From positions 1 through 64,000 of the forward strand of contig NZ_JACNMO010000020.1 of the NCBI RefSeq assembly GCF_020622345.1: DNA of 64,000 nucleotides. The letters run 5' to 3'. Each line of letters opens with the position of its first letter. Position 1 is the stretch's first letter. The position numbers and the translations under genes are program-made. The notes below the pieces were generated by a model. It saw nothing but the letters and a program-made list of their open reading frames with translations, searched no databases and was not told the DNA's origin. This stretch comes from Roseobacter weihaiensis. GTDB taxonomy: Bacteria > Pseudomonadota > Alphaproteobacteria > Rhodobacterales > Rhodobacteraceae. Shown piece after piece: positions 1 through 64,000 of this stretch.

Positions 1-14
1 TATGGAGATCAGCC

Positions 15-1208
15 ATGACAGCGATTGAGATCATAAACGGTCGTCCCGAGAGCGGCGGCTACAAGGTGGATGTGTCCCGCGGTGGGCACAATGGGCGTGT
101 GTCTTCCGAATGGTTTTCCCGGCCCGATGACGAGAAGTACCTCTCGCTCTCGGACCTCTACGCTTCGGTGAAGGGCCGCGCCGTGCGGAGCAAGACGAGG
201 ACGGTCGAAAGCGCCGCGATCCGCGTCGAGGCCCATCCCGACGAGCCGGAGAAGCTCGCGCTCGTTCTGCCCGATGCGGACGCACCCGTCGCGCCCACAC
301 ATTGGAGCTTCGGACAGCTTGCAAGCCTCGTCGGCGCGCCGGCAGCCTATCTGCGTCAGCTTCCGGCGCCGCTCGCGGGCATCAACCTGCAATACGGCCT
401 CACCAACCACCGCGCCGAACAGGTGAAGACGATGGAAGTTGCCAATGTCCGAACGGAACTGCGCGCCGTCACCGGCCCTGACTATGGCCGGATCTACGAT
501 CACGAGCTCGTTTCCGCCGTCCAGCGCATTGCAGGCGACGGTGTCGGCGACACGCGCTGGAAAGTGCCGGGCGTGCTCGACTGGTCGACGGGCATCTACA
601 ACCCGATGGTCGATGTCACCAAGGACACGACCACGCTCTACGCCTCGGATCGCGATGTCTTCCTCTTCCTGGTCGACGATTTGAACCCGATCGAGGCGGG
701 CACGCTACCTGACGGATCGCCCGACCTCTTCTTCCGGGGATTCTATTGCTGGAACTCGGAGGTGGGCGCGAAGACGCTCGGCATCGCCAGCTTCTATCTC
801 CGCGCCGTCTGCCAGAACCGCAATCTCTGGGGCGTGGAGGACTTTCAGGAAATCACGATCCGGCATTCCAAATATGCCGCCAATCGCTTCGCGCATGAGG
901 CGGCTCCGGCGCTGGCCAACTTCGCCGACTCCTCGCCGCAACCCTTCATTCAAGGCATTCGCTCCGCACGCGAACGGATCGTCGCGCGCAGCGACGAGGA
1001 CCGCAACGACTTCCTGCGCAAGCGCGGCTTTTCGAAAGCGGAGACCGGCAAGATCGTCGAGACCGTCCTTGCCGAGGAAGGTCGCCCGCCCGAGACCGTG
1101 TTCGACTTCGTCCAGGGCATCACCGCCGTCGCCCGGTCCAAGCCGCAGCAGGACGCGCGGCTGACCATGGAGACCCGCGCCAAGAAACTGCTGGAGGCGG
1201 CCGCCTAG
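15..1208 (+). CDS. DUF932 domain protein of ICE/plasmid maintenance region
   Basis: A 397-residue soluble protein of the DUF932 (phage/plasmid-like TIGR03299) type, with no signal peptide or membrane segment. The ATG at 15 is preceded by GGAGATC at 4-10, a good ribosome binding site. The family has no established biochemical role. In alphaproteobacterial ICEs and plasmids it usually sits beside a long ParB-like protein, exactly as here (next gene 137 bp downstream, same strand). That pairing suggests a DNA maintenance role, which is inference. Family assignment comes from overall sequence character, for example the aromatic-rich centre around residues 210-260 with a GFYCWNSEVG segment, and from the neighbours. 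Confidence 0.8.
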   Translation: MTAIEIINGRPESGGYKVDVSRGGHNGRVSSEWFSRPDDEKYLSLSDLYASVKGRAVRSKTRTVESAAIRVEAHPDEPEKLALVLPDADAPVAPTHWSFGQLASLVGAPAAYLRQLPAPLAGINLQYGLTNHRAEQVKTMEVANVRTELRAVTGPDYGRIYDHELVSAVQRIAGDGVGDTRWKVPGVLDWSTGIYNPMVDVTKDTTTLYASDRDVFLFLVDDLNPIEAGTLPDGSPDLFFRGFYCWNSEVGAKTLGIASFYLRAVCQNRNLWGVEDFQEITIRHSKYAANRFAHEAAPALANFADSSPQPFIQGIRSARERIVARSDEDRNDFLRKRGFSKAETGKIVETVLAEEGRPPETVFDFVQGITAVARSKPQQDARLTMETRAKKLLEAAA

Positions 1209-1344
1209 ACGCCGCCGCTCTGCGCCCATCTCGAGAGCCTGTTCCCGGTCCATCGCTTCCTGAGAGGAAGAGGTGGGCCGGGATTTTCGTGACGGGTCTG
1301 GAGGTCAGAGAGAGTCTCGTGACCGCCCGTCGCGGAGAAGTCCC

Positions 1345-3399
1345 ATGACGAAGTCCAAGAAAATCACCCTCAGCGCCTCGCGCGACATTCCCTTCAACAA
1401 GCTGATGCTCAGCCAGTCCAATGTTCGCCAGATCAAGGCCGGTGTCTCGATCGAAGAGCTGGCCGAGGACATCGCCCGGCGCACGCTCTTGGCGAGCCTC
1501 ACCGTCAGGCCCGTCCTCGACGAAGATGGCGCGGAAACTGGCATGTTCGAAATCCCGGCCGGCGGCCGGCGCTACCGCGCGCTCGAACTGCTCGTGAAGC
1601 AGCGTCGTCTGAACAAGACTGCGCCCGTGCCGTGCATCGTGCGGACCGAAGGTCTGGCGGAAGAGGACAGCCTCGCCGAGAACATCCAGCGCGCGCCGCT
1701 GCATCCGCTCGATCAGTTTCGCGCCTTCCAGGCGATGCGCGAGAAGGGCAAGAGCGTGGAGGAGATCGCCGCGGCTTTCTTCGTCTCGGTCAATGTGGTC
1801 AAGCAGCGCCTCAAGCTCGCATCCGTCTCCGACATCCTGCTGGAGGCCTATGCCGAAGAGGAGATGACCCTCGATCAGCTCATGGCCTTCACGGTCAATC
1901 CCGACCATGAACGCCAGGAACAGGTCTGGGACGCGCTCAAGCAGCACTATTCCAAGCAGCCCTATGAAATCCGCCGCATGCTGACCGAAGGCGCCGTACG
2001 CGCCTCCGATCGCCGGGCGCAATTCGTCGGTCTCGACAATTATGTCGAAGCGGGCGGCGAAGTGCTGCGCGACCTCTTCCAGACCGACGATGGCGGTTGG
2101 CTGCAGGATGCCGCGCTGCTCGAGACCATGGTCACCGAGAAGCTGAACGAGGAAGCCGAGGCCATCCGCGCCGAAGGCTGGCATTGGATCGAGGTCGGCA
2201 CCGACTTTCCCTATGGCCACACCTACGACTTGCGGCGTATCCGCGGCGAGGCCGAGCCGATGAGTGACGACGAAGAGAAGTCCTACGAGGCGCTCAAGGC
2301 AGAGTATGAGAAGCTCGAAGACGACTACGCCGAAGCGGACGAACTTCCCGAGGAGATTGATGAGCGGCTCGGCGAGATCGAGACGGCGATGGAGGCGCTC
2401 CAGAACCGTCCCATCCGCTTCGAGGCGGAAGACTATGCGATCGCGGGCGTCTTCGTCAGCATCGACGGCTCCGGCGGTCTGCGGGTCGAACGCGGCTATG
2501 TACGGCCCGAGGACGAACCGGTCGACGAAACTGACGAGTCCGACGGCGACGCATCGGCTGACACGGAAGTCGCGGATGTGATCGACTACGACGGTACGGA
2601 AGCGCAGCAGGTCGACGAAGACGAAGATGACGACGGCACCAAGCCGTTGTCGGATCGCCTCATCTGCGAACTGACCGTCCATCGCACGATGGCGCTGCGA
2701 GATGTGCTCGCGAACGATCCGCAACTGGCGATGCTCGCCTGTCTGCACGCGATGGTCCTGCAGCTCTTCTACCACTACGGCCAGGACAGCTGTGTCGAGA
2801 TCAGCCCGCGTTCCACCCAGTTCGGATCGCAAGCACCGAAACTTGACGAGGCGGCCTATGTCCAATCGATCGACCTTGGGATCGAGACCTGGGCGGGTAA
2901 TTTGCCGAAGCAACCGGAGGACCTGTGGGATGCGCTGACCGGATGGGACACCGACAGCCGCGACGCTCTCTTCGCCCATTGCGTGGCGATGACGGTCAAC
3001 GCCGTGCAGGAACCGCACCACCGCAAACCGCGGCAGATTGCGCATGCAGACATCCTCGCATCGACGTTGGACCTCGACATGGTGAAGGCGGGCTGGGCAC
3101 CGACGGCGGACAGCTATCTCGGCCGCGTGACCAAGGCGCAGATCCTCGCCGCAGTGCGTGAGGCGAAGGGCGACAAGGACGCCGACCGGATCGCCGGGTT
3201 CAAAAAGCCCGACATGGTCGAAGCCGCCGAAGAACTGCTGGCGGGCACGGGCTGGCTCCCGCAGCCGCTGCGGACGGCCCCGGTTGCGGAAGACCTCGAC
3301 GAGCCGGAATTCGAGATCGTCGATGACGGGGATATCACGTCGGACGAACCGGCAGTCGAGAACGACGAAGAGGCGGTCGCGCTCCAAGCCGCCGAGTGA
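1345..3399 (+). CDS. long ParB/RepB/Spo0J-like protein
   Basis: A 684-residue protein with an N-terminal ParB/Srx-type domain. It shows the phosphate-binding GGRRYRAL motif near residue 73 and ENIQR near residue 112, followed by a helix-turn-helix region around 135-165. The middle (about 310-430) is very acidic with many Asp/Glu runs, and the C-terminal part is specific to the mobile-element form, which is about twice the length of chromosomal ParB. I chose the ATG at 1345 because GGAGAAG lies just upstream; a GTG at 1273 in the same frame lacks such a site. No ParA partner is in view, so this is likely an element-specific partition or regulatory protein rather than half of a classical parAB system. 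Confidence 0.85.
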   Translation: MTKSKKITLSASRDIPFNKLMLSQSNVRQIKAGVSIEELAEDIARRTLLASLTVRPVLDEDGAETGMFEIPAGGRRYRALELLVKQRRLNKTAPVPCIVRTEGLAEEDSLAENIQRAPLHPLDQFRAFQAMREKGKSVEEIAAAFFVSVNVVKQRLKLASVSDILLEAYAEEEMTLDQLMAFTVNPDHERQEQVWDALKQHYSKQPYEIRRMLTEGAVRASDRRAQFVGLDNYVEAGGEVLRDLFQTDDGGWLQDAALLETMVTEKLNEEAEAIRAEGWHWIEVGTDFPYGHTYDLRRIRGEAEPMSDDEEKSYEALKAEYEKLEDDYAEADELPEEIDERLGEIETAMEALQNRPIRFEAEDYAIAGVFVSIDGSGGLRVERGYVRPEDEPVDETDESDGDASADTEVADVIDYDGTEAQQVDEDEDDDGTKPLSDRLICELTVHRTMALRDVLANDPQLAMLACLHAMVLQLFYHYGQDSCVEISPRSTQFGSQAPKLDEAAYVQSIDLGIETWAGNLPKQPEDLWDALTGWDTDSRDALFAHCVAMTVNAVQEPHHRKPRQIAHADILASTLDLDMVKAGWAPTADSYLGRVTKAQILAAVREAKGDKDADRIAGFKKPDMVEAAEELLAGTGWLPQPLRTAPVAEDLDEPEFEIVDDGDITSDEPAVENDEEAVALQAAE

Positions 3400-3553
3400 A
3401 GAGCACGAAGACAGGCGTTCGGCGGCCCTCGGCCCATGGTTCGGTCCACCCGATTAGGTGATGATCGAACTGTCGCCAAAGCCGCCTTCGCCCACTTTCG
3501 AGCAGTTGGCGACCACCAACCGAGGGAGACGCTCCCCCAACTCCCTCGCCCTG

Positions 3554-3583
3554 GGGCCTGTCGGACGCGGCAGGCCCTTTTTT
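3554..3583 (+). terminator. intrinsic terminator or attenuator upstream of the primase-like gene
   Basis: GGGCCTG at 3554-3560 pairs with CAGGCCC at 3571-3577, followed directly by six T residues (3578-3583). This is a textbook rho-independent terminator after the ParB-like gene. It ends only 24 bp before the next ATG at 3608, leaving no space for an ordinary promoter between them, so it may act as an attenuator. Confidence 0.7.
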
Positions 3584-3607
3584 CTGCGCCTCAATCGGGA
3601 GAGAAAC

Positions 3608-4654
3608 ATGGATAGCCCCGCCACAGACCTATCGCAGAAACTCAGCCGCGAGGCCGAGGCTGTGTGCCGCCAATACCTTTCTAACGGTAGAAAACATGGC
3701 CACTACTGGGTTGTCGGCGACGTTGACAACACTCCTGGCCGCAGCCTCTATGTCCGGCTCACCGGGCCGACCCGCGGCAAGGGCGCGGCCGGCAAATGGA
3801 CCGATGCGGCCACAGGCGAGCATGGCGATCTGCTAGATCTCATCGCAGCCAATCTGAACCTCACAACACTCCGCGAAACCCTCGACGAGGCGCGGCGCTT
3901 CCTGAGCTTGCCGCGTCCAGAGCCACCTGATCAGCAACTCCAGGCACCGGCAACGCGTGGATCGCCAGAAGCGGCACGACGCCTTTGGGCGATGGGCCAA
4001 CCGATCGCGGGCACGTTGGCGGAGCGCTATCTCTCCGCACGCGGATTGACAAACCTTCGAAGCGTGAGCGCGTTAAGGTTTCACCCGAACTGCTACTACT
4101 GGCGAGAAAGCACCCACGGCGACAACAAACCCGAAGCCTGGCCCGCCTTACTCGCGAAAGTCATCGACACTTCCGGAACCCTCACCGGCGTTCATCGGAC
4201 TTGGCTTGATCCGCAGACAGCCGAAAAGGCTCCGCTCGATCCCAACCGCAAGGCGATGGGCAATCTGCTCGGTCATGCCGTCAGGATCGGATCACCGGCC
4301 AACATTCTCGCTGCTGGTGAAGGTCTGGAGACTATGCTCTCGCTCAGACTGGCACTTCCCGGTCTGCCGATTGCAGCGGCGCTATCGAGCAATCATCTCG
4401 CAGCGTTCGATCCGCCGACCGATCTCCGCCGCCTCTATGTCGCCATCGACAATGACGAGGCTGGCCAGGCGGCCTTTGACGCACTGACCGTTCGCTTCGA
4501 GGACAGTGACCTGCACCTCCTGCCGCTGCGACCCATGCTGGACGATTTCAACAGCGATCTCCGGAAATGCGGCATCGACGAGATGCGCAGCCATTTGCGT
4601 CCCCAGCTCTTGCCGGTCGATGTTCCGGCAATCCTCGCGGTCGAGACCGACTGA
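3608..4654 (+). CDS. Toprim-domain primase-like protein (DUF7146 type)
   Basis: A 348-residue protein with an N-terminal region typical of mobile-element primase-like proteins and a C-terminal Toprim fold. The Toprim signature is visible as AGEGLETMLSLR near residue 238 (conserved Glu) and AIDNDEAGQ near residue 280 (Asp-x-Asp). Toprim domains of this kind synthesise or process primers or phosphodiester bonds in element replication. The ATG at 3608 has GGGAGAG upstream. The frame stays open back to 3458, but that extension would read through the terminator hairpin and is poor in domain character. The family is common next to ParB and DUF2493 genes in alphaproteobacterial ICEs. Confidence 0.8.
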   Translation: MDSPATDLSQKLSREAEAVCRQYLSNGRKHGHYWVVGDVDNTPGRSLYVRLTGPTRGKGAAGKWTDAATGEHGDLLDLIAANLNLTTLRETLDEARRFLSLPRPEPPDQQLQAPATRGSPEAARRLWAMGQPIAGTLAERYLSARGLTNLRSVSALRFHPNCYYWRESTHGDNKPEAWPALLAKVIDTSGTLTGVHRTWLDPQTAEKAPLDPNRKAMGNLLGHAVRIGSPANILAAGEGLETMLSLRLALPGLPIAAALSSNHLAAFDPPTDLRRLYVAIDNDEAGQAAFDALTVRFEDSDLHLLPLRPMLDDFNSDLRKCGIDEMRSHLRPQLLPVDVPAILAVETD

Positions 4655-5001
4655 AGCAGAGAACCGGTCTCGTCAACTGGACAGGCGGAATGAACCTCAC
4701 GCCACAGAGCCGCGCCTGACGGCCTTCCCGAGAGGGGCAAGCCGGAGCCGAACCCGCCCGGTCCGGCAATGGCTGCGGCGACACCGTTTTCCGCCGCCGG
4801 GCGAGCCCGGCTTTGCATCGCGATCCAAAACGGCGCCGCCTCCGCCATCCTCCGCTGACGCTCCGGCCGACGCAGACATGGGGTCCCCGCGAAGTACCAC
4901 TTCGTGGGGAAATGCGTCGGTGCAGGCCCGGCCGCGTCCCGCTTTCCGTCGCCCATGAAGGCCGCGCGAGGCGCGGTCAGCGACAAGGAGGCCCATTGCC
5001 C

Positions 5002-5928
5002 ATGACCCTGCACGAACCTGACACACGCTCCGCCACAGCCCTCGTCCTCGACGAGTTGCAGCTCTTCGGACACCGACCGTTTGCCGACGAGCCCGATCCG
5101 CGGCCACTGCCAGACGCCAGCAGCGTCGAAGGCGCGATCGCCGACATCTTCGACGCGCTTGTCGTCGCTCTCGGCGACACGCGGCTCGAACCCGATCTTG
5201 AAGACCTGCTCTGGTCGATCGCAAACGTCTTTCATCGCATGGCGACCCACATCGATCGCAAGCTCGACGACAATGAACAGGCGCAGCGACGCGCGCAGCG
5301 CAGCCAGGACGGGTCCGAAGTCCGCTCGGTCGAACTGGAGCTCCTCATTGCCGAAGGTCTCACCCTCACTGAACAACGCAATGCCTATGAGGGCATGCGT
5401 GATCTGGCCGCCGAGCATTTCGAGGCGCATCTCGGACAGACCTGGCATCCGCGCTCCGGCAGCCACACCAATCGCAAGCACATGACCGCCGCGATGATCG
5501 ACAGCCGCGACTATCTCGATGCCAAGCGCAAGTCAGAACTCGAACCGTTGCTTCCCACAGGTACTAAGATCGCCTTCACTGGCGGACAGGACGTGGGCGA
5601 CACCGGTGCCATCTGGGCGGCACTTGATAAGGTGCGCGCCAAGCATGACGACATGGTACTCCTGCATGGTGGGTCGCCCAAAGGCGCGGAACGCATCGCG
5701 GCCTGCTGGGCCGACAATCGCAAATGCCAACAGATCGTCTTCAAGCCGGATTGGACGCGCCACGGCAAGGCCGCGCCGTTCAGGCGCAACGATCAACTCC
5801 TGGAAACCCTGCCGATCGGTATGATCGTGTTCCCGGGTTCGGGCATCACCGACAACCTTGCCGACAAAGCCAAAGTGCTGGGCATCCCGCTCTATGATTT
5901 CCGCGCAACGAAAGGCGGATCGTCATGA
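5002..5928 (+). CDS. DUF2493 (SLOG-like) domain protein
   Basis: A 308-residue soluble protein. The C-terminal part, about residues 185-300, is a DUF2493 domain: a KIAFTGGQDVGD start, a LLHGGSPKGAER segment and a late IVFPGSGIT strand. These are features of a Rossmann-like SLOG nucleotide-binding fold. The N-terminal half is helical and charged and is found only in mobile-element versions. The ATG at 5002 has AAGGAGG at 4985-4991. It follows the primase-like gene by 347 bp, and that gap contains no convincing gene. The ligand is unknown; SLOG domains elsewhere bind nucleotide-derived molecules. Confidence 0.75.
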   Translation: MTLHEPDTRSATALVLDELQLFGHRPFADEPDPRPLPDASSVEGAIADIFDALVVALGDTRLEPDLEDLLWSIANVFHRMATHIDRKLDDNEQAQRRAQRSQDGSEVRSVELELLIAEGLTLTEQRNAYEGMRDLAAEHFEAHLGQTWHPRSGSHTNRKHMTAAMIDSRDYLDAKRKSELEPLLPTGTKIAFTGGQDVGDTGAIWAALDKVRAKHDDMVLLHGGSPKGAERIAACWADNRKCQQIVFKPDWTRHGKAAPFRRNDQLLETLPIGMIVFPGSGITDNLADKAKVLGIPLYDFRATKGGSS

Positions 5929-5944
5929 CCCGTGATGCGTATAT

Positions 5945-6000
5945 CGCATCGCGATGCGCCACACGGGAATATTCCGCGAACACCGCGGATATGCTATACT
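5945..6000 (+). promoter_or_regulatory. promoter with a perfect palindrome and an overlapping inverted repeat
   Basis: A perfect 14-bp palindrome, CGCATCGCGATGCG, lies at 5945-5958. Downstream, TCCGCG (5973-5978) and CGCGGA (5984-5989) form a six-base inverted repeat in the spacer just upstream of TATACT (5995-6000), a good -10 box. The layout suggests a repressor-controlled promoter for the membrane protein gene at 6053. The regulator is not identified. Confidence 0.5.
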
Positions 6001-6052
6001 TTATTAGTGCCGTGGCGGTGGTGGAGGCGCATCCCATGAGAGGAGACCGCCC

Positions 6053-6523
6053 ATGTTCGTATCAGCCTTCCTAAGTGTCATCGGCCTCGGCTTCCTCGTC
6101 TGGGTGTTGTTCGCACTCGCTGTCTACGCGCTGCCCGCCTTTGTCGGGATGAGCGTCGGCATGTATGTCTACGACACCGAGGCGGGCGTGATCGCGGCAT
6201 TCGTCGCAGGCATGTTCGCAGCCGTCTTCACTTATCTCATCGGCCAGATCGTCTTCGCCAAGGTCCGGTCCGTGCCCATCCGTCTCGCCATCGGCGCGCT
6301 CTTCGCGGCGCCTGCCGGCGTCGCCGGTTTTTCCGCGATCAAGGGCCTGTCGCAGATCGGGGGTGCTTCCGAAACTTGGACACTGGCATTCGCGATCATC
6401 GGCGGGATCGTCACCGCTGGCACCGCCTGGGTGCGGATCGCAAGCCTCGCCGGCCCCATCGGCGAGGATGATGGGCAGCAAACAGACGCCATGCAGGCGA
6501 GTTCGTTCGCGAACGATCGCTGA
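6053..6523 (+). CDS. small multi-span membrane protein
   Basis: A 156-residue protein made almost entirely of hydrophobic segments: about 5-38, 45-66, 75-98 and 106-125, with a short hydrophilic tail. It should be an integral inner-membrane protein with about four spans. GAGAGGAGA precedes the ATG. I do not recognise the family. Its own promoter-like region upstream and its place between the ICE maintenance genes and DUF736 suggest an element-encoded membrane factor of unknown function. Confidence 0.65.
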   Translation: MFVSAFLSVIGLGFLVWVLFALAVYALPAFVGMSVGMYVYDTEAGVIAAFVAGMFAAVFTYLIGQIVFAKVRSVPIRLAIGALFAAPAGVAGFSAIKGLSQIGGASETWTLAFAIIGGIVTAGTAWVRIASLAGPIGEDDGQQTDAMQASSFANDR

Positions 6524-7090
6524 AACCTCACCATTTCCGAAGACCCGACATCACGGAATGGCGCAGGTCAGGTTAAAGTTCGGACGCGAGCGGGCGGCAG
6601 AACGCGTGTGATCTCATTCGATGGCTTCATCCAGTCACAACACATATCGAACACCGCCAAAACCCGTTGAGAAGAAGCATTCTCGCGTTTCTGGACGTGC
6701 TCAACGACAACACCGCTCTGCGCCGTTCTGCACGCTAGAGCCTGTCTTTCCCCGATCGACATTGCCGGTGGATTGCCCGGTCCGAGGGTGGCCGTCATTT
6801 TTCATCCCATGCCCTCGTCACCCGCGTCCGTCACGGCCTCTCAATGGGCTGATCTGACCGAGATCGGCTGACGCCTCGACCGCCTCAGCCGCAACGCCGG
6901 GTTCGGACTTTCTTCCCCTGGGCTTCGCCCATTCCTCGCGGGACGACCCCGACGGGTCCAAGAAAGTCCACCCCCCGCGTCCTCCGCATGCGCTGCGGGC
7001 CAAGGGCTGCGTCGGCGGATCGTCCCGGTCCTGACGATCGCCATCGAGACCGCGACGGGCGCGGGATCGAAACCCAATAGGAGAAATGAC
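6524..7090. other. 567-bp gap with no convincing gene
   Basis: The open frames here on both strands look like shadows: proline/arginine-rich translations without motifs or ribosome binding sites. GC-rich text precedes DUF736, and the last 20 bases supply its ribosome binding site (AGGAGAA at 7079-7085). No tRNA or repeat was seen. Confidence 0.5.
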
Positions 7091-7426
7091 ATGGCCACCA
7101 TCGGAACCTTCAAGAAGACCGGCAACGAATACGTCGGAGAAATCGTCACCCTCAACGTGCAGGCGCAGAACGTCCGTATCGTCCCCGAGGAAAGCACCTC
7201 CGGCGAGAACGCCCCCTCCCACCGGGTCTTCGTCGGCCGCGCCGAGATCGGCGCCGCCTGGTCGAAGCGCTCAAACGAGAGCCGCGACTATCTGAGCCTC
7301 AAGCTGGACGATCCGAGCTTCACCCAACCGATCTACGCCAACCTCTTCGATGACACGGTCGTCGAAGGCGGCGAGGAAACCTTCAGCCTCATTTGGTCCC
7401 GGGCGCGCCGCAAGAACGACGACTAA
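7091..7426 (+). CDS. DUF736 family protein
   Basis: A 111-residue protein of the DUF736 family, recognisable from the MATIGTFKK start, the central NVRIVPEE segment and the AAWSKRSNESRDYLSLKLDD segment near 60-80. DUF736 proteins are small, conserved in alphaproteobacterial conjugative elements and linked to the RlxS/Trb gene set, but have no proven activity. A strong ribosome binding site (AGGAGAAATGAC) precedes the ATG. It stands alone and is followed by a stable hairpin, which suggests a single-gene transcript. Confidence 0.9.
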   Translation: MATIGTFKKTGNEYVGEIVTLNVQAQNVRIVPEESTSGENAPSHRVFVGRAEIGAAWSKRSNESRDYLSLKLDDPSFTQPIYANLFDDTVVEGGEETFSLIWSRARRKNDD

Positions 7427-7438
7427 GCACCGCGACAT

Positions 7439-7468
7439 CAGCCCCGCCCGGGAGACTGGGCGGGGCTG
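7439..7468 (+). terminator. hairpin after DUF736
   Basis: CAGCCCCGCCC (7439-7449) and GGGCGGGGCTG (7458-7468) form an 11-bp GC stem with an 8-base loop, 12 bp after the stop codon. There is no T run, so it may stabilise the 3' end or terminate inefficiently. Confidence 0.6.
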
Positions 7469-7568
7469 CATTGCTGGTAGAGGCCGCCGACCGCTCGGGC
7501 CCAACCCTCCAAAATAACGTGAGATGGTGAAGGTCGGCTTTGAACAAGTCTCGTGATAAGCTCATCGC

Positions 7569-7982
7569 ATGACCGACAAGAAGAAGCCCACACATTCGTC
7601 GAGCACAAATCCGTACATCCCCAAGGGTGATGGTGATGAAGCCGTGCAGGCGTACATCTCCGCGATGCCCGGCTGGAAAAGTACCCTTGGCAAGCAGATC
7701 GACACAATCGTCGAGAACGCCTTCCCAAAGGTACGCAAGCAGGTGCGGTGGAACACGCCGTTTTACGGCAAGGACGACGGCTGGTTTCTGGCGATGTACT
7801 GCTACAAGAACTACGTGCAGATCACCTTCATGACCGGGTCTTCTCTCGATCCGGTGCCTCCCAAAGCATCTAAAGTAGAAGGCACTCGGTATCTGGACAT
7901 TCACGAAGATGACGTACTCGACAAGGCGCAACTTGCAGACTGGGTTCGACAAGCCCTGACGCTTCCGGGTCAGCAGCTTTAG
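7569..7982 (+). CDS. DUF1801 domain protein
   Basis: A 137-residue soluble protein of the DUF1801 (YdhG-like) family. The diagnostic features are an early VQAYISAMPGW helix and the central RKQVRWNTPFYGKDDGWFL stretch around residues 58-77. The family is widespread and mostly uncharacterised; some members are linked to iron or stress. It is expressed alone between the DUF736 hairpin and the convergent XRE regulator. The stop lies 64 bp from the 3' end of that gene. Probably cargo rather than transfer machinery. Confidence 0.8.
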   Translation: MTDKKKPTHSSSTNPYIPKGDGDEAVQAYISAMPGWKSTLGKQIDTIVENAFPKVRKQVRWNTPFYGKDDGWFLAMYCYKNYVQITFMTGSSLDPVPPKASKVEGTRYLDIHEDDVLDKAQLADWVRQALTLPGQQL

Positions 7983-8045
7983 GGCGCTATTCAAATCAAC
8001 AGGAGGAACGGCAGCGATGTCCCGCGTTGCCGTCAATTCAGCAGT

Positions 8046-8282
8046 TCATTTATCAACGACGTTTTGGCTTTCGCCTCGGTCTTCCAACAACGCAGATGGC
8101 TCCACGTCTAGTGCCTGCGCGACATGCCAAAGCGTCACGATCGTGACGTTCTGCTGACCGCGCTCCATCGCGCTGACATGTGCGCGATCAATACCCATTT
8201 TTACCGCAAGCGCGGCTTGGCTCATGTTTGCTTGAGTCCGGTAATGCTTGAGATTGTTACCAAATGTGTGACGGATATCCAT
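8046..8282 (-). CDS. qseC: XRE/Cro-family repressor, QseC-like
   Basis: A 78-residue single-domain helix-turn-helix protein: NLKHYRTQANMSQAALA at residues 11-27 forms the first helices, IDRAHVSAMERGQQNVT the recognition helix region, and a short tail follows. It is divergent from a DUF2285 gene, and an FseA-like two-frame gene follows. That is the arrangement of QseC-QseM-FseA, which represses and licenses excision and transfer of the Mesorhizobium symbiosis ICE. By that precedent it binds the intervening operator and controls both its own gene and the antiactivator. A frameshifted paralogue lies at 41862-42087. The symbol is assigned by context and family, not by direct alignment. Confidence 0.7.
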   Translation of the reverse strand: MDIRHTFGNNLKHYRTQANMSQAALAVKMGIDRAHVSAMERGQQNVTIVTLWHVAQALDVEPSALLEDRGESQNVVDK

Positions 8283-8295
8283 CCGTCGACAAAGG

Positions 8296-8333
8296 CCTAT
8301 CGCGTATTTTAGTGCGACGCGCTATAATACGCG
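8296..8333. promoter_or_regulatory. qseC-qseM operator/promoter with nested dyads
   Basis: CGCGTATT (8301-8308) and AATACGCG (8326-8333) are perfect inverted repeats. Inside them TAGTGCG and CGCGCTA (8310-8324) form a second, near-perfect dyad. A TATAAT -10 box lies at 8323-8328 reading toward the DUF2285 gene. The 24 bases 8296-8319 are identical to 42102-42125 beside the decayed qseC copy, which argues that this is the XRE protein's binding site. Confidence 0.65.
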
Positions 8334-8457
8334 GAACGGCAGGCGTCGGTGTGAACCGACAGCGGGAAAACGACCGTTCAACTGTCGGATGGTTGCCAGC
8401 ACAGGCTACAATAAGGCACTAACCAATGACACGGGTACGCGCTTGAGGGGGAAAGAA

Positions 8458-8730
8458 GTGACAAAAAAGAACGCCAACGACTTTGCCGATACTCCCCCCA
8501 CAGGCACTTCCGTCACCGACTATGACCGGCGGCATCTCATGCTCTATACGCGATTGCTCGACGCAGAGGCGGACGGCGCACCGCTGGATGAGATTGTCCG
8601 AATCCTGTTCGGCGTCGATGCGAGCAATGATCCGGAACGCGCCCGAAGGCTGCATGACGGGCACCTTCGACGCGCGCATTGGATGACCGAGAACGGCTAT
8701 CGCGATCTTCTCCATTCGCAAGCCACCTGA
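8458..8730 (+). CDS. qseM: DUF2285 protein, QseM-like antiactivator
   Basis: A 90-residue protein that is essentially one DUF2285 (RovC DNA-binding type) domain, ending in the family hallmark HLRRAHWMTENGYRDLL. QseM, a stand-alone DUF2285 protein, binds and inhibits the activators TraR and FseA in the Mesorhizobium ICE. Here the same size, family and divergent XRE neighbour are seen. I prefer the GTG at 8458 because GGGGGAAAG sits directly before it and because the decayed second copy starts at the equivalent place with ATG; an in-frame start at 8389 has no such site. The last 63 bp are part of a tandem duplication. Confidence 0.7.
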   Translation: MTKKNANDFADTPPTGTSVTDYDRRHLMLYTRLLDAEADGAPLDEIVRILFGVDASNDPERARRLHDGHLRRAHWMTENGYRDLLHSQAT

Positions 8731-8921
8731 CAAGAATTCAAAGATGCAGTGATGCGCTCGGCGCATCGCCATATGCCACCTGTACCCCTACAAACGACGC
8801 GCGCATTGGATGACCGAGAACGGCTATCGCGATCTTCTCCATTCGCAAGCCACCTGACAAGAATTCAAAGATGCAGTGATGCGCTCGGCGCATCGCCATA
8901 TGCCACCTGTACCCCTACAAA
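8668..8921. repeat. perfect tandem duplication of 127 bp
   Basis: Bases 8668-8794 and 8795-8921 are identical, head to tail, with no mismatch I can find. The first copy contains the last 63 bp of the DUF2285 gene plus 64 bp of downstream sequence; the second repeats that gene tail without a start. Perfect identity implies a recent slippage or unequal-exchange event. Confidence 0.95.
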
Positions 8922-8995
8922 TTCCCGTTTAGCGCGAGAATATTCATCGATCACCGGTCGCTATCCTGCACCGGCTTTTCGTTGGAGGTGCAGTC

Positions 8996-9725
8996 ATGTC
9001 ACAAAACTGGCGCAGTGAAGCCGACTACGATTACATCAAGGATCTCGACGCATCCGGTCTTGCTTGGGAGTGTCTGAGGCGCAATCCGCGCTATCGGAAT
9101 GCCTTCGCAACCATGTCCGATGCCGAAGCGGCCGACTGGGGGTTGCGATTTCCCGGTCGATCCAGAGCTGCGCGCAACGGACGCGCGCCTCTATTGGAAG
9201 CCCACGGTCGCGCCCGCCGTTTCCGTCCTTGTGTCCGCCATATCCGATGAGCGAATGCCGTCGATCCGACTCGATCGCATCATCCTTCAAGTGCGACGGG
9301 GGCGTAACGGGAGGCATTGGGCCTGTCTGCGGACAGGCTTGGTCTTGGTGTCCGACAACTCGTTCGTCGCTGAAAAACCGCTCGGAATCCTGCTCCCGCT
9401 CGATCCCGATTGGTCCATCCGCATCGACACCGCGCAGCGTCTGAGAACCGTCTGGCGCGGTCGCAAAACGCCTTTTTGGTTCACGGATCAACGCCGACGT
9501 CGCATCGGTCATGCGCTGCGAACGACCGACGCGCAGCAAAGCGGTGCACATCTGCGCGACATCGCCATAGCCTATTTCGGAGCAGGTCGAATTGGCGCAG
9601 AACCCTGGAAAACAAGCGCCTTGAAGGCGCAGGTGGCACGTCTTGCAAGATATGGTCAGGTGCTCGTCAGCGACGGTTATCGTCAGCTGTTGCGCGGAAA
9701 GACAGCAGCCCGGTCGCAAGAATAG
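8996..9725 (+). CDS. fseA: two-frame DUF6499/DUF2285 activator, FseA-like, joined by +1 frameshift
   Basis: Two overlapping frames encode what is normally one regulator. Frame one starts at ATG 8996 (GGAGGTG upstream) and gives the DUF6499 N-terminus, WRSEADYDYIKDLDASGLAW and RNPRYRNAF, stopping at 9250. The +1 frame carries the rest, through DPELRATDARLYW to a DUF2285 C-terminus ending in YGQVLVSDGYRQLLRG at 9725. Homology passes from one frame to the other at 9149-9158. In the Mesorhizobium symbiosis ICE the same two domains are fused by a programmed +1 ribosomal frameshift to make FseA, the activator of rdfS. I therefore read this as a functional two-frame gene, though a simple inactivating indel cannot be excluded. 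Confidence 0.7.
9149..9158 (+). promoter_or_regulatory. candidate +1 ribosomal frameshift site
   Basis: In the upstream frame the codons read TTT CCC GGT CGA; homology continues in the +1 frame as CCG GTC GAT. A tRNA-Pro on CCC slipping forward one base to CCG would give F-P-V-D-P, which matches the expected protein join. CCC followed by G is a plausible +1 slip site. Inference from the frames; not demonstrated. Confidence 0.55.
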
Positions 9726-9748
9726 CTGCTTTCACGGAACCCTGACAT

Positions 9749-9780
9749 GATGTTCGACATCCCATCAAATGACCAGATGT
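9749..9780. promoter_or_regulatory. dyad upstream of the rdfS-like operon
   Basis: GATGT-TCG-ACATC (9749-9761) is a perfect five-base dyad, and GATGT recurs at 9776-9780. It lies between the FseA-like gene and the RdfS-like operon, where the activator would be expected to bind. Weak evidence; the motif is short. Confidence 0.3.
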
Positions 9781-9913
9781 TGTCCGCTTTCGAGGGGTGA
9801 CGATTTTCGCCCGACACCTTCGTCATCCCCCTCATGTCCACTTCTCCGCTTCTCTGGCCATCAGCCGTCCCTCGCATCCCGCGACGGACCCGCGATGACC
9901 AGAGGAGCCCCAA

Positions 9914-10198
9914 ATGCCCGATCCGAATGCCGGCCTGCCGCCGCGCTATCTCAGAACCCCTGAAGCCGCCCGCTTTCTCGGCCTCTCCGGTCGGACGCTG
10001 GAGAAACACCGCACCTACGGCACCGGTCCGAAGTATTCCAAGATCGGCGGCCGTGTCGTTTACGCGGTCGAGGATCTGCAAGCCTGGGTCAGCCGTGGCG
10101 AGAAAAGCTCGACCTCCGACGACACGGGCGACACCGTCCTTCCGGCCAAACGCCATGCAGCAATCTCGCCGGCCTATAGCGGCGAGAAGCGCTCATGA
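9914..10198 (+). CDS. rdfS: AlpA/MerR-like winged-helix protein, RdfS-like excisionase candidate
   Basis: A 94-residue protein with a winged helix-turn-helix of the AlpA/excisionase type: YLRTPEAARFLGLSGRTLEKHR at about residues 16-37, then GGRVVYAVEDLQAWV as the wing and final helix. Proteins of this size and fold act as recombination directionality factors, turning the integrase toward excision. In the Mesorhizobium ICE rdfS heads the operon that contains traF, as here. The stop overlaps the start of the next gene by four bases (ATGA), indicating translational coupling. The symbol rests on fold and gene order. Confidence 0.7.
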   Translation: MPDPNAGLPPRYLRTPEAARFLGLSGRTLEKHRTYGTGPKYSKIGGRVVYAVEDLQAWVSRGEKSSTSDDTGDTVLPAKRHAAISPAYSGEKRS

Positions 10199-10659
10199 GC
10201 ACGCGCACGACCATCGAACTGACGTGGATCGAAGGGCGCATCGAACGCTGGCTGCGCTTCGGCCGGATCGCTCAGGAGACGATTCTGAGCCGATCGGTTC
10301 GCGTCGTCGGTGTCGATCCTGGCAGTATCTTCGCGTTCATCCGCTGGGCCGCGAACGACTATGGCACGGTCGAGAGTCGGATCGATATCTTGCAAGCCAT
10401 CCGCCTCGGCGAGCGCTTTTCGACGGTGCCTTTTGTGACGCCCGGCGGAACGTCTCTCCTGCGGCTTTCCGGCTGGCCAAAGGTAGAAGCAGTGCTGCTC
10501 TGCATCGACCAGATCGAGGCCGAACACATTGCGCCGGAGGACGTCTGTCCGGATCACTGGCGCCACGTCCACAATCGCCTCACCTGCAATCTCGAGCCGC
10601 ACCGCTACACGCCTTTTCGGCATGACGCCTGGCTCAAGAGACGGGCGCTGGCGGCATGA
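10195..10659 (+). CDS. DUF2840 domain protein
   Basis: A 154-residue soluble protein of the DUF2840 family, conserved between the excisionase-like gene and traF in alphaproteobacterial ICEs. Recognisable segments are WIEGRIERWLRFGR near the start and the LRLSGWPKVEAVLLCIDQIE segment near 92-112. The function is unknown. It overlaps its neighbours on both sides by four bases, so the three genes are almost certainly one transcript with coupled translation. Confidence 0.8.
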   Translation: MSTRTTIELTWIEGRIERWLRFGRIAQETILSRSVRVVGVDPGSIFAFIRWAANDYGTVESRIDILQAIRLGERFSTVPFVTPGGTSLLRLSGWPKVEAVLLCIDQIEAEHIAPEDVCPDHWRHVHNRLTCNLEPHRYTPFRHDAWLKRRALAA

Positions 10660-11168
10660 GACGCGCGCGCCCCTCGCTCCTCATCGGCAGCGCCGGTATC
10701 GCCTTGATCGCACTTTCGGCGATCATCCGCGCCAACCCTATCTTGGTCTGGAATGCGTCGGCCAGCGTGCCCATCGGCTTCTACGCCGTGCAGCCGCTCG
10801 ACGCCCCGACGGTCGGCGATCTCGTCGTCTTGGAACCGCCGTCGCCGCTCGGCGACTGGCTCCTGGAGCACGGCTATCTCGGCGCCGACGTTCCTCTCAT
10901 CAAGCATGTCGCCGCGCTTCCCGGACAGCGTGTCTGCCGCATCGGTGTCACCATCAGCATCGACAGCGAGACCGTCGCAACCGCCAAAGAACGTGACCGT
11001 TTCGACCGCCCGCTGCCGGTTTGGCAGGGCTGCCGTCTGCTGACCGACGATCAGATCTTCTTCCTCAATCCTGACACCGAGGCGAGCCTCGACGGACGGT
11101 ATTTCGGGCCGCTGACGCGCGACACAATCCTCGGTCGTGCGGTGCCGATCTGGACGCGGGAGGGCTAA
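10656..11168 (+). CDS. traF: TraF-type S26 signal peptidase
   Basis: A 170-residue membrane-anchored serine peptidase. One hydrophobic segment (about 8-25) is followed by the catalytic serine in SASVPIGFY (Ser37) and the general-base lysine in LIKHVAALPG (Lys83), the Ser/Lys dyad of the S26 family. In IncP-type systems TraF matures and cyclises the TrbC pilin; trbC lies 6.3 kb downstream. It belongs to the rdfS-like operon, overlapping the upstream gene by four bases and followed by the transglycosylase after 4 bp. Confidence 0.85.
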   Translation: MRRARPSLLIGSAGIALIALSAIIRANPILVWNASASVPIGFYAVQPLDAPTVGDLVVLEPPSPLGDWLLEHGYLGADVPLIKHVAALPGQRVCRIGVTISIDSETVATAKERDRFDRPLPVWQGCRLLTDDQIFFLNPDTEASLDGRYFGPLTRDTILGRAVPIWTREG

Positions 11169-11172
11169 CGCG

Positions 11173-11922
11173 ATGGCCTTCCTTCTCCCTTACGGCCGTC
11201 GTCTCATCGCCGCGTCCGCGATCCTGATCGCGCTTTCCGGTTGCGCCAATCCGCCCGCCGCCGACGCACAGGATACGGTCCCGCGCTTCACGGATACCAC
11301 CGCGCCGACCTCCGAAATCGACGCATATATCGCAGAAGCTGCCCAACGCTTCCGCATCCCCGAGCGTTGGATACGCGCTGTCATGCAGGCTGAAAGCGCG
11401 GGCAATGCGCGCGCCGTCAGCAGCGCCGGAGCGATGGGTCTTATGCAGATCATGCCAGGCACGTGGGCCGAGCTTCGTGCAGCCCATGGCTTCGGCTCGG
11501 ACCCATTCGATCGCCGCGAGAACATCCTCGCGGGTGCCGCTTATCTGCGCCAGATGCACGACCAGTTCGGCGCGCCGGGGTTTTTGGCTGCCTACAATGC
11601 TGGCCCCGGACGGTATGCCGAGCACCTGCGGACCGGGCGCATGTTGCCGCGTGAAACGCGCCGCTACGTTGCAGTCCTTTCGCAGGAGCTTGGCTTTTCG
11701 GATGCAGCGCCGTTGCAGCTGGCGCGCACCGTTTCTGCAGGTCGGTGGCAAGCTGCGCCGCTCTTCGCACCCGTCACAGCTTCTCGTGAACCACAACGCG
11801 GAGCCGAACCAGACCGCACATCGGTCGATGTTCAGACCGCAGAAAACCCGACCCAGCCGAATTCACAGAACCACCAACCGAACCCGCTTTTCGTCTCCAG
11901 AACCGGGGAGCCTGAGCGATGA
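11173..11922 (+). CDS. conjugal-transfer lytic transglycosylase lipoprotein
   Basis: A 249-residue SLT-family muramidase with a lipoprotein signal (LSGC lipobox, Cys24). The catalytic glutamate is in MQAESAGN (Glu74), followed by SSAGAMGLMQIMPGTW, the classic SLT motif. It would open the peptidoglycan for assembly of the mating channel. The last 60 residues are a Pro/Asn/Gln-rich disordered tail. The ATG at 11173 is preferred over 11137 because it begins the signal peptide and follows the TraF stop by 4 bp. Confidence 0.85.
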   Translation: MAFLLPYGRRLIAASAILIALSGCANPPAADAQDTVPRFTDTTAPTSEIDAYIAEAAQRFRIPERWIRAVMQAESAGNARAVSSAGAMGLMQIMPGTWAELRAAHGFGSDPFDRRENILAGAAYLRQMHDQFGAPGFLAAYNAGPGRYAEHLRTGRMLPRETRRYVAVLSQELGFSDAAPLQLARTVSAGRWQAAPLFAPVTASREPQRGAEPDRTSVDVQTAENPTQPNSQNHQPNPLFVSRTGEPER

Positions 11923-12169
11923 TCGCACCGATCTGGCTCCGCCCCGTTCCGTCGTGCTGGTTCGTATGGAATGCGGCAGATGGAGGATTGCAGCCCAAAT
12001 CAACGACGGGAGGGCAAGATAAAAGGCCGGACGCGCGGGGGCGCTACGGCGTTGTTGTTGTTGGGGTTTTTGCGTGCTGCACACTTGACTACAGTGCTGC
12101 ATTCACAGCTATCCCTCTGATTCTACTTAGCTTTCACCGTGCCATGCCTGACTTTGGGGACACACGAAC
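11923..12169. other. 247-bp gap before the relaxase, possible oriT or promoter region
   Basis: No convincing gene; an 84-residue open frame here lacks motifs. It contains TTGACT at about 12086 and two direct GTGCTGCA repeats around it, in text less GC-rich than the flanks. Because the relaxase starts at 12170, this is a reasonable place for its promoter or for the origin of transfer, but no nick-site motif is certain. Confidence 0.35.
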
Positions 12170-13924
12170 ATGAGCCAGCGCGATAAAGACATCCGCATCA
12201 AACCGGGACGCATCCGTGACAAAGGCCCCTCGGCCAAACGGGCGAAAAGCTTAGTCGGACAGGTCATGCGCGCCGCGAAGAAGGCGGGGCATACCGGCAA
12301 TCATTTCAGGACGAGCGGCAGTCGCGCTGGTCGGTCGACGTTTGGACGTGGACGCTTCGTGCGAGTCTCAAGAGGCCTCGCGCGAACGCAGCGCCGGGTT
12401 GTCGTGAATGCGCGTGTCGTCCGGCATCGTGGTCAGAAGTTTCGGTCGGCGCCCCTCGCCAAGCATCTCGACTATCTGAAACGCGAGGGCGTCGCCAAGG
12501 ACGGTCGGGATGCGGCGATGTTCGACAAGGAGCACGACCAGGCCGACGACCGCGCCTTCGCCACCGGCACCGAAGACGACCGGCATCATTTCCGCTTCAT
12601 CGTCTCGCCGGAAGACGCCGGACAGATGGAAGATTTACGCGCCTTCACCCGCGATCTCATGGCCCAAGCAGAGCGCGATCTCGGCACCGAGATCGACTGG
12701 GTCGCCGTCAATCATTGGAACACCGACAACCCGCATGTCCATGTGCTGGTGCGCGGCAAAGGCGATGACGGGAAAGATCTTGTCATCTCGCGTGACTACA
12801 TCAGCCGCGGGTTGCGTGGACGGGCCGAAGAACTCGTCGAGCTCGAACTCGGACCACGAACCGAGAAGGAGATCGCCGCCGGCCTCGATGCGGAGGTGAA
12901 AGCCGAGCGTTGGACCGGCCTGGATCGCGCGCTGCGGTCTTACGCCGATGACACTCTCGGCGTCGCCGACTTGCGGCTCGGCGCACCCGATCTCGACAAC
13001 AAAGACCTCAAGCGCCGGATGATCGGGCGCGCGCAAATGCTGGAACGGTTTGGGCTCGCCGAAAAACTCGCGCCCTCGGTCTGGCAGCTCAAGCCGGGCA
13101 TGGAAGACACGCTGCGCGAGATGGCCGTGCGCGGCGACATCATCAAGACGATGCATCGGGCGATGGGCAGCCAAGCGCGGACACCATCCGACTTCGCCAT
13201 CGAGGGTCAGCCGGACAATCCCGTCCTCGGCAAGCTGGTCGATCGCGGCTTGCACAACGAACTCTCGGGCGAAGCCTATGCGATCATCGACGGTGTCGAT
13301 GGCCGTTTCCATCACCTGCGCTTCCGCGATCTCGATCTGACTGGCGACACGCCCGTCGGCGGGATCGTCGAGACGCGGAGCTGGGCCGGGAAAGATAGTG
13401 GGGCGCGACGCCTTGCGCTGGTCGGGCGGTCGGATGTGGCGCTCGAGAAACAAGTCGATGCCGATGGTGCGACCTGGGTCGATCGGCTGGCGCTCGCCAA
13501 GACCCGCGCGCCACTCGCGCAGCGCGGGTTCGGCGCCGAGGTCCGCGACGCTTTGGAGAAGCGGGCCGAACATCTGGTCGGACAGGGTTTTGCGACGCGG
13601 CAAGGTCAGCGCGTCACCTTCAACCGCGATCTCCTGAAAACACTGCGCCAGCGCGATCTTGACAGAGCAGCGAGCAAGATCGCCGACGACACCGGCCTGC
13701 CATTCCGAACGTCCGGTGACGGCGAGACCGTAGCGGGGACCTATCGCCAGCGCCTCGATCTCGCCTCCGGCCGCTTCGCCATGATTGACGACGGGATGGG
13801 CTTCGAGCTTGTGCCCTGGAAACCGCAGCTCGAAAAGCATCTCGGCCAGACCGTCTCGGGCACCGTCACGGCCGGTGGCGGCATCGACTGGTCGCTCGGT
13901 CGCAAGCGTGGCCTGTCGATCTGA
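12170..13924 (+). CDS. rlxS: RlxS-type MOBP relaxase (DUF3363)
   Basis: A 584-residue VirD2/TraI-like relaxase. The likely nicking tyrosine is in HLDYLKREG (Tyr102), and the metal-binding motif is NHWNTDNPHVHVLV (His182, His189, His191). The long C-terminal DUF3363 region is typical of RlxS proteins of alphaproteobacterial ICEs. It would nick oriT, stay bound to the 5' end and pilot the strand through the Trb channel with the TraG coupling protein, whose gene starts 13 bp downstream. The N-terminus is very basic (many Arg/Lys in residues 1-95), fitting DNA contact. Confidence 0.9.
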   Translation: MSQRDKDIRIKPGRIRDKGPSAKRAKSLVGQVMRAAKKAGHTGNHFRTSGSRAGRSTFGRGRFVRVSRGLARTQRRVVVNARVVRHRGQKFRSAPLAKHLDYLKREGVAKDGRDAAMFDKEHDQADDRAFATGTEDDRHHFRFIVSPEDAGQMEDLRAFTRDLMAQAERDLGTEIDWVAVNHWNTDNPHVHVLVRGKGDDGKDLVISRDYISRGLRGRAEELVELELGPRTEKEIAAGLDAEVKAERWTGLDRALRSYADDTLGVADLRLGAPDLDNKDLKRRMIGRAQMLERFGLAEKLAPSVWQLKPGMEDTLREMAVRGDIIKTMHRAMGSQARTPSDFAIEGQPDNPVLGKLVDRGLHNELSGEAYAIIDGVDGRFHHLRFRDLDLTGDTPVGGIVETRSWAGKDSGARRLALVGRSDVALEKQVDADGATWVDRLALAKTRAPLAQRGFGAEVRDALEKRAEHLVGQGFATRQGQRVTFNRDLLKTLRQRDLDRAASKIADDTGLPFRTSGDGETVAGTYRQRLDLASGRFAMIDDGMGFELVPWKPQLEKHLGQTVSGTVTAGGGIDWSLGRKRGLSI

Positions 13925-13937
13925 CCCGGAGACCCCT

Positions 13938-15932
13938 ATGACCTCGAAGAAACACGCATCACCGGCCACCGCCATCCTCTGGGGCCAGATCCTCATCGTC
14001 TCGACGGTCGCGCTGCTGTTCGTCTGGGCCGCAACGCAATGGGTCGCGTTCCGGCTCGGCTTTCAGTCCGAATTGGGCGAGCCGATGATGACGATCCTCA
14101 GTCTGCCCATCTACGCGCCGTGGAATGTTTTCGTCTGGTGGTATTGGTACGACGCCTACGCGCCGCGCGTCTTCATGGAAGGCGCGATCGTCGCGGGCGC
14201 TGGCGGCATCGCCGCGGTCGGTGTCGCGATCTTTCTCTCCGTCCTGCGGGCTCGCGAAGCGAGCAACGTCACCACCTACGGCTCCGCCCGGTGGGGCACT
14301 GAGAAGGATATGCGCTCGGCCGGCTTGTTCGTCGATGATGGTGTCGTGCTCGGGCGCTACCAATCCCGCTATCTTAGACATGACGGCCCTGAACACGTGC
14401 TCTGCTTCGCGCCGACGCGCTCGGGCAAGGGTGTCGGTCTGGTTGTGCCGTCACTTCTAACTTGGCCGGGGTCGGCGATCGTCCACGACATCAAAGGCGA
14501 GAACTGGCAGCTCACGGCCAGCTACCGCGCGCGGTTCAGCCGCGTGCTTCTCTTCGATCCAACCGATCCGAAGTCAGCGGCCTACAATCCGCTGCTCGAA
14601 GTGCGACGCGGTGACAGCGAAGTACGCGATGTCCAGAACGTCGCCGATATCCTCGTCGATCCCGAAGGTCTGCTCGAACGGCGGAACCATTGGGAAAAGA
14701 CGAGCCACTCGTTGCTCGTGGGCGCGATCCTGCACGTTCTCTACGCCGAAGCCGACAAAACGCTGGCGGGCGTCGCGGCGTTTCTGTCCGATCCAAAGCG
14801 GCCGATCGAGTCGACCCTAGCCGCCATGATGCGGACGCCGCATCTCGGAGATCACCCGCATCCTGTCGTCGCGCAGGCCGCGCGCGAACTCCTAAACAAA
14901 TCCGAGAACGAACGATCAGGCGTCCTCTCGACGGCGATGAGTTTTCTCGGGCTCTATCGCGATCCGGTCGTGGCCAAAGTCACGCGCCGCTGCGACTGGC
15001 GGATCGACGATCTCGTGACCGGCGACAGGCCGGTGACGCTCTATCTCGTTGTGCCGCCATCGGACATCTCACGGACGAAGCCGCTGATCCGGCTCGTGCT
15101 CAACCAGATCGGTCGACGACTGACGGAAGACCTGCATGCTAAGCGCTCCCACCGCATGCTGCTCATGCTGGACGAGTTTCCTGCGCTCGGGCGGCTTGAC
15201 TTCTTCGAAAGCCAGCTCGCCTTCATGGCGGGCTATGGAATCAAGGCCTTCCTCATCGCCCAGTCGCTCAATCAAATCGAGAAGGCCTACGGTCAGAATA
15301 ATGCGATCCTCGATAATTGCCATGTGCGCGTCGCCTTCGCGACCAATGACGAGCGAACCGCGAAGCGCGTGTCCGATGCGCTCGGCACAGCGACCGAGAT
15401 GCGCGCGATGAAGAACTATGCCGGACATCGGCTGTCCCCCTGGCTTGGGCATCTGATGGTCTCGCGCCAAGAAACGGCGCGGCCGCTGCTCACCCCCGGC
15501 GAAATGATGCAACTGCCGCCGACCGAAGAGATCGTGCTGGTCTCAGGTTCGCCGCCGGTGCGCGCGGAGAAGGCGCGCTACTATGCTGACCCGCAGTTCA
15601 AGGCACGGATTGGCCCTCCGCCGGATCGCAATGCCCAAACTAAGGGAGTCCGCACTTCGTCAGACGATTGGAGCGACCGCGAACCGATTGTCGCGCCGCC
15701 ACCGAAGAAACGGAAGGGAGCGAGCGAGGATGTCGATGGCGGCATCCGTCGGCAGCCCGACCTTCCGGATCATGAAGACATCGCCCGAGAACCGACCCCA
15801 GCCCGCAGCGAGTTCGCCGATCTCGATGACGAACCGGAGGATGACGCGCAGCGCGCCAAGGCCATGCGTGACCGGTTCGGCACGGTGGCACGTCAGGCCT
15901 CGCTTGATCCCGATGACGGGATCGAGCTCTAG
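13938..15932 (+). CDS. traG: TraG/VirD4-type conjugal coupling ATPase
   Basis: A 664-residue type IV coupling protein. Hydrophobic segments lie at about 14-35 and 75-100, then the P-loop CFAPTRSGKGVGLVVPS near residue 156 and Walker B LLMLDEFPALGRL near 410. The acidic C-terminal tail of about 110 residues may bind substrates. It docks the relaxosome on the Trb channel. The ATG at 13938 is chosen because it begins the natural N-terminus; a longer frame from 13785 overlaps the relaxase gene. A ribbon-helix-helix gene follows after 3 bp. Confidence 0.93.
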   Translation: MTSKKHASPATAILWGQILIVSTVALLFVWAATQWVAFRLGFQSELGEPMMTILSLPIYAPWNVFVWWYWYDAYAPRVFMEGAIVAGAGGIAAVGVAIFLSVLRAREASNVTTYGSARWGTEKDMRSAGLFVDDGVVLGRYQSRYLRHDGPEHVLCFAPTRSGKGVGLVVPSLLTWPGSAIVHDIKGENWQLTASYRARFSRVLLFDPTDPKSAAYNPLLEVRRGDSEVRDVQNVADILVDPEGLLERRNHWEKTSHSLLVGAILHVLYAEADKTLAGVAAFLSDPKRPIESTLAAMMRTPHLGDHPHPVVAQAARELLNKSENERSGVLSTAMSFLGLYRDPVVAKVTRRCDWRIDDLVTGDRPVTLYLVVPPSDISRTKPLIRLVLNQIGRRLTEDLHAKRSHRMLLMLDEFPALGRLDFFESQLAFMAGYGIKAFLIAQSLNQIEKAYGQNNAILDNCHVRVAFATNDERTAKRVSDALGTATEMRAMKNYAGHRLSPWLGHLMVSRQETARPLLTPGEMMQLPPTEEIVLVSGSPPVRAEKARYYADPQFKARIGPPPDRNAQTKGVRTSSDDWSDREPIVAPPPKKRKGASEDVDGGIRRQPDLPDHEDIAREPTPARSEFADLDDEPEDDAQRAKAMRDRFGTVARQASLDPDDGIEL

Positions 15933-15935
15933 GAC

Positions 15936-16364
15936 ATGGCCGTGAAGAAGGAGCGCCTGAATGTGTATTTTGATCCGGCTTTGTCTGGTGAGTTGGGGGC
16001 GTTGGCCGCTCGCCGGAAGGTTTCGAAGTCGCAGATCGTGGAGGCGGCGCTCGCGGCTTTTCTTTCGCCTGATGGAGCTGATCAGCGGGAGGCCGCCATC
16101 GTGCGGCGTCTGGATCGACTTACCCGCGCGGTCGAGCGATTGGAGCGGGATGTGTCGATCGGCAACGAGGCGATGGCGCTCTTCGTGAAGTTCTGGCTGA
16201 CGACCACGCCGCCACTGCCCGACGAATTGCGCGAGGCCGCTCAGGCGTCAGGCAAGGAGCGCTATGACGGGTTCGTTGAGGCACTTGGGCGGCGACTCGC
16301 AAAAGGCAAAACGCTTACCAAAGAAGTCTCGGAGGACATCCCAGACAGAAAATCGAGTGTCTGA
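15936..16364 (+). CDS. ribbon-helix-helix (CopG-type) protein
   Basis: A 142-residue protein with an N-terminal ribbon-helix-helix DNA-binding motif (RLNVYFDPALSGELGALAAR, then KVSKSQIVEAALAAFL at about residues 29-44) and a helical C-terminus. Such CopG-like proteins sit between traG and trbB in many alphaproteobacterial conjugative elements. They may repress the trb operon or serve as relaxosome accessory factors; neither role is shown here. The start is 3 bp after traG, so it is probably cotranscribed with it. Confidence 0.8.
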   Translation: MAVKKERLNVYFDPALSGELGALAARRKVSKSQIVEAALAAFLSPDGADQREAAIVRRLDRLTRAVERLERDVSIGNEAMALFVKFWLTTTPPLPDELREAAQASGKERYDGFVEALGRRLAKGKTLTKEVSEDIPDRKSSV

Positions 16365-16499
16365 CGCCATCGCGACTTCGTGCAAAATGCGCTTGTCCCT
16401 GCCTCTCTACGCCACCGCACTACTACGCCGTCAAACCTGTTGCGAATGATCCTCTAGCGGTCTTCTTGATCGACCCCGTAACCAGATGCGGGGCCGCGA

Positions 16500-17483
16500 A
16501 TGACCGTCCACACTCTCAAATCAGCAGCGATCGAGCGCGGTTCCCGCATGCTCCGCACGGCGCTCGGGCACGATATCGCGGCGTGGCTCGACGAAGACGC
16601 CGTCGTCGAGGTCATGCTCAATCCGTGCGGTCGCATATGGCTCGATCGGCTCGGCCAAGGCCTCTGCGATACGGGCGCGACGCTTACCGCCGACGATGGC
16701 GAGCGGATCGTCCGCCTCGTCGCCCACCATGTCGGCGCCGAAGTCCATGCGGACGCACCGCGCGTCTCCGCCGAGCTTCCCGGGACGGGTGAGCGGTTCG
16801 AAGGACTTCTTCCGCCCGTCGTCGCGGCCCCAACCTTCGCGATCCGCAAACCCGCCGTCGCCGTCTTCACGCTCGACGATTACGTCGGCGCCGAGATCAT
16901 GGATGCCGCCGCAGCTGACGCACTCCGCGAGGCCGTTGCGTCCCGCGCCAACATTCTCGTCGTCGGCGGCACCTCGACCGGCAAGACAACGCTCACAAAC
17001 GCGCTGCTCGCCGAAGTCGCCAAGACAACAGATCGCGTGGTCCTCATCGAAGACACGCGCGAGCTTCAATGCACGACGCCCAATCTGGTCGCACTACGCA
17101 CGAAGGATGGCGTCGCGACGCTCTCCGATCTTGTCCGCTCGTCGCTCCGCCTGCGTCCCGATCGCATTCCCATCGGCGAGGTGCGCGGGCCTGAGGCGCT
17201 CGATCTCCTCAAAGCCTGGGGCACCGGCCATCCCGGCGGCATCGGAACCATCCATGCCGGTTCGGCCATTGGCGCGCTGCGCCGACTCGAACAGCTGATC
17301 CAGGAAGCCGTCGTCACCGTCCCGCGGGCGCTCATCGCGGAGACCATCGACGTGCTCGCGGTCCTCAAGGGCCGCGGCAGCGATCGCCGCCTCGCGGACC
17401 TCGCGCGCGTAACGGGCCTCACCGACCAGGGCGACTACGCGCTCCAATCCCTTCTCACCAACCCGAAAGGAACCGCTACATGA
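16500..17483 (+). CDS. trbB: TrbB, VirB11-type secretion ATPase
   Basis: A 327-residue hexameric traffic ATPase. The P-loop GGTSTGKT is at residues 156-163, the Asp box/Walker B region is IEDTRELQ near 183, and the His box GTGHPGG with downstream IGTIHAGS is near 240-255. It powers pilus and channel assembly from the cytoplasm. It starts the trb operon, 135 bp after the ribbon-helix-helix gene, and overlaps trbC by four bases. Confidence 0.94.
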
Positions 17484-17815
17484 CCACCCGACTCAATCTC
17501 CTCTATCCCCGCTGGCCTATCTATGTCAGCGCAGCCGCGATCGGCTTCCTGCTCGCCGCTGGTCAGGCGCAGGCCGCAGGGTCCGGCATGCCTTGGGAAG
17601 CCCCGCTTCAGGCGATCCTCGAATCCATCGAAGGCCCAGTCGCCAAGATCGTCGCGGTCATGATCATCATCATCACCGGCCTGACGCTCGCGTTCGGGGA
17701 CACGTCGGGCGGCGCGCGTCGGCTCGTCCAGATAGTCTTCGGCCTCTCGATCGCCTTCGCAGCGTCGAGCTTCTTCCTGTCTTTCTTCTCCTTCGGTGGC
17801 GGCGTCCTCGTATGA
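17480..17815 (+). CDS. trbC: TrbC pilin
   Basis: A 111-residue prepilin with a cleavable signal peptide (about 1-32, ending in AQAAG) and two hydrophobic helices (about 52-72 and 83-107) separated by a short loop. This is the TrbC/VirB2 layout. TraF encoded at 10656 is the predicted processing peptidase. It overlaps trbB and trbD by four bases each. Confidence 0.9.
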   Translation: MTTRLNLLYPRWPIYVSAAAIGFLLAAGQAQAAGSGMPWEAPLQAILESIEGPVAKIVAVMIIIITGLTLAFGDTSGGARRLVQIVFGLSIAFAASSFFLSFFSFGGGVLV

Positions 17816-18081
17816 GCGATCCCACCGACATCCCCGGTTTCACCGCGCCGGTTCATCGCGCACTGACGGAACCGATCCTGCTAGGCGGCGCACCGCGCAC
17901 CATCGCGATCGCCAACGGAACCATGGCGGCCGCCGTGGGACTCGGGCTTCGGCTCTGGTTGGTCGGGCTCGCCCTTTGGGCCATCGGTCACATGCTCGCG
18001 GTCTACGCCGCCAAGCGCGACGCGCAGATCGCCGACGTCGCGCGCCGTCACCTCCGCTACCCGACCTGGATGGGGGTGTGA
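17812..18081 (+). CDS. trbD: TrbD, VirB3-like membrane protein
   Basis: An 89-residue inner-membrane protein: an N-terminal PVHRALTEPILLGGAPR segment typical of TrbD/VirB3, then one hydrophobic stretch (about 36-64). The ATG at 17812 overlaps the trbC stop. VirB3-type proteins anchor the TrbE/VirB4 ATPase, whose gene is next after 4 bp. Confidence 0.9.
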   Translation: MSDPTDIPGFTAPVHRALTEPILLGGAPRTIAIANGTMAAAVGLGLRLWLVGLALWAIGHMLAVYAAKRDAQIADVARRHLRYPTWMGV

Positions 18082-18085
18082 GGAG

Positions 18086-20584
18086 ATGATGCGCCTCGCC
18101 GAATACCGTTCCAAAGCCGCGCTGCTTTCGGATTTCCTGCCTTGGGCCGCGCTGATCGGCGAGGGAGTGATCCTCAACAAGGATGGCAGTTTCCAGCGGA
18201 CGGCACGGTTCCGCGGTCCCGATCTCGAGTCCGCAACGCCTGCGGAGTTGGTCGCGACCGCGGCCCGCCTCAACAGCGCGCTGCGACGCCTGGGGTCGGG
18301 CTGGGCCGTGTTCGTCGAAGCACACCGCATCCCGGCGCGCGAGTATCCGCTCTCGGAGTTTCCCGATCCGATCTCCGCGCTGGTCGATGCCGAGCGGCGC
18401 GCCCAGTTTGAAGAAGCCTCGTCTCACTATGAGAGCCGGTATTTCCTCACCCTGACCTGGATGCCGCCTGCCGACGACACGAGCCGGGCGAGCGGGTGGC
18501 TGTTCGAGGATACGCCCAACAAGGGCGCGAACCCGCGCGAGCATCTTGCCGCGTTCCGTTCTCGCGGTGATCGGCTGCTCGGCCTCTTCGAAGGTTTCAT
18601 GCCTGAAGCGACTTGGCTCTCCGACGACGAAACACTGACCTATCTGCATTCAACGATTTCGACCCGGCAGCAAACCGTAAGTGTCCCCGAGACGCCGATG
18701 CATCTCGACGCCTATCTCGCCGATGAGCCGCTGGTCGGCGGTCTCGCGCCGCGCCTCGGCGACACGTATCTGCGCACGCTCTCCATCGTCGGCTTCCCGA
18801 CGTCGACCTGGCCGGGCCTGCTCGACGAACTCAACGCGCAAGCGTTCGAGTATCGCTGGGCGACCCGCGCCATCTGCCTCGACAAGACCGACGCGACCAA
18901 GCTCTTTACCCGCATCCGGCGCCAATGGTTCGCAAAGCGCAAATCAGTGGCCGCGATCCTCAAGGAGGTGATGACCAACGAGGCCTCCACACTCCTCGAC
19001 AGCGATGCCGACAATAAGGCGCTCGATGCCGACGAAGCCTTGCAAGAACTCGGGAGCGACATCGTCGGCGCGGCCTATGTCACCGCGACGATCACGGTCT
19101 GGGACGAGGACGAACGCGGGGCGGACGCCAAGATCAAGCTTGCCGAGAAGGTCGTGCAGGGCCGCGACTTCACCTGCATCCCGGAAACGCTGAACGCCAT
19201 CGAAGCCTGGTTCGGATCGCTGCCCGGCCATCTCTACGCCAATGTCCGCCAACCGCCGATCTCGACGCTCAATCTCGCCCACATGATCCCGATCTCGGCG
19301 GTTTGGGCGGGGCCGCAGCGCAACGACCATCTGGACGGCCCGCCGCTCTTCTATGCCGAGACGCAAGGCGCGACGCCGTTCCGCTTCTCGACGCATGTGG
19401 GTGATGTCGGCCACACATTGGTCGTCGGACCGACCGGCGCGGGAAAATCCGTGCTGCTCGCGCTCATGGCGCTGCAATTCCGGCGCTATGAGAACGCCCA
19501 GATCTTCGCCTTCGATTTCGGCGGCTCGATCCGCTGCGCGACCCTGGCCTGCAGCGGGGATTGGGAAGACCTCGGCCTCGCGCTGTCGGACGAAGACGAC
19601 GCGGTCCAGCTGCAACCGCTCGCACGGATCGACGATCCAGCGGAACGCAGCTGGGCGCAGGACTGGCTCGCTGGGCTGTTGGTCCGAGAAAGGGTCACCA
19701 TCGACCCGGTGGCGCGAGACCATCTCTGGTCGGCGCTGACCTCGCTGGCTTCGGCACCGGTCGAAGAGCGCACGCTGACGGGCCTCTCGGTCCTCCTGCA
19801 ATCCAACGATCTAAAGCGCGCACTCGCGCCGTTCTGCCTGGGCGGCCCCTTCGGCCGCCTGCTCGACGCCGAAAGCGAGGCGCTCGGCTCAACCGACTTC
19901 CAAGCCTTCGAGACCGAAGGGCTGATAGGTTCCGCCGCAGCGCCCGCCGTGCTCGCTTATCTCTTTCACCGGATTGAGGCGCGGCTCGACGGACGACCCA
20001 GTCTCATCATTGTCGACGAAGGCTGGCTTGCGCTCGACGACGCGACCTTCGGCTCGCAGCTGCGCGAATGGCTGAAAACGCTGCGTAAGAAGAACGCTTC
20101 CGTCGTCTTCGCCACCCAATCGCTCGCCGATATCGACGGCTCCGACATCGCGCCCGCCATCGTCGAGAGCTGCCCGACCCGCATCTTCCTGCCCAACGAG
20201 CGCGCTTTCGAGCCGCAGATCTCCGCCACCTATCGCAGCTTCGGGCTGAACGACCGGCAGATCGAGATCGTCGCCCGCGCGACACCAAAGCGCGACTATT
20301 ACTGCCAGTCGCGCCGCGGCAACCGGCTCTTCGCCCTAGGCCTCGGCGACGTCGCACTCGCCTTCACGGCGGCGTCCTCCAAAACCGACCACGCCGCCAT
20401 CGACGCGATCCTCGAAGAGCACGGCCGCGACGGTTTCGCCGCCGCCTGGCTCGCCAGGCGCGATCTCGGCTGGGCGACCGAACTGCTCGGTCCCTTCGAT
20501 GCCGTGATCGAAGCAACCTCATCCGCAACCCCAGAAGCCAACGACGATAAGGAGAAGACTGATGTTCAAGACCAAGACACGTAA
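18086..20584 (+). CDS. trbE: TrbE, VirB4-type ATPase
   Basis: An 832-residue ATPase of the VirB4/CagE family. Walker A GPTGAGKS is near residue 450 and Walker B LIIVDEGWLAL near 640, with the following RKKNASVVFATQSL segment typical of the family. It is the main energiser of the Trb mating channel. GAGGAG precedes the start. The 3' end overlaps trbJ by 23 bp, suggesting coupling. Confidence 0.95.
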   Translation: MMRLAEYRSKAALLSDFLPWAALIGEGVILNKDGSFQRTARFRGPDLESATPAELVATAARLNSALRRLGSGWAVFVEAHRIPAREYPLSEFPDPISALVDAERRAQFEEASSHYESRYFLTLTWMPPADDTSRASGWLFEDTPNKGANPREHLAAFRSRGDRLLGLFEGFMPEATWLSDDETLTYLHSTISTRQQTVSVPETPMHLDAYLADEPLVGGLAPRLGDTYLRTLSIVGFPTSTWPGLLDELNAQAFEYRWATRAICLDKTDATKLFTRIRRQWFAKRKSVAAILKEVMTNEASTLLDSDADNKALDADEALQELGSDIVGAAYVTATITVWDEDERGADAKIKLAEKVVQGRDFTCIPETLNAIEAWFGSLPGHLYANVRQPPISTLNLAHMIPISAVWAGPQRNDHLDGPPLFYAETQGATPFRFSTHVGDVGHTLVVGPTGAGKSVLLALMALQFRRYENAQIFAFDFGGSIRCATLACSGDWEDLGLALSDEDDAVQLQPLARIDDPAERSWAQDWLAGLLVRERVTIDPVARDHLWSALTSLASAPVEERTLTGLSVLLQSNDLKRALAPFCLGGPFGRLLDAESEALGSTDFQAFETEGLIGSAAAPAVLAYLFHRIEARLDGRPSLIIVDEGWLALDDATFGSQLREWLKTLRKKNASVVFATQSLADIDGSDIAPAIVESCPTRIFLPNERAFEPQISATYRSFGLNDRQIEIVARATPKRDYYCQSRRGNRLFALGLGDVALAFTAASSKTDHAAIDAILEEHGRDGFAAAWLARRDLGWATELLGPFDAVIEATSSATPEANDDKEKTDVQDQDT

Positions 20585-21341
20585 GCTCGCCGGACGCGCC
20601 GCCGCGGCTCTGTTGCTGTCGAGCGCGATCGCGCTCACCCCGGCGACGGCACCGCCCGCTAACGCGTTTTTCGGCGGAGGGTTCGGCGGGATCGTCTACG
20701 ATCCGACCAACCATGCCGAGAACCTTCTGACCGCCGCGCGGACGCTGGAGCAGATCAACAACCAGATCGCGCAGCTCCAGAACGAGGCCCAGATGCTGGT
20801 CAATCAGGCGCGCAACCTCGCGAGCCTGCCATACTCGTCGCTCTCACGCCTGCAATCCTCCGTCCAGCAAACCCAGCAGCTCTTGGGTGAAGCGCAGCGC
20901 ATCGCCCATGACGTGGCGACGATCGACGAGGCCTTCACGCAGGACTACGGCGCGGCCGCCGCGCGGGGCGATTTCGATGAGATGATCGCGGGCGCACAGG
21001 ACCGCTGGCGAACCTCGGTCGCTGGGTTCGAGGATGCACTCAAGGTCCAGGCAGGCGTCGTGGGCAATATCGAGACCGCGCGCGCCGAAATGCAGGCGCT
21101 CGTCGGCCGCAGCCAGGCCGCGACCGGCGCATTGCAGGCCACTCAGGCCGGCAACCAGCTTCTCGCCCTCCAAAGCCAGCAGATCTCCGATCTGACGGCC
21201 GCGATCGCCGCGCAGAACCGGGCGCAATCGCTCGAAGCCGCGCGTGTGGCGACGGCCGAGGCGCAGGCGCGCGAGAACCTCACGCGCTTCCTCGATTACG
21301 GCTCCGGCTACGAGCCGACGACCGTGCGGATGTTCCGGTAG
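20562..21341 (+). CDS. trbJ: TrbJ, VirB5-like secreted protein
   Basis: A 259-residue exported protein with a signal peptide (about 1-36, ending near NAFFGGG) and long Gln/Ala-rich helices predicted to form coiled coils (about 60-220). TrbJ is the VirB5 counterpart, a minor pilus or adhesin component. The start lies inside the trbE 3' end. Confidence 0.9.
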   Translation: MFKTKTRKLAGRAAAALLLSSAIALTPATAPPANAFFGGGFGGIVYDPTNHAENLLTAARTLEQINNQIAQLQNEAQMLVNQARNLASLPYSSLSRLQSSVQQTQQLLGEAQRIAHDVATIDEAFTQDYGAAAARGDFDEMIAGAQDRWRTSVAGFEDALKVQAGVVGNIETARAEMQALVGRSQAATGALQATQAGNQLLALQSQQISDLTAAIAAQNRAQSLEAARVATAEAQARENLTRFLDYGSGYEPTTVRMFR

Positions 21342-21347
21342 GCCGCG

Positions 21348-21626
21348 ATGAAGCTGACTGCCGAGACCACGCTGAAAGCCATCGCCATCGCCATGGGCGC
21401 GGGAGCCGGGCTCATGGCGGCGACAGAGCTTCAGCGCGCCGTTGAAGGGGAGCGTGCGGCCGAACCGGCGGCGGTGGTTTCGGACGATCCGCTCCGCGAG
21501 ACCCTCCAGCGCTGCCGCTCGTTGACCCCGGAGGCGCTCGACGTCGACACCGCGTGTCAGGCCGCATGGGAGGAGAATCGCCGCCGGTTCTTTGGCACCT
21601 CCATCAACGATCCGGACACGGAGTAG
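21348..21626 (+). CDS. trbK: TrbK-like entry-exclusion candidate
   Basis: A 92-residue protein between trbJ and trbL with one N-terminal hydrophobic segment (about 10-27) and a hydrophilic tail containing two cysteines (CRSLTPEALDVDTAC). Position and size match the alternate TrbK of alphaproteobacterial trb operons. In IncP plasmids TrbK gives entry exclusion; whether this divergent form does is unknown. Confidence 0.75.
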   Translation: MKLTAETTLKAIAIAMGAGAGLMAATELQRAVEGERAAEPAAVVSDDPLRETLQRCRSLTPEALDVDTACQAAWEENRRRFFGTSINDPDTE

Positions 21627-21629
21627 GTC

Positions 21630-22919
21630 ATGGACGGCGTCGGCGTCATCGATCGGTTCCTGGAGGTCTTCACCACCTATATCGACAGCGGGTTCGGGCT
21701 GCTCGGCGGCGACGTCGCTTTCCTCGCGACCACGCTGATCGTCATCGATGTCACCCTTGCAGCGCTCTTCTGGGCTTGGGGCGCGGATGACGACATCATC
21801 GGAAGGCTCGTCAAGAAGACGCTCTTCGTCGGCGTGTTCGCTTACATCATCAGCAACTGGAACACGCTCGCCCGCATCGTCTTCGAGAGCTTCGCGGGCC
21901 TCGGACTCGTCGCCACCGGCGGCGCGATCGGCGCAGGCGAGCTTTTGCAGCCGGGCCGCATCGCCGCCGTCGGGCTCGAAGCCGGGCAACCCATTCTCGA
22001 ATCCATCGCCGACCTGATGGGGTTCGTTTCCTTCTTCGAGAACTTCATCCAGATCTCGATCCTGCTCTTCGCCTGGATCGTGGTCCTGCTGTCCTTCTTC
22101 ATCCTCGCGATCCAGCTCTTCGTCACCCTCATCGAGTTCAAGCTGGCGACGCTCGCGGGCTTCATCCTCGTCCCCTTCGGTCTTTTCAACAAGACGGCCT
22201 TCATGGCCGAACGCGTCCTAGGTCTCGTCATCTCCTCGGGCGTCAAGGTACTCGTACTCGCCGTGATCGTCGGGATCGGATCCACCATTTTCAGTGAGTT
22301 CACCACCGGCTTTGTTGGCGAACCGACCATCGGCGACGCTATGGCCGTGGTTTTGGCGGCCCTTTCTATCCTCGCGCTCGGCATCTTCGGCCCCGGCATC
22401 GCCAACGGTATCGTCTCCGGCGGTCCGCAGCTTGGTGCTGGGGCCGCCGTTGGTGCCGGGCTTGCCGCGGGTGGTGTCGTCGCTGGAGGTCTCGCAGGCG
22501 CAAAGATCGCCGGGGCCGCAGGCGGAGCGGCCTTGCGTGGTGGGTCTGCCGTCGCCGGTGGCGCGTCGACCGCCTTCAAGATCGGCGCGGCCTCGGGCAC
22601 ATCCACCACCGGGAAAGCCGCGAGCGGCATGGCTGCGGTCGGTCAGGCCGGAGTCAATACCGCCATCAGCCCGCTCAAGCGCGCCGTCGGCGACAGCTAC
22701 CGCTCCGGCTCGCGCGCCGCCTTCGAGGCGACCGGCGGCAAGTTCAGCAATTCCCCGGCCAGCATGCCGACCCCTGCCAATGACGGTCCGCCCGCCTGGG
22801 CGCGCCGCATGAAGCGCCAGCAATCATTGCACCACGGCGCCATGACCACCGCCCACGCGCTGCGCTCAGGCGATGGCGGCGGTGCGGGCACGGCCATCAG
22901 CCTTTCGGAGAAATCATGA
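21630..22919 (+). CDS. trbL: TrbL, VirB6-like channel protein
   Basis: A 429-residue polytopic inner-membrane protein with about six to seven hydrophobic segments between residues 20 and 260. A Gly/Ala-rich region (about 265-330) and a hydrophilic cytoplasmic tail follow. This is the TrbL/VirB6 layout: the inner-membrane part of the DNA path. It starts 3 bp after trbK and overlaps trbF by four bases. Confidence 0.92.
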   Translation: MDGVGVIDRFLEVFTTYIDSGFGLLGGDVAFLATTLIVIDVTLAALFWAWGADDDIIGRLVKKTLFVGVFAYIISNWNTLARIVFESFAGLGLVATGGAIGAGELLQPGRIAAVGLEAGQPILESIADLMGFVSFFENFIQISILLFAWIVVLLSFFILAIQLFVTLIEFKLATLAGFILVPFGLFNKTAFMAERVLGLVISSGVKVLVLAVIVGIGSTIFSEFTTGFVGEPTIGDAMAVVLAALSILALGIFGPGIANGIVSGGPQLGAGAAVGAGLAAGGVVAGGLAGAKIAGAAGGAALRGGSAVAGGASTAFKIGAASGTSTTGKAASGMAAVGQAGVNTAISPLKRAVGDSYRSGSRAAFEATGGKFSNSPASMPTPANDGPPAWARRMKRQQSLHHGAMTTAHALRSGDGGGAGTAISLSEKS

Positions 22920-23602
22920 GATTCAAGCGACCCAGCGTGCGATACGCCAAGACCCCGGAACCGGTGACCCCATACCAGAAGGCTGCCCAGGTTTGGGATG
23001 AACGCATGGGTTCGACCCGCGTCCAGGCGCGCAACTGGCGCCTCATGGCCATCGGGTGCCTCGCCACCACCGCGACCTTCGGTCTCGCGCTGGTCTGGCA
23101 ATCAACACAGGGCACTATTGTCCCTTATGTGGTCGAGGTCGATCAATTGGGCGCGGCTCAGGCCGTCGCGCCGGCCACCGCCAATTATCGGCCGACCGAT
23201 CCTCAGATCGCCTTCCACCTCGCGCGCTTCATCGAGAATGTTCGCCAGGTTCCCGCCGACCCGATCGTGCTCCGGCAGAACTGGCTCAGGGCCTATGACT
23301 TCACCACCGATCGCGGGTCGGTCGCGCTCAACGACTTCGCTCGCGAAAACGACCCCTTCGCCAACGTCGGCGAGGTCCAGGTCACCGCCGAAATCTCCAG
23401 CGTCATCCGCGCCTCCGACAACAGCTTTCGCGTCGCCTGGACCGAGCGCCGCTACGTGAACGGACAGCTCTCCGGCACCGAACGCTGGACCGGCATTCTG
23501 AGCGTCGTCATCCAGCCGCCCCGCGATGCCGACCGCCTCCGCAAAAACCCCCTCGGCGTCTTCGTGCACGCCATCAACTGGTCACGGGAGAACGCCCAAT
23601 GA
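22916..23602 (+). CDS. trbF: TrbF, VirB8-like protein
   Basis: A 228-residue bitopic inner-membrane protein: a short cytoplasmic N-terminus, one hydrophobic segment (about 43-62) and a periplasmic NTF2-like domain typical of VirB8/TrbF. It nucleates channel assembly. The four-base overlaps with trbL and trbG indicate coupled translation. Confidence 0.92.
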   Translation: MRFKRPSVRYAKTPEPVTPYQKAAQVWDERMGSTRVQARNWRLMAIGCLATTATFGLALVWQSTQGTIVPYVVEVDQLGAAQAVAPATANYRPTDPQIAFHLARFIENVRQVPADPIVLRQNWLRAYDFTTDRGSVALNDFARENDPFANVGEVQVTAEISSVIRASDNSFRVAWTERRYVNGQLSGTERWTGILSVVIQPPRDADRLRKNPLGVFVHAINWSRENAQ

Positions 23603-24639
23603 CATACCGAGTGTCAGCCAAACTTTCGATCACAACACTTCTCGCCGGCTCGATGCTGGCCGCATGCGCGACGTTCAAACCACCGGAGATCGCATATGAC
23701 GATCCGGTTGCTGCAACGCTGGTCGCCGACCCACCGCGGCCGGTCAGGATCGTGGAGACACCCGAGCCCTTGCCGTTGCCCGGCCAGCTCATGCGGGTCG
23801 ACGCCGATCCCAAGTCCCCACAAGCCGCAGAACCCACCGAACGCGTGACCAACGCGAACGCCGCCGCCCGGATCGAACCGGTGCGCGACGGCTTCATCAA
23901 CGCCGTACAGCTCTATCCATATAGCTCCGGCGCGCTCTATCAGGTCTACACATCCCCCGGACAGGTCACAGATATCGCGCTACAGGCGGGCGAAAGCCTT
24001 GTCGGGTCCGGCCCCATCGCTGCCGGAGACACGGCCCGCTGGATCATCGGCGACACCGAGAGCGGCTCCGGCGATAACCGTCGCATCCATGTGCTCGTGA
24101 AACCGACCCGGCCCGATCTCGTCACCAACCTCGTCATCAACACAGATCGGCGGACCTATCATCTGGAGCTGCGCGCGACGCCGCAGGCCTATATGGCCTC
24201 CGTCTCATGGCAATATCCCGAGGACGAGTTGATTGCGCTGCGTCGCGAAAACGATCGCGCGGAGGCGAGCCTTCCGATCGGGCGCAATGTCGATCTCGAC
24301 GATCTCAACTTCCGCTACCGGATCACCGGTGACCGCGCGCCCTGGCGACCGCGCCGCGCTTTCGATGACGGGCGGCAGGTCTTCATCGAGTTTCCGCGCG
24401 GGATCGGCCAAGGCGAGATGCCGCCGCTCTTCGTGATCGGACCGGAAGGAGACGGCCAGCTCGTCAATTACCGCATTCGGCGCAATTACATGATCGTCGA
24501 TCGGCTCTTCGCCGCCGCCGAGCTGCGTCTTGGAGACCGCCAGCGGGTCGTCCGGATCGTGCGGACTGATGGGGTCCGGCGCAGCGAGCGAAGTGAGGAG
24601 CGCGTGGTTTCCGCGTGGCGGCCCGATGAGGACCGTTGA
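23599..24639 (+). CDS. trbG: TrbG, VirB9-like lipoprotein
   Basis: A 346-residue protein with a lipoprotein signal (LAAC, Cys23) and a VirB9/TrbG beta domain in the second half (for example FNFRYRITGD-like NFRYRITGDRAPWRPRR near 235-250). It forms the outer-membrane core complex with TrbI. A repetitive ERSEERV tail follows near residue 330. Confidence 0.92.
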   Translation: MTYRVSAKLSITTLLAGSMLAACATFKPPEIAYDDPVAATLVADPPRPVRIVETPEPLPLPGQLMRVDADPKSPQAAEPTERVTNANAAARIEPVRDGFINAVQLYPYSSGALYQVYTSPGQVTDIALQAGESLVGSGPIAAGDTARWIIGDTESGSGDNRRIHVLVKPTRPDLVTNLVINTDRRTYHLELRATPQAYMASVSWQYPEDELIALRRENDRAEASLPIGRNVDLDDLNFRYRITGDRAPWRPRRAFDDGRQVFIEFPRGIGQGEMPPLFVIGPEGDGQLVNYRIRRNYMIVDRLFAAAELRLGDRQRVVRIVRTDGVRRSERSEERVVSAWRPDEDR

Positions 24640-24642
24640 GCC

Positions 24643-25866
24643 ATGACCGGGACGGAAGATCAGCAACCAGATGAACGCCCCGACGACCCGCCGCGCTCGG
24701 AACAGGACATCGCCAGAGAACTCCGCTTGCGGCCGGATCCGCCGCGCGTCATGCGCCTCTCGCGCAAGGCCATCACGGTTCTCACCGTCGCAGGTGGGCT
24801 CGGCATCGGGGCGATCCTAATCGTCGCGCTGCAGGGTCCGGATCGGACCGATGGGCCAACTGAATTGTTTTCGACGGAACGCGTTCAAGAAGCCGAAGGC
24901 CTTCTGGGTCTACCGCGCGACTACGCGTCGATCCCGCAGCTCGGGCCACCGCTACCGGGCGAACTGGGACGGCCGGTTCTGTCTGCGCAGCGTCGGGGTG
25001 AGCCAGTGCCTGTCGTGCCCGCAACCGGCTCCGCCGTCGATCCGGACGAACAACTTCGCTTGCAGGAGGCGGAAGCGGCCCGGCTCGCGACGCTCTTCGC
25101 GGATGCAAGCTCGAGTGGCGCAGGTGCTGCGCGACCGCAGGCACTACCCGCAACATCTCCGGCGCCCGGATTGCAAGGTCTATTTCCGGCGTCAGCGGGA
25201 TCTTCGCGCCAGCCGGATGCGACAGAACGACAAGAGGCGTTTTTGGATCGAGAGGTGGATCGACGGACCACTGCCGCGGATCGGCTGCAGTCTCCGCCGA
25301 GCCCTTACGTCCTGCAAGCCGGATCCGTCATCGAAGCCGCGCTGCTGACAGGTCTGCGCTCCGATCTTCCCGGGCAGATCACGGCGCAGGTCACCGCGAA
25401 TGTCTATGACAGCCCGACCGGGCAATTCCTGCTGATCCCACAAGGGGCGCGGCTCCTCGGCGAGTATGACAGCCGCGTTGAAACCGGTCAGCGGCGCGTC
25501 CTCTTGGCGTGGACTCGATTGATCCTACCCGATGGACGTTCTGTCGTCCTCGAACGCCAGCCCGGGACCGACCAAGCTGGCTACGCAGGCCTCGAAGATG
25601 GTGTGGACAATCACTGGGGCCAGTTGTTCCGCGCGGCCGGTCTCGCCACGATTCTCAATATCGGGCTCGAGACAGGCGAGGATGGCGGCGATGACATTGC
25701 CGAGGCGATCCGCGACGGCACCCAGGATACGATAGGGCGCGCGGGCGAGGCCATCGTCCAGCGCCAACTCAACATCCCACCGACGCTTACGATCCGGCCC
25801 GGTTTCCCGGTACGCGTGATGGTGACGCGCGATCTCATTCTTGAGCCACATGGAGACATGCGATGA
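24643..25866 (+). CDS. trbI: TrbI, VirB10-like protein
   Basis: A 407-residue protein spanning the inner membrane once (about 44-64), with a Pro/Ala-rich periplasmic linker and a C-terminal VirB10/TrbI domain. Diagnostic segments include LQAGSVIEAALLTGLRSDLPG near 225-245 and LLIPQGARLLGEYDS near 265. It connects the inner and outer membrane parts of the mating apparatus. It overlaps the DUF2274 gene by four bases. Confidence 0.93.
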   Translation: MTGTEDQQPDERPDDPPRSEQDIARELRLRPDPPRVMRLSRKAITVLTVAGGLGIGAILIVALQGPDRTDGPTELFSTERVQEAEGLLGLPRDYASIPQLGPPLPGELGRPVLSAQRRGEPVPVVPATGSAVDPDEQLRLQEAEAARLATLFADASSSGAGAARPQALPATSPAPGLQGLFPASAGSSRQPDATERQEAFLDREVDRRTTAADRLQSPPSPYVLQAGSVIEAALLTGLRSDLPGQITAQVTANVYDSPTGQFLLIPQGARLLGEYDSRVETGQRRVLLAWTRLILPDGRSVVLERQPGTDQAGYAGLEDGVDNHWGQLFRAAGLATILNIGLETGEDGGDDIAEAIRDGTQDTIGRAGEAIVQRQLNIPPTLTIRPGFPVRVMVTRDLILEPHGDMR

Positions 25867-26108
25867 ACAGGTTAAAGCTCGGCGATATCCGCGACGAAAG
25901 GCCGATCAAGCTGACCGTAGAGCTACCGGCGGAAGTGCATCGCGACTTAACGGTCTACGCAGAGATTCTTGGCGCCGAGAACGGGAATAAACTCGAACCC
26001 GTAAAGCTGATCGCGCCTATGCTGGAGCGGTTCATGAAAACCGATCGCGGATTTGCGAAGCTCAGGAAAGAACGCCGTTCCGTTTCGCTTCGATCCGCCC
26101 AAGACTAA
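25863..26108 (+). CDS. DUF2274 protein
   Basis: An 81-residue soluble protein of the DUF2274 family (KLGDIRDERPIKLTVELPAE start), the usual last gene of alphaproteobacterial trb operons. A short beta strand followed by helices hints at a ribbon-helix-helix-like regulator, but no function is shown. Its last 47 bp overlap the 3' end of the convergent LysR gene. Confidence 0.85.
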   Translation: MNRLKLGDIRDERPIKLTVELPAEVHRDLTVYAEILGAENGNKLEPVKLIAPMLERFMKTDRGFAKLRKERRSVSLRSAQD

Positions 26109-26976
26109 TAAACCGACGAAGCGCCGGGTTGTCTGTTTCAGGACGCCAGGTCAACGAGAAAGGCACTCGTTCTTCTTCATTTCCGATCGGAACGAAACGA
26201 ACATTCGGGTATGTGACTCCCCGCCAGTGGTCAGTAACAAGGCATACACCCAGCCCTAGGCCGACGAGCGCCATGAGACCCTCGCGTCCGAGCTTATGAC
26301 GCTGAACCTGACTGTTACGCCATATATCAACCATGCATCGCAGAATATAATCGCTTACCTCTGGTCCTGGATCTCGATCACTTAGCAAGAGTGTCGCGTG
26401 GTGTAGATCGTGCACGCTGAGCTGATCAACGGTGGCCAAGGCATCACTAGATGGTACCGCAAGGAAAATCCGTTCGCGAGCTAGGACAAAACTATCCCCG
26501 CTCTCTGTTTCTGGCTCGCCAACCGCAATCATCGCGTCAATCTTCCGATGGCTCAGGTCTGTAAGCAAGCCGCCACGATCTGACTCTTTGATGCAAACGA
26601 CGACTTCAGGATGCGCTTCAAAAAATGAATGAAAGACATTGCGGATAGGGCCTCTTGAGAGCGATGCGATAACCCCGACACTTAGCCGTCCAGCACCAGC
26701 GGTTCCTTCGTGCTGCGCAGACTCTACCGCTACGTTCAAGTCATTTACAATGTACCGGACTCTCTCCGAAAAACATATGCCAGCAGGCGTGAGTCTTGCG
26801 CCGTTCGTCTGTCGCTCGAACAATGAAACACCCAGCCTGTCCTCAAGCTTTTGAATTCGTCGGCTCACGGATGATTGACCAATTCCAAGCTTACTGGCCG
26901 CTCTACGAAAACTGCCAGTCTCTGCAACGGCTAGCGCTGCAGTCAATTGGTGCAGTTCAACATGCTGATCTTTCAC
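26062..26976 (-). CDS. LysR-family transcriptional regulator
   Basis: A 304-residue LysR regulator: winged helix-turn-helix at about 8-66 (AALAVAETGSFRRAASKLGIGQSSVSRRIQ-type region) and a C-terminal effector-binding domain. It is convergent with the trb operon and overlaps its last gene. A LysR gene at this place follows trbI-DUF2274 in other alphaproteobacterial elements, so it may belong to the element backbone rather than to the cargo. It could equally regulate the redox genes upstream on the same strand. The ligand is unknown. Confidence 0.88.
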   Translation of the reverse strand: MKDQHVELHQLTAALAVAETGSFRRAASKLGIGQSSVSRRIQKLEDRLGVSLFERQTNGARLTPAGICFSERVRYIVNDLNVAVESAQHEGTAGAGRLSVGVIASLSRGPIRNVFHSFFEAHPEVVVCIKESDRGGLLTDLSHRKIDAMIAVGEPETESGDSFVLARERIFLAVPSSDALATVDQLSVHDLHHATLLLSDRDPGPEVSDYILRCMVDIWRNSQVQRHKLGREGLMALVGLGLGVCLVTDHWRGVTYPNVRFVPIGNEEERVPFSLTWRPETDNPALRRFISLGRIEAKRNGVLS

Positions 26977-27087
26977 TTTCCATAAACCCAGTTTGCTTCA
27001 GATCTTCTTTGCCCCCAATTCGATAGCCAGATTGTCCGAGTATTGATCCAAAGATCAGAGATCTGGTTCCATTTTAACTTCGCGCTC

Positions 27088-27486
27088 TCAAAGCCATTCT
27101 GGTCGGACTGCTCCTTCGTGCCCGGGCGTGCGCCAAGCATTTTCCATGTAATCCTCTCGTTCGATCCGCAATCCGCCAAGCCGCGCCCCGCCGCTGGCCT
27201 CAAACAGGACGCCGGGTCCGATCGGCGTCTCGATCAACATGGCGCCAGGAGCGTCGCGCAGCGCTTCGATGTCGTCGACTTCAAAGAACAAAATCGGCGA
27301 CTTACCCGCCATGTGCGAGGCAAATACGATGTCCGCCCCGGCACCGTGCCGCACTGAGGCGACGCGTGCACCAAACCGATCGAGGAAGAAGCGTAAGTTG
27401 CCGCCCAGGGTCTGGACGTGAAGGCGAGCGTCCGCCTCCACATCACTTGATCCCATGTAGACGAGCCGTAGCGATCCGAGCTTCAT
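27088..27486 (-). CDS. VOC/glyoxalase-like protein
   Basis: A 132-residue protein resembling vicinal-oxygen-chelate domains: an N-terminal LRLVYMGSSDVEADARLHVQTLGG segment and the later SPILFFEVDDIEALRDAPG segment with the expected alternation of strands and helices. Reaction unknown. I place the start at 27486; an extension to 27681 overlaps the neighbouring membrane protein in another frame and is low-complexity. It is the last gene of the minus-strand array. Confidence 0.65.
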   Translation of the reverse strand: MKLGSLRLVYMGSSDVEADARLHVQTLGGNLRFFLDRFGARVASVRHGAGADIVFASHMAGKSPILFFEVDDIEALRDAPGAMLIETPIGPGVLFEASGGARLGGLRIEREDYMENAWRTPGHEGAVRPEWL

Positions 27487-27496
27487 ACCAAGCCTA

Positions 27497-27927
27497 TCAA
27501 AGCCGTCCGGCCATCTGCAACCCACCGCGAATGTTGAGGGCGAACAGGACGATGATGGCGAGCCCGGCGACCGCCTCCACGATCTGAAGCGTCGCGTAGA
27601 GACTATCAAATGCGCCAGCGCGCGCCTTGCTGGATAGCCAGAATGTGACCAGTAGAAACACGACAACACCGACCACCCCAATCATCGGCATTCGGGCGAG
27701 TTTGGCGTCCGCAAGCGCCTGCTGCGCTGGTTCCACGATGTTCGCGCCGGTCTTGCCTGTGATCATAACGAGTGGCAGCGTCGCAAGCATCGCCCAAGGC
27801 ATGACAGTGCGAAGAGCGGCACGGCGTCGCGGGAGCCCAGCAGACTCGTGCCGATGGCCGCAGACCAGAAACCGAGTATCATTGCGAAGCTCAGCACGCC
27901 GATGACAAGGTGAATCGTATGAGTCAT
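27497..27927 (-). pseudogene. frameshifted four-span membrane protein
   Basis: The ATG at 27927 has GAGGAG eight bases upstream and begins MTHTIHLVIGVLSFAMILGF, a good first membrane span, but this frame soon loses hydrophobic character. The remaining spans (MPWAMLATLPLVMITG, then GVVGVVVFLLVTFWLSS and VAGLAIIVLFALNI) continue in another frame to the stop at 27497. One indel near 27800-27830 would restore a single protein of about 142 residues. It could be a true inactivation or a sequence error. The family is not recognised with certainty. Confidence 0.65.
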
Positions 27928-27944
27928 TACACAACTCCTCAGTT

Positions 27945-28805
27945 TCAGGCACGGAACGCCTCGATATTTTCGTCGAGAAACGCATCGATGCTGCGTGGTT
28001 CGTGTCCAGTCAGCCGCTTGACGCCATCATTCACGTCCGCGCCGATGCCTGCGGCGACGTGAGCCGTGTCATCCATCATCGCATCCAACATCCATCCATC
28101 GAACCCAGCAGCCTCCAACTCATCGCGCGCCTTCTCGGCGACGGGGCTTACGTGGCGAACCTCATGATCGAGCCGAGCGGTCAGCCGACGCGCGATCTCG
28201 GCAAAGGTCAGCGGCTCTGGACCGGAAATGTCGACCGGACCGTCGATTTCAGTTCGATCGGTTAGAACCGCGACGGCGCAGTCAGCAATGTCGCGCGCAT
28301 CGATGAAGGGTACAGCGCCGTCCCCTGTCGGCGCGACGATCTCGCCCTGCTTGATCGTCGGGGCCATGGTCAGGAGGTTCTGCATGAAACCGCCCGGCCG
28401 CAAGATCGTATGGCGCAAGCCGCTTCGAACGAGGTGCGCATCGGCTGCCGCATGACCATTTCCGAGAATCGCGCTCGCCTTTATAAATGCACTATCGATG
28501 GATATGCGCACGACTCGGCCAACATTTGCGATCTTGGCAGCATCGATCAGGCGAATGCTGATATCCCGGAAGTGCTCCCTAACCGGGGTAATGAGCAACG
28601 CGGCGTCGACATATGCGAACAGCGTGGGGTCGATCGGGTGGTCCATATCGACGACACGGGCATTGACGCCTCGCGCGGTCAAGCGGTTTGCACTGGCCTC
28701 GGTATGAACAAGCGCGCGTACGACGTGCCCAAGGTCCAAAAGCCGATCAACGGTAGGCGCACCGATTTTGCCGGTCGCGCCCGTGATGAGAACTGTCTTG
28801 GTCAT
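27945..28805 (-). CDS. NmrA/QorB-like NAD(P)-binding oxidoreductase
   Basis: A 286-residue atypical short-chain dehydrogenase. The Rossmann motif TGATGKIG is at residues 8-15; LRHTILRPGGFMQNLL near 133-148 is the NmrA/QorB-type substrate region. Homologues reduce quinones or act as redox sensors. Its ATG overlaps the stop of the upstream paralogue by four bases. Together they look like an old duplication: the layout is identical and both carry an RPxGFMQNLL segment. Confidence 0.85.
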   Translation of the reverse strand: MTKTVLITGATGKIGAPTVDRLLDLGHVVRALVHTEASANRLTARGVNARVVDMDHPIDPTLFAYVDAALLITPVREHFRDISIRLIDAAKIANVGRVVRISIDSAFIKASAILGNGHAAADAHLVRSGLRHTILRPGGFMQNLLTMAPTIKQGEIVAPTGDGAVPFIDARDIADCAVAVLTDRTEIDGPVDISGPEPLTFAEIARRLTARLDHEVRHVSPVAEKARDELEAAGFDGWMLDAMMDDTAHVAAGIGADVNDGVKRLTGHEPRSIDAFLDENIEAFRA

Positions 28806-29662
28806 GACCCCGGGTCCCCCATAAATACATTCTTGTTGTCCTCAATGAACGCAGATAACTCGCGTGGAGGCCGTCCAGTTAGATCTTCAACGCCACTTGT
28901 CGTAATGGCCATCACGCCACGCTCCTGCAGCGGCTGCATCTCCAGGATCGCGTCGGCAAGCCAGTCCGGCATGCCCTGGTTCATCATGTCTTTCTTCGCA
29001 TCGCTTCGCAGAACGCTGACTGCTTCAACATCTCGACCGATCACCTCACCGAGCTTCTGCGCGACCTCCCTCGCTGAAAGGCTTTCTGGTCCAGTGATAT
29101 CAACGATGCCGACATAGTCGCCCACGAGTCCGGCCACTGCCGACGCCGATATGTCGCGCGCGTCGATCATGCTGTCGCGGCTATCCCCATCGATTGGCTG
29201 TGCGAGGCGCCCATCAGATACCTCCTGCCCGTGGTGAAGGAGGTTCTGCATAAAACCGTGTGGTCGAAGTATGAGAGCATCCGGGAACAGTGATAGGAGA
29301 TGTGCATCTATCGCGCCGTGGGACATACCAACGAAGCTAGAAGGCACCTGCATGGGTGTTGCGGCCGACAAGCGGACAATTCTCTTGGCGCCAGCAGCTA
29401 CAGCAGCCTCGTTGAGGCGTTCGCCGACCGCCACCATGTCCGGACGGATCGGAACCATCAAAAACGCGGCAGCAACGCCTTCGAAAACGGGACCGAGGTC
29501 ATCCCTCGATACGTCACATTGCACGTATTCGATGCCGGGCTGGTCATCACGACGGGCGGTAGTAAGCGCACGGACCTGATGGCCTTCTGCAGACAACTGA
29601 TCTACGATGTAAGACCCAACGTTTCCGGTGCCGCCGGCGACCAAGATGACATCGTTTTGCAT
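28802..29662 (-). CDS. NmrA/QorB-like NAD(P)-binding oxidoreductase, second copy
   Basis: A 286-residue paralogue of the gene at 27945. The nucleotide-binding motif is AGGTGNVG at about 9-16 and the RPHGFMQNLL segment is shared. GGGAGAG precedes the ATG at 29662, so that start is preferred over 29683. It lies in a tightly packed minus-strand operon, 17 bp after the acetoacetate-decarboxylase-like gene. Likely NAD(P)H-dependent reduction of a quinone or aldehyde; the substrate is unknown. Confidence 0.85.
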   Translation of the reverse strand: MQNDVILVAGGTGNVGSYIVDQLSAEGHQVRALTTARRDDQPGIEYVQCDVSRDDLGPVFEGVAAAFLMVPIRPDMVAVGERLNEAAVAAGAKRIVRLSAATPMQVPSSFVGMSHGAIDAHLLSLFPDALILRPHGFMQNLLHHGQEVSDGRLAQPIDGDSRDSMIDARDISASAVAGLVGDYVGIVDITGPESLSAREVAQKLGEVIGRDVEAVSVLRSDAKKDMMNQGMPDWLADAILEMQPLQERGVMAITTSGVEDLTGRPPRELSAFIEDNKNVFMGDPGS

Positions 29663-29679
29663 ATGTCGGCTCTCCCTTA

Positions 29680-30357
29680 TCAAGCTGTTTCAAGAGGCGT
29701 TTGGATGCCCAAAGCGAAAGATCCCGCGGCAATCTCGACCGCAGCATGAACTTCGCTTGCAGCTAGCGTTGCGAGAAGCGGATGATCATCGGCGTGGACC
29801 GCGACCTCTGATATTTCCAACGGTCGATACGAACCTGCGTAAGCGATTTGGTGAGCCCACAAACGACTTCCGGAGGAATCTTCGTTGAAAGCCAAATAGG
29901 GGAGCATCTGGGTTATAAGCTCGGACGAGGTGCTATTGTACTGAGCCGTCAAATTCATCATAGGGCGGCCATCTTGAAGTAGTGTGGACGTAATCGTGCG
30001 ATCATCAGTGTGAAGATGGGTCTCACCGGGCTCAGCGGGCCAACGGAACATGCGCTTCGCGATTTCAGCAAAAGCAGCGGGCTCCGACCAACCCTCGATG
30101 ACGTACCGACCCGCCGTACCATCCCAACTCGTGTAGTTGACGACGTCAGCCCAAACATAGGTTCTGCTGTAGGGTGGGATGCCCAATGCAAGAGGAACCT
30201 TGAACATGTTCAGGTGCAAAAACTCGTTGGCCGGACGGAGGGGTTCGGGCAGGAGATCCTTAAGAAGTTCACCGCCGACAAAGAAGCTAACCACGAGATT
30301 GTGTGAATTGTAGCCAAGGAAGGGTGGTCGAGGCTGTTTAGAAGAACTCACTGTCAT
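29680..30357 (-). CDS. acetoacetate-decarboxylase-like (ADC fold) protein
   Basis: A 225-residue protein with ADC-superfamily character: an early HNLVVSFFVGGELLKDLLPEPLRP segment (the family's conserved LLPxPL region) and a central RYVIEGWSEPAAF region. True decarboxylases need a reactive lysine; I cannot place it with confidence here, so this may be a non-decarboxylating ADC-fold enzyme. Overlaps of four bases with the SDR gene upstream indicate coupled translation. Confidence 0.55.
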   Translation of the reverse strand: MTVSSSKQPRPPFLGYNSHNLVVSFFVGGELLKDLLPEPLRPANEFLHLNMFKVPLALGIPPYSRTYVWADVVNYTSWDGTAGRYVIEGWSEPAAFAEIAKRMFRWPAEPGETHLHTDDRTITSTLLQDGRPMMNLTAQYNSTSSELITQMLPYLAFNEDSSGSRLWAHQIAYAGSYRPLEISEVAVHADDHPLLATLAASEVHAAVEIAAGSFALGIQTPLETA

Positions 30358-31184
30358 CCAGACCTCCGAATGGCTTCTCTTTCAGCAAGGTTCTGAAGTT
30401 TTCTTGGTGTCCATTCTTCCAGGAAAGCGGTGAGTCCTGCGTCAGCCACTATGGTCGCGCCCGTCACCAGAGACGCTTCATCACTCGCGAGGAATGCTGC
30501 GACTGTTCCGATTTCTTCCGGCTGACCAACGCGACCAAGCGGCTGTTCGTCGGCAATCTGCGCACGCACCCAGTCTGATGTCCTCCCCTCAGGAGCCAAG
30601 CTCTCGTAGAAACCAAGCGTGATGGCGCTATCTACCCAACCCGGCTGTATCGAATTGACCCTGATATGAGGCGCGCATTCAAGCGCCAGCGATCTTGTGA
30701 ATGCGTCGATTGCGCCTTTGGTCGCCGCGTAAGGGGCGTCGCCCGGAGACGATTGGATTGAATGAACAGAAGAGACATTCACGATAGCGCCGCCGCGCTC
30801 CATCTTCGGAATTACATGTTTGCAGCATAGCATCAACCCCCGAATATTGACGTGGAAGAGCTGGTCCAACCGTTCAGTGTCGATCCCCGTGATCGGTTCG
30901 AACACACCCATTCCGGCGCAATTGACCAGGACGTTTAAGTGCTTGAGCCGAGAAAGGGCTTGGGCGACCAAATCCTCGATGTCGCTTTCATCTGAAACAT
31001 CGCACGCGACAAAGTCGGCAACACCGTCGCTTTTCCGGATGGCTTCGACCGTCTCATTACCGCGGTTTTGCGAACGACCAGTAACAACGACGTGTGCCCC
31101 CTCAGAAGCCATAACCTCGGCAATCCCCCGACCAATTCCGGATGTCGCTCCGGTGACGATTGCACCCTTGCCGGCCAGCTTCAT
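30354..31184 (-). CDS. SDR-family oxidoreductase
   Basis: A 276-residue classical short-chain dehydrogenase/reductase. It has TGATSGIG at residues 11-18, NCAGMG near 88, the catalytic serine in VNVSSVHS and YAATK near 150, and a C-terminal GATIVADAG region. The substrate cannot be read from the sequence. It belongs to the minus-strand redox operon. Confidence 0.9.
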   Translation of the reverse strand: MKLAGKGAIVTGATSGIGRGIAEVMASEGAHVVVTGRSQNRGNETVEAIRKSDGVADFVACDVSDESDIEDLVAQALSRLKHLNVLVNCAGMGVFEPITGIDTERLDQLFHVNIRGLMLCCKHVIPKMERGGAIVNVSSVHSIQSSPGDAPYAATKGAIDAFTRSLALECAPHIRVNSIQPGWVDSAITLGFYESLAPEGRTSDWVRAQIADEQPLGRVGQPEEIGTVAAFLASDEASLVTGATIVADAGLTAFLEEWTPRKLQNLAEREAIRRSG

Positions 31185-31305
31185 AAGAACATCCCCATTT
31201 GCGTCGGAGTTGGATTGGCTACTGTCACTCTCTGGAGTCTGCTGCGAGCGATCAGAACAGTCATCAACGAAAGTAGACGTTCTGCCGTCCCAGACATGAA
31301 ATCCC

Positions 31306-31752
31306 TTATCGCGAAGGCTCCTGATCCATGAATCCGATCATGCGATTGATTTTCCCGTCCTCATCGAGGGTGGCAAAGTAGGTGCCGCGCGAGAACGGCG
31401 CGCCATCACGCTCCATGATAAACCGGAAGCGTGCTGTCCCGCGCAAAACCTCCGGGGGACCATCTAGACGAACGGTGATCCCGCTCACGTTGGCACGGAA
31501 CTGCGTCAGGAAGTCCTCGAACGCCACGCGCGATGTAAGTGGCGCGTTCCGATGCACGTCGTCGTAAGTGAAGTCGACCGATAGCGCGTCATCAATCAAC
31601 GCGCGGCGAACAGTCTCATCGGGTTCGTTCCACGCTGATAGGACGGTGGAGAAAGGGGAAGTTTCGGTCATCTGGGCCTCGACGGATAGGGGAAGGAACA
31701 ACCCGGCGGCGAAAAGCATACCGCGGATGTGTAGACCAGCGATCATGCCCAT
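31306..31752 (-). CDS. exported SnoaL-like (NTF2-fold) protein
   Basis: A 148-residue protein with an N-terminal signal peptide (LFAAGLFLPLSVEAQ, cleavage near residue 25) and a SnoaL/NTF2-like domain; the end FATLDEDGKINRMIGFMDQ is typical of that fold. It overlaps the aldo/keto reductase stop by 10 bp. The periplasmic location distinguishes it from the cytoplasmic enzymes around it. Confidence 0.7.
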   Translation of the reverse strand: MGMIAGLHIRGMLFAAGLFLPLSVEAQMTETSPFSTVLSAWNEPDETVRRALIDDALSVDFTYDDVHRNAPLTSRVAFEDFLTQFRANVSGITVRLDGPPEVLRGTARFRFIMERDGAPFSRGTYFATLDEDGKINRMIGFMDQEPSR

Positions 31753-32822
31753 CTCGCCAGATCGGCTTCCGGCCCACCTGCGACCTTCGCACCCTTGTCG
31801 ATCAACCCTGCAGCCGATGGTGACGCAGCAAAGTCGAGCGGAAAACCGATCTCGAAGGCCGACACTTCGGATAGCGAGGCTAGCGCGTCCTCATTCAACA
31901 CAACCTCGGTCGCCTTTAGGCTTTGGGCAAGCTGATCGGCCTTGCGGGCTCCTACAACAGGGATGGGTGCGCCGGTTCGTTGCATAACCCAAGAGATTGC
32001 GACCGCACCGGGCGGCACGCCCAGCTCGTCGGCGATCTCCTTCACCTTGCGCGCAATGGCAGTCGAACGTTCGTCGAGCAGGCCCATGTTTCCGACCATG
32101 CCCTCGCGGCTGCCGTCGGTCGGTTTCGACACATCCTTGTCGAGATATTTTCCCGTCAGAACGCCGGAGGCGAGCGCCTGCCACGTAACCGGGCGCAGGC
32201 CATGGTCTACGGACATAGGCAAGAGGTCGCGCTCCATAGTCCGATCTATTAGCGAGTAGCGTCCCTGATAGGCCACGAATGGGGACAATCCGTGCTGGCG
32301 CGCAAACATGTTCGCCTCGACCACTTTCCAGGCTGGCGTATCCGAGATTCCGAGATAAAGGACCTTCCCGTCACGCACCAGATCGTTTAGCGCAAGCACA
32401 GTCTCTTCGATTGGAGTGCGCCAATCCCAGATATGCAAGTAAAACAAATCGATGTGGTCCGTCCGCAGCCGCCTCAGACTGTCTTCGACTGCGCGCCTTA
32501 AGCTTTTACGATGCGCCCCTCCCGCGTTGGGGTCGCCTTCATTTTGACTGAGGCCGAACTTGGTTGCGAGAACGAAACGGTCTCGGCGATCTTTCAGAAC
32601 ATCGCCGAGAAATTCTTCACTCTCGCCACCGGTGTACTCGTTGGCTCCGTCTACAAAGTTCCCACCTCGATCGCCATAAAGGTCAAGCTGACGACGACTC
32701 TCGTCCGCATTCGCACCCCAACCCCAACTCGTACCAAAGGTCATCGTTCCCAAAGCAAGAGGCGAGACGCGTAGGCCTGAGCGACCAAGAAGAGAGTAGT
32801 TGTCTAACATTTTGAGCCTCAT
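31743..32822 (-). CDS. aldo/keto reductase
   Basis: A 359-residue AKR barrel. The catalytic set is visible: Asp in FVDGANEYTGG with its Tyr, Lys in VLATKFGL, and His in LFYLHIWDW; the C-terminal IPVVGARKADQL segment is the NADPH-binding motif. It would reduce aldehydes or ketones in the cytoplasm. It is the first gene of the eight-gene minus-strand array; an alternative start at 32810 (MLDNYSLLG) is equally plausible. Confidence 0.92.
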   Translation of the reverse strand: MRLKMLDNYSLLGRSGLRVSPLALGTMTFGTSWGWGANADESRRQLDLYGDRGGNFVDGANEYTGGESEEFLGDVLKDRRDRFVLATKFGLSQNEGDPNAGGAHRKSLRRAVEDSLRRLRTDHIDLFYLHIWDWRTPIEETVLALNDLVRDGKVLYLGISDTPAWKVVEANMFARQHGLSPFVAYQGRYSLIDRTMERDLLPMSVDHGLRPVTWQALASGVLTGKYLDKDVSKPTDGSREGMVGNMGLLDERSTAIARKVKEIADELGVPPGAVAISWVMQRTGAPIPVVGARKADQLAQSLKATEVVLNEDALASLSEVSAFEIGFPLDFAASPSAAGLIDKGAKVAGGPEADLARWA

Positions 32823-33190
32823 TATACTGTTCTATAAGGATTACTGACCTGCTGTCGGTTTCGTGGACGGCAACTTAAGATTTCGTCGCTCCCTCCTCGT
32901 GTAAAATGGGTCTGATATACCGCCGATATAGAGCTGTTTCGCCCTGATCGATGCCGGGTGATACGAAACAACTTGATCCATAAAGACACCTACACAACAA
33001 TCGTCGTGTATGGACGCTAATGAATAAGGAGACGTTGGTCTTTGGACGATTCAACTAGATGCTGGGACAGAACGACGGATTTTCTGCCAAGAGGCGATCT
33101 GTCAAAAATCTGGGCGGTCAGATGCTTTCATGCCTAATCGCACAAGCGCTGATGTAACGGTCGGCACATTGTTTGAAGTAAACTGTGGAA
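32823..33190. other. 368-bp promoter-containing gap
   Basis: An AT-richer stretch between the aldo/keto reductase array and the AraC gene, both on the minus strand. TATACT/TATAAG-like text at about 32824-32840 may be the array's promoter. No gene, tRNA or clear repeat seen. Confidence 0.4.
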
Positions 33191-34102
33191 TTAGCGACCG
33201 TTGCGCATCTCGCTCGGCGTCACCCCAAACTGGCGCTTGAACCCCCTTGTCATGTGGCTGTGATCGTGGAAACCGCAGTCTTCCGCGATGGCGGCAAGAG
33301 GGGTTGAGGTGGTCATCACTTTCTCACAGGCCCGCTCGCAGCGGCGGCGTTGGACGTAGGTCCAGACCGGCTCGCCGACGGCCTGACGGAACAAGGCCGC
33401 GAATTGGCTGGGGCTCAAGGCCGCGATAGCGGCCAGCTCGACGACCGAAAGACTGTCGCCGTAATGCGCCTCGATGTACTCAATCGCGCGGACAATCCGA
33501 GTATCATCGGTAGCGATGTTCGGCGTGTCTCGTGTGCCTGCGGCGGTCCCGACGAGTTGCATCACAAGGCCATCGATAATAAGGCTCGATGCCTTCGGCG
33601 TCGCAAGCGCGTGCCAGAGCTTGCGCATCAGCGCAACGCTGGGGGCGGCGGGTTCGGGGTCGAGTGGATTGCCCCGCACAGGGTAGTGATGGCCGAAGGA
33701 CGATCCGTCGAGCTCATAACTTTCAAGCAGCAGATCGATCTTTCGCGCCGGAATTGAGGCGCAAAAAAACTCATTTGGTTCGTCTATGCGGAAATGGGCT
33801 TCCGTCATCGGCGGGACAATGTGCATTAGATTGGGCGCTATGCGTTTGAAGTCCAAGCGCCCGTCGCCAAGGTCGATGGCACCACTGCACGGTCCGTGGA
33901 GATCCCAAAAGAACACATAATCCGGTACAGCGGCATCGATTAGGTCAATGGCGTTTTGTTGTGCCCGAAACATCTTGAGACTAAGGGATCCACCCTCGCG
34001 ATGTTCTTGGTCGAACCTTGCGTAGGCCGATTTCCGATAGAACTCGGCGTAGTTCTCAAATCTCGCTTCAGGGTCAGCGGCGTATGTCGGGACTGCAGTC
34101 AT
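33191..34102 (-). CDS. AraC-family regulator
   Basis: A 303-residue regulator with an N-terminal cupin-like sensing part and a C-terminal double helix-turn-helix (about 205-300), ending in the hallmark HDHSHMTRGFKRQFGVTPSEMR. The gene overlaps a chimeric pseudogene upstream by four bases. Probable targets are the adjacent redox genes; the inducer is unknown. Confidence 0.9.
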   Translation of the reverse strand: MTAVPTYAADPEARFENYAEFYRKSAYARFDQEHREGGSLSLKMFRAQQNAIDLIDAAVPDYVFFWDLHGPCSGAIDLGDGRLDFKRIAPNLMHIVPPMTEAHFRIDEPNEFFCASIPARKIDLLLESYELDGSSFGHHYPVRGNPLDPEPAAPSVALMRKLWHALATPKASSLIIDGLVMQLVGTAAGTRDTPNIATDDTRIVRAIEYIEAHYGDSLSVVELAAIAALSPSQFAALFRQAVGEPVWTYVQRRRCERACEKVMTTSTPLAAIAEDCGFHDHSHMTRGFKRQFGVTPSEMRNGR

Positions 34103-34340
34103 AGTAATTCATCCTGCAAATTGCTCGGCGTCACGCGAAAATGCCGCTCGAAAGCCCGTGTCATGGCGCTGTGGCCGTGGAAGCCGCAGCGGCAAGCGAT
34201 CTCGGCGAAAGTGAGCCGGCGCTCGCCGACGAACGCTTCGCCTCCGCCAAACGCCGCTCGTGGACACAAGCGAAGGGCGTCTGGCCAGTCTGCGCGCGAG
34301 ACGCTTGAGCGAACCAAGTACGCTCAAGCAGGCGAGTTTG
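34099..34340 (-). pseudogene. AraC-family C-terminal fragment, frameshifted
   Basis: The AraC second helix-turn-helix is readable in two frames: TGQTPFACVHERRLAEAKR in one and ERRLTFAEIACRCGFHGHSAMTRAFERHFRVTP in the next. A frameshift near 34225 divides them, and the N-terminal sensing domain is missing. The fragment joins directly to the start of an SDR gene, so it is rearrangement debris. Confidence 0.75.
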
Positions 34341-34487
34341 AATTGCCCCAACTTCACTGGCGAGATCACGCAGATCAGAAGTATCGCGCGCGGCGATCAC
34401 GATGTGGTGCGTTCGCTTCGCCGGGGCGCGGGGGAACGAAACCGACAGGCCCGGTCCCGCACCCACGATCAAAGCAATCGTCTTCAT
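34341..34487 (-). pseudogene. SDR N-terminal fragment fused to AraC debris
   Basis: About 49 residues of an NAD(P)-binding enzyme (MKTIALIVGAGPGLSVSF start, a Rossmann motif) run into AraC sequence near 34340. Divergent to the TetR gene at 34596, it marks the position of the original TetR-controlled SDR gene, now truncated. Confidence 0.65.
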
Positions 34488-34532
34488 GATCTGCGCTTCT
34501 GTGCTAACAAACTGTCCCTCTTGCGAGAAATC

Positions 34533-34548
34533 TATCGATCGGTATTAT
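34533..34548. promoter_or_regulatory. probable TetR operator overlapping a -10 box
   Basis: TATCGATCGGTA (34533-34544) is a near-perfect dyad around CGATCG and overlaps TATTAT (34543-34548), a -10 box reading toward the TetR gene. The position between TetR and the truncated divergent SDR suits an autoregulatory operator. Confidence 0.5.
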
Positions 34549-34595
34549 CTTATGTGTGGCCAACTTGTCGAGCAGCTACGGTGATTTGATCGCTT

Positions 34596-35255
34596 ATGAA
34601 CGCCACCACCGCTCCGCAGCCGAGCCCACGGAAACGCCCCCGAGGTCGGCCTCGTGTTCTGGAACGCCAGACGGCGCTCGATCAGGCTGTCGATGTCTTC
34701 TGGGATCACGGATACGAAGGCGCGTCGCTCGAACTCTTAACGGAAGCGACGGGCGTATCGCGCCCAACGCTCTACAGCGCATTCAATAACAAGCGTTCGT
34801 TGTTTCTCGCGGCGATCGACGCTTATGAGGACGGTATCGGGGCTGATGCGCTGGCTGCGTTCGAGGCTGAACCGAATATCCGGCTGGCCGTGCGCGCGTT
34901 TTTGGATATATCGGCACACAACAACACGCACCCTGATCATCCGGCAGGCTGTCTCATCGCCTGCTGTGCAATAACCAGCGCCCAAACGATGCCCGACGTG
35001 CGGGCGAAGATCGAGCAATCGTTCCGGCGGACCGAGGCGTGCGTTTGCGAGCGCTTCGAGCGAGAGGTGGAGAACGGCAAGCTTTCATCGGAGCCAACCG
35101 CGAACGAAAGGGCAAAGCTGCTCCTCGACCTTATGAGCGCTCAAGCGGTCCGGGCCCGTGCAGGGGAGAGCCGGGATGACCTCGTCCAAGGCGCGCGCGC
35201 GCGCGCTGCTATGGTCCTCGCCAGTATGCCCCCCGACGCGGAGGGCGAGACGTAA
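34596..35255 (+). CDS. TetR-family repressor
   Basis: A 219-residue TetR regulator: N-terminal helix-turn-helix at about 25-70 (ASLELLTEATGVSRPTLYSAFNNKRSLF) and a C-terminal ligand domain containing the HPAGCLIACC-like segment PAGCLIACCAITS near 110. Similar regulators control SDR, azoreductase or nitroreductase genes; its natural target next door is truncated. The stop overlaps a tiny hydrophobic ORF. Confidence 0.92.
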   Translation: MNATTAPQPSPRKRPRGRPRVLERQTALDQAVDVFWDHGYEGASLELLTEATGVSRPTLYSAFNNKRSLFLAAIDAYEDGIGADALAAFEAEPNIRLAVRAFLDISAHNNTHPDHPAGCLIACCAITSAQTMPDVRAKIEQSFRRTEACVCERFEREVENGKLSSEPTANERAKLLLDLMSAQAVRARAGESRDDLVQGARARAAMVLASMPPDAEGET

Positions 35256-35323
35256 TGATGGTCAAGATTCTCATCGCGTTCTTGATGCAGCTCGGCCTTG
35301 CCGCGCTCTTCCTGCCCTTTTAG
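35255..35323 (+). CDS. 22-residue hydrophobic ORF after TetR
   Basis: The TAA of TetR overlaps the ATG (TAATG), giving a 22-residue peptide, MMVKILIAFLMQLGLAALF plus three residues, long enough for one membrane span. It may be a real micropeptide coupled to TetR, or the start of a larger gene lost when the IS66 element arrived 10 bp downstream. Confidence 0.35.
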   Translation: MMVKILIAFLMQLGLAALFLPF

Positions 35324-35420
35324 CGCGTATTACGTAAGCGTCTGCTGAGGCCGCTCTGCCGGGCGTGGTAGCGTGGGGATAGTGTCCACTAGGGATATTA
35401 GACACTAGGGGCTCGTCGGG

Positions 35421-35843
35421 ATGGCGAAGCGGTCGCGCCGCCGGCGCATCTGGAGCGACGACGAGAAGCGGATGATCTGCCGTGAGGCGCGGCTGCCGGG
35501 GTTGTCGGTGAGCCAGGTCGCGCGCCGGTACGACGTGAATGCGAACCTGGTCTTCACTTGGCTGCGGGACGCGCGGTTCGCGCCGGAGGAGGTCGAGCCT
35601 CCGATCGAGGCGCTGGTTGCCGAGGCGACGACGGGTCTGGACGATGCGCCGGCGACGTTCCTGCCCGTGGAGCTGGTCGAGGAGGATGACACAGCGCCGT
35701 CATCGGACGTGTCGATGGCACGTGCCACGGCCGGCACGATAGAGATCGTGCTGGCGGGTGGGCACCGCCTTCGGATCGAGGGCGCCTACGATCCCGATGC
35801 GTTGGCGCGGCTGCTGCGGGGCCTGACGGGGTCGGCTTCGTGA
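35421..35843 (+). CDS. tnpA: IS66 TnpA
   Basis: A 140-residue protein with an N-terminal helix-turn-helix ([30 protein letters not shown]) typical of IS66 TnpA/OrfA. It probably helps recognise the element ends. It overlaps tnpB by four bases. Confidence 0.9.
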
Positions 35844-36187
35844 TCCCGATGCCGACGGGGACGCGGGTCTGGCTGGCGGCGGGCGTGACAGACATGCGGC
35901 GGGGCTTCGCGACGCTGGCCGCGCAGGCGCAGGAGGTGCTCAAGGAGGACCCCTATTCCGGGCATCTCTTCGTGTTCCGCGGCCGCCGGGGGGATCTGAT
36001 CAAGATGATCTGGTTCGACGGTCAGGGATCGTGCCTGTTCTCGAAGCGGCTCGAGAAGGGCCGCTTCGCGTGGCCGTCCGCGAAGGATGGCAAGGTGGCG
36101 CTGACGCCCGCGCAGCTGGCGATGCTGCTGGAGGGCATCGACTGGCGCACCCCGCAGCGGACCTGGCAACCGTTGAAGGCAGGATAG
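35840..36187 (+). CDS. tnpB: IS66 TnpB (Orf2)
   Basis: A 115-residue protein of the IS66 Orf2 family: the start [17 protein letters not shown] and central [18 protein letters not shown] segments are diagnostic. Required for transposition of these elements in ways still unclear. Translationally coupled to tnpA. Confidence 0.93.
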
Positions 36188-36246
36188 GCAGGCGTTTGGC
36201 GTCGTAAGGGATTCCCTGGTGGTGGGAGCGCCGGTAAGCTTCCGAC

Positions 36247-37761
36247 ATGCTCGATGAGGCCCTCACGATCCCCGACGACTCGGACGACCTGCGCAGCTTC
36301 GCGGTCCAGCTGGTCGCCGAGGTGAAGGCACAGGCGATGCTGATCGAGAAGCTCCGCCATCAGGTGGCGGGCCATCAGGCGTGGCGCTACGGGACCTCAT
36401 CGGAGGCGTCCGCGCAGTTGCAACTGGCGCTGGAGACATCCGAGCTGGCCGCCGCGGCCATGACGGCACAGATGGGCCTGCCGGAGGAGGCCGGCGCATC
36501 CGCCGAGGAGGCGGAAGTCAAGGCCAAGCCGGTGCGTCGACCCATTCCCGATCACGTGCCGCGTAACGAGGTGGAGATCGCCCCGTCCAGCGACAGCTGC
36601 GGCGCGTGCGGCGGAGCGCTCAGGAAGATCGGCCAGGACGTCACCGAGGAGCTCGAGTACGTCCCTAGGCGCTTCGTCGTGAACCGCATCACCCGACCGC
36701 GCTTCGCCTGCTCGGGCTGCGACGGCTTCACCCAGGCACCGTTGCCATCGCGGCCCATCGAACGCGGCCGGCCGGGGCCGGGTCTGCTGGCGCATGTGCT
36801 GGTGAGCAAGTACGGCGACCACGCTCCGCTTTATCGCCAGTCCCAGATCTATGCCCGCGAGGGGATCGACCTGAGCCGGGCCACCATGGCCGAGTGGGTG
36901 GGACGCTCGACCGCGCTGCTGGAGCCGCTCGCCGAGGCGATCGGGCGTCACGTCCTCGAGGGCGGCGCCATCCACGCCGACGATACGCCCGTGTGGATGC
37001 TGGCCCCCGGCACCGGCAAGACGAAGACGGCCCGGCTGTGGACCTACGTGCGCGACGAGCGCGACTGGACCGGAGCGGCGGCGGCCGCGGCGCTCTACCG
37101 CTTCTCTCCCGACCGCAAGGGCATCCACCCAGCGAAGCACCTCGCAGGCTGGATGCATGCCGACGGCTACGCGGGCTTCGAGGAGCTCTACCGCGGTGGC
37201 TCGATCCGCGACGTGGCCTGCCTCGCACATGTGCGGCGCAAGTTTGTGGACGTGCACCGGGCGCAGGGCTCCGCAATCGCCGAGGAGGCCATCCGCAGGA
37301 TCGGGCAGCTCTACGCCGTCGAGACGGCGATCCGCGGCTCGCCGCCCGACGAGCGCATCCACATCCGCCAGGAGAAGGCCGCGCCGGTCTTCGACGAGTT
37401 CGAGCGCTGGCTGCCCGAGCAACTCTCGACCATCTCCGGCAAGACGCCCCTCGCGATGGCCATCCGCTACGCGTCCGGGCGCCTGAAGCGGCTGCGGCCG
37501 TATCTAGCGCACGGCACCCTGAGCGCGGACAACAACGTGGCCGAGCGCGCCATGCGCTGCGTGGCCCTGGGCAGGAAGAACCATCTCTTCGTAGGCTCTC
37601 CCGCCGGCGGCCGCGCCGCCGCGGTAGCTTACACGCTGATCGAGACTGCCAAGCTGAACGGCGTCGATCCGCAGGCCTGGCTCGCCGACACCCTCGCGCG
37701 CCTGCCCGACCACAAGATCACGCGGCTGGACGATCTGCTGCCCTGGCGGTGGAAAGCATGA
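36247..37761 (+). CDS. tnpC: IS66 TnpC transposase
   Basis: A 504-residue DDE transposase: N-terminal leucine-zipper-like helix, a zinc-finger region with CGACGG and CSGC cysteine pairs (about 118-160), then the catalytic core with IHADDTPVW (first Asp) and a late DNNVAERAMR segment bearing the Glu. The length is typical, so the transposase appears intact. Confidence 0.95.
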   Translation: MLDEALTIPDDSDDLRSFAVQLVAEVKAQAMLIEKLRHQVAGHQAWRYGTSSEASAQLQLALETSELAAAAMTAQMGLPEEAGASAEEAEVKAKPVRRPIPDHVPRNEVEIAPSSDSCGACGGALRKIGQDVTEELEYVPRRFVVNRITRPRFACSGCDGFTQAPLPSRPIERGRPGPGLLAHVLVSKYGDHAPLYRQSQIYAREGIDLSRATMAEWVGRSTALLEPLAEAIGRHVLEGGAIHADDTPVWMLAPGTGKTKTARLWTYVRDERDWTGAAAAAALYRFSPDRKGIHPAKHLAGWMHADGYAGFEELYRGGSIRDVACLAHVRRKFVDVHRAQGSAIAEEAIRRIGQLYAVETAIRGSPPDERIHIRQEKAAPVFDEFERWLPEQLSTISGKTPLAMAIRYASGRLKRLRPYLAHGTLSADNNVAERAMRCVALGRKNHLFVGSPAGGRAAAVAYTLIETAKLNGVDPQAWLADTLARLPDHKITRLDDLLPWRWKA

Positions 37762-38327
37762 GCGTCTTGCGGCCGTGCGCCACGCTCGAGGACATCGAGC
37801 CCACCGTCCTGCGCCGCATCGAGGTGCCCGGGGCCATGCGGCTCGACCGGCTGCATCTGGTGCTCCAGGCCGCCATGCCCTGGCAGAACTATCACCTCTG
37901 GGAGTTCCAGGCTGGCGACACCCGCTGGGGCCTGCCGGACCCCGACTACGGCGACGACATCCGTCCCGCGGCCAAGGCTACGCTCGCTGAGGCCGTAGAG
38001 GCCGCAGGCGGCGGCGCCATCGGCTACCTCTACGACTTCGGCGACAGCTGGCAGCACCGCATCACGGTCGAGGATCGGACCCCACCAGACCCCCGTCACC
38101 TCTATCCCCGCCTCACCGACGTCGAGGGCCGCTGCCCACCCGAAGACGTCGGCGGCATCCCGGGCTACGAGCGCTACATCGACATCCTCGCCGATCCCAA
38201 AAACCCGCAGCACGCCGAGACCCTAGAATGGCACGGCGGACCCTTCGACCCCAATGTCCCACCCGCTGACGAACTGCGCCTCGACGTCCTCAAACTTGCG
38301 AAGAAGTGGAAGCCACGCGCCCGATAG
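37758..38327 (+). CDS. IS66 passenger gene, pRiA4b ORF-3-like
   Basis: A 189-residue protein of the plasmid pRiA4b ORF-3-like family, recognisable from LHLVLQAAMPWQNYHLWEF and GYLYDFGDSWQHRI. Its ATG overlaps the tnpC stop by four bases and it lies inside the terminal repeats, so it travels with the transposon. The function is unknown; such fourth ORFs occur in some rhizobial IS66 elements. Confidence 0.85.
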   Translation: MSVLRPCATLEDIEPTVLRRIEVPGAMRLDRLHLVLQAAMPWQNYHLWEFQAGDTRWGLPDPDYGDDIRPAAKATLAEAVEAAGGGAIGYLYDFGDSWQHRITVEDRTPPDPRHLYPRLTDVEGRCPPEDVGGIPGYERYIDILADPKNPQHAETLEWHGGPFDPNVPPADELRLDVLKLAKKWKPRAR

Positions 38328-38348
38328 ACGGCGCGGGCAGACGCTTAC

Positions 38349-38731
38349 GCATTGGGTGTCCTTCGCCCAATCAAATCACGATGTGCTCTTCCCCCACGTT
38401 GGTGGACGGGGAAGATCGCCAAACCGAAGGAGGATCAGCTCAAGCTGGTCAGCCGGGTCGCAAATCTGGTCGATGTCCAACCGATCAGGACCACCGCAGA
38501 CCAAGTCGGTGACGGTGACTAAACTAGCGTCGCGACCCTGCGTTTCGCCCACGCATTGCAAGAGAGCCGCGAAGCGATTGGGAAAGCCACGCTGGCATGG
38601 CGATGGGCCACCGCGACATGCGCTCAAGACCAGAGCAACGTCCCAGAAAACCAGCGGATGATCCAAGGTCTTGGGTTCACTCCCGTGATATACCTAAGAC
38701 ACTGGTTGCAATGCTCATCGAGGAATCGTCC
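38349..38731. other. 383-bp stretch right of IS66, no assignable gene
   Basis: A 96-codon minus-strand frame (38376-38666) and a short plus-strand C-terminus-like frame exist, but neither shows a family motif or ribosome binding site. The text may be the remains of a gene cut by the IS66 insertion. Confidence 0.4.
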
Positions 38732-38989
38732 ATGCGTATCTCCCTTCTCGCTGCTCTCTGCCTTACGGTATCGATGCCCGCTTTTGGCGACACAGCTCAC
38801 GCGGAGCGCGTTGATCACCACCTGACGCAGCTTCAACTCCATGCGCGGAGCGCGTTTCGGCTTTACGACATTGATGTCGATCCCAGGTCGCTTACCCTTG
38901 GTCAACTCGCGCAGATCGAGAGCGTGCTCGACAGCGAGGACTCCGGGGGGCAGAAGCGCGCCCGGATCAGGACCATTGCCGATCAATGA
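38732..38989 (+). CDS. small exported protein
   Basis: An 85-residue protein with a clear signal peptide (MRISLLAALCLTVSMPAFGD, cleavage near ADTAHA) and a helical mature part. GAGGAA lies seven bases before the ATG at 38732. The mature region ends LAQIESVLDSEDSGGQKRAR; similar short periplasmic proteins are common in Rhodobacterales. No function can be assigned. Confidence 0.6.
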   Translation: MRISLLAALCLTVSMPAFGDTAHAERVDHHLTQLQLHARSAFRLYDIDVDPRSLTLGQLAQIESVLDSEDSGGQKRARIRTIADQ

Positions 38990-39025
38990 GCTTCGACAGG
39001 GGGGCGGTGCGCCGAGCTACCCCGA

Positions 39026-39710
39026 ATGAAGACCCCTGATGCTTGTCGGCTGGCAGGCGCGACTTTCGTTCGCGGGAAGCGGATCAGGACGACCGTTCCC
39101 GACCCGGCGCGGCCGTGCCCGCGCGACAAGGTGCACCGCCAGTTCCAGGCCCCGGCGCCGAACCGGCTCTGGGTGAGCGACTTCACCTACGTCGCGACCT
39201 GGCGGGGCTTCGTCCACGTCGCATTCGTCATCGACACCTACGCCAGGCGCATCGTCGGCTGGCGGGTGAGCGGCACCGCGACCGCTGGCTTCGTCCTCGA
39301 CGCCCTAGAGCAGGCCATCCACGACCGAAAGCCCGCGAAGAATGCAGACCTCGTCGCCCATTCGAACCGCGGCTCGCAAGGCGATCCGCTACACCGAGCG
39401 TCTGGCCGAGGAAGGGATCGAGCCGTCGGTCGGACCGGTCGGGGATTCATACGACAACGCGCTGGCCGAGACCGTTATCGGCCTCTTCAAGACCGAGGTC
39501 ATCCGCCCGCCTGGACCCTGGCGCTCGCTCGAGGCCGTGGAGTTCGCGACCCTCGAATGGGTGGACTGGTTCAACCATCGCCGCCTGCTCGAACCGATCG
39601 GGCACGTTCCGCCAGCCGAAGCAGAAGCCACCTACTACGAGCAGATCGACATGCAGCGGCAAGCCGCGTAACTCAAACCAAACAGCCTCCGGAAAACCAG
39701 GGGCGGTTCA
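39026..39710 (+). pseudogene. truncated, frameshifted IS3-family transposase remnant
   Basis: Transposase OrfB text begins abruptly at VRGKRIRTTVP (about 39070), without orfA or the N-terminal half. The DDE core is present: LWVSDFTYVAT and VAFVIDTYARRIVGW in one frame, then YDNALAETVIGLFKTEVI and VDWFNHRRLLEPIG in the next, with a frameshift near 39375 that also damages the HSDRGSQY motif. The right inverted repeat ends in GGGGCGGTTCA at 39710. The element is dead and cut a SnoaL-like gene. Confidence 0.85.
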
Positions 39711-39849
39711 CTATCAGGGAGTCGCGGTAAAAACTGGCAAGCCCTTCAAAGCGCGTTTTGCACATTTCTGGACAATGCGTGATGGCAAGATCGCGCGCCT
39801 TCAACAAACAGCAGACACCGTTCAATTGGCGCGTTCCCTGGACGCCTGA
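39711..39849 (+). pseudogene. C-terminal end of a SnoaL-like/ketosteroid-isomerase-related gene
   Basis: The 45 residues after the IS3 end (VKTGKPFKARFAHFWTMRDG, then KIARLQQTADTVQLARSLDA) are the C-terminus of an NTF2-fold SnoaL-like protein. The front was removed by the insertion. It was the first gene of the SDR-GlcG-GST operon. Confidence 0.75.
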
Positions 39850-39902
39850 ACCTGGCTGCGAAACGAGACCAACGGAGATATCTCAAAGGACGGAGACCCA
39901 AT

Positions 39903-40634
39903 ATGGCCGACAAAAGGGTTTGTTTGATTACTGGTGCCCACAAGGGGATGGGGCTCGAAGCGGCGCGTCAGCTCGGGAAAAAGGGCTTGCACGTGATCCC
40001 GAGCGCACGCGACTCGGAACAATCCGAAGCGGCGGTCGCGCGACTCAAGAGCGATGGCGTTTCAGCGGAACCCCTAACGATCGACACAACCAATGAAGTG
40101 TCAGTACGGACAGCAGCGCGGGCCGTGCACGAACGTCATGGCAAGCTCGATGTTTTGATCAACAATGCAGGGGTGAGCCTGGAGTTCGACACCGGCATCA
40201 CACCCGAGACTCTAGGCATCGAACAGATTCGTGCGACCTACGAAACTAATGTGTTCGGCACCTTCCGCATGATTCAGGCGTTCACGCCGTTGCTGGCAGA
40301 TGGCGACGGGCCGCGCATCGTCAACATTGCATCCACTATGGGTTCCCTTGCCGCGCTGTCGGACCCGGAGAGCCCATATTACGAGATGAATGTGCCCGCC
40401 TACAATTCCTCGAAATCCGCTGTGAACGGACTGACGGTTGCGTATGCCAAAGCATTAAAGTCCAAAGGCATTTCTGTCACTTCAATATGTCCTGGCTGGG
40501 TGCGCACTGACATCGGCACCAAAAACGCGTTTAAGTCCGTCGAGGAAGGCGTGATGATTACGGTTCAGGTCGCGACGATGGACAATCCTCCATCCGGTGC
40601 CTTTGTCGATATCGACGGGCCAGTGCCTTGGTGA
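39903..40634 (+). CDS. SDR-family oxidoreductase (carbonyl-reductase-like)
   Basis: A 243-residue short-chain dehydrogenase: TGAHKGMG at residues 10-17, NNAGVSL near 88, and the active-site YNSSK near 166. The CPGWVRTDIG segment and overall layout resemble carbonyl reductases of the SDR21-like type. It follows the SnoaL-like remnant by 53 bp and precedes the GlcG gene by 11 bp. Confidence 0.9.
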   Translation: MADKRVCLITGAHKGMGLEAARQLGKKGLHVIPSARDSEQSEAAVARLKSDGVSAEPLTIDTTNEVSVRTAARAVHERHGKLDVLINNAGVSLEFDTGITPETLGIEQIRATYETNVFGTFRMIQAFTPLLADGDGPRIVNIASTMGSLAALSDPESPYYEMNVPAYNSSKSAVNGLTVAYAKALKSKGISVTSICPGWVRTDIGTKNAFKSVEEGVMITVQVATMDNPPSGAFVDIDGPVPW

Positions 40635-40645
40635 GCGGGTGAGAT

Positions 40646-41092
40646 ATGCCGAAACAAATCCAGACCCTGTGCTTGAATGACGCGAAGGCTCTGCTGGCAG
40701 CAGGAGAGGCGAAGGCGGGCGAACTCGGGCGGCCCGTCAACATCGCGGTCGTCGATGCAGGCGGGCATCTCATCGCCCATCTCCGCATGGACGGTGCATG
40801 GTTCGGTACGACCGATCTCGCGATCAACAAGGCGTTCTCCGCGCGCGCATTCGACATGAGCACCGAGGCGCTCGGTAACTTTGCACAGCCGGGGCAGGAG
40901 GCTTACGGCATTCAGTATTCCAACAGTGGTCGTGTCATGATTTTCTCAGGTGGATTTCCGGTCGAGCGCAACGGCGTTGTCATCGGTGCCATTGGCGTCG
41001 CGGGTGGAGTTGGTGATGAAGACCGCATGATCGCGGAGGCCGCATTGAATGCCTTTTTCGGCGAAACTTATCAACAAGCGAAGGGTGCTTAG
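40646..41092 (+). CDS. GlcG/HbpS-family protein
   Basis: A 148-residue member of the GlcG/HbpS (DUF336) family, shown by LGRPVNIAVVDAGGHLIAHLRMDG near 31-54 and GVVIGAIGVAGGVGDEDRMIAEAA near the end. HbpS from Streptomyces binds haem and senses redox stress; many homologues sit beside glycolate or redox enzymes. Adjacent to the GST gene with no gap. Confidence 0.88.
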   Translation: MPKQIQTLCLNDAKALLAAGEAKAGELGRPVNIAVVDAGGHLIAHLRMDGAWFGTTDLAINKAFSARAFDMSTEALGNFAQPGQEAYGIQYSNSGRVMIFSGGFPVERNGVVIGAIGVAGGVGDEDRMIAEAALNAFFGETYQQAKGA

Positions 41093-41716
41093 ATGCTGAA
41101 ACTCTATACTATGCCCGGGGCGTGCGCCCTGGCCCCAAATATCGGCTTCGCTTGGCTAAACGTTCCTGTCGATATTGAAAACATGGTCTTCGGGGAACAC
41201 CGCGAGCCCGCATTCCTTGAAATCAATCCGGCTGGAAAAGTTCCCGCTTTGCAATTCGATGATGGGCAGGTTCTGACCGAAGCAGCCGCGATCTTTGCTT
41301 GGCTTGGCAACACCCATGGAGTCGATCGTTTCGAACAGGATCCCATACTTCGCTGGCGGGAGGCCGAAGCGTTGAGCTATATGACATCTGAGGTGCACAC
41401 GGACTACCAGCCGCATTTCACCGTTGAACGCTATGTGATGAGCGAGGCCGCGCAGACTGAACTGAAGGCCAAGACATACGAAAAAATCGCCCACCATTAT
41501 GATATCATGAACAAAACGTTGCAGGGTGCGGGCGGCGAGTGGTATCTTGGCGCGCCGAGCTTCGCGGATGCCTATCTCTATTTGCTGGTGCGCTGGATCG
41601 TCCAGACACCGCTGTCCCTGTCAGACTACCCTGAGCTTAAGGCGCATGTGCGCAAGATGCAGGCCGACAACGGCGTGCGACTCGCACTAGAGCGCCAGGA
41701 AATGGAACCCATTTGA
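41093..41716 (+). CDS. glutathione S-transferase
   Basis: A 207-residue GST: thioredoxin-fold N-terminus (MLKLYTMPGACALAPNIGFAW; the PGACALAP region is the beta-class-type active-site loop with Cys) with INPAGKVPAL and the helical C-terminal domain. It would conjugate electrophiles with glutathione. It starts at the base after the GlcG stop. Confidence 0.92.
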   Translation: MLKLYTMPGACALAPNIGFAWLNVPVDIENMVFGEHREPAFLEINPAGKVPALQFDDGQVLTEAAAIFAWLGNTHGVDRFEQDPILRWREAEALSYMTSEVHTDYQPHFTVERYVMSEAAQTELKAKTYEKIAHHYDIMNKTLQGAGGEWYLGAPSFADAYLYLLVRWIVQTPLSLSDYPELKAHVRKMQADNGVRLALERQEMEPI

Positions 41717-41861
41717 TAATACGTCACAACATGCTGTCGGCCCGAAGATCGAAAGATATGGATTGGCTCACTATGTGGCGCAAAGCGGTCGCCGACGCAG
41801 TCGCAGCGAAATCCCTCGAAGTCCCGCGGAACCGGCATATGCGTCGGCCGCCGTCTAAAGA

Positions 41862-42087
41862 TTAGGTCTCATCTGGCGCGTTTTCCTTCAACAAAAGATC
41901 CAGTCGCACATCCAGCGCCAGCGCGGCATGCCAAAGCGTGATGATGGTGACGTTCTGTTGGCCGCGCTCCATCGAACTCACATGGGCGCGATCCACGCCC
42001 CATCTTCACGGCCAATGCCGCCTGGCTCATATCAGCTAAAGTTCTGTAGTGCTTGAGATTGTTCCCAAAAACCTGCCGGATATCCAT
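41862..42087 (-). pseudogene. frameshifted second copy of the QseC-like repressor
   Basis: The start MDIRQVFGNNLKHYRTLADM and SQAALAVKMG match the gene at 8046-8282 almost residue for residue. One extra G in the GATGGGGCG stretch near 41998 shifts the frame; the correct continuation (VDRAHVSSMERGQQNVTIIT, then LDVRLDLLLKENAPDET) runs in the next frame to a stop at 41862-41864. It is a recently broken paralogue. Confidence 0.9.
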
Positions 42088-42101
42088 CCGACGACCAAAG
42101 A

Positions 42102-42134
42102 CCTATCGCGTATTTTAGTGCGACGTATTATAAT
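42102..42134. promoter_or_regulatory. second copy of the qseC-qseM operator
   Basis: Bases 42102-42125 are identical to 8296-8319, followed by TATAAT at 42129-42134. The inner dyad is partly altered. It lies beside the broken qseC copy in the same orientation as the intact module. Confidence 0.75.
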
Positions 42135-42264
42135 GCTCTCTCTATGCCACCTCGTTCAGCGATCAGATACGGAAATGCAGCCTTTCAGCCGTGCGGCAGT
42201 TGCGCGAAGCCATGTAAATGAGGCATTAGCCAGATGGGCATCGACGGTGCTCATGGGGGATAAG

Positions 42265-42317
42265 ATGAGCAGCGAGATCAGTCGAAGACTTACCGATACC
42301 CCGCCAAACAGCGACCA
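42265..42317 (+). pseudogene. start of a second QseM-like gene, cut by an IS
   Basis: GGGGGATAAG precedes an ATG that encodes MSSEISRRLTDTPPNSD. The TDTPP segment lines up with ADTPPTG of the intact DUF2285 protein, and the distance from the operator is similar. The insertion sequence at 42318 removes the rest. Confidence 0.65.
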
Positions 42318-43452
42318 TGGAGTTGACCCGGTTTCACGGACACCCTGAGAGTTCAGCCGGAGGTGTTCGAGATGACCCGTTATCGCCCTGCCTATCCGCC
42401 GGAGTTTCGGCGCCAGATGATCGATCTTGTCCGCTCCGTCGCACGCCCGAAGAGTTGTCGCGTGAGTTCGAGCCGAGCGCCGCGTCGATCGCCGGATGGG
42501 TCCGTCGCGCCGACGCTAAGGACGGCACGCGGCCTGATGTCATGAGTACGGCCGAACGTGAGGAGCTCGCGCGTCTCCGTCGCGAGAACCGGCAGCTTCG
42601 TCAGGAGCGGGACATATTGGCAGAGGCTACGGCCTGGTTCGCGGCCGCCCCGAACGGGCGTACGAACTGATGCGGACGAACCAGGCCGAGCATCCGATCC
42701 GCGTCATGGCCTGTGTGTTGGGCGTATCTGCCTCTGGCTTCTACGACTGGCGCGATCGGCAGCCGTCGGATCGGCAGAGAGGCGATGCCGCCCTTCTACG
42801 CCGCATCCGCACCATTCACGCTGTCTCGCATGGGACCTACGGCGCGCCACGCGTTCATGCAGAGTTGCGGGCCGAGGGCGTCCAGATCGGGCGCAAGCGC
42901 GTCGCCCGGCTGATGCGCGAGGCCGGGATCGCGGGTGTCAGCCGCAGGCGCAGGGCCGTCCGCGCCCCGGAACGGACCTCCGCCGGCGATCCTCCCGCTT
43001 CGCTACGCCAGGCCGTCTTGGCGACCGGAGAGGCGCCCTCAGCGCTTTGCTCGAACCACGCTTCCACTTCATCATCGCAACCTCCATCAGCCAAGCGTTG
43101 CGACAACCGGTTGAGACCGCCCAGTATACGTCCTGGGTGTTCGGCCATCGCTGCCGAATGGCGGGCATCCGGCCATCAACCGGCACTGCCGGCGATGCAC
43201 TCGACAACGCCATGTGCGAGAGCTTCTTCGCCACCCTCGAATGCGAGCTGATCGATCGCCATCGCTTCGCAACGAAAGCCGAGGCGCAGATCGCCGTGTT
43301 CCATTTCATCGAGGGCTTCTACAACCCGTCGCGCCGACACTCGTCCATCGGCTACCTGTCACCCGCCGAGTTCGAAGCAGCCCATCAATCCAACCGTGCC
43401 CAGACGGGCACGCCCAAACCCGAAACCTGTCCGTGAAACCGGGTCAACTCCA
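42318..43452 (+). mobile_element. defective IS3-family element with perfect 25-bp inverted repeats
   Basis: Perfect 25-bp inverted repeats lie at 42318-42342 and 43428-43452 (TGGAGTTGACCCGG... and complement). Between them are a frameshifted orfA (from about 42372) and an orfB (from 42670) whose middle, including the first part of the catalytic core, is missing or replaced. No target duplication is visible at the ends. It cannot encode a working transposase but could be moved in trans. Confidence 0.85.
42372..43436 (+). pseudogene. broken IS3-family transposase genes (orfA, orfB)
   Basis: OrfA begins MTRYRPAYPPEFRRQMIDLV and continues after a frameshift near 42440 as EELSREFEPSAASIAGWVRR and a leucine-zipper-like LARLRRENRQLRQERDIL. 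OrfB starts at 42670 (HPIRVMACVLGVSASGFYDW); after GVSRRRRAV the expected DDE text is replaced by unrelated sequence, and the known end (CESFFATLECELIDRHRF, then YLSPAEFE) resumes in another frame. Confidence 0.85.
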
Positions 43453-43554
43453 ACTCCATTTGATCATCTGGTTGAGGCTTGTGAGGAGCTGTATGGCGAG
43501 GGCCGTGATGATGACCTTGAAGGGTTTGCCCTGCGCCTCGAGGCGGGCGGCCGC
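43453..43554 (-). pseudogene. C-terminal tail of an IS110-family transposase
   Basis: The minus strand reads AARLEAQGKPFKVIITALA followed by IQLLTSLNQMIK, the conserved C-terminal end of IS110/IS116/IS902 transposases. It is cut at one side by the IS3 inverted repeat and at the other by an in-frame stop next to the secreted-protein gene. Confidence 0.7.
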
Positions 43555-44103
43555 TTAACCTGCCGCCCGCCACAGCCCCAATTCAGGGTCGAGCGTCGCG
43601 CAGGTCTCCATCGTCAATGTGCGCCAGCGATGGGTCGGGTTGAAGGTCGGCGCCGCGTCGGGACCGGCGGCGAGGCAGAGCTCAGTATCGGCGAGACGCA
43701 TGTGCCCCTCCTCAGTCCGCTCGAAGCGTTGAAATCGGTCTGCCGGCAGGAAACTCTCCTCGGCGCCGCAGGGGCGCAGGACGACCGGCGCGCCGGGCAG
43801 CAACCCTTCGCCCACCGCGAAGGCCGTCACGCAGCTCTCGAAGGCGGGCATATAGAGACGTCCGTCCGAGAGCACCTCGACGAAGCGATCCGAGGCATGC
43901 GCCTCGGGCAGGCAATTATGCGCGATCAGCGGCAGATCCGCCCGGGCAGTATCGCCGATGCCGAGCACATCGACACAATAGCCTTCCTCCGGAAAACCGA
44001 GATCGCTTTGGGTCCTGAGTTGCGGACCGGTCTCAGCGGCACCGGGAGAGGCCGAGAAGAGCAGCCCTAGGACAGCACAAGCGCCAGCGGAAAGAGATTT
44101 CAT
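43555..44103 (-). CDS. exported ricin-lectin-like protein
   Basis: A 182-residue protein with a signal peptide (MKSLSAGACAVLGLLFSA, cleavage near AAETG) and four cysteines spaced as in secreted domains (YCVDVLG, NCLPEA, CVTAFA, LCLAAG and a final CATLD). The internal repeats with C and W near DRFQRF and HRWRTLTMETC resemble a ricin B-type/beta-trefoil carbohydrate-binding fold, with moderate certainty. The ATG at 44103 begins the signal peptide. Confidence 0.6.
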   Translation of the reverse strand: MKSLSAGACAVLGLLFSASPGAAETGPQLRTQSDLGFPEEGYCVDVLGIGDTARADLPLIAHNCLPEAHASDRFVEVLSDGRLYMPAFESCVTAFAVGEGLLPGAPVVLRPCGAEESFLPADRFQRFERTEEGHMRLADTELCLAAGPDAAPTFNPTHRWRTLTMETCATLDPELGLWRAAG

Positions 44104-44123
44104 GGGGAGGTTCCCTTCGTGAT

Positions 44124-45137
44124 TTATGGTGTCGCCCAGTCGAGTTGCGGCCCGATGGGCACGATCCCGAGCGGGTTTCTTTTGGCGGATGGCGAGTGAT
44201 AACCACGCCGGTAAATGTCGAAATCGGCCGTCGCCGCGACACCGTCGTGGCGATAGAGCCGCTTCGCGTAACCCCAGAGATGCGGATAATCCGTCAATCT
44301 GCGCAGGTTGCACTTGAAGGCGGAATGATAGGCGACATCGAATCGCGCGAGCGTCGGGAAGAGCCTCAGATCGGTTTCGGTGAGCGATGATCCATGGAGG
44401 AACGGGCCCGGCGTGTCTGTGGCATGACCGGCCCGGCCAGCGACTGACCCTAGTCGCGCCTCGAGGGCATCCAGCATTGCAAACACATCCCGCGTTGCAC
44501 CCTCATAGGCCTCCTGTGTGCCGGCAAAACCGGCGCGGTAAACGCCATTGTTGAGCCGGTCGTGGATCTCGCTCGACAGTGCGTCGATCTCGTCCCGCAG
44601 ATCGCACGGGTAGAGATCGGGCGCGTCCTGGGATGCGAATGTGCCGAATTGCGTCGCGAGCATCCGGACAATATCGGCGCTTTCATTCGAGACGATCTTT
44701 TCGCGGTGCCGATCCCAGAGCACCGGCGTCGTGGCCCGGCCCGAATAGCCAGGATCGGACCGGTGATAGAGTTCGTGAAGTGCTGCGCTCCCACAAAGGT
44801 GATCGGTGAAGCCGCTTACAGCGTCGAAAACCCACCCCTGATCCGTAAGACGCGGCGCGCAGGTCGAAAGCCCGATGACGTCCTCCAGTCCCATCACCAC
44901 CCGCACGAGGGCCGTCCGATGCGCCCATGGGCAGTTGATCGCGCCATAAAGGTGATAGCGTCCGGCCTCGGCAGGATAGACATCGCTCGCGATCGCGCCT
45001 GGAAGGCCATCGGAAGCGCGGGTGCCGTCGCGCGTGACCCAATCGCGCAGTACCGAAGGCGCGCGGCGCCACGCGCCGTCCGGATCCGCCGCGATCTGTG
45101 TCTCCGTGACCCAGACACCATCGATCATCCGGCCCAT
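44124..45137 (-). CDS. glutathionyl-hydroquinone reductase
   Basis: A 337-residue Xi-class GST (YqjG/PcpF/ECM4 family). The active-site cysteine is in AINCPWAHRTAL (about residue 68), and ESADIVRML with the later DLRLFPTLARFDVAYHSAFKCN segment is diagnostic. It reduces glutathionyl-hydroquinones with glutathione, rescuing products of quinone stress. The start at 45137 (MGRMIDGVWVTE) gives the usual family length. Confidence 0.92.
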   Translation of the reverse strand: MGRMIDGVWVTETQIAADPDGAWRRAPSVLRDWVTRDGTRASDGLPGAIASDVYPAEAGRYHLYGAINCPWAHRTALVRVVMGLEDVIGLSTCAPRLTDQGWVFDAVSGFTDHLCGSAALHELYHRSDPGYSGRATTPVLWDRHREKIVSNESADIVRMLATQFGTFASQDAPDLYPCDLRDEIDALSSEIHDRLNNGVYRAGFAGTQEAYEGATRDVFAMLDALEARLGSVAGRAGHATDTPGPFLHGSSLTETDLRLFPTLARFDVAYHSAFKCNLRRLTDYPHLWGYAKRLYRHDGVAATADFDIYRRGYHSPSAKRNPLGIVPIGPQLDWATP

Positions 45138-45177
45138 GGCGACACCTGAACGTTCGGCGTTTCCGGGTCGGTCAACG

Positions 45178-45795
45178 TCATCGCGCCAACACCATATCGG
45201 CATTCTCCCGTGCGAGACTGGCGAGCATGTCGGCGGTAGCACCGGATCGTGCCCGGATGGCCGAGGCCTGCATCAGATCGATCATGAGCCGGGCGCGGCG
45301 GTGGACGGGATAGTCGTCCGGCAGCTCACCCGTTCGAACCGCCTGTTCAAGGCGATCGGCGATATGCGCTTGCCCAGCCACGAGACTGTCGGCGAGCAAG
45401 GTCTTGACCTCCGGCATCGTCTCGGCGCATTGCGCCGCGACACAGGCCAAGAGGCAGCCTTGCCCCCCCCGCTTTCCCGACTGGGTCGTGACCAGCGCCG
45501 CAAAGAACGCGGCGATCGCGCTCGTCGCATCCTCAGCGGCAACGAAGGCCTGGATGGCTTCGGCGCCTGTCGTCGCACCGTAACGCTGCAGGGCGTGCAT
45601 GAAAAGCGAGCGCTTGTCGCCGAAGGCAGCGTAGACGCTCGGTTTCGTCAGGCCCATCGCCGCCGCCAGCGACGCCGTGTCCGCACCGTCATAGCCTTCG
45701 CGCCAGAACACACCCACAGCCGCATCGAGCGCGGCATTGGTGTCGAAGCTCCGCGGCCGCCCGCGCTTTCTCGGTTCAGATTTTTTTTCTACCAT
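45178..45795 (-). CDS. TetR-family repressor
   Basis: A 205-residue TetR regulator: helix-turn-helix at about 25-70 (ASLAAAMGLTKPSVYAAFGDKRSLF) and a C-terminal domain with the QGCLLACVAAQCAE segment near 112. It is similar in layout to the TetR at 34596 but clearly diverged. It is divergent from an SDR-azoreductase pair, which it probably represses. Confidence 0.93.
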   Translation of the reverse strand: MVEKKSEPRKRGRPRSFDTNAALDAAVGVFWREGYDGADTASLAAAMGLTKPSVYAAFGDKRSLFMHALQRYGATTGAEAIQAFVAAEDATSAIAAFFAALVTTQSGKRGGQGCLLACVAAQCAETMPEVKTLLADSLVAGQAHIADRLEQAVRTGELPDDYPVHRRARLMIDLMQASAIRARSGATADMLASLARENADMVLAR

Positions 45796-45851
45796 TCAGT
45801 ACATAATCCTTGCATCGCGGCTCTACCTCTATATATCTACCGAACAGTACA
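45791..45851. promoter_or_regulatory. two repeats of a probable TetR operator
   Basis: ACCATTCAGTACA (45791-45803) overlaps the TetR start codon and ACCGAACAGTACA (45839-45851) sits 23 bp before the SDR start. The 13-base repeats share 10 positions, and the intergenic text is AT-rich (CTATATATC). The placement fits repression of both divergent genes. Confidence 0.55.
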
Positions 45852-45873
45852 GATATCAAGAGGAGAAGCGAAC

Positions 45874-46617
45874 ATGCACGATTTGAATGGAAAGAAAGTC
45901 CTCATCACCGGCGGCACGACCGGCATCGGCATGGCCTCCGTCCTCGCCTTCAAGGCGGCGGGGGCCGAGGTCATGATCAGCGGCCAGAACGAGGAACGGC
46001 TCGCCGAGGCCGGCGAGAGCGCCGGCGTCCCAACGGTCCATCTTGATTCCGGCGATATGGACAGCATCGCCAAGCTGCCAGCGGCGGTCGAAAGAGACTT
46101 CGGCCGCATTGATGTCCTGTTCCTAAATGCCGGGGCCACGAAACTCGCTCCCGTCGATCAGACCGACGAAGCGACCTACGACGCGATGATGGATATCAAC
46201 GCGAAGGGGCTCTTCTTCACCGCGCAGAAGCTTTTGCCATTGATTAACAGGGGCGGCGCAGTAATCTTGAATACTTCGGTCAACAACCAGATGGGCATGG
46301 CGGGCTCGGCAGCCTACGCCGCCTCCAAGGCTGCAGTGCGCTCCTTCACCCGCGTCATGGCCGCCGAATGGATAGAACACGGCATCCGCGTGAACGCGGT
46401 CAGCCCCGGTCCAATCGAAACGCCGATCTACAGCAAACTCGGGCTCCCACAGGAGACGCTCGAGGGCTTTGCTCAGGATATCAGCGGCAAGATTCCGATG
46501 AAGCGCTTCGGCAAGCCCGAAGAGATCGCCAACGTCGTTGTCTTCCTCGCCTCCGACCAGGCATCTTTCGTTCTGGGACACGAACTCGTTGCCGACGGCG
46601 GTTGGACCGAGGTCTAA
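45874..46617 (+). CDS. SDR-family oxidoreductase
   Basis: A 247-residue short-chain dehydrogenase: TGGTTGIG at 12-19, NAGATK near 90, active-site YAASK near 148, and a PGPIETPIYSKLG segment typical of the TetR-linked SDR group. GAGGAGAAG precedes the ATG at 45874. It is followed by the azoreductase gene after 3 bp. Confidence 0.93.
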   Translation: MHDLNGKKVLITGGTTGIGMASVLAFKAAGAEVMISGQNEERLAEAGESAGVPTVHLDSGDMDSIAKLPAAVERDFGRIDVLFLNAGATKLAPVDQTDEATYDAMMDINAKGLFFTAQKLLPLINRGGAVILNTSVNNQMGMAGSAAYAASKAAVRSFTRVMAAEWIEHGIRVNAVSPGPIETPIYSKLGLPQETLEGFAQDISGKIPMKRFGKPEEIANVVVFLASDQASFVLGHELVADGGWTEV

Positions 46618-46620
46618 GCG

Positions 46621-47253
46621 ATGATCCGTGTCCTGAGAATTGACGCAAGCGCTCGCACGTCCGGATCCGTTAGCCGCGCGCTGGCGGATCGGACGGTCGA
46701 CGTCCTCCAAACGCAGACTGGGGTTGAGTTGAGGCGGCGAGACCTCGCAAACCATGTTCCGATCATCGACACCGATTGGATCGAGGCGCGGGGGCTGCCG
46801 GGTGAGGACCGCACGGACGCGCAGCGCCAAACACTCTCGCTGTCAGATACCTTGATCGACGAATTGCGGGTAGCCGATCTCTTACTCATCGCGCTGCCAA
46901 TCTACAATTTCACTGTGCCAGCAAGCTTCAAGGCCTGGATCGACCTCATCTGCCGGGCTCGCGAAACCTTCCGCTACACCGAAAACGGGCCGATCGGTCT
47001 GCTGACGGGTAAACGGGCGGTAGTCCTCTTTGTCTCGGGCGGGACGGCCTATGGCTCCGAGATCGATTTCGCCTCGGGCTATGTCCGCCACATCCTTGGA
47101 TTCATCGGCATCACCGATGTCGACTTCATCGCTGCCGACCGGATCTTGGCCGACCCTGAGCGAATGGTATCCGCCGAACAAAGCATCGATGCGCTCGTGC
47201 CGAAACTCGTTTCCGCCTTCGAGCAGCGCGAAGTTATCGCCGCGCAAAGCTGA
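46621..47253 (+). CDS. azoR: FMN-dependent NADH-azoreductase
   Basis: A 210-residue flavodoxin-fold protein of the AzoR family. The FMN-contact start LRIDASARTSGSVSR, IALPIYNFTVPASFKAWID near 92-110 and VSGGTAYG near 140 are all diagnostic. It reduces quinones and azo compounds by two electrons, avoiding semiquinones. Cotranscribed with the SDR and probably controlled by the divergent TetR. Confidence 0.92.
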   Translation: MIRVLRIDASARTSGSVSRALADRTVDVLQTQTGVELRRRDLANHVPIIDTDWIEARGLPGEDRTDAQRQTLSLSDTLIDELRVADLLLIALPIYNFTVPASFKAWIDLICRARETFRYTENGPIGLLTGKRAVVLFVSGGTAYGSEIDFASGYVRHILGFIGITDVDFIAADRILADPERMVSAEQSIDALVPKLVSAFEQREVIAAQS

Positions 47254-47351
47254 CGCGCTGGCTCGACTGGATCACAAGATGTTGCCGCCCCTGCGGCGAC
47301 CCAACCGGCACGTCCAGGCGCGCCACAAACTTCTCATGAAAGGATATGAGA

Positions 47352-48587
47352 ATGCCCCAAAGACTCAACCGATCCCTCGCAGCGCTCTTGCTGACGACGG
47401 CCCTCGCCGCGCCAGCGATGGCGCAGGACATCACCTTGCAATCCGCAGGCCCACTTGAATTCGCACCCGGCGACGGCCAAGGCATCCTCTTTGTCGGCGA
47501 TAGCCTCGGTGCCCGGGTCGTCGCGTTCGAACTCGCCGACGGGACACTCGATGACCAAGTGGATTATCAACTCGGGCGCGTAGAGACATTCGAGGGCCGC
47601 ACGATGGTCGATGACCTGGCCGCAGCGATCGGCGACCTCGTCGGCGCACCGGCGGATCAGATCAGCATCAACGATATGGCCGTCCATCCCGGCACACGTC
47701 AGATCGTCCTGTCTGTCCATCGCGGACTCGGCCCCGATGCACTACCCTTTCTGGTGAAAGTTGATCGCGGGACCGTCAGCCTTCTGGAAACAGAAGCCCT
47801 TGCATCGAGCGCGCATAACCTCACACCTCCCGGAGAGACGAACCTCGAGTTCGGGCAGCCGGCAGCGGCCTACGCCGTGACGGATGTCGATTGGCACGAT
47901 GGTGAAATCTTCGTAGCCGGCGTCTCCGGAGAGGATTTCAACTCGACCCTGCGCCGTGTCGGCTATCCGTTCACCGGGAATGGCTCCGAAACACAGATCG
48001 AGATCTGGCACGCGGTGCACGCCCAATGGGAGACTCGCGCGCCGATCATCGCGCAAGAGATCGCCGAGGTGAACGGGGAGCCGACGCTAATCGCCGTTTA
48101 TGCCTGCACCCCGCTCGTGCGCATCCCACTGGCCGACCTCGAAGATGGAGCCCTCGTCCGCGGAGAGATGATCGGCGAGTTGGGCTACGGCAATACGCCG
48201 GTCGACCTCGTGCATTACACCAACCCGATGGACGGGGCGGAAACCGTGCTCGTGACCCACACGCACCGTTCCGCCAATGCAATCCCGTTGGAGGCAATCG
48301 GCAGTGCGGACCCGATGCCGGTCGAAGTTCCGAACAATTTCGGGCCTGCCGGGCTGACCGGCTTCCCTGTTCCGGCGTCGGATATACGGCATTTGGCGAT
48401 GATCGACGACGCCTGGGCGGCGGCCGTGCGTCCCGACCCAACTGATCCAACGCGGCTTCAGCTGCACAGTGTGTTGTCTCCGTTCTTCTTTGACCGGGCC
48501 GACCACATGGTGGAGATGAACTGGCCGGGTTCTGCCGATCCCTTTGGCTACCGTCAGTTCCCATCGCTTTCGCTAACGGACGGCTGA
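47352..48587 (+). CDS. exported protein of unknown function, beta-propeller-like
   Basis: A 411-residue protein with a signal peptide ending AMAQD near residue 25. The mature part has repeated LFVGDS..., VAVHP.., VDWHDGEIFVAGVS and HLAMIDDAW-type strands, which suggest a WD/YVTN-like beta-propeller. I choose the ATG at 47352 because AAGG is better spaced; an ATG at 47346 adds two residues. It is followed after 11 bp by another exported protein; the two form a pair. Confidence 0.7.
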   Translation: MPQRLNRSLAALLLTTALAAPAMAQDITLQSAGPLEFAPGDGQGILFVGDSLGARVVAFELADGTLDDQVDYQLGRVETFEGRTMVDDLAAAIGDLVGAPADQISINDMAVHPGTRQIVLSVHRGLGPDALPFLVKVDRGTVSLLETEALASSAHNLTPPGETNLEFGQPAAAYAVTDVDWHDGEIFVAGVSGEDFNSTLRRVGYPFTGNGSETQIEIWHAVHAQWETRAPIIAQEIAEVNGEPTLIAVYACTPLVRIPLADLEDGALVRGEMIGELGYGNTPVDLVHYTNPMDGAETVLVTHTHRSANAIPLEAIGSADPMPVEVPNNFGPAGLTGFPVPASDIRHLAMIDDAWAAAVRPDPTDPTRLQLHSVLSPFFFDRADHMVEMNWPGSADPFGYRQFPSLSLTDG

Positions 48588-48598
48588 GGTATCTAACG

Positions 48599-49753
48599 AT
48601 GACGCAGACCAATCTGAACGGGTTGTGTCGCTCACTGTTCCTCGTCGCAGGCTTTGCGCTTGCGGCGGGGGCGGTGTCCGCGCAGGGACCCACGAGCCCC
48701 ACGGTACCTCTCACCGCGATCGCTAGCGAAGACGGGACCACGATCCGTCTTCAGGGCGCGGACAGGGATTTACAGATCGCGCTTTGTGACGGCACAGCGG
48801 TCGCGGATATCAGGCCGGCAGGTCGTCCCTCCGGGCTCGGCGTCGCAATTGATCGCGATCAGGACGGGTGCCGTCCGGCATCGCCCTTAGCCGAGCTGGA
48901 CGATTTGACGGTTGTTCCGCAGTTTCCCCTCCTCGAAAGCGCGGCTCATGATTTGGTGCTTGCTTATGGCGACAGTGCACAAAGGGTGATTTCCGTCGAA
49001 CGAACGTTCAGTCTCGGGCCAGCGCCACGCGTGATGGCTGTTTGGCCTGATGCCGAAATCGTTCCAGCCAATATCCTACGGTTCTACCTCAAGTTCGATC
49101 AGCCCATGGCTCGCGGTTCGGTTGCCGAGCATGTGCATCTCGAAACAGCCGACGGCGAAGTGCTCACCGATGTGTTTCTCAATCTCGGCGTCGAGCTTTG
49201 GTCACCAGACCAGACCCGTGTCACCCTTATGCTTGATCCCGGCCGTATTAAAAGAGGTGTCGGGCCGAACACCGCGCTTGGCGCTCCACTCGACGTCGGA
49301 GAAACGTACAAGCTGGTGGTCGACCGTGCCATGCGAGACGCGCAAGGTCGCCCTCTCACCGTCGACTATTCGCATACCTTTCTTGCAGCTTCAGCGGAAA
49401 GACGGGCCGTCGATCCAGCGAACTGGCGAATCGAAACGCCTGCGATCGAGACACGCGAGCCCGTACGGGTCAGCTTCGACCGCGTGGTGGATCGGCCCAA
49501 TGTGCTTCGTTACTTGGCAGTTGTCGGCTCCGAAGGAAGTCGAGTTGAGGGCCATGCTGAAATGATCGACCAGACGTGGATGTTCAGTCCAGTCGACGCT
49601 TGGCCCAGCGATCCTGTTGCACTTCACGTTTCGGCGCGGACCGAAGATGCTGCCGGCAATACGCTTTGCTTTGCGTTCGACGTCGAGGCAGAAACAGGAT
49701 CGAGGTGTGAAGAGAACATTGCGCTGGAGCTTAACCTGTCGCCATCGCCCTGA
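48599..49753 (+). CDS. exported Ig-like domain protein
   Basis: A 384-residue protein with a signal peptide ending VSAQG near residue 30 and repeats resembling bacterial Ig-like (SbsA/Big_5) domains: VWPDAEIVPANILRFYLKFDQPMA near 150 and EPVRVSFDRVVDRPNVLRY near 295. Such domains occur in exported structural or adhesion proteins. Partner of the gene just upstream; function unknown. Confidence 0.65.
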   Translation: MTQTNLNGLCRSLFLVAGFALAAGAVSAQGPTSPTVPLTAIASEDGTTIRLQGADRDLQIALCDGTAVADIRPAGRPSGLGVAIDRDQDGCRPASPLAELDDLTVVPQFPLLESAAHDLVLAYGDSAQRVISVERTFSLGPAPRVMAVWPDAEIVPANILRFYLKFDQPMARGSVAEHVHLETADGEVLTDVFLNLGVELWSPDQTRVTLMLDPGRIKRGVGPNTALGAPLDVGETYKLVVDRAMRDAQGRPLTVDYSHTFLAASAERRAVDPANWRIETPAIETREPVRVSFDRVVDRPNVLRYLAVVGSEGSRVEGHAEMIDQTWMFSPVDAWPSDPVALHVSARTEDAAGNTLCFAFDVEAETGSRCEENIALELNLSPSP

Positions 49754-50025
49754 TATCTCTCTGTTAAGCTGCCGGGTGTTTCTCAAGCCATCTTCTATAG
49801 CGCCGCGCCTTAAGCGCGCTAGGGCTATCCGCAGCCGACCACCCCACAGGCGGTCGGGCACGTGAGATTCGAACCGACAAGCATAGCGTGACAGAACAGG
49901 TCGCAGGACGTTTCAGCGCGCCCCGAGTGATCCGGTTACTTCCAAAAAAAGGCCACGTAAGCACCGCGTAAGCACAGGTCTTCGATCAGAGGATATTTTC
50001 AAGGTGCTGATTTTATAGAGAAAAG
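49754..50025. other. 272-bp gap left of the attachment site
   Basis: CCGACC/GGTCGG (49835-49840, 49852-49857) forms a small hairpin that may terminate the upstream pair. No gene seen. The text just left of the tRNA fragment is AT-richer, which is common at integration ends. Confidence 0.4.
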
Positions 50026-50070
50026 TGGCGCACCCGAGAGGATTCGAACCTCTGGCCTCCGCCTTCGGAG
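50026..50070 (-). other. att site: 3' half of a tRNA-Arg(CCG) gene
   Basis: On the minus strand this is the 3' half of a tRNA: CTCCGAA anticodon loop (anticodon CCG), GGCGG anticodon-stem strand, AGAGG-TTCGAAT-CCTCT T-arm, and an acceptor end CGGGTGC-G-CCA. Homology stops exactly at the anticodon loop; no D-arm or 5' acceptor follows. That is the signature of a tyrosine-integrase attachment repeat. An integrase begins 178 bp away. Confidence 0.85.
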
Positions 50071-50247
50071 TTGGTCAAATGGCCTTTCCGAATTGCGCGA
50101 TAGAGTACGCTAGAGCACGATAAGAGACTGAAATACATTGATTTTCAGAACCCGCACTCCGAAGCCTCTATCCGAGGACACGCCCTGATTTCCGCCCGCT
50201 CACTTGCGTGTCGCTTGCGTGAAATGGGGTCTTCGAAGGACCGGAGC
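50071..50247. other. spacer between att site and integrase
   Basis: Contains no gene. A TTG at 50215 could start a longer integrase but lacks a ribosome binding site. Likely holds integrase promoter and arm-type binding sites; CACTTGCGTG and CGCTTGCGTG (50201-50220) are a direct repeat of the kind integrase arms bind. Confidence 0.4.
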
Positions 50248-51576
50248 ATGAGCAAACTGACGAAACGATTTGTCGAGTCTGTAACACCAAGAAGCAAGGG
50301 TCATGTCGTATGGGACGATGAATTGCCGTGTTTCGGACTTCGAGTCTATCCCTCCGGCAAACGAAGCTACCTTCTCCAATATAGAGCAAAAGGTCGCTCG
50401 CGGCGCTACACCATCGGACTCCATGGCGTTTGGACACCCGAGACCGCTCGTCGTGAAGCGAAGGCGTTGCTTGGCCAGATCGCTCAGGGAGAAGATCCTG
50501 CTGCAGAAAGAGAAGAGGAACGCCGTGCGGTGACCGTGCGGGAGCTCTGCGAACAGTACATTGTCGACATGGAAGCAGGCCTTGTTCTCGGGAAAGGCGG
50601 CCGCCCGAAGAAGGCGACTACCGTCGCGACCGACATCGGTCGCATCCGCCGCCACATCATCCCCTTGCTCGGCACTCGAAGGATCAAGGACATCACCAAA
50701 CCGGACATGAACAATTTGATGAAGGACATCATCGCCGGAAAGACGCGCGTCGTGATGAAGACGGAGAAGCTTCGTGGCAAAGCGATCGTCACGGGCGGTC
50801 CTGGCACTGCGATCCGCACAATGGGTCTCCTCGGCGGCATCTTCACCTACGCAATCGAAGCCGGGATCATCGACCAAAACCCGACCCACGGCCTGAAGAA
50901 GCCGCGATACAAGGTGCGGGACCGACGATTGAGTGAAGCGGAGTACCGGACGCTGGGTCGCATTCTTAAGGACGTGCAGCATGACAGCCACTTCGGCATC
51001 CACGCCGAGATCCTCCGCCTCATCGCCCTGACCGGCTGTAGGCGTGGCGAGATCATCAGCTTGCGGTGGAGCGAGGTCGACATCGAAGGCAGTTGCCTAC
51101 GTCTGAAAGACAGCAAGGAAGGCGCATCCGTCCGACCAGTTGGCTTGCCGGTAATCGACTATCTCGAGGCCGCGCGCTTGAAACGGGATGGGACGTTCGT
51201 CTTTCCCGGCCAGGGCGAGGACAACGCCGTCGGAAACTTCCCCCAGAGCTGGAAGAAGCTCCTTGCGGAAACACCACTGTGGGACGTGACGCCGCATGTC
51301 CTGCGGCATAGCTTCGCCAGCATCGCCAACGACCTCGGCTTCACAGAAATCACCATCGCCGCTCTAATTGGACACGCCAAGGGCTCCGTTACGAGCAAAT
51401 ACGTTCACACGCTGGATTCGACACTCATCATGGCAGCCGACACTGTGTCGGGCTACGTGAAGGCTCTTCTTGAAGGGGTTGAGTTCAGACGGAACACCTA
51501 CACCCTTGACCGGCAGACAAGGCGCAGCGCAATCGATGACATGCTCAGTGAAGCGAGGCCACGGAAGCTAGCCTAG
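50248..51576 (+). CDS. int: tyrosine-family site-specific integrase
   Basis: A 442-residue P4-type integrase: N-terminal arm-binding DUF4102 domain (FGLRVYPSGKRSYLLQYR near 29-46), core-binding helices and a catalytic domain. The catalytic residues are visible as Arg265 (TGCRRGE), His350-x-x-Arg353 (TPHVLRHSF), His376 (IGHAKG) and Tyr385. GGACCGGAG precedes the ATG at 50248. It reads away from the adjacent tRNA-Arg fragment, its predicted target. The long C-terminal tail (about 400-442) is basic. Confidence 0.93.
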   Translation: MSKLTKRFVESVTPRSKGHVVWDDELPCFGLRVYPSGKRSYLLQYRAKGRSRRYTIGLHGVWTPETARREAKALLGQIAQGEDPAAEREEERRAVTVRELCEQYIVDMEAGLVLGKGGRPKKATTVATDIGRIRRHIIPLLGTRRIKDITKPDMNNLMKDIIAGKTRVVMKTEKLRGKAIVTGGPGTAIRTMGLLGGIFTYAIEAGIIDQNPTHGLKKPRYKVRDRRLSEAEYRTLGRILKDVQHDSHFGIHAEILRLIALTGCRRGEIISLRWSEVDIEGSCLRLKDSKEGASVRPVGLPVIDYLEAARLKRDGTFVFPGQGEDNAVGNFPQSWKKLLAETPLWDVTPHVLRHSFASIANDLGFTEITIAALIGHAKGSVTSKYVHTLDSTLIMAADTVSGYVKALLEGVEFRRNTYTLDRQTRRSAIDDMLSEARPRKLA

Positions 51577-51883
51577 TTTCGCTTTTGTCGTCGTTTACGA
51601 ATGCTCTAAAGCAGCGTCCGGCCCATTGCTGCTGCTCCCCTGGTCAAGCTGATGCTGCGGTGCGGCCCTTCAAACCTGCCGTTAGCCGCGGGCGCAAAAC
51701 GTGCAATCTCCGGAGATTAGGATTGCGGGATAAAAGAGTACTTTCGGATTGGTCCTGCGAATGTCTGCTCAAGCTTCGAGTACCTCGGATCGACACATTG
51801 GCGGAGTATCAAGCATCGGAGCGATGGCGCAGTAGATCGATTATCGCGCAGACCCCATTCGAGAATAGCATTGGTGCTCCTTG
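51577..51883. other. 307-bp gap after the integrase
   Basis: Open frames on both strands lack motifs and start signals. No repeat or RNA gene recognised. It separates the plus-strand integrase from the minus-strand monooxygenase. Confidence 0.45.
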
Positions 51884-53029
51884 TTAGGCGCGTCCCAGAC
51901 CGGAGCGTGCGGCGAGGGCGTAGCCTCGTTGCGCCGTCACCTGCAGGTCCCGGTCGCGGATCGCGGCCCATCGGTCAAGGATGTCTGTGGAAAGTGCATC
52001 CTCCGAACGCCAGTCCTTCAACGCCTCGGCCAGCAAAGTGGCATCCCCGAATGCCTTTGAGGTCCCGGCAGCCGTGTGTGGGCGGACAGTGCCCGCCGCG
52101 TCGCCAATCAGAACGGCCCGTCCATGTATGCGCGCTTGGGGCACTACATCCTGTACGGGTTGCATGAACAGACGCGATGCTTCGACAAGGTCCCGGAAAA
52201 GTGGGGGCAGAGTGCGCGCGGCCGTCTCGGCCATCTCTTCGGCCACATTCATGTCCATGTCGTCCGCGGGCAGAAACGAGCGATAACGTGTTCCCGAAGC
52301 GCCGGTCAGGTACCGGTCCAACGCGACCTCGGGTGTATTCACATACCAGACCCAGTTGACCCGCCGCTGTCCGGGTTCAGTTGCGCCATCCGCACCGGGT
52401 ACGAGATAGCACAGCATCTGCATGCCCGGATGCATGAAGGATGTGAACCGCCCGGCCAGTGCGTCCACCAAGACGGGTGGTAAAGCTGCCTCATCCTCCA
52501 ACCCGCGCCAAGCGACATAGCCGGTATATCTTGCATCTGCATTTGCACCCAAGAGGAGATGCCGTGCGGCTGAATTCACTCCATCTGCCGCGATCAGGAT
52601 GTCTGCTGACACGGAGTGCCCGTCGGCGAGGGTCGCCGTGATCCGGTGCTGGTCCTGCGATAGTGCCGTCAAACGGCTGTTCTGGTGATAGCAATCGCCA
52701 CCCAGATGAGTTTTCAAGGTTCGGTAAAGCGTGTCCCACGCTGTCATTAGCTGCGGTGCCGGGCTTGCCTGCGCGCGGCCGTCTAGCGCCAATCCAACCC
52801 GCTCGCGCAATTCGACGCATACCGAACGCGTGCTCACCCCGATCCGGCTTAGCAAAGCATCAACCTCGGGCTGCATCACCACACCAGCGCCGCGCGCCTG
52901 CATCTGACCCGTTGATCGCTCGTAGACGGCGACGTCGGCCTGTAGCCGATCACGCAGTTCGATGGCGGCCGCCAGGCCACCAACTGAACCGCCGACCACG
53001 GCCGCGGAGAAAGGTGCGTTCGGCCCCAT
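51884..53029 (-). CDS. FAD-dependent aromatic monooxygenase
   Basis: A 381-residue class A flavoprotein monooxygenase. FAD motif VVGGSVGGLAAAIELR at 11-26, DG motif ILIAADGVNSAARH near 160, and the ribose-binding VLIGDAAGTVRPHTAAGTSKA near 305. That last segment and the overall layout resemble 2,6-dihydroxypyridine-type hydroxylases. It would hydroxylate an aromatic ring with NAD(P)H and oxygen; the substrate is unknown. Divergent from an HxlR regulator. The start at 53029 is preferred; 53068 and 53095 are possible. Confidence 0.85.
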   Translation of the reverse strand: MGPNAPFSAAVVGGSVGGLAAAIELRDRLQADVAVYERSTGQMQARGAGVVMQPEVDALLSRIGVSTRSVCVELRERVGLALDGRAQASPAPQLMTAWDTLYRTLKTHLGGDCYHQNSRLTALSQDQHRITATLADGHSVSADILIAADGVNSAARHLLLGANADARYTGYVAWRGLEDEAALPPVLVDALAGRFTSFMHPGMQMLCYLVPGADGATEPGQRRVNWVWYVNTPEVALDRYLTGASGTRYRSFLPADDMDMNVAEEMAETAARTLPPLFRDLVEASRLFMQPVQDVVPQARIHGRAVLIGDAAGTVRPHTAAGTSKAFGDATLLAEALKDWRSEDALSTDILDRWAAIRDRDLQVTAQRGYALAARSGLGRA

Positions 53030-53070
53030 GTTCAATTGCCTCGAAGTGATCCCGGTCGGGCCTATCATCA

Positions 53071-53106
53071 AAGTAACAAGAGCGGTAGTAGTCACTCAGA
53101 AGTAAC
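53071..53106. promoter_or_regulatory. AAGTAAC repeats between monooxygenase and HxlR
   Basis: AAGTAAC occurs at 53071-53077 and 53100-53106, with GTAGTAGTCAC between. HxlR-type sites are built from such short AGTA/GTAA repeats, so this may be the operator of the divergent pair. Weak. Confidence 0.35.
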
Positions 53107-53121
53107 CTGAAAGAGACAGCC

Positions 53122-53529
53122 ATGGCCGACCATCCACACGCATCCGATCCTCAAGAAGCATTGGTAGACGAGGCTGTCTTCCATGAACGCTATCCATCAC
53201 GGCGTCTTCTGGATCTGATTGCAAATCGATGGACTCCGATTGTACTGTTCTGCCTTGCGTCGGGCACACATCACTATGGGCAAATGCAAAGGCGCATTCC
53301 CGGCATTTCGAAAAAGATGTTGTCCCAGACCCTGAGGAGGCTGGAAACGGATGGTCTGGTTCACAGAGAGGTCTATCGCGTTGTTCCTCCGAAAACCGAA
53401 TACGAACTGACAGAACTGGGGTGGCGGCTTCACGAACCCGTCCGCTTCCTCTGCAGGTGGGCTGCGGAGAACGCCGAGGTTTTCGACCGCATAGAGCGCA
53501 ATCGAACGGCAGCCGCAGTTTCAGAGTAG
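53122..53529 (+). CDS. HxlR-family regulator
   Basis: A 135-residue winged-helix protein with the HxlR domain: LLDLIANRWTPIVLFCL near 28-45 and MQRRIPGISKKMLSQTLRRLETDGLV near 54-80, followed by the wing VVPPKTEYELTELG. HxlR proteins often sense aldehydes, quinones or thiol-reactive compounds. Divergent from the monooxygenase, its likely target. Confidence 0.92.
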   Translation: MADHPHASDPQEALVDEAVFHERYPSRRLLDLIANRWTPIVLFCLASGTHHYGQMQRRIPGISKKMLSQTLRRLETDGLVHREVYRVVPPKTEYELTELGWRLHEPVRFLCRWAAENAEVFDRIERNRTAAAVSE

Positions 53530-53873
53530 AGGCGCATCGATATGCGGAAATCGCGGCGCCCGGCGCTGATGAGAAACCGGCCTTTGCCTAAATGGTCAAG
53601 CGCTGCAGCGCAGCTTCGCCAGACCGGATTTTTGTTGCCTCTGCATGATCGCGGTGATCTGTAACTCACAATTTGGGGGACGTCCGAAACGTCGCATCAT
53701 CCTTGCAGCGAGCCTATTCTATTCGGTTATAGACGGCCCAAACCAGCCTCTCCCAATCACGTCTAGTGCTGCATTGCAGCTTCCCAAGAGCCGACATCCA
53801 TTGCCGAACACCTGATTACAGAACTTGGCTTGACGCGTGTTAGCCTGGTGGCTGGCCGAAATCAGTTCCCGAT
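53530..53873. other. 344-bp gap before the acoR-like promoter
   Basis: No convincing gene on either strand. The sequence is less GC-rich toward the right, where the TGTCTC operator begins. Confidence 0.4.
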
Positions 53874-53921
53874 GTGTCTCAAAGCCTGGCAGTGAGACAC
53901 TATACTCTATGCGGTGTCTCA
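53874..53921. promoter_or_regulatory. TGTCTC operator at the acoR-like promoter
   Basis: GTGTCTCA (53874-53881) and TGAGACAC (53893-53900) are perfect inverted repeats with an 11-base centre; a third GTGTCTCA lies at 53914-53921. TATACT (53901-53906) between them is a good -10 box. The same half-site recurs at 61450-61473 before the dehydrogenase operon. Confidence 0.65.
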
Positions 53922-53994
53922 CAGGCGCGATCGCTTTTGCCTCAGTCTCGCTGTTCGGGCATATTGTGAAGACCCTTGCGAAACGGAGAACAAT

Positions 53995-55797
53995 TTGCCC
54001 CACGAGATAACAAGCGAACACGATGCCCTGGTCGCCGAGTCTTGGGAGCGATGCCGGAGCAAGTATGGCTTGGAGCCCCGCGCAACCAAACCGATCCTTC
54101 GCCTGCAACATCAGGAAGTGTCGCAAAGGCTTGAGCGACTGAAGGACACAAGCAATCGCATTTTCCGTGAAGTTGACCGTGCCGCTGCAATTGTTCGCAA
54201 ACGGGGTGGCCTTATGGTGCTTTCGGACGCAGACAGGATCGTCGTCAATGTCGTGCAGAGCAAAGCCTATACATCCCGCAAAATGACAGATGGCATCGCC
54301 GTCGGAAGCTGTTGGGACGAGAAGATCGCCGGGACCAATGGCGTTCACATGGGTCTGCTCTCGGGCCGGCCGTTTACGGTTCGGGGCACCGATCATTACT
54401 ACAAGGCACTTGAAAGCTTCGCATGTACCTCCGTACCGATCCTCGATGCTGAAGAGGTGCCGATTGGGTCTCTGACACTCTCTACGATCGATCGAAGGGT
54501 GGGAGCCGAGTACGAATTCGCTCAGAACCTACTTGGGGTAACGGCAAGTCGGATCCACCGAGAACTCTTCCTGAGCAAGCATTCAGATCGGAGAATTCTG
54601 AAGGTTGCGCGATCTGGTTTCCCGCCAGCAAGGGAGGCGCTTCTGGCCATAGACGATGAAGGGTTGGTCTGCGCCGCCTCCTCTCCCGCACTCCAGACAC
54701 TTGCAGTTTCGGACGCGTCGCAAATCGTGGGCGAGCAAATTGAGAACTTGCTGGATGTTTCGCTTCACCAGGTGGACGGCGGGCTCGAGCGCACGCGCGT
54801 GGGCCTTGTCGATGGGGAAACCCTATTTGCCGAAGGTGTAGAACTCGAACGCTCTGTTCGGCCCGCGCCTGGGAGGCCCATGACGGCAGTCACCCGGCGT
54901 CGGCACCCTGCATTGGACAAGCTAGCCGTTGGCAATCCATCGCTGAAACGGCAATTAAAACGCGCGGCTCAAGTCCTTGCAGAAGGCGTTCCCGTGCATG
55001 TTTGCGGCCCTTTGGGGGCAGGAAAGTCGACTGTGGTTCAAGCACTGATCGCGCAGACCGACCCGAAACAGGATGTGTTCACGATCAACGCGACCCGCTC
55101 CGAACACTTGCAGTCATTCAATGTCGAGGTTCTGGAACAGATCTATGCTGGCGCGTGTCTGGAGGATTTGCCCCTTCAAATGCTCGTTATCGAAAACGTC
55201 GAGGATCTGCCCCAGTCGGACCAGGAATGCGTGGTCCAACTCATGGAACGATTGGAGCGTGACGCCGCCAACACCGCCGGATGCGGTGCGCGGAACCTGA
55301 GGGTTGTGACCACATCGCGATGCGTTCCTTCTGACACGGAGGGCACGCTGCGAGAGGACTTGCTGTCCCATCTAGCTGCAACGACAATCCGACTGGAGCC
55401 ACTGGAGGCACGGCCTGATCGACGCGCCATCCTCTCTGCGATTGCGGAACAACTTGCGACCGAGGTGATTGAGATCACCGAAGACACGTGGGCGATATTC
55501 GAGCAGTATTCTTGGCCGCGCAATATCCGCGAAGCATGGTCCGTCCTGCGCGAGGCTGTTCTGTGTGGCGACGGCCGTCAGATCACGCCGGTTGATCTGC
55601 CGGACCACCTTCAAACTGCGTCATCGGTTTCGACGCCTCTCGGGGCAAAGTCTTACTCCGAAGAGGACAGAATCCGGGACGCACTGAACACAACGTCTTG
55701 GAATGTTAGTCTGGCCGCGCGCAATCTTGGAATCGGGCGCGCGACACTCAATCGGCGCATCGCGCAGCTCAACCTCAAGCGGCCTGGCCGCGCATGA
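53995..55797 (+). CDS. acoR: AcoR-like activator without the sigma-54 contact loop
   Basis: A 600-residue regulator with an N-terminal AcoR-type sensing region containing a GAF domain (GGLMVLSDADRIVVNV and VGSCWDEKIAGTNGV near 75-120), an AAA+ domain (Walker A CGPLGAGKST near 338, degenerate Walker B MLVIENVED near 397) and a Fis-type helix-turn-helix (about 570-595). The GAFTGA loop that touches sigma-54 is absent. The start: a TTG at 53995 has GGAG six bases before it, whereas the GTG at 53914 lies inside the operator. It faces the dehydrogenase operon and is its likely regulator. Confidence 0.8.
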   Translation: MPHEITSEHDALVAESWERCRSKYGLEPRATKPILRLQHQEVSQRLERLKDTSNRIFREVDRAAAIVRKRGGLMVLSDADRIVVNVVQSKAYTSRKMTDGIAVGSCWDEKIAGTNGVHMGLLSGRPFTVRGTDHYYKALESFACTSVPILDAEEVPIGSLTLSTIDRRVGAEYEFAQNLLGVTASRIHRELFLSKHSDRRILKVARSGFPPAREALLAIDDEGLVCAASSPALQTLAVSDASQIVGEQIENLLDVSLHQVDGGLERTRVGLVDGETLFAEGVELERSVRPAPGRPMTAVTRRRHPALDKLAVGNPSLKRQLKRAAQVLAEGVPVHVCGPLGAGKSTVVQALIAQTDPKQDVFTINATRSEHLQSFNVEVLEQIYAGACLEDLPLQMLVIENVEDLPQSDQECVVQLMERLERDAANTAGCGARNLRVVTTSRCVPSDTEGTLREDLLSHLAATTIRLEPLEARPDRRAILSAIAEQLATEVIEITEDTWAIFEQYSWPRNIREAWSVLREAVLCGDGRQITPVDLPDHLQTASSVSTPLGAKSYSEEDRIRDALNTTSWNVSLAARNLGIGRATLNRRIAQLNLKRPGRA

Positions 55798-55927
55798 AAT
55801 TGCGCGGTGGGCCGCTGGGTTCGGGATACCGGCTTTGCTTAGAAGCTGAGGTGAGCTGTGCATGAACTCTGTCTACGGCCTCAACCATAATCCGTCCGAT
55901 CCAGCCGAACGACGCGACTGATTAGGT

Positions 55928-55970
55928 GTTGGGCCACGCCAGTGCACATAAGGTGCAGACGCGGCCCAAC
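55928..55970. terminator. bidirectional hairpin between convergent operons
   Basis: GTTGGGCC (55928-55935) and GGCCCAAC (55963-55970) pair perfectly, enclosing a second hairpin TGCAC/GTGCA. It lies between the acoR-like stop and the last gene of the convergent operon, where a two-way terminator is expected. Confidence 0.6.
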
Positions 55971-55984
55971 GGGGAGGAAACCAA

Positions 55985-56347
55985 TCAGAAGCGGTTAAAA
56001 CCCGCGACGCGTGCGTAATAGGCTGGCTTCACACCATCCAACACTTGCCGAATGTATTCGCCAGGTTCCCCGTAGACACTCGCTTTGATCCCGCCAATCG
56101 CTTCAAAGAAGCGTCCGGCGTAGTTCTCTGCGAAATTGCGAACATGGATTTCACCCTGCTCGATGTCTTGGTAGCGTTCGTGGATGTGGCAGGTTTCGTC
56201 GTCGTCTGCGAAGTTCCATTCATAAACCAGCGTCCCGGGCTCATTTTCTGCCTGGGCGACCAGTTCCCACATAACGCTGTTGAAGGTTGACCGGTTTTCA
56301 GGCGGCACCCTGACATCGAGAAACACATGGATCGTTTGATCTGACAT
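55985..56347 (-). CDS. ABM-family (antibiotic biosynthesis monooxygenase fold) protein
   Basis: A 120-residue ferredoxin-like fold protein. VFLDVRVPPENRSTFNSVMWELVAQAENEPGTLVYEWNF near 9-47 and CHIHERYQD are typical of the ABM/YgiN group, some of which oxidise quinols without cofactor. It is the last gene of the dehydrogenase operon, 38 bp after the TIM-barrel gene. Confidence 0.8.
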   Translation of the reverse strand: MSDQTIHVFLDVRVPPENRSTFNSVMWELVAQAENEPGTLVYEWNFADDDETCHIHERYQDIEQGEIHVRNFAENYAGRFFEAIGGIKASVYGEPGEYIRQVLDGVKPAYYARVAGFNRF

Positions 56348-56385
56348 TCCTTAAACTCCTTTCCCAAGGCTGCGCTCCAAAGAGA

Positions 56386-57468
56386 TCAGCCGCGGTTGTA
56401 GAGCGACACCGGTCCGGCAAGCTCCGTCCCGTCGATTGCGTGGCGCACGTGGTTGATCGATGTCTCGTGGACGTGACGAACGGCCACTTCCATCGGGAAA
56501 CGGCGCAGCTCTTCCGACAAGATCTCGTTGCCCCAGGGTCCGTCGTAACCAGAGTCTTTCACCGCTTTGATGAAGCCGATCACGTCGAAGTTGCCTTCAC
56601 CGAGCGGACGACGCGTGTTCACCGTCAGTTCGATAAAGCCGGGTGAACCGATACGTTGGAAGAACTGGGCGTACCGCTCATCATTGGTGAGCCAGCCATC
56701 GTCCAACTCGATCCCTTTGATGTCACCAGGCTGAAGTGCTGCGATGTCCTCATAGGAAATGCCTGCGATGTTGTTCACGTGCCATGTGTCGAGGAAGATG
56801 CCCCCATTGTCTGGCCCGTCCGTGACAGCCATGGCTTGGTCGATGGTTTGTCCGTTTGGATCCGGCGGAAGGATTTCCATGCATACGTTCACATCCGATG
56901 CCTCGAAATCAGCGCAGAGCGCCCGGAAGTTGCGGTTGGCCTCTTCCACGGAGACCGGGTTACCAAGGTTGCCGCACTTGAGGTTGGTTGGCTGTAAGAT
57001 ATTGGCGGCTTCGATCAACAGCTCGCGGATGGGCTGCTCGCCCTGGCGGCGCGCGTCTGATGGATCATGCATCCACTGCGTCAGGAATTCGATCTCATTT
57101 GTATCGAGGCCGTTTTCGTCGAGGATGCCTTTCATCCAGCGGAACTTGTCAGCGTTCGTGCTGCCTGGCGCTTCCCGTTCGAGAATGTAGGCGAGGTCAT
57201 CGTGGAAAAGGCCCATGCCCTGAAAACCGGCGGCCGCAACCTGTTCGGCACGGTACTTGAACGGGATCGGGCTCCACATCCGACCGGCAAATGGCACCAC
57301 GGGACCCATATGGACCCAGCAACTGGCGATGAGCCGGTGGTTGCCCCCTCCGCTGGTCTGTGCCGTGGCTTTTGTGGCTGCAAATGTGCCAGCTGCCAAT
57401 GTCCCGACAGCGGCGGCTCCCAAAGCCGCACCCTGCAGAACGTCGCGTCTGTTCATATCTTTGGTCAT
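56386..57468 (-). CDS. Tat-exported sugar-isomerase-like TIM barrel protein
   Basis: A 360-residue protein of the xylose-isomerase-like TIM-barrel family. The N-terminus carries a Tat motif (NRRDVLQ, Arg7-Arg8) and a hydrophobic segment ending ATAQT near residue 37. Metal-ligand candidates are Glu in CMEILPPD near 195, the FLDTWHVN Asp/His pair and Glu in GIELDDG and ELTVN. The reaction is unknown. A periplasmic enzyme cotranscribed with a cytoplasmic dehydrogenase is unusual and suggests substrate processing before uptake. Confidence 0.75.
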   Translation of the reverse strand: MTKDMNRRDVLQGAALGAAAVGTLAAGTFAATKATAQTSGGGNHRLIASCWVHMGPVVPFAGRMWSPIPFKYRAEQVAAAGFQGMGLFHDDLAYILEREAPGSTNADKFRWMKGILDENGLDTNEIEFLTQWMHDPSDARRQGEQPIRELLIEAANILQPTNLKCGNLGNPVSVEEANRNFRALCADFEASDVNVCMEILPPDPNGQTIDQAMAVTDGPDNGGIFLDTWHVNNIAGISYEDIAALQPGDIKGIELDDGWLTNDERYAQFFQRIGSPGFIELTVNTRRPLGEGNFDVIGFIKAVKDSGYDGPWGNEILSEELRRFPMEVAVRHVHETSINHVRHAIDGTELAGPVSLYNRG

Positions 57469-57512
57469 TTTTTCCTCCCTTTGAGGTTAGTTCTGAGTGG
57501 TGCCTTGCGGGG

Positions 57513-58313
57513 TTAGCTCCCGGTTAGCTCCACCCACTCCCGACGCGCATCCTCCTCGATGCGCGACATCTCGGTGGCCTCGCCGCTTCTTTGAGCGGTC
57601 GATGGCAATTCGAATGGCTTTGAGTTCTTCCTAAGGCGCGCGAGCAAATCGGAGATGGCGTCAGTGCGTTGCGCGTCGCTTAGCCTGTCACTCAATGCGA
57701 TGTGTGCCTCGTCTTGCGGGCAAAAACCGGTCCTAAGGCTGTCTTCAAAGGCCGAGACCGCATTCACAACGTCTGTGATTTCGCAATCGACAAGGATCAG
57801 AGCGTGTGCGAGCACCGCCTGACGATCGCTAGATCTGCATCGACGCCATCTCTGGGCCGTGCCAGCGATTTTGCGCCCCTCGACCAGAACGTTGAAATCG
57901 CCGTCGCAGAATGCGCCGTTGGCAGGGCCAACAGATGCGTCCAGGTCAAAGTTGCGCAATGCAGCGACGATTGGATCGCAGATTGTCGCGTATGCGTTGT
58001 CAACGCGCGCACCCTCTGGTAGCTCGAATGCGATTGCTACGTTTAGGATACCAGGACCCTGGGGAGTGGTCCCGCCGCCTGTCCTACGGATCGCCACCGG
58101 CCATCCCCGTGACGCGGATCGTAGTGCTGCGTTCGAATAGCCTGCGCGACGTGTGACTTGAGTGGGCACCACCAAGCTTTGGTTCGTTGTCCAAGCCAAA
58201 CTCGCACGAGAGATTTTGCCCTCCGACACTGCTGTGAGCATCCCGAGTTCGGCGTTCAAGCCGTCTTCCGCTGTCTCAAAGTGCGTTGGCGTATGTGCGT
58301 CAATCCTCATCAC
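57513..58313 (-). CDS. lipoate-protein ligase A-like protein
   Basis: A 266-residue LplA/BPL-fold ligase: RRTGGGTTPQGPGILNVAIAF near 76-96 and FNVLVEGRKIAGTAQRWR near 140-157, with the catalytic lysine at 148. It attaches lipoate or a related group to the target lysine of lipoyl domains. Its ATG overlaps the E2 stop by four bases; its obvious partner is the free lipoyl-domain protein three genes upstream. Confidence 0.85.
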   Translation of the reverse strand: MMRIDAHTPTHFETAEDGLNAELGMLTAVSEGKISRASLAWTTNQSLVVPTQVTRRAGYSNAALRSASRGWPVAIRRTGGGTTPQGPGILNVAIAFELPEGARVDNAYATICDPIVAALRNFDLDASVGPANGAFCDGDFNVLVEGRKIAGTAQRWRRCRSSDRQAVLAHALILVDCEITDVVNAVSAFEDSLRTGFCPQDEAHIALSDRLSDAQRTDAISDLLARLRKNSKPFELPSTAQRSGEATEMSRIEEDARREWVELTGS

Positions 58314-58996
58314 GCCGCCTCGATCTCCTCGCAGATCGCTGTCAGCGCGTCTGCCGCCGGCGCGCCATCAATTGCGCGATGATCGAATGTGAGAGAGAGC
58401 CCCATATGTGGACGCAATTCCAAACCACCGTCCTCTCCCCGAACGGCGCGATCGGTCAGCCGCCCGACACCGAGAATAGCAATCTGAGGTGTATTGATGA
58501 TCGGCGTGAACTGCTCCACTCGAGACAGACCAAGATTGCTGACAGTAAAGGTGCCGCCGGTCATTTCGGTCACTGTCAGTTTGTTTGTGCGTGCGCGTGC
58601 AACCAAATCCTGCCGCGTGACTCTGAGAGCAGCAGCATCTTTTCCTTGGCTCTCGAACATGGCTGGTGCAACGAGCAAGCCGCCATCAAGGGCGATGGCC
58701 ACTCCGAGATCGATGTTCTCGGAAAGGTGAACCTCTCGATCTTTTACAATGCCATTGATTTCCGGTCGCTTTGGAATGGCTCGGACGACAGCCTCCAAAA
58801 TTAGGTCTTCGATTGAAACCTTGATGTCCTTCTCGGCGAGCTTTGCCTTCTTAGCCAGCAAAGCAGTCGCGTCTGCTGACCCGTGGTGGGTCAGCTGCGC
58901 TGCGGTCGCCAAGCTTTCGGACATCTTATCCGCGATCATGCCTCGCGCACCGCGTAGGGGAATGACCTTGTTCTGAAGTTGTGTTGCTTGCGACAT
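58310..58996 (-). CDS. E2 catalytic domain without lipoyl or binding domains
   Basis: A 228-residue acyltransferase. The active-site motif DHRAIDG lies at 205-211 (His206, Asp210), and GTFTVSNLGLSRVEQFTPIINTP near 148-170 is the conserved core. Ordinary E2 proteins exceed 370 residues with an N-terminal lipoyl domain and a subunit-binding domain; here both are absent and the protein starts directly with the catalytic fold. The lipoyl domain is encoded separately just upstream. Confidence 0.9.
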   Translation of the reverse strand: MSQATQLQNKVIPLRGARGMIADKMSESLATAAQLTHHGSADATALLAKKAKLAEKDIKVSIEDLILEAVVRAIPKRPEINGIVKDREVHLSENIDLGVAIALDGGLLVAPAMFESQGKDAAALRVTRQDLVARARTNKLTVTEMTGGTFTVSNLGLSRVEQFTPIINTPQIAILGVGRLTDRAVRGEDGGLELRPHMGLSLTFDHRAIDGAPAADALTAICEEIEAA

Positions 58997-59010
58997 TTCG
59001 GCGGTCCGCT

Positions 59011-59244
59011 TTATTCGATGGAGGCGATGACATCGCCCTTGCTGACAACGTCATCGACTTTGCGGCCGAGACGGATGGTGCCTGCTGTCGGAGCTTCGAT
59101 TTCGTGCTGAACCTTGGCAGTCATGATCTCAGCTATCAGCATACCTTCAGTGACGCTCGCGCCGTCGCTCACCAGCCACGCTGTCAGTGCCGCTTCTTGG
59201 TCTTCTTCCCAAAGGTCCACCGGAATAATTACGTCAGTCGCCAT
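59011..59244 (-). CDS. free-standing lipoyl domain protein
   Basis: A 77-residue protein that is exactly one biotinyl/lipoyl domain: EIMTAKVQHEIEAPTAG carries the target Lys44, and the symmetric GASVTEGM and DDVVSKGDVI turns flank it. It should act as the swinging arm of the complex, shuttling acyl groups between the E1 pair and the E2. Separated from the E2 gene by 14 bp. Confidence 0.92.
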   Translation of the reverse strand: MATDVIIPVDLWEEDQEAALTAWLVSDGASVTEGMLIAEIMTAKVQHEIEAPTAGTIRLGRKVDDVVSKGDVIASIE

Positions 59245-59313
59245 GCAAGTTTCCTCTGTTCGCAGGCCGCTGCGTGCGGCCTGCGTGGCTAAAGTTGTTG
59301 GCAGGATTGCCGG

Positions 59314-60333
59314 TTACGCCGTCTGCAACTCTTTGTAGGCAGCAACGATTTTTTGAGCGTTGGGCAGACAGAACTGTTCCATCACCCGAGCAAAAGGGAT
59401 TGGCACGTCCGGATAGGCCACGCGCTTGGGCGGGGCTTTGAGGTTCGTGATCTCGTTCTCAACAACAGTCGCGATGACCTCAGCGGCAACGCCGTAGCTG
59501 GAGTAATCTTCATCGACGACGATCAAGCGGCCTGTTTTGGCGACCGACTCCCGGATTGTATCCCGATCAAGCGGTACAAGAGACCTCAGATCGACCACCT
59601 CGGCCTCTACGCCACCTTCGGCGAGTGTTTCGGCTGCGCGCAGCGCATGATGTACACCGATGCCAAGGCTAACGATCGTGACGTCTGTGCCTTTGCGGGC
59701 AATCGCAGCCTTTCCGATCGGAACAGTGTAGTCTTCCTCGGGGGTGTGGACGATTGCGCCTTCTTCAGTGCCAAGCCAGCCCATGCCCTGAAGCCCTTTG
59801 TGGTACATGTAGACCACAGGACTGTCATCGCGGATCGCCGCCGTCATAAGGCCCTTGGCATCATATGCGTTCGAGGGCGCGACGACTTTCATACCCGGCA
59901 GGTGGGCAAAGGTGCCGTACACACACTGTGAGTGCTGACCTGCATCCGAGTACCCACCACCGGTCGAGGTCATAAGCACCATCGGTACTTTGACGCTGCC
60001 CCCGGAAAAGTAGATGTTCTTAGCCATCAGGTTGTAGATCGCGTCGAAGCAGACCCCGAAGAAGTCCACGAACATCAACTCGACGACGGGTCGCATTCCG
60101 TCCATAGCCGCGCCGACAGCTGCGCCAATGAAGGCAGTCTCCGAGATCGGGGTGTCCCTGATCCGATCGGTTCCAAACTCATCTGCCAGACCGCGGGTGT
60201 TTCCGTAGACGCCGCCAAGAGCAGCCAAGTCTTCGCCCATGACGAACACTTTCTCGTCACGGCGCATTTCCTGAGCCAGGGCCTCGGCCATGGACCGAGC
60301 GATTGTTAGCTTGCGTTCATTCGATTGTGTCAT
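59314..60333 (-). CDS. acoB: 2-oxoacid dehydrogenase E1 beta subunit (AcoB-like)
   Basis: A 339-residue transketolase-like subunit: FVMGEDLAALGGVYGNTRGL near 30-50, TPISETAFIGAAVGAAMDGMRPVVE near 61-85 and LRSLVPLDRDTIRESVAKTGR near 245-265. With the E1 alpha protein it forms the thiamine-diphosphate-dependent enzyme. The closest functional group by context (AcoR, split subunits) is acetoin dehydrogenase, but the substrate is not proven. Confidence 0.88.
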   Translation of the reverse strand: MTQSNERKLTIARSMAEALAQEMRRDEKVFVMGEDLAALGGVYGNTRGLADEFGTDRIRDTPISETAFIGAAVGAAMDGMRPVVELMFVDFFGVCFDAIYNLMAKNIYFSGGSVKVPMVLMTSTGGGYSDAGQHSQCVYGTFAHLPGMKVVAPSNAYDAKGLMTAAIRDDSPVVYMYHKGLQGMGWLGTEEGAIVHTPEEDYTVPIGKAAIARKGTDVTIVSLGIGVHHALRAAETLAEGGVEAEVVDLRSLVPLDRDTIRESVAKTGRLIVVDEDYSSYGVAAEVIATVVENEITNLKAPPKRVAYPDVPIPFARVMEQFCLPNAQKIVAAYKELQTA

Positions 60334-60349
60334 GTCTCGCTCCCTCCCC

Positions 60350-61336
60350 TTAGGCGAACACAGACGTCAAAGCGTCTTCAGGCGCCGGATCATCGCTTTC
60401 GCGCGCAAACGCGATCGCTTCATCCACACGGGCCTGGGATTTTGTTTCAATTTCGTCGAGCGCAGCCTCGGTGGCATCACCGTCAGCAATCAACCGCGCG
60501 CGCATTTTCGGGATCGGATCGGCTTCAAAGAGGCCATCTTTCTCCCCTTCGGGACGGTAGCCTTCCGCATCACCCATAAAGTGTCCGGCCAGGCGGTAGG
60601 TCTCGACTTCAATTAGGGTTGGCCCCTCGCCTGCCCGCGCCCGTGCGATGGCTTCGCCTGCGATATCATAGATTTTGTAAGGGTCGTTGCCTTCGATGTA
60701 ATGGCCGGGCACACCATACGCGGCGGCCCGAACATCATTACGCTCAACTGCGGTTGACTCGCGCTTTGAAACAGAAATGCCCCAAGCGTTGTCTTCGATG
60801 ACGCAGATGAAGGGAAGCTTCCACACCGCGGCGAGGTTCATCGTCTCATGGAATGCACCCTGGTTCACGGCACCCTCGCCGATAAAGGCGACAGCGACGC
60901 CGGGCTTCTTCTGCAAGACGCGGGACAACGCCGCGCCAGCTGCAGGTCCCATCCCTTGGCCGATGATCCCGGAACATGCGAAGTTCACGTCAGGATCAAA
61001 AATGTGCATATGACCTCCGCGACCGCCAGACAGTCCGGTCTTCTTCCCAAAGATCTCGGCAGCCATCCGTTTCAGATCCACACCTTTGGCAATCGCCTGG
61101 TGGTGGGGTCGATGCGTGGCAGTGACAATGTCTTCTTCTTTGAGGTGCGCACACACACCAACGGCGACAGGTTCCTGCCCGTCACTGAGATGCATCTCGC
61201 CCGGGATAGTCCCGTTGGCCATGTTGAAGACTGGCGTTTTTCCCTCGAAGTAGATCTTGGCAATGGCCTCCTCAAAACGGCGACTCGTTACCATGTTCTC
61301 ATACATCCAGAGAAGTTCGTCGCGTGACGGACTCAT
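60350..61336 (-). CDS. acoA: 2-oxoacid dehydrogenase E1 alpha subunit (AcoA-like)
   Basis: A 328-residue thiamine-diphosphate enzyme subunit. The cofactor motif begins GEGAVNQGAFHE near 165 and ends in IEDNAWGIS near 190; SGGRGGHMHIFD near 99 and the phosphorylation-loop-like HFMGDAEGYR near 255 are typical. It heads the seven-gene operon, reading left, 16 bp before the beta subunit. No E3 gene is in the window. Confidence 0.9.
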   Translation of the reverse strand: MSPSRDELLWMYENMVTSRRFEEAIAKIYFEGKTPVFNMANGTIPGEMHLSDGQEPVAVGVCAHLKEEDIVTATHRPHHQAIAKGVDLKRMAAEIFGKKTGLSGGRGGHMHIFDPDVNFACSGIIGQGMGPAAGAALSRVLQKKPGVAVAFIGEGAVNQGAFHETMNLAAVWKLPFICVIEDNAWGISVSKRESTAVERNDVRAAAYGVPGHYIEGNDPYKIYDIAGEAIARARAGEGPTLIEVETYRLAGHFMGDAEGYRPEGEKDGLFEADPIPKMRARLIADGDATEAALDEIETKSQARVDEAIAFARESDDPAPEDALTSVFA

Positions 61337-61449
61337 AAGCTTCCTCCCTTGGTCTACCGATTTTCACGGCTTAGTGGCGAAACTTTGGGAAGGTGCACGG
61401 CAATTGAGCAAGGCGAAGACGTTAACGGCGCGGTTTTGCGGCCTTGACC

Positions 61450-61473
61450 TGTCTCAACCTGTCTCGCGAGACA
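61450..61473. promoter_or_regulatory. TGTCTC operator before the dehydrogenase operon
   Basis: TGTCTCA (61450-61456) precedes TGTCTCGCGAGACA (61460-61473), a perfect 14-bp palindrome. The half-site matches those at the acoR-like promoter (53874-53921). The site overlaps the last codons of the HxlR gene, 114-137 bp upstream of the E1 alpha start. No sigma-54 -24/-12 element was recognised between it and the gene. Confidence 0.6.
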
Positions 61474-61825
61474 ATTCGGGGATCTCGGATTGTAAACCTG
61501 ACTGTCGGCGCTTGAAGTCTTCGCCCCAAGACCGCATCGACAGCAGGAGCGGTTCAAGCGTTTGTCCGAACTCGGAAAGGCGGTAATCCACGTGCGGCGG
61601 AACCTCCGGGTAAACTGTTCGAATGATTACACCATCCTCTTCAAGCTCACGGAGTTGTAGGGTGATCATCCTTTGTGTTGCGTTTGGCGTGAGACGGCAA
61701 AGCTCACCAAATCTTTTGGGTCCGTCGAGCAGGTGGAAGAGCAACACAGGCTTCCACCGACCGCCGAGCACGCAAAGGGTTGCTTCGACATCGCATCCGG
61801 TCCGCCAATCGTATTTTCGAGACAT
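61454..61825 (-). CDS. HxlR-family regulator
   Basis: A 123-residue winged-helix protein: CDVEATLCVLGGRWKPVLLFHL near 11-32, with a Cys at the position that senses electrophiles in other HxlR proteins, then ATQRMITLQLRELEEDGVI near 57-75. GGAAGGGAACC precedes the ATG at 61825. Divergent from a quinone-oxidoreductase-like gene, with an operator-like dyad between. Confidence 0.92.
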   Translation of the reverse strand: MSRKYDWRTGCDVEATLCVLGGRWKPVLLFHLLDGPKRFGELCRLTPNATQRMITLQLRELEEDGVIIRTVYPEVPPHVDYRLSEFGQTLEPLLLSMRSWGEDFKRRQSGLQSEIPELSRETG

Positions 61826-61850
61826 TGAGACAGGTTCCCTTCCAATTTGA

Positions 61851-61870
61851 TACTTACAAAAATGTAGGTA
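61851..61870. promoter_or_regulatory. HxlR operator candidate
   Basis: TACTTACA (61851-61858) and TGTAGGTA (61863-61870) form a near-perfect dyad with a 4-base centre. It resembles TACT/AGTA sites bound by HxlR-family proteins and lies between the two divergent starts. Confidence 0.6.
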
Positions 61871-61929
61871 CTTGGCATTTTGTCCGTGAATGACACATCT
61901 CCGGCAACTTTCAAAGTAAGGAGTCGAAG

Positions 61930-62946
61930 ATGAAAGCTTATGAACTGATCGATGGCGAAAGCCTGAGCGCAATCAAGATTGTCGAGCGCCCGGATCCGAC
62001 GCCGGGACCGAACGAGGTTGTGATTGACGTCAAAGCGTGTTCCCTGAACTACCGAGACGTTTTGATCGCCAAAGGGACTTACCCTGCCCTAGGGCGCACA
62101 ACAGGCGTTGTTCCGCTGTCGGACGGCGCGGGCATCGTTTCAGCGGTAGGTGACAAAGTAACAGGCTTTGCGGTTGGTGATCGTGTCGCTGGTGCCTTCA
62201 TGCCCGACTTTGTAGCGGGAACCCTGACTCCTGAGCTTCAGGCTGGATCGCTCGGTGGTGCCGTTGACGGCATGCTCACGGAAAAAGCGGTTTTGCCCGC
62301 CCACGGTGTCGTGCACATCCCCGATCACCTTTCATTTGCGGAAGCTGCGACACTGCCCTGCGCCGGCGTCACCGCATGGTACGCAAACTTTGTCGGCGGC
62401 AACGTCCAGCCGGGCGATACAGTTCTCCTTTTGGGGACAGGCGGCGTTTCGGTGTTTTCATTGCAGTTTGCCAAACTCGCCGGAGCTAATGTGATCATCA
62501 CGAGCTCGAGTGATGAGAAGCTCCAGCGCGCCAAGGACCTGGGTGCCGACCATACGATCAACTACCGCTCCAACGAGGATTGGCAGAACGAGGTGCTGGA
62601 ACTAACAGGCGGTGTCGGTGCAGATCACGCCGTCGAAGTGGGCGGTCCAGGCACGATCAATCGCACACTCGAAGCAGTTCGATATGGTGGGTCGATTTCC
62701 TTGATGGGCGTTTTGACCGGCATGGCTGATGCGGTCGCCACCGGCTTGATCCTCAGCAAGAACATCAAGATCCAAGGCACATATGTCGGGAGTGTCGAAA
62801 CTTTCCGCGACATGAACAAAGCGATTGATCATCACAAGATGACACCAGTTGTAGGAAAGAGCTTCGGCTTTGATGAAGCAGTCAAAGCATTGGAGTTCCT
62901 GGAAAGCGGGCAGCACTTCGGAAAAGTGGTCATCGACTACGCTTAA
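61930..62946 (+). CDS. zinc-independent alcohol dehydrogenase/quinone oxidoreductase (MDR)
   Basis: A 338-residue medium-chain reductase: SLNYRDVLIAKGTYPAL near 38-54 (no zinc cysteines), GDRVAGAFMPDF near 83, and the NADPH Rossmann motif LLLGTGGVSVFSLQFAKLAG near 164. Homologues reduce quinones or activated alkenes. Probably derepressed by the divergent HxlR when electrophiles appear. Confidence 0.92.
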   Translation: MKAYELIDGESLSAIKIVERPDPTPGPNEVVIDVKACSLNYRDVLIAKGTYPALGRTTGVVPLSDGAGIVSAVGDKVTGFAVGDRVAGAFMPDFVAGTLTPELQAGSLGGAVDGMLTEKAVLPAHGVVHIPDHLSFAEAATLPCAGVTAWYANFVGGNVQPGDTVLLLGTGGVSVFSLQFAKLAGANVIITSSSDEKLQRAKDLGADHTINYRSNEDWQNEVLELTGGVGADHAVEVGGPGTINRTLEAVRYGGSISLMGVLTGMADAVATGLILSKNIKIQGTYVGSVETFRDMNKAIDHHKMTPVVGKSFGFDEAVKALEFLESGQHFGKVVIDYA

Positions 62947-62955
62947 CGCGCCCGC

Positions 62956-62992
62956 CGCCCCGGTCGCTGTCTCCTCCCAAGTGACCGGGGCG
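62956..62992 (+). terminator. hairpin after the MDR gene
   Basis: CGCCCCGGTC (62956-62965) and GACCGGGGCG (62983-62992) form a 10-bp stem, 10 bp after the stop, followed by a short CATTTG. A likely transcription end. Confidence 0.65.
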
Positions 62993-63279
62993 CATTTGCT
63001 GGTAATGCCTCAACACCTGATCGAAACAGCATTGATCGCAGCGTGCGATCGCAAGCTCGGTTGGCGGCTAGGCAAGCCAAGCGAACTTGAAGGCTGCCCG
63101 GGCTATTGTGTGCCGCTTACTTTCATTCGAGCATGTTTGAGACGGTCAAAATCCTCGCCAGCATGATAGCTCGACCGGGTAAGAGGCGAGGCCGAGACCA
63201 TCAAAAACCCCTTCCCCCATGCTGCACGCTCATAGCCTTCGAACTCTTCGGGCGTCACAAACCTGACCTTCCCCCGCGA
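62993..63279. other. 287-bp gap before the IS3-family element
   Basis: No gene recognised; the element's end lies near 63290 where GGTTTGATCTGGAATTTTCC begins. Confidence 0.4.
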
Positions 63280-64000
63280 TTAGGGCCGGTTTGATCTGGA
63301 ATTTTCCGGTGGGGTTTGAGTGTTGAGCGGCAGCGTGGAGACCGCAAGAGTCTCAGGCGCTGGCGCGGTGGTTTTCATTAGGAACTCCGTTGGGGATAGG
63401 TATCCGAGCGCCGAATGCGGGCGCTTGGTGTTGTAGTAATTTCGCCATCTCCCGATTTCCTCACGGGCGTGGCGTAGAGATCTGAACCAGTGGAGGTTCA
63501 AGCACTCATCCCGGAACTTGCCGTTGAAACTCTCCACGAAGGCGTTTTGCACTGGCTTGCCGGGCTCGATGAACCGCAGGCGCACACCGGTGCGCTCGGA
63601 CCAGTCGAACATGGCCTTGCTGGTGCCTTCCGGTCCGTTGTCGAGGATGATCTCCTCCGGCAGGCCAATGCGGAGGGCCAGGTCATCGAGGAACCGTGCC
63701 ACGCGTGCCCCGGGGATCGACACATCGACAATTTGGCCAGGGCAGAACCGGCTGTGGTCGTCGACAATGTTGAGCACACGGAACCGGCGATAGTCAGCGA
63801 GTTGATCGCTGACAAAGTCCAATGACCATCTTTGCATGGGCTTCTCCGGCACCTGCGGCGCGACCCGATCCCGCCTGGGCAGCTTGCGGCGCTTCTTGGT
63901 GCGAACCTGCAAGCCATGCTCAGTGTAGAGCCGATACGTGCGCTTGTGGTTCACAACGAGACCTTCGCGGCGCAGCATCGCGTGCAGCCGAAGATAGCCA
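63280..64000 (-). CDS. IS3-family transposase OrfB, cut by the window edge
   Basis: The C-terminal 240 residues of an IS3-family DDE transposase. Visible catalytic parts are [20 protein letters not shown] (first Asp), [16 protein letters not shown] (second) and [15 protein letters not shown] (Glu), with the end [19 protein letters not shown]. The frame is open through the right edge ([12 protein letters not shown]), so the N-terminal part and orfA lie outside. It appears intact within view. Confidence 0.9.

Follow-up and report, generated by a model that had tools for sequence, protein, structure and literature searches.

The switch locus of a mobile element in Roseobacter weihaiensis, at positions 8046 to 9725 of a 64,000-nucleotide stretch of DNA (hereinafter, the window), raises the question of which signal turns on its FseA-like activator. 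As far as the excerpted reports cited below go, what activates fseA has been worked out only for quorum-sensing symbiosis islands. In our estimate, there is about an even chance that this locus acts as master switch for an FseA/QseM-type integrative conjugative element and is wired to a different input; the genes themselves, the +1 split of the activator, its frozen slip context, an FseA-box-like repeat and conserved dyads are evident from the sequence. The element in the window carries trb transfer genes; a search of the window for tRNA genes found none, and the contig begins at window base 1.

An XRE-family regulator resembling QseC (8046..8282, minus strand; PF01381, E 7e-13; PF13560) is divergent from a lone DUF2285 gene for a QseM-like antiactivator (PF10074, E 1e-8), which is followed on the same strand by a DUF6499/DUF2285 activator split across two frames. 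This arrangement is as given in the preliminary description of the locus, and the assignment to the QseC, QseM and FseA families is borne out by Pfam matches (XRE, PF10074, and PF20109 plus PF10074, respectively). The qseM open frame spans 8389-8730 on the plus strand, with a likely GTG start at 8458, after GAGGGGGAAAG, which would yield a 90-aa protein (8458..8730) containing the GY motif (NGYRDLL) and 12 K/R against 15 D/E residues, compared to 19 and 8, respectively, in the DUF2285 part of FseA. Of 24 named loci, 21 have a qseC homologue, detected by tblastn, upstream of qseM; the stored DNA of the other three (L070-L072) is short on that side. Within the extent of their stored DNA, the named relatives retain the gene order qseC-qseM-fseA-rdfS, some of them with insertions ahead of rdfS. 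A candidate operator, GTATTTTAGTGCGACGCGCTATAATAC (8304..8330), tentatively assigned to QseC, overlaps a -10-like TATAAT; in the aligned qseC-qseM gaps, GTATTT and TGCGACG are jointly retained in 22 of 24 cases (the exceptions are L064 and L065). By homology, QseC and QseM would very probably hold the element quiet, with QseC controlling qseM from the divergent promoter and QseM binding the DUF6499 part of FseA.

The promoter region of fseA contains an operator-like dyad, YGATGC-N7-GCATCR, at a fixed place in 20 of 25 loci. In the window, the conserved position is occupied by TGATGC-N7-GCATCG (8877..8895), centred 110 bp before the fseA ATG, and a second copy is found upstream (8750..8768) within the region of an exact 127-bp tandem duplication (8668..8921; copies 8668-8794 and 8795-8921) that covers the qseM 3' end and the upstream fseA operator and was not found in the aligned relatives or in the second copy of the locus in the same genome (contig C10). 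The same dyad recurs at 5933..5951, with the centre 111 bp before a hydrophobic backbone gene (6053..6523, plus strand) that has homologues in relatives and encodes a putative membrane protein without a match in Pfam or NCBIfam. The dyad starts 115-121 bp before the fseA start codon and 118-119 bp before the start codon of 6053-gene homologues with at least 63% identity, being perfect in 17 of 18 of these and one base off in L049; it precedes none of the 8 homologues with at most 50% identity. A -10-like hexamer, AATATT (8939..8944, plus strand), lies 53 nt after the dyad centre, and NA[TC]A[TC]T is found at this spacing in 16 of the 21 dyad-bearing fseA promoters, as is a -10-like hexamer in 15 of 16 promoters of 6053-gene homologues; a sigma-70 consensus scan of 5850-9950 found none, compared to 1.5 expected by chance. 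Across 15 distinct 19-mers, 10 bases are invariant and most spacer positions vary. The 5.35 Mb genome contains the dyad at seven places (none for the reversed control), six of them on copies of the element and the seventh within a long ORF of contig C1. Probably, a single regulator acting at the dyad serves both fseA and the 6053 gene, and the constant location of this operator, ahead of only two backbone genes, offers a direct handle on fseA activation.

More distant elements were also compared (11 fetched, of which the 9 with both genes were tested against mononucleotide shuffles, with no correction for nine tests): a shared dyad was found in two (L147 and L148) and was absent in seven. Both promoters of L148 carry CTTGC-N7-GCAAG/C instead (1 of 200 shuffles), as if the half-site had changed in concert at the two places; in this element, no -10-like hexamer keeps to the 53-nt spacing.

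Operators of LysR-type regulators are T-N11-A dyads located near -65. The dyad described here has the T-N11-A form (ATGC-N7-GCAT), and its centre, 53 nt before the -10-like hexamer, would lie at about -65 from the predicted transcription start (near 8951 for fseA and near 6007 for the 6053 gene), which fits a LysR-type activator. We propose that fseA transcription would be activated at this dyad by a regulator other than TraR, and that the same regulator would control the 6053 gene. The candidate is a LysR-type protein whose gene closes the trb cluster (26062..26976, minus strand; PF00126 and PF03466), next to a DUF2274 gene that follows trbI (25863..26108, plus strand; PF10038) and overlaps the 3' end of the LysR gene. 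The identification of this protein, presumed to respond to some small molecule, as the regulator is tentative and, in our judgment, falls slightly short of an even chance; having a named candidate makes the input of fseA testable. A LysR match at E<=1e-30 was found in 17 of 20 relatives, for many of them counted as presence in the genome, whatever its position relative to fseA, and the three relatives without a match (G435-G437) also lack the dyad. Including the window, 17 cases have both LysR and dyad, none the dyad only, one LysR only (L063, where the dyad is one base off) and three neither (Fisher 0.003, relatedness ignored), although the genomes lacking the dyad represent, in effect, a single FseA clade, which reduces the co-occurrence to one or two events. 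Nine elements have fseA on the same contig as a LysR match; in these, the LysR gene follows fseA at a distance of 17-22 kb, and the dyad is perfect in eight and one base off in L018. In G429, 6053-gene homologues sit next to two copies of the LysR gene, and each of these homologues has the dyad (L110 and L117).

It is also possible, albeit less than evenly probable, that the dyad is a genuine operator bound by another protein, such as a host factor, a CopG-like protein or another protein of the element, and that the link with LysR reflects hitchhiking. The half-sites stay constant while the LysR protein falls to 31-60% identity (five of the matches among relatives are only 31-39% identical) and its recognition helix varies. 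Furthermore, a class-level sample included 10 elements in which, judged by distance alone, a LysR match (30-36% identical) shares a contig with fseA, 17-21 kb away; among these, the dyad is perfect in one, present as a variant at about the same place in three and missing in six. In six elements, the 180 bp preceding the LysR gene contained no such dyad that could serve as an autoregulatory site. Against binding by another protein stand the T-N11-A form and the -65 position, which fit LysR-type activators, and the single genomic dyad outside the element copies. ParB and QseC were both rejected as binders: ParB is present in two of the three dyad-negative genomes, and QseC in the loci of two of the three, so neither tracks the dyad.

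A broader version of the proposal for the trb-end LysR protein, that many alphaproteobacterial conjugative elements drive the FseA switch from such a small-molecule sensor and not from quorum sensing, is speculative and, on balance, somewhat doubtful. Under this scenario, the sensor domain would be swapped or would diverge between elements, and ATGC-N7-GCAT (or TTGC-N7-GCAA) would evolve jointly at fseA and one backbone gene. If so, different elements would answer different chemical cues through one conserved core. A trb-linked LysR protein tied to fseA was not recognised among the papers listed by searches of an open-licence library, as judged by titles and the starts of abstracts.

The preliminary description had labelled the locus a quorum-sensing-type switch, while noting that no LuxR/LuxI gene was in view. 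The latter observation extends to both element contigs (C11 and C10, the latter ending inside fseA), where neither a LuxR-type receptor nor LuxI has a match, and the label itself does not fit this result or the element-tied dyad in the fseA promoter. Retention of quorum control through a chromosomal LuxR/LuxI pair that activates fseA in trans is unlikely. Matches to LuxR are located on contigs C57 and C13 of the same genome and those to LuxI on C57 and C79, the two genes being adjacent on C57, and 18 of the 20 module-bearing relatives have a LuxI match. However, the L056 and L061/L065 genomes have none in whole-genome searches, the dyad does not occur on C57, and in the 18 LuxI-bearing genomes LuxI resides on a contig other than that of fseA, as told from contig number, length or coordinate, save for the L050 genome, where it is about 650 kb away; this separation is weak for some genomes because several fseA contigs are short.

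Another explanation, which we consider quite improbable, is that fseA has no promoter of its own and is read through from qseM, the dyad being an RNA hairpin or attenuator. The two genes are on the same strand and are separated by only about 120-150 bp in the aligned loci (266 in the window), and the dyad could pair in RNA. However, the arm bases are invariant and the spacer lacks the co-variation of an RNA stem, on which grounds the hairpin was rejected; no run of T follows the dyad in the aligned gaps, and an identical dyad with the same spacing precedes an unrelated gene.

The first frame of the activator (8996-9250, plus strand) encodes the DUF6499 domain (PF20109 over residues 4-53, E 1e-18) and is read from 8996 to the slip codon at 9151, with the frame stop at 9250; the middle part and the DUF2285 domain (PF10074, E 2e-26) are encoded in the +1 frame (9153..9725; open frame 9099-9725). 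When TTTC (9149-9152) is read as one Phe, a single 242-aa protein results that matches both PF20109 and PF10074, contains an AWExLRRN-type motif (AWECLRRN) and would read WGLRFPVDP across the slip. The +1 register at TTT CCC G (9149..9155), claimed at the outset, is upheld by a comparison of 64 loci classified with one script (52 split, 8 single-frame, 4 unclassified, of which L034 and L046 appear split with a long +1 frame and L019 and L045 single): all 52 split loci continue in the +1 frame, and the copy on C10 is split at the identical place. The loci retrieved by a peptide-pattern search are all split at +1 with TTT CCC (24/24), a set that is biased because one search pattern spans the slip site; a sample obtained with the DUF6499 profile only gave 19 split loci, all +1, and 9 single-frame ones among 28 loci from outside the own genome. 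Two conditions named in the preliminary description as refuting, single-frame homologues in close relatives and a slip sequence lacking conservation, came out in favour of its reading, given the 24 uniformly split loci.

Over 51 slip sites, the codons of the context are almost frozen (TGG 51, GGG 42, CGA 36, TTT 49), including a Shine-Dalgarno-like TGGGGG 5' of the slip codon (9137..9142, plus strand), and the base after TTT is C or T in all 51, whereas in eleven backbone genes of the window TTT accounts for 14.7% of Phe codons and CGA for 6.3% of Arg codons. The 0-frame codon after TTT varies (CCC 34, CGC 11, others 6) and TTT is almost invariant, which points to the Phe codon in the P site and suggests a mechanism in which this codon re-pairs at +1. 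We are highly confident that the slip gates production of the full-length protein: complete FseA would be made only when the tRNA-Phe slips from UUU to UUC by a single base, aided by the upstream UGGGGG, and most ribosomes would terminate early, yielding a short DUF6499 peptide. For the stretches of 50, 80 and 110 nt that follow the slip, folding z scores of -1.2, +0.9 and +0.6 (mononucleotide shuffles) provided nothing convincing in terms of structure. Changes between the own copies, tallied by codon position, mostly affect the third base on either side of the slip (1/2/6 and 1/2/8); against the R. insulae copy, the part following the slip shows this bias less strongly (5/8/11; 10 synonymous and 13 non-synonymous codons). 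Decay to a frameshifted pseudogene, brought to mind by two open frames that resemble a broken gene and by the nearby tandem duplication as a sign of recent change, is practically untenable given the identical split and frozen codons in 52 loci, the third-position bias between the own copies and the programmed frameshift published for the family (PMC10359603). In that report, about 61% of 4,709 FseA homologues require a +1 slip, and UGGGGG is named as conserved upstream of it; judging by its sequence, the activator in the window is a member of this published FseA/QseM family, and the mechanism is not new. A profile of seven fused proteins matched RovC (PDB 6xz5) at E 1e-8 over the whole chain, the best stretch being 174-231, with no stretch passing alone, and the single-sequence AlphaFold model of the fused protein was poor (pLDDT 34.9).

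Downstream of fseA, an FseA-box-like inverted repeat, TGACGA-N16-TCGTCA (9798..9825), precedes an rdfS-like gene (HTH_17, PF12728; 9914..10198, plus strand), the first of the transfer genes, and 23 of 25 loci have TGACG[AT]-N15/16-TC[AG]TCA 114-117 bp 5' of the ATG of the rdfS-like gene, in agreement with the published form of two hexamers separated by 15 or 16 bp (PMC10359603). FseA is highly likely to bind this repeat and would thereby turn on rdfS and the transfer genes. The genes that follow (10195..13924, plus strand) encode DUF2840, an S26 peptidase (TraF-like), a lytic transglycosylase and a DUF3363/relaxase (RlxS-like) protein; these are Pfam assignments, except for the lytic transglycosylase, called by position and a relative's annotation. 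In R7A and in numerous integrative conjugative elements and plasmids, the traF operon, with rdfS as its first gene, is located upstream of oriT and rlxS (PMC11963761).

The claim that the element uses the same switch as the Mesorhizobium island thus stands in part. Shared with ICEMlSym-R7A of Mesorhizobium japonicum are the DUF6499+DUF2285 activator made by a +1 slip in a WGL/UGGGGG context, the lone DUF2285 antiactivator, the HTH regulator adjoining qseM, and the FseA box, a pair of inverted hexamers with 15-16 bp between them that precedes the rdfS heading the traF/transfer genes (PMC10359603, PMC11963761, PMC8627217). The gene order does not carry over, and the quorum input is not supported: in R7A, traI2-msi172-msi171 are located upstream of the divergent qseC/qseM (PMC5882170), whereas in the window fseA comes after qseM, both on the plus strand, no LuxR/LuxI match is present on the element contigs, and the operator is GATGC-N7-GCATC, a comparison made with published descriptions. 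Furthermore, DUF2840 lies between rdfS and traF here and is described in PMC8627217 as absent from ICESyms and present on the other integrative conjugative elements of that study, and the trb-linked lysR is missing from the 17 backbone genes listed there.

LysR-type proteins also take part in the control of transfer in other elements. TciR, encoded by ICEclc of Pseudomonas knackmussii, activates core transfer genes, although that element belongs to another family, and FseA or frameshifting is not mentioned in the excerpted text (PMC4063739). In ICEAc of Azorhizobium caulinodans (AhaR/RihR/RihF1), the flavonoid-responsive LysR protein AhaR promotes transfer, and RihF1b/RihF1a are homologues of msi172/msi171; AhaR, however, acts on intC and not on rihF1, and the authors report the absence of both programmed frameshifting and traR, as far as the excerpt goes (PMC9601964). 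Plasmid pAtK224b of Agrobacterium tumefaciens K224 differs from the window in its plasmid location, the lack of the tandem duplication, additional genes in the DUF736-XRE and fseA-rdfS intervals, and the omission of fseA from the PLSDB gene table. Nevertheless, it shares the series ParB-toprim-DUF2493-hypothetical-DUF736 ... XRE-DUF2285-(fseA) and rdfS-like-DUF2840-S26-slt-DUF3363-traG-trb-DUF2274-LysR, together with both dyads and the FseA box.

The fseA-like gene (8996-9725, plus strand) encodes its DUF6499 part in the frame of 8996 and its DUF2285 part in the +1 frame; when TTTC of the site TTT CCC G (9149-9155) is taken as a single Phe codon, one 242-residue protein carrying both domains results. 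One script was applied to 64 loci, namely the two copies of the Roseobacter weihaiensis genome, 24 from a search of named genomes, four plasmid loci and 34 from two profile searches (L017, L006 and L007 were excluded as repeats). The gene is split in 52 of these loci, in every case in +1 register, and single-frame in 8; the remaining 4 were unclassified by the motif of the script. The split, the +1 frame and the accompanying switch genes noted in the preliminary description are real. The named-genome set is biased toward the slip site, which is spanned by one of the six peptide search patterns. The class sample, a profile search of 385 genomes of the class with matches in 25, is free of this bias: among its 28 loci outside the R. 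weihaiensis genome, 19 have the split, always in +1 register, and the other 9 are single-frame, a share close to the 61% of FseA homologues that need the slip according to PMC10359603. Several single-frame loci are weak profile matches. Before the slip as well as after it, the two R. weihaiensis copies of fseA differ mostly at third codon positions; selection on the post-slip part is less clear, because of the codons changed there relative to the R. insulae copy, 10 are synonymous and 13 non-synonymous.

The slip sequence is conserved across elements as well. The frozen bases at 51 slip sites include TGG (51), TTT (49), TTG or TTA (44), GGG (42) and CGA (36); TTT and CGA are minor codons, making up 14.7% of Phe and 6.3% of Arg codons in a set of eleven window backbone genes. 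Conservation of UGGGGG upstream of the slip is reported in PMC10359603. The base 3' of the slip codon TTT is C in 49 cases and T in 2, so that tRNA-Phe can re-pair on UUY, and the next 0-frame codon is variable; this context points to P-site slippage of UUU as the probable mechanism. The split fseA genes of L013 and L029 have TGT as the slip codon and fall outside a simple rule of UUU slippage.

The order of a minus-strand XRE gene (QseC-like, 8046-8282), a lone plus-strand DUF2285 gene (QseM-like, 8458-8730), split fseA and a plus-strand rdfS-like gene (9914-10198) is common, as far as the stored DNA reaches, to 24 named relatives and plasmid pAtK224b, with an insert of 1 to 4.7 kb ahead of rdfS in some. 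Across the 24 named loci, XRE was detected in 21, the lone DUF2285 in 23 and the rdfS-like gene in 23. In 23 of 25 loci the repeat TGACG[AT]-N15/16-TC[AG]TCA lies 114-117 bp 5' of the start codon of the rdfS-like gene; the two misses are L068, with a one-base difference, and L072, which has the lowest FseA identity in the named-genome search. Like the FseA box described in PMC10359603, this repeat is built of two hexamers around a spacer, and by residue counts the QseM-like protein is acidic and the DUF2285 part of FseA basic, as the same paper reports for the pair of ICEMlSym-R7A. Because the testable sequence features fit, fold aside, membership of the window switch in the FseA/QseM family, as originally assigned, is supported.

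Quorum-sensing control of the window element, the other part of that assignment, is not supported. In the R. weihaiensis genome, LuxR-type receptors are encoded on contigs C57 and C13 and LuxI matches on C57 and C79, and the search found neither on C11, which carries the window, or on C10. LuxI matches are present in 18 of 20 relatives and absent from two; they lie on contigs other than that of fseA, except in the L050 genome, where the distance is about 650 kb, though several of the fseA contigs are short.

The frameshift is not new in kind, because it has already been published; the new content is a conserved non-quorum operator and a LysR candidate regulator open to test. The dyad YGATGC-N7-GCATCR is found in the gap 5' of fseA in 20 of 25 loci (8877-8895 in the window), starting 115-121 bp before the ATG. 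Among 15 distinct 19-mers, ten arm bases are invariant and most spacer positions vary, which suggests a protein site and is unlike an RNA stem. Seven dyads occur in the R. weihaiensis genome: three lie upstream of the two fseA genes (a tandem duplication accounts for two of these), three upstream of copies of the 6053-6523 gene (plus strand; dyad at 5933-5951) and one inside an extended open reading frame of contig C1; the reversed pattern has zero occurrences there. The 6053-6523 backbone gene, which shares the fseA operator, encodes a hydrophobic product with no Pfam or NCBIfam match. Of its 18 homologues with an identity of 63% or more, 17 are preceded by a perfect dyad and L049 (R. insulae) by one with a single mismatch, at constant distance; none of the 8 homologues with an identity of up to 50% has it. 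For fseA and the 6053 gene alike, a -10-like hexamer begins 53 nt past the dyad centre (NA[TC]A[TC]T in 16 of 21 for fseA, TAT[AGT]CT in 15 of 16 for the 6053 gene), which places the centre near -65. Directly 3' of the 6053-gene dyad (5951-5975) are an extra half-site, GCGATGCG, and a palindrome, GGGAATATTCC, kept in most of 12 aligned loci.

LysR-type regulators recognize dyads of the T-N11-A form, which ATGC-N7-GCAT fits, and activators of this type usually have their recognition site at -65. A LysR gene (26062-26976) is convergent on trbI-DUF2274 and overlaps the DUF2274 coding sequence by 47 bases; in this region (25863-26976) the LysR C-terminal residues within the overlap are conserved across six aligned elements. 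At E<=1e-30, 39 matches to this LysR were found in 17 of 20 relatives; of the 30 retrieved, 24 are accompanied by trbI within the retrieved stretch and one by DUF2274 alone, two are beside a 6053 homologue and three have neither. The three genomes that lack a match (G435, G436 and G437) are all among those with a dyad-less fseA; two of them encode ParB, and QseC is present in the loci of two. At L063, the remaining locus scored as dyad-negative, the dyad deviates by one base, and the genome encodes LysR. Two observations count against the link between LysR and the dyad. Of ten class-level elements that encode a LysR of 30-36% identity on the fseA contig, one (L023) has a perfect dyad, three (L021, L025, L032) carry an altered form at roughly that position and six have none. 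Of nine further elements, two gave a dyad shared by fseA and the 6053 homologue. In one of these two, L148, which belongs to a different family within the class, CTTGC-N7-GCAAG and CTTGC-N7-GCAAC precede the two genes, which looks like a concerted change of one putative operator; the 53-nt spacing is not kept. We tentatively put forward the LysR protein as the candidate regulator acting at the dyad, a possibility that we rate just short of evenly balanced. In L067-L070, fseA lacks the dyad and is preceded by another common stretch, AAGTTGT. In L047 and L016 the DUF6499 match is preceded, at a distance of about 148 bp, by GTGTC-N9-GACAC, also a T-N11-A-like dyad.

An exact 127-bp tandem duplication (8668-8794, 8795-8921) repeats the qseM end and the dyad before fseA; the second dyad stays at the normal distance and the additional one lies 127 bp further upstream. 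Neither the C10 copy nor the aligned relatives have the duplication, which may be an assembly error.

The window covers bases 1-64000 of C11 in a genome of 5.35 Mb and 91 contigs. A trb-type conjugative element backbone spans base 1 to about 27,000 and encodes ParB-like, DUF2493-type and DUF736 proteins, the regulators (XRE, lone DUF2285, split fseA), the rdfS-like protein, DUF2840, signal peptidase, transglycosylase, relaxase, coupling protein, trb proteins, DUF2274 and LysR; genes outside the profile scans were named by the matching order annotated on pAtK224b. A tyrosine integrase is encoded at 50215-51576. Pfam scans, which covered part of the window genes and were not aimed at resistance, gave no drug-resistance match. 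Contig C10 (L005) carries a further copy of the regulatory region and ends within fseA, and C17 (L089) a further copy of the DUF2493-dyad-6053 region; the genome holds two or three related elements or remnants.
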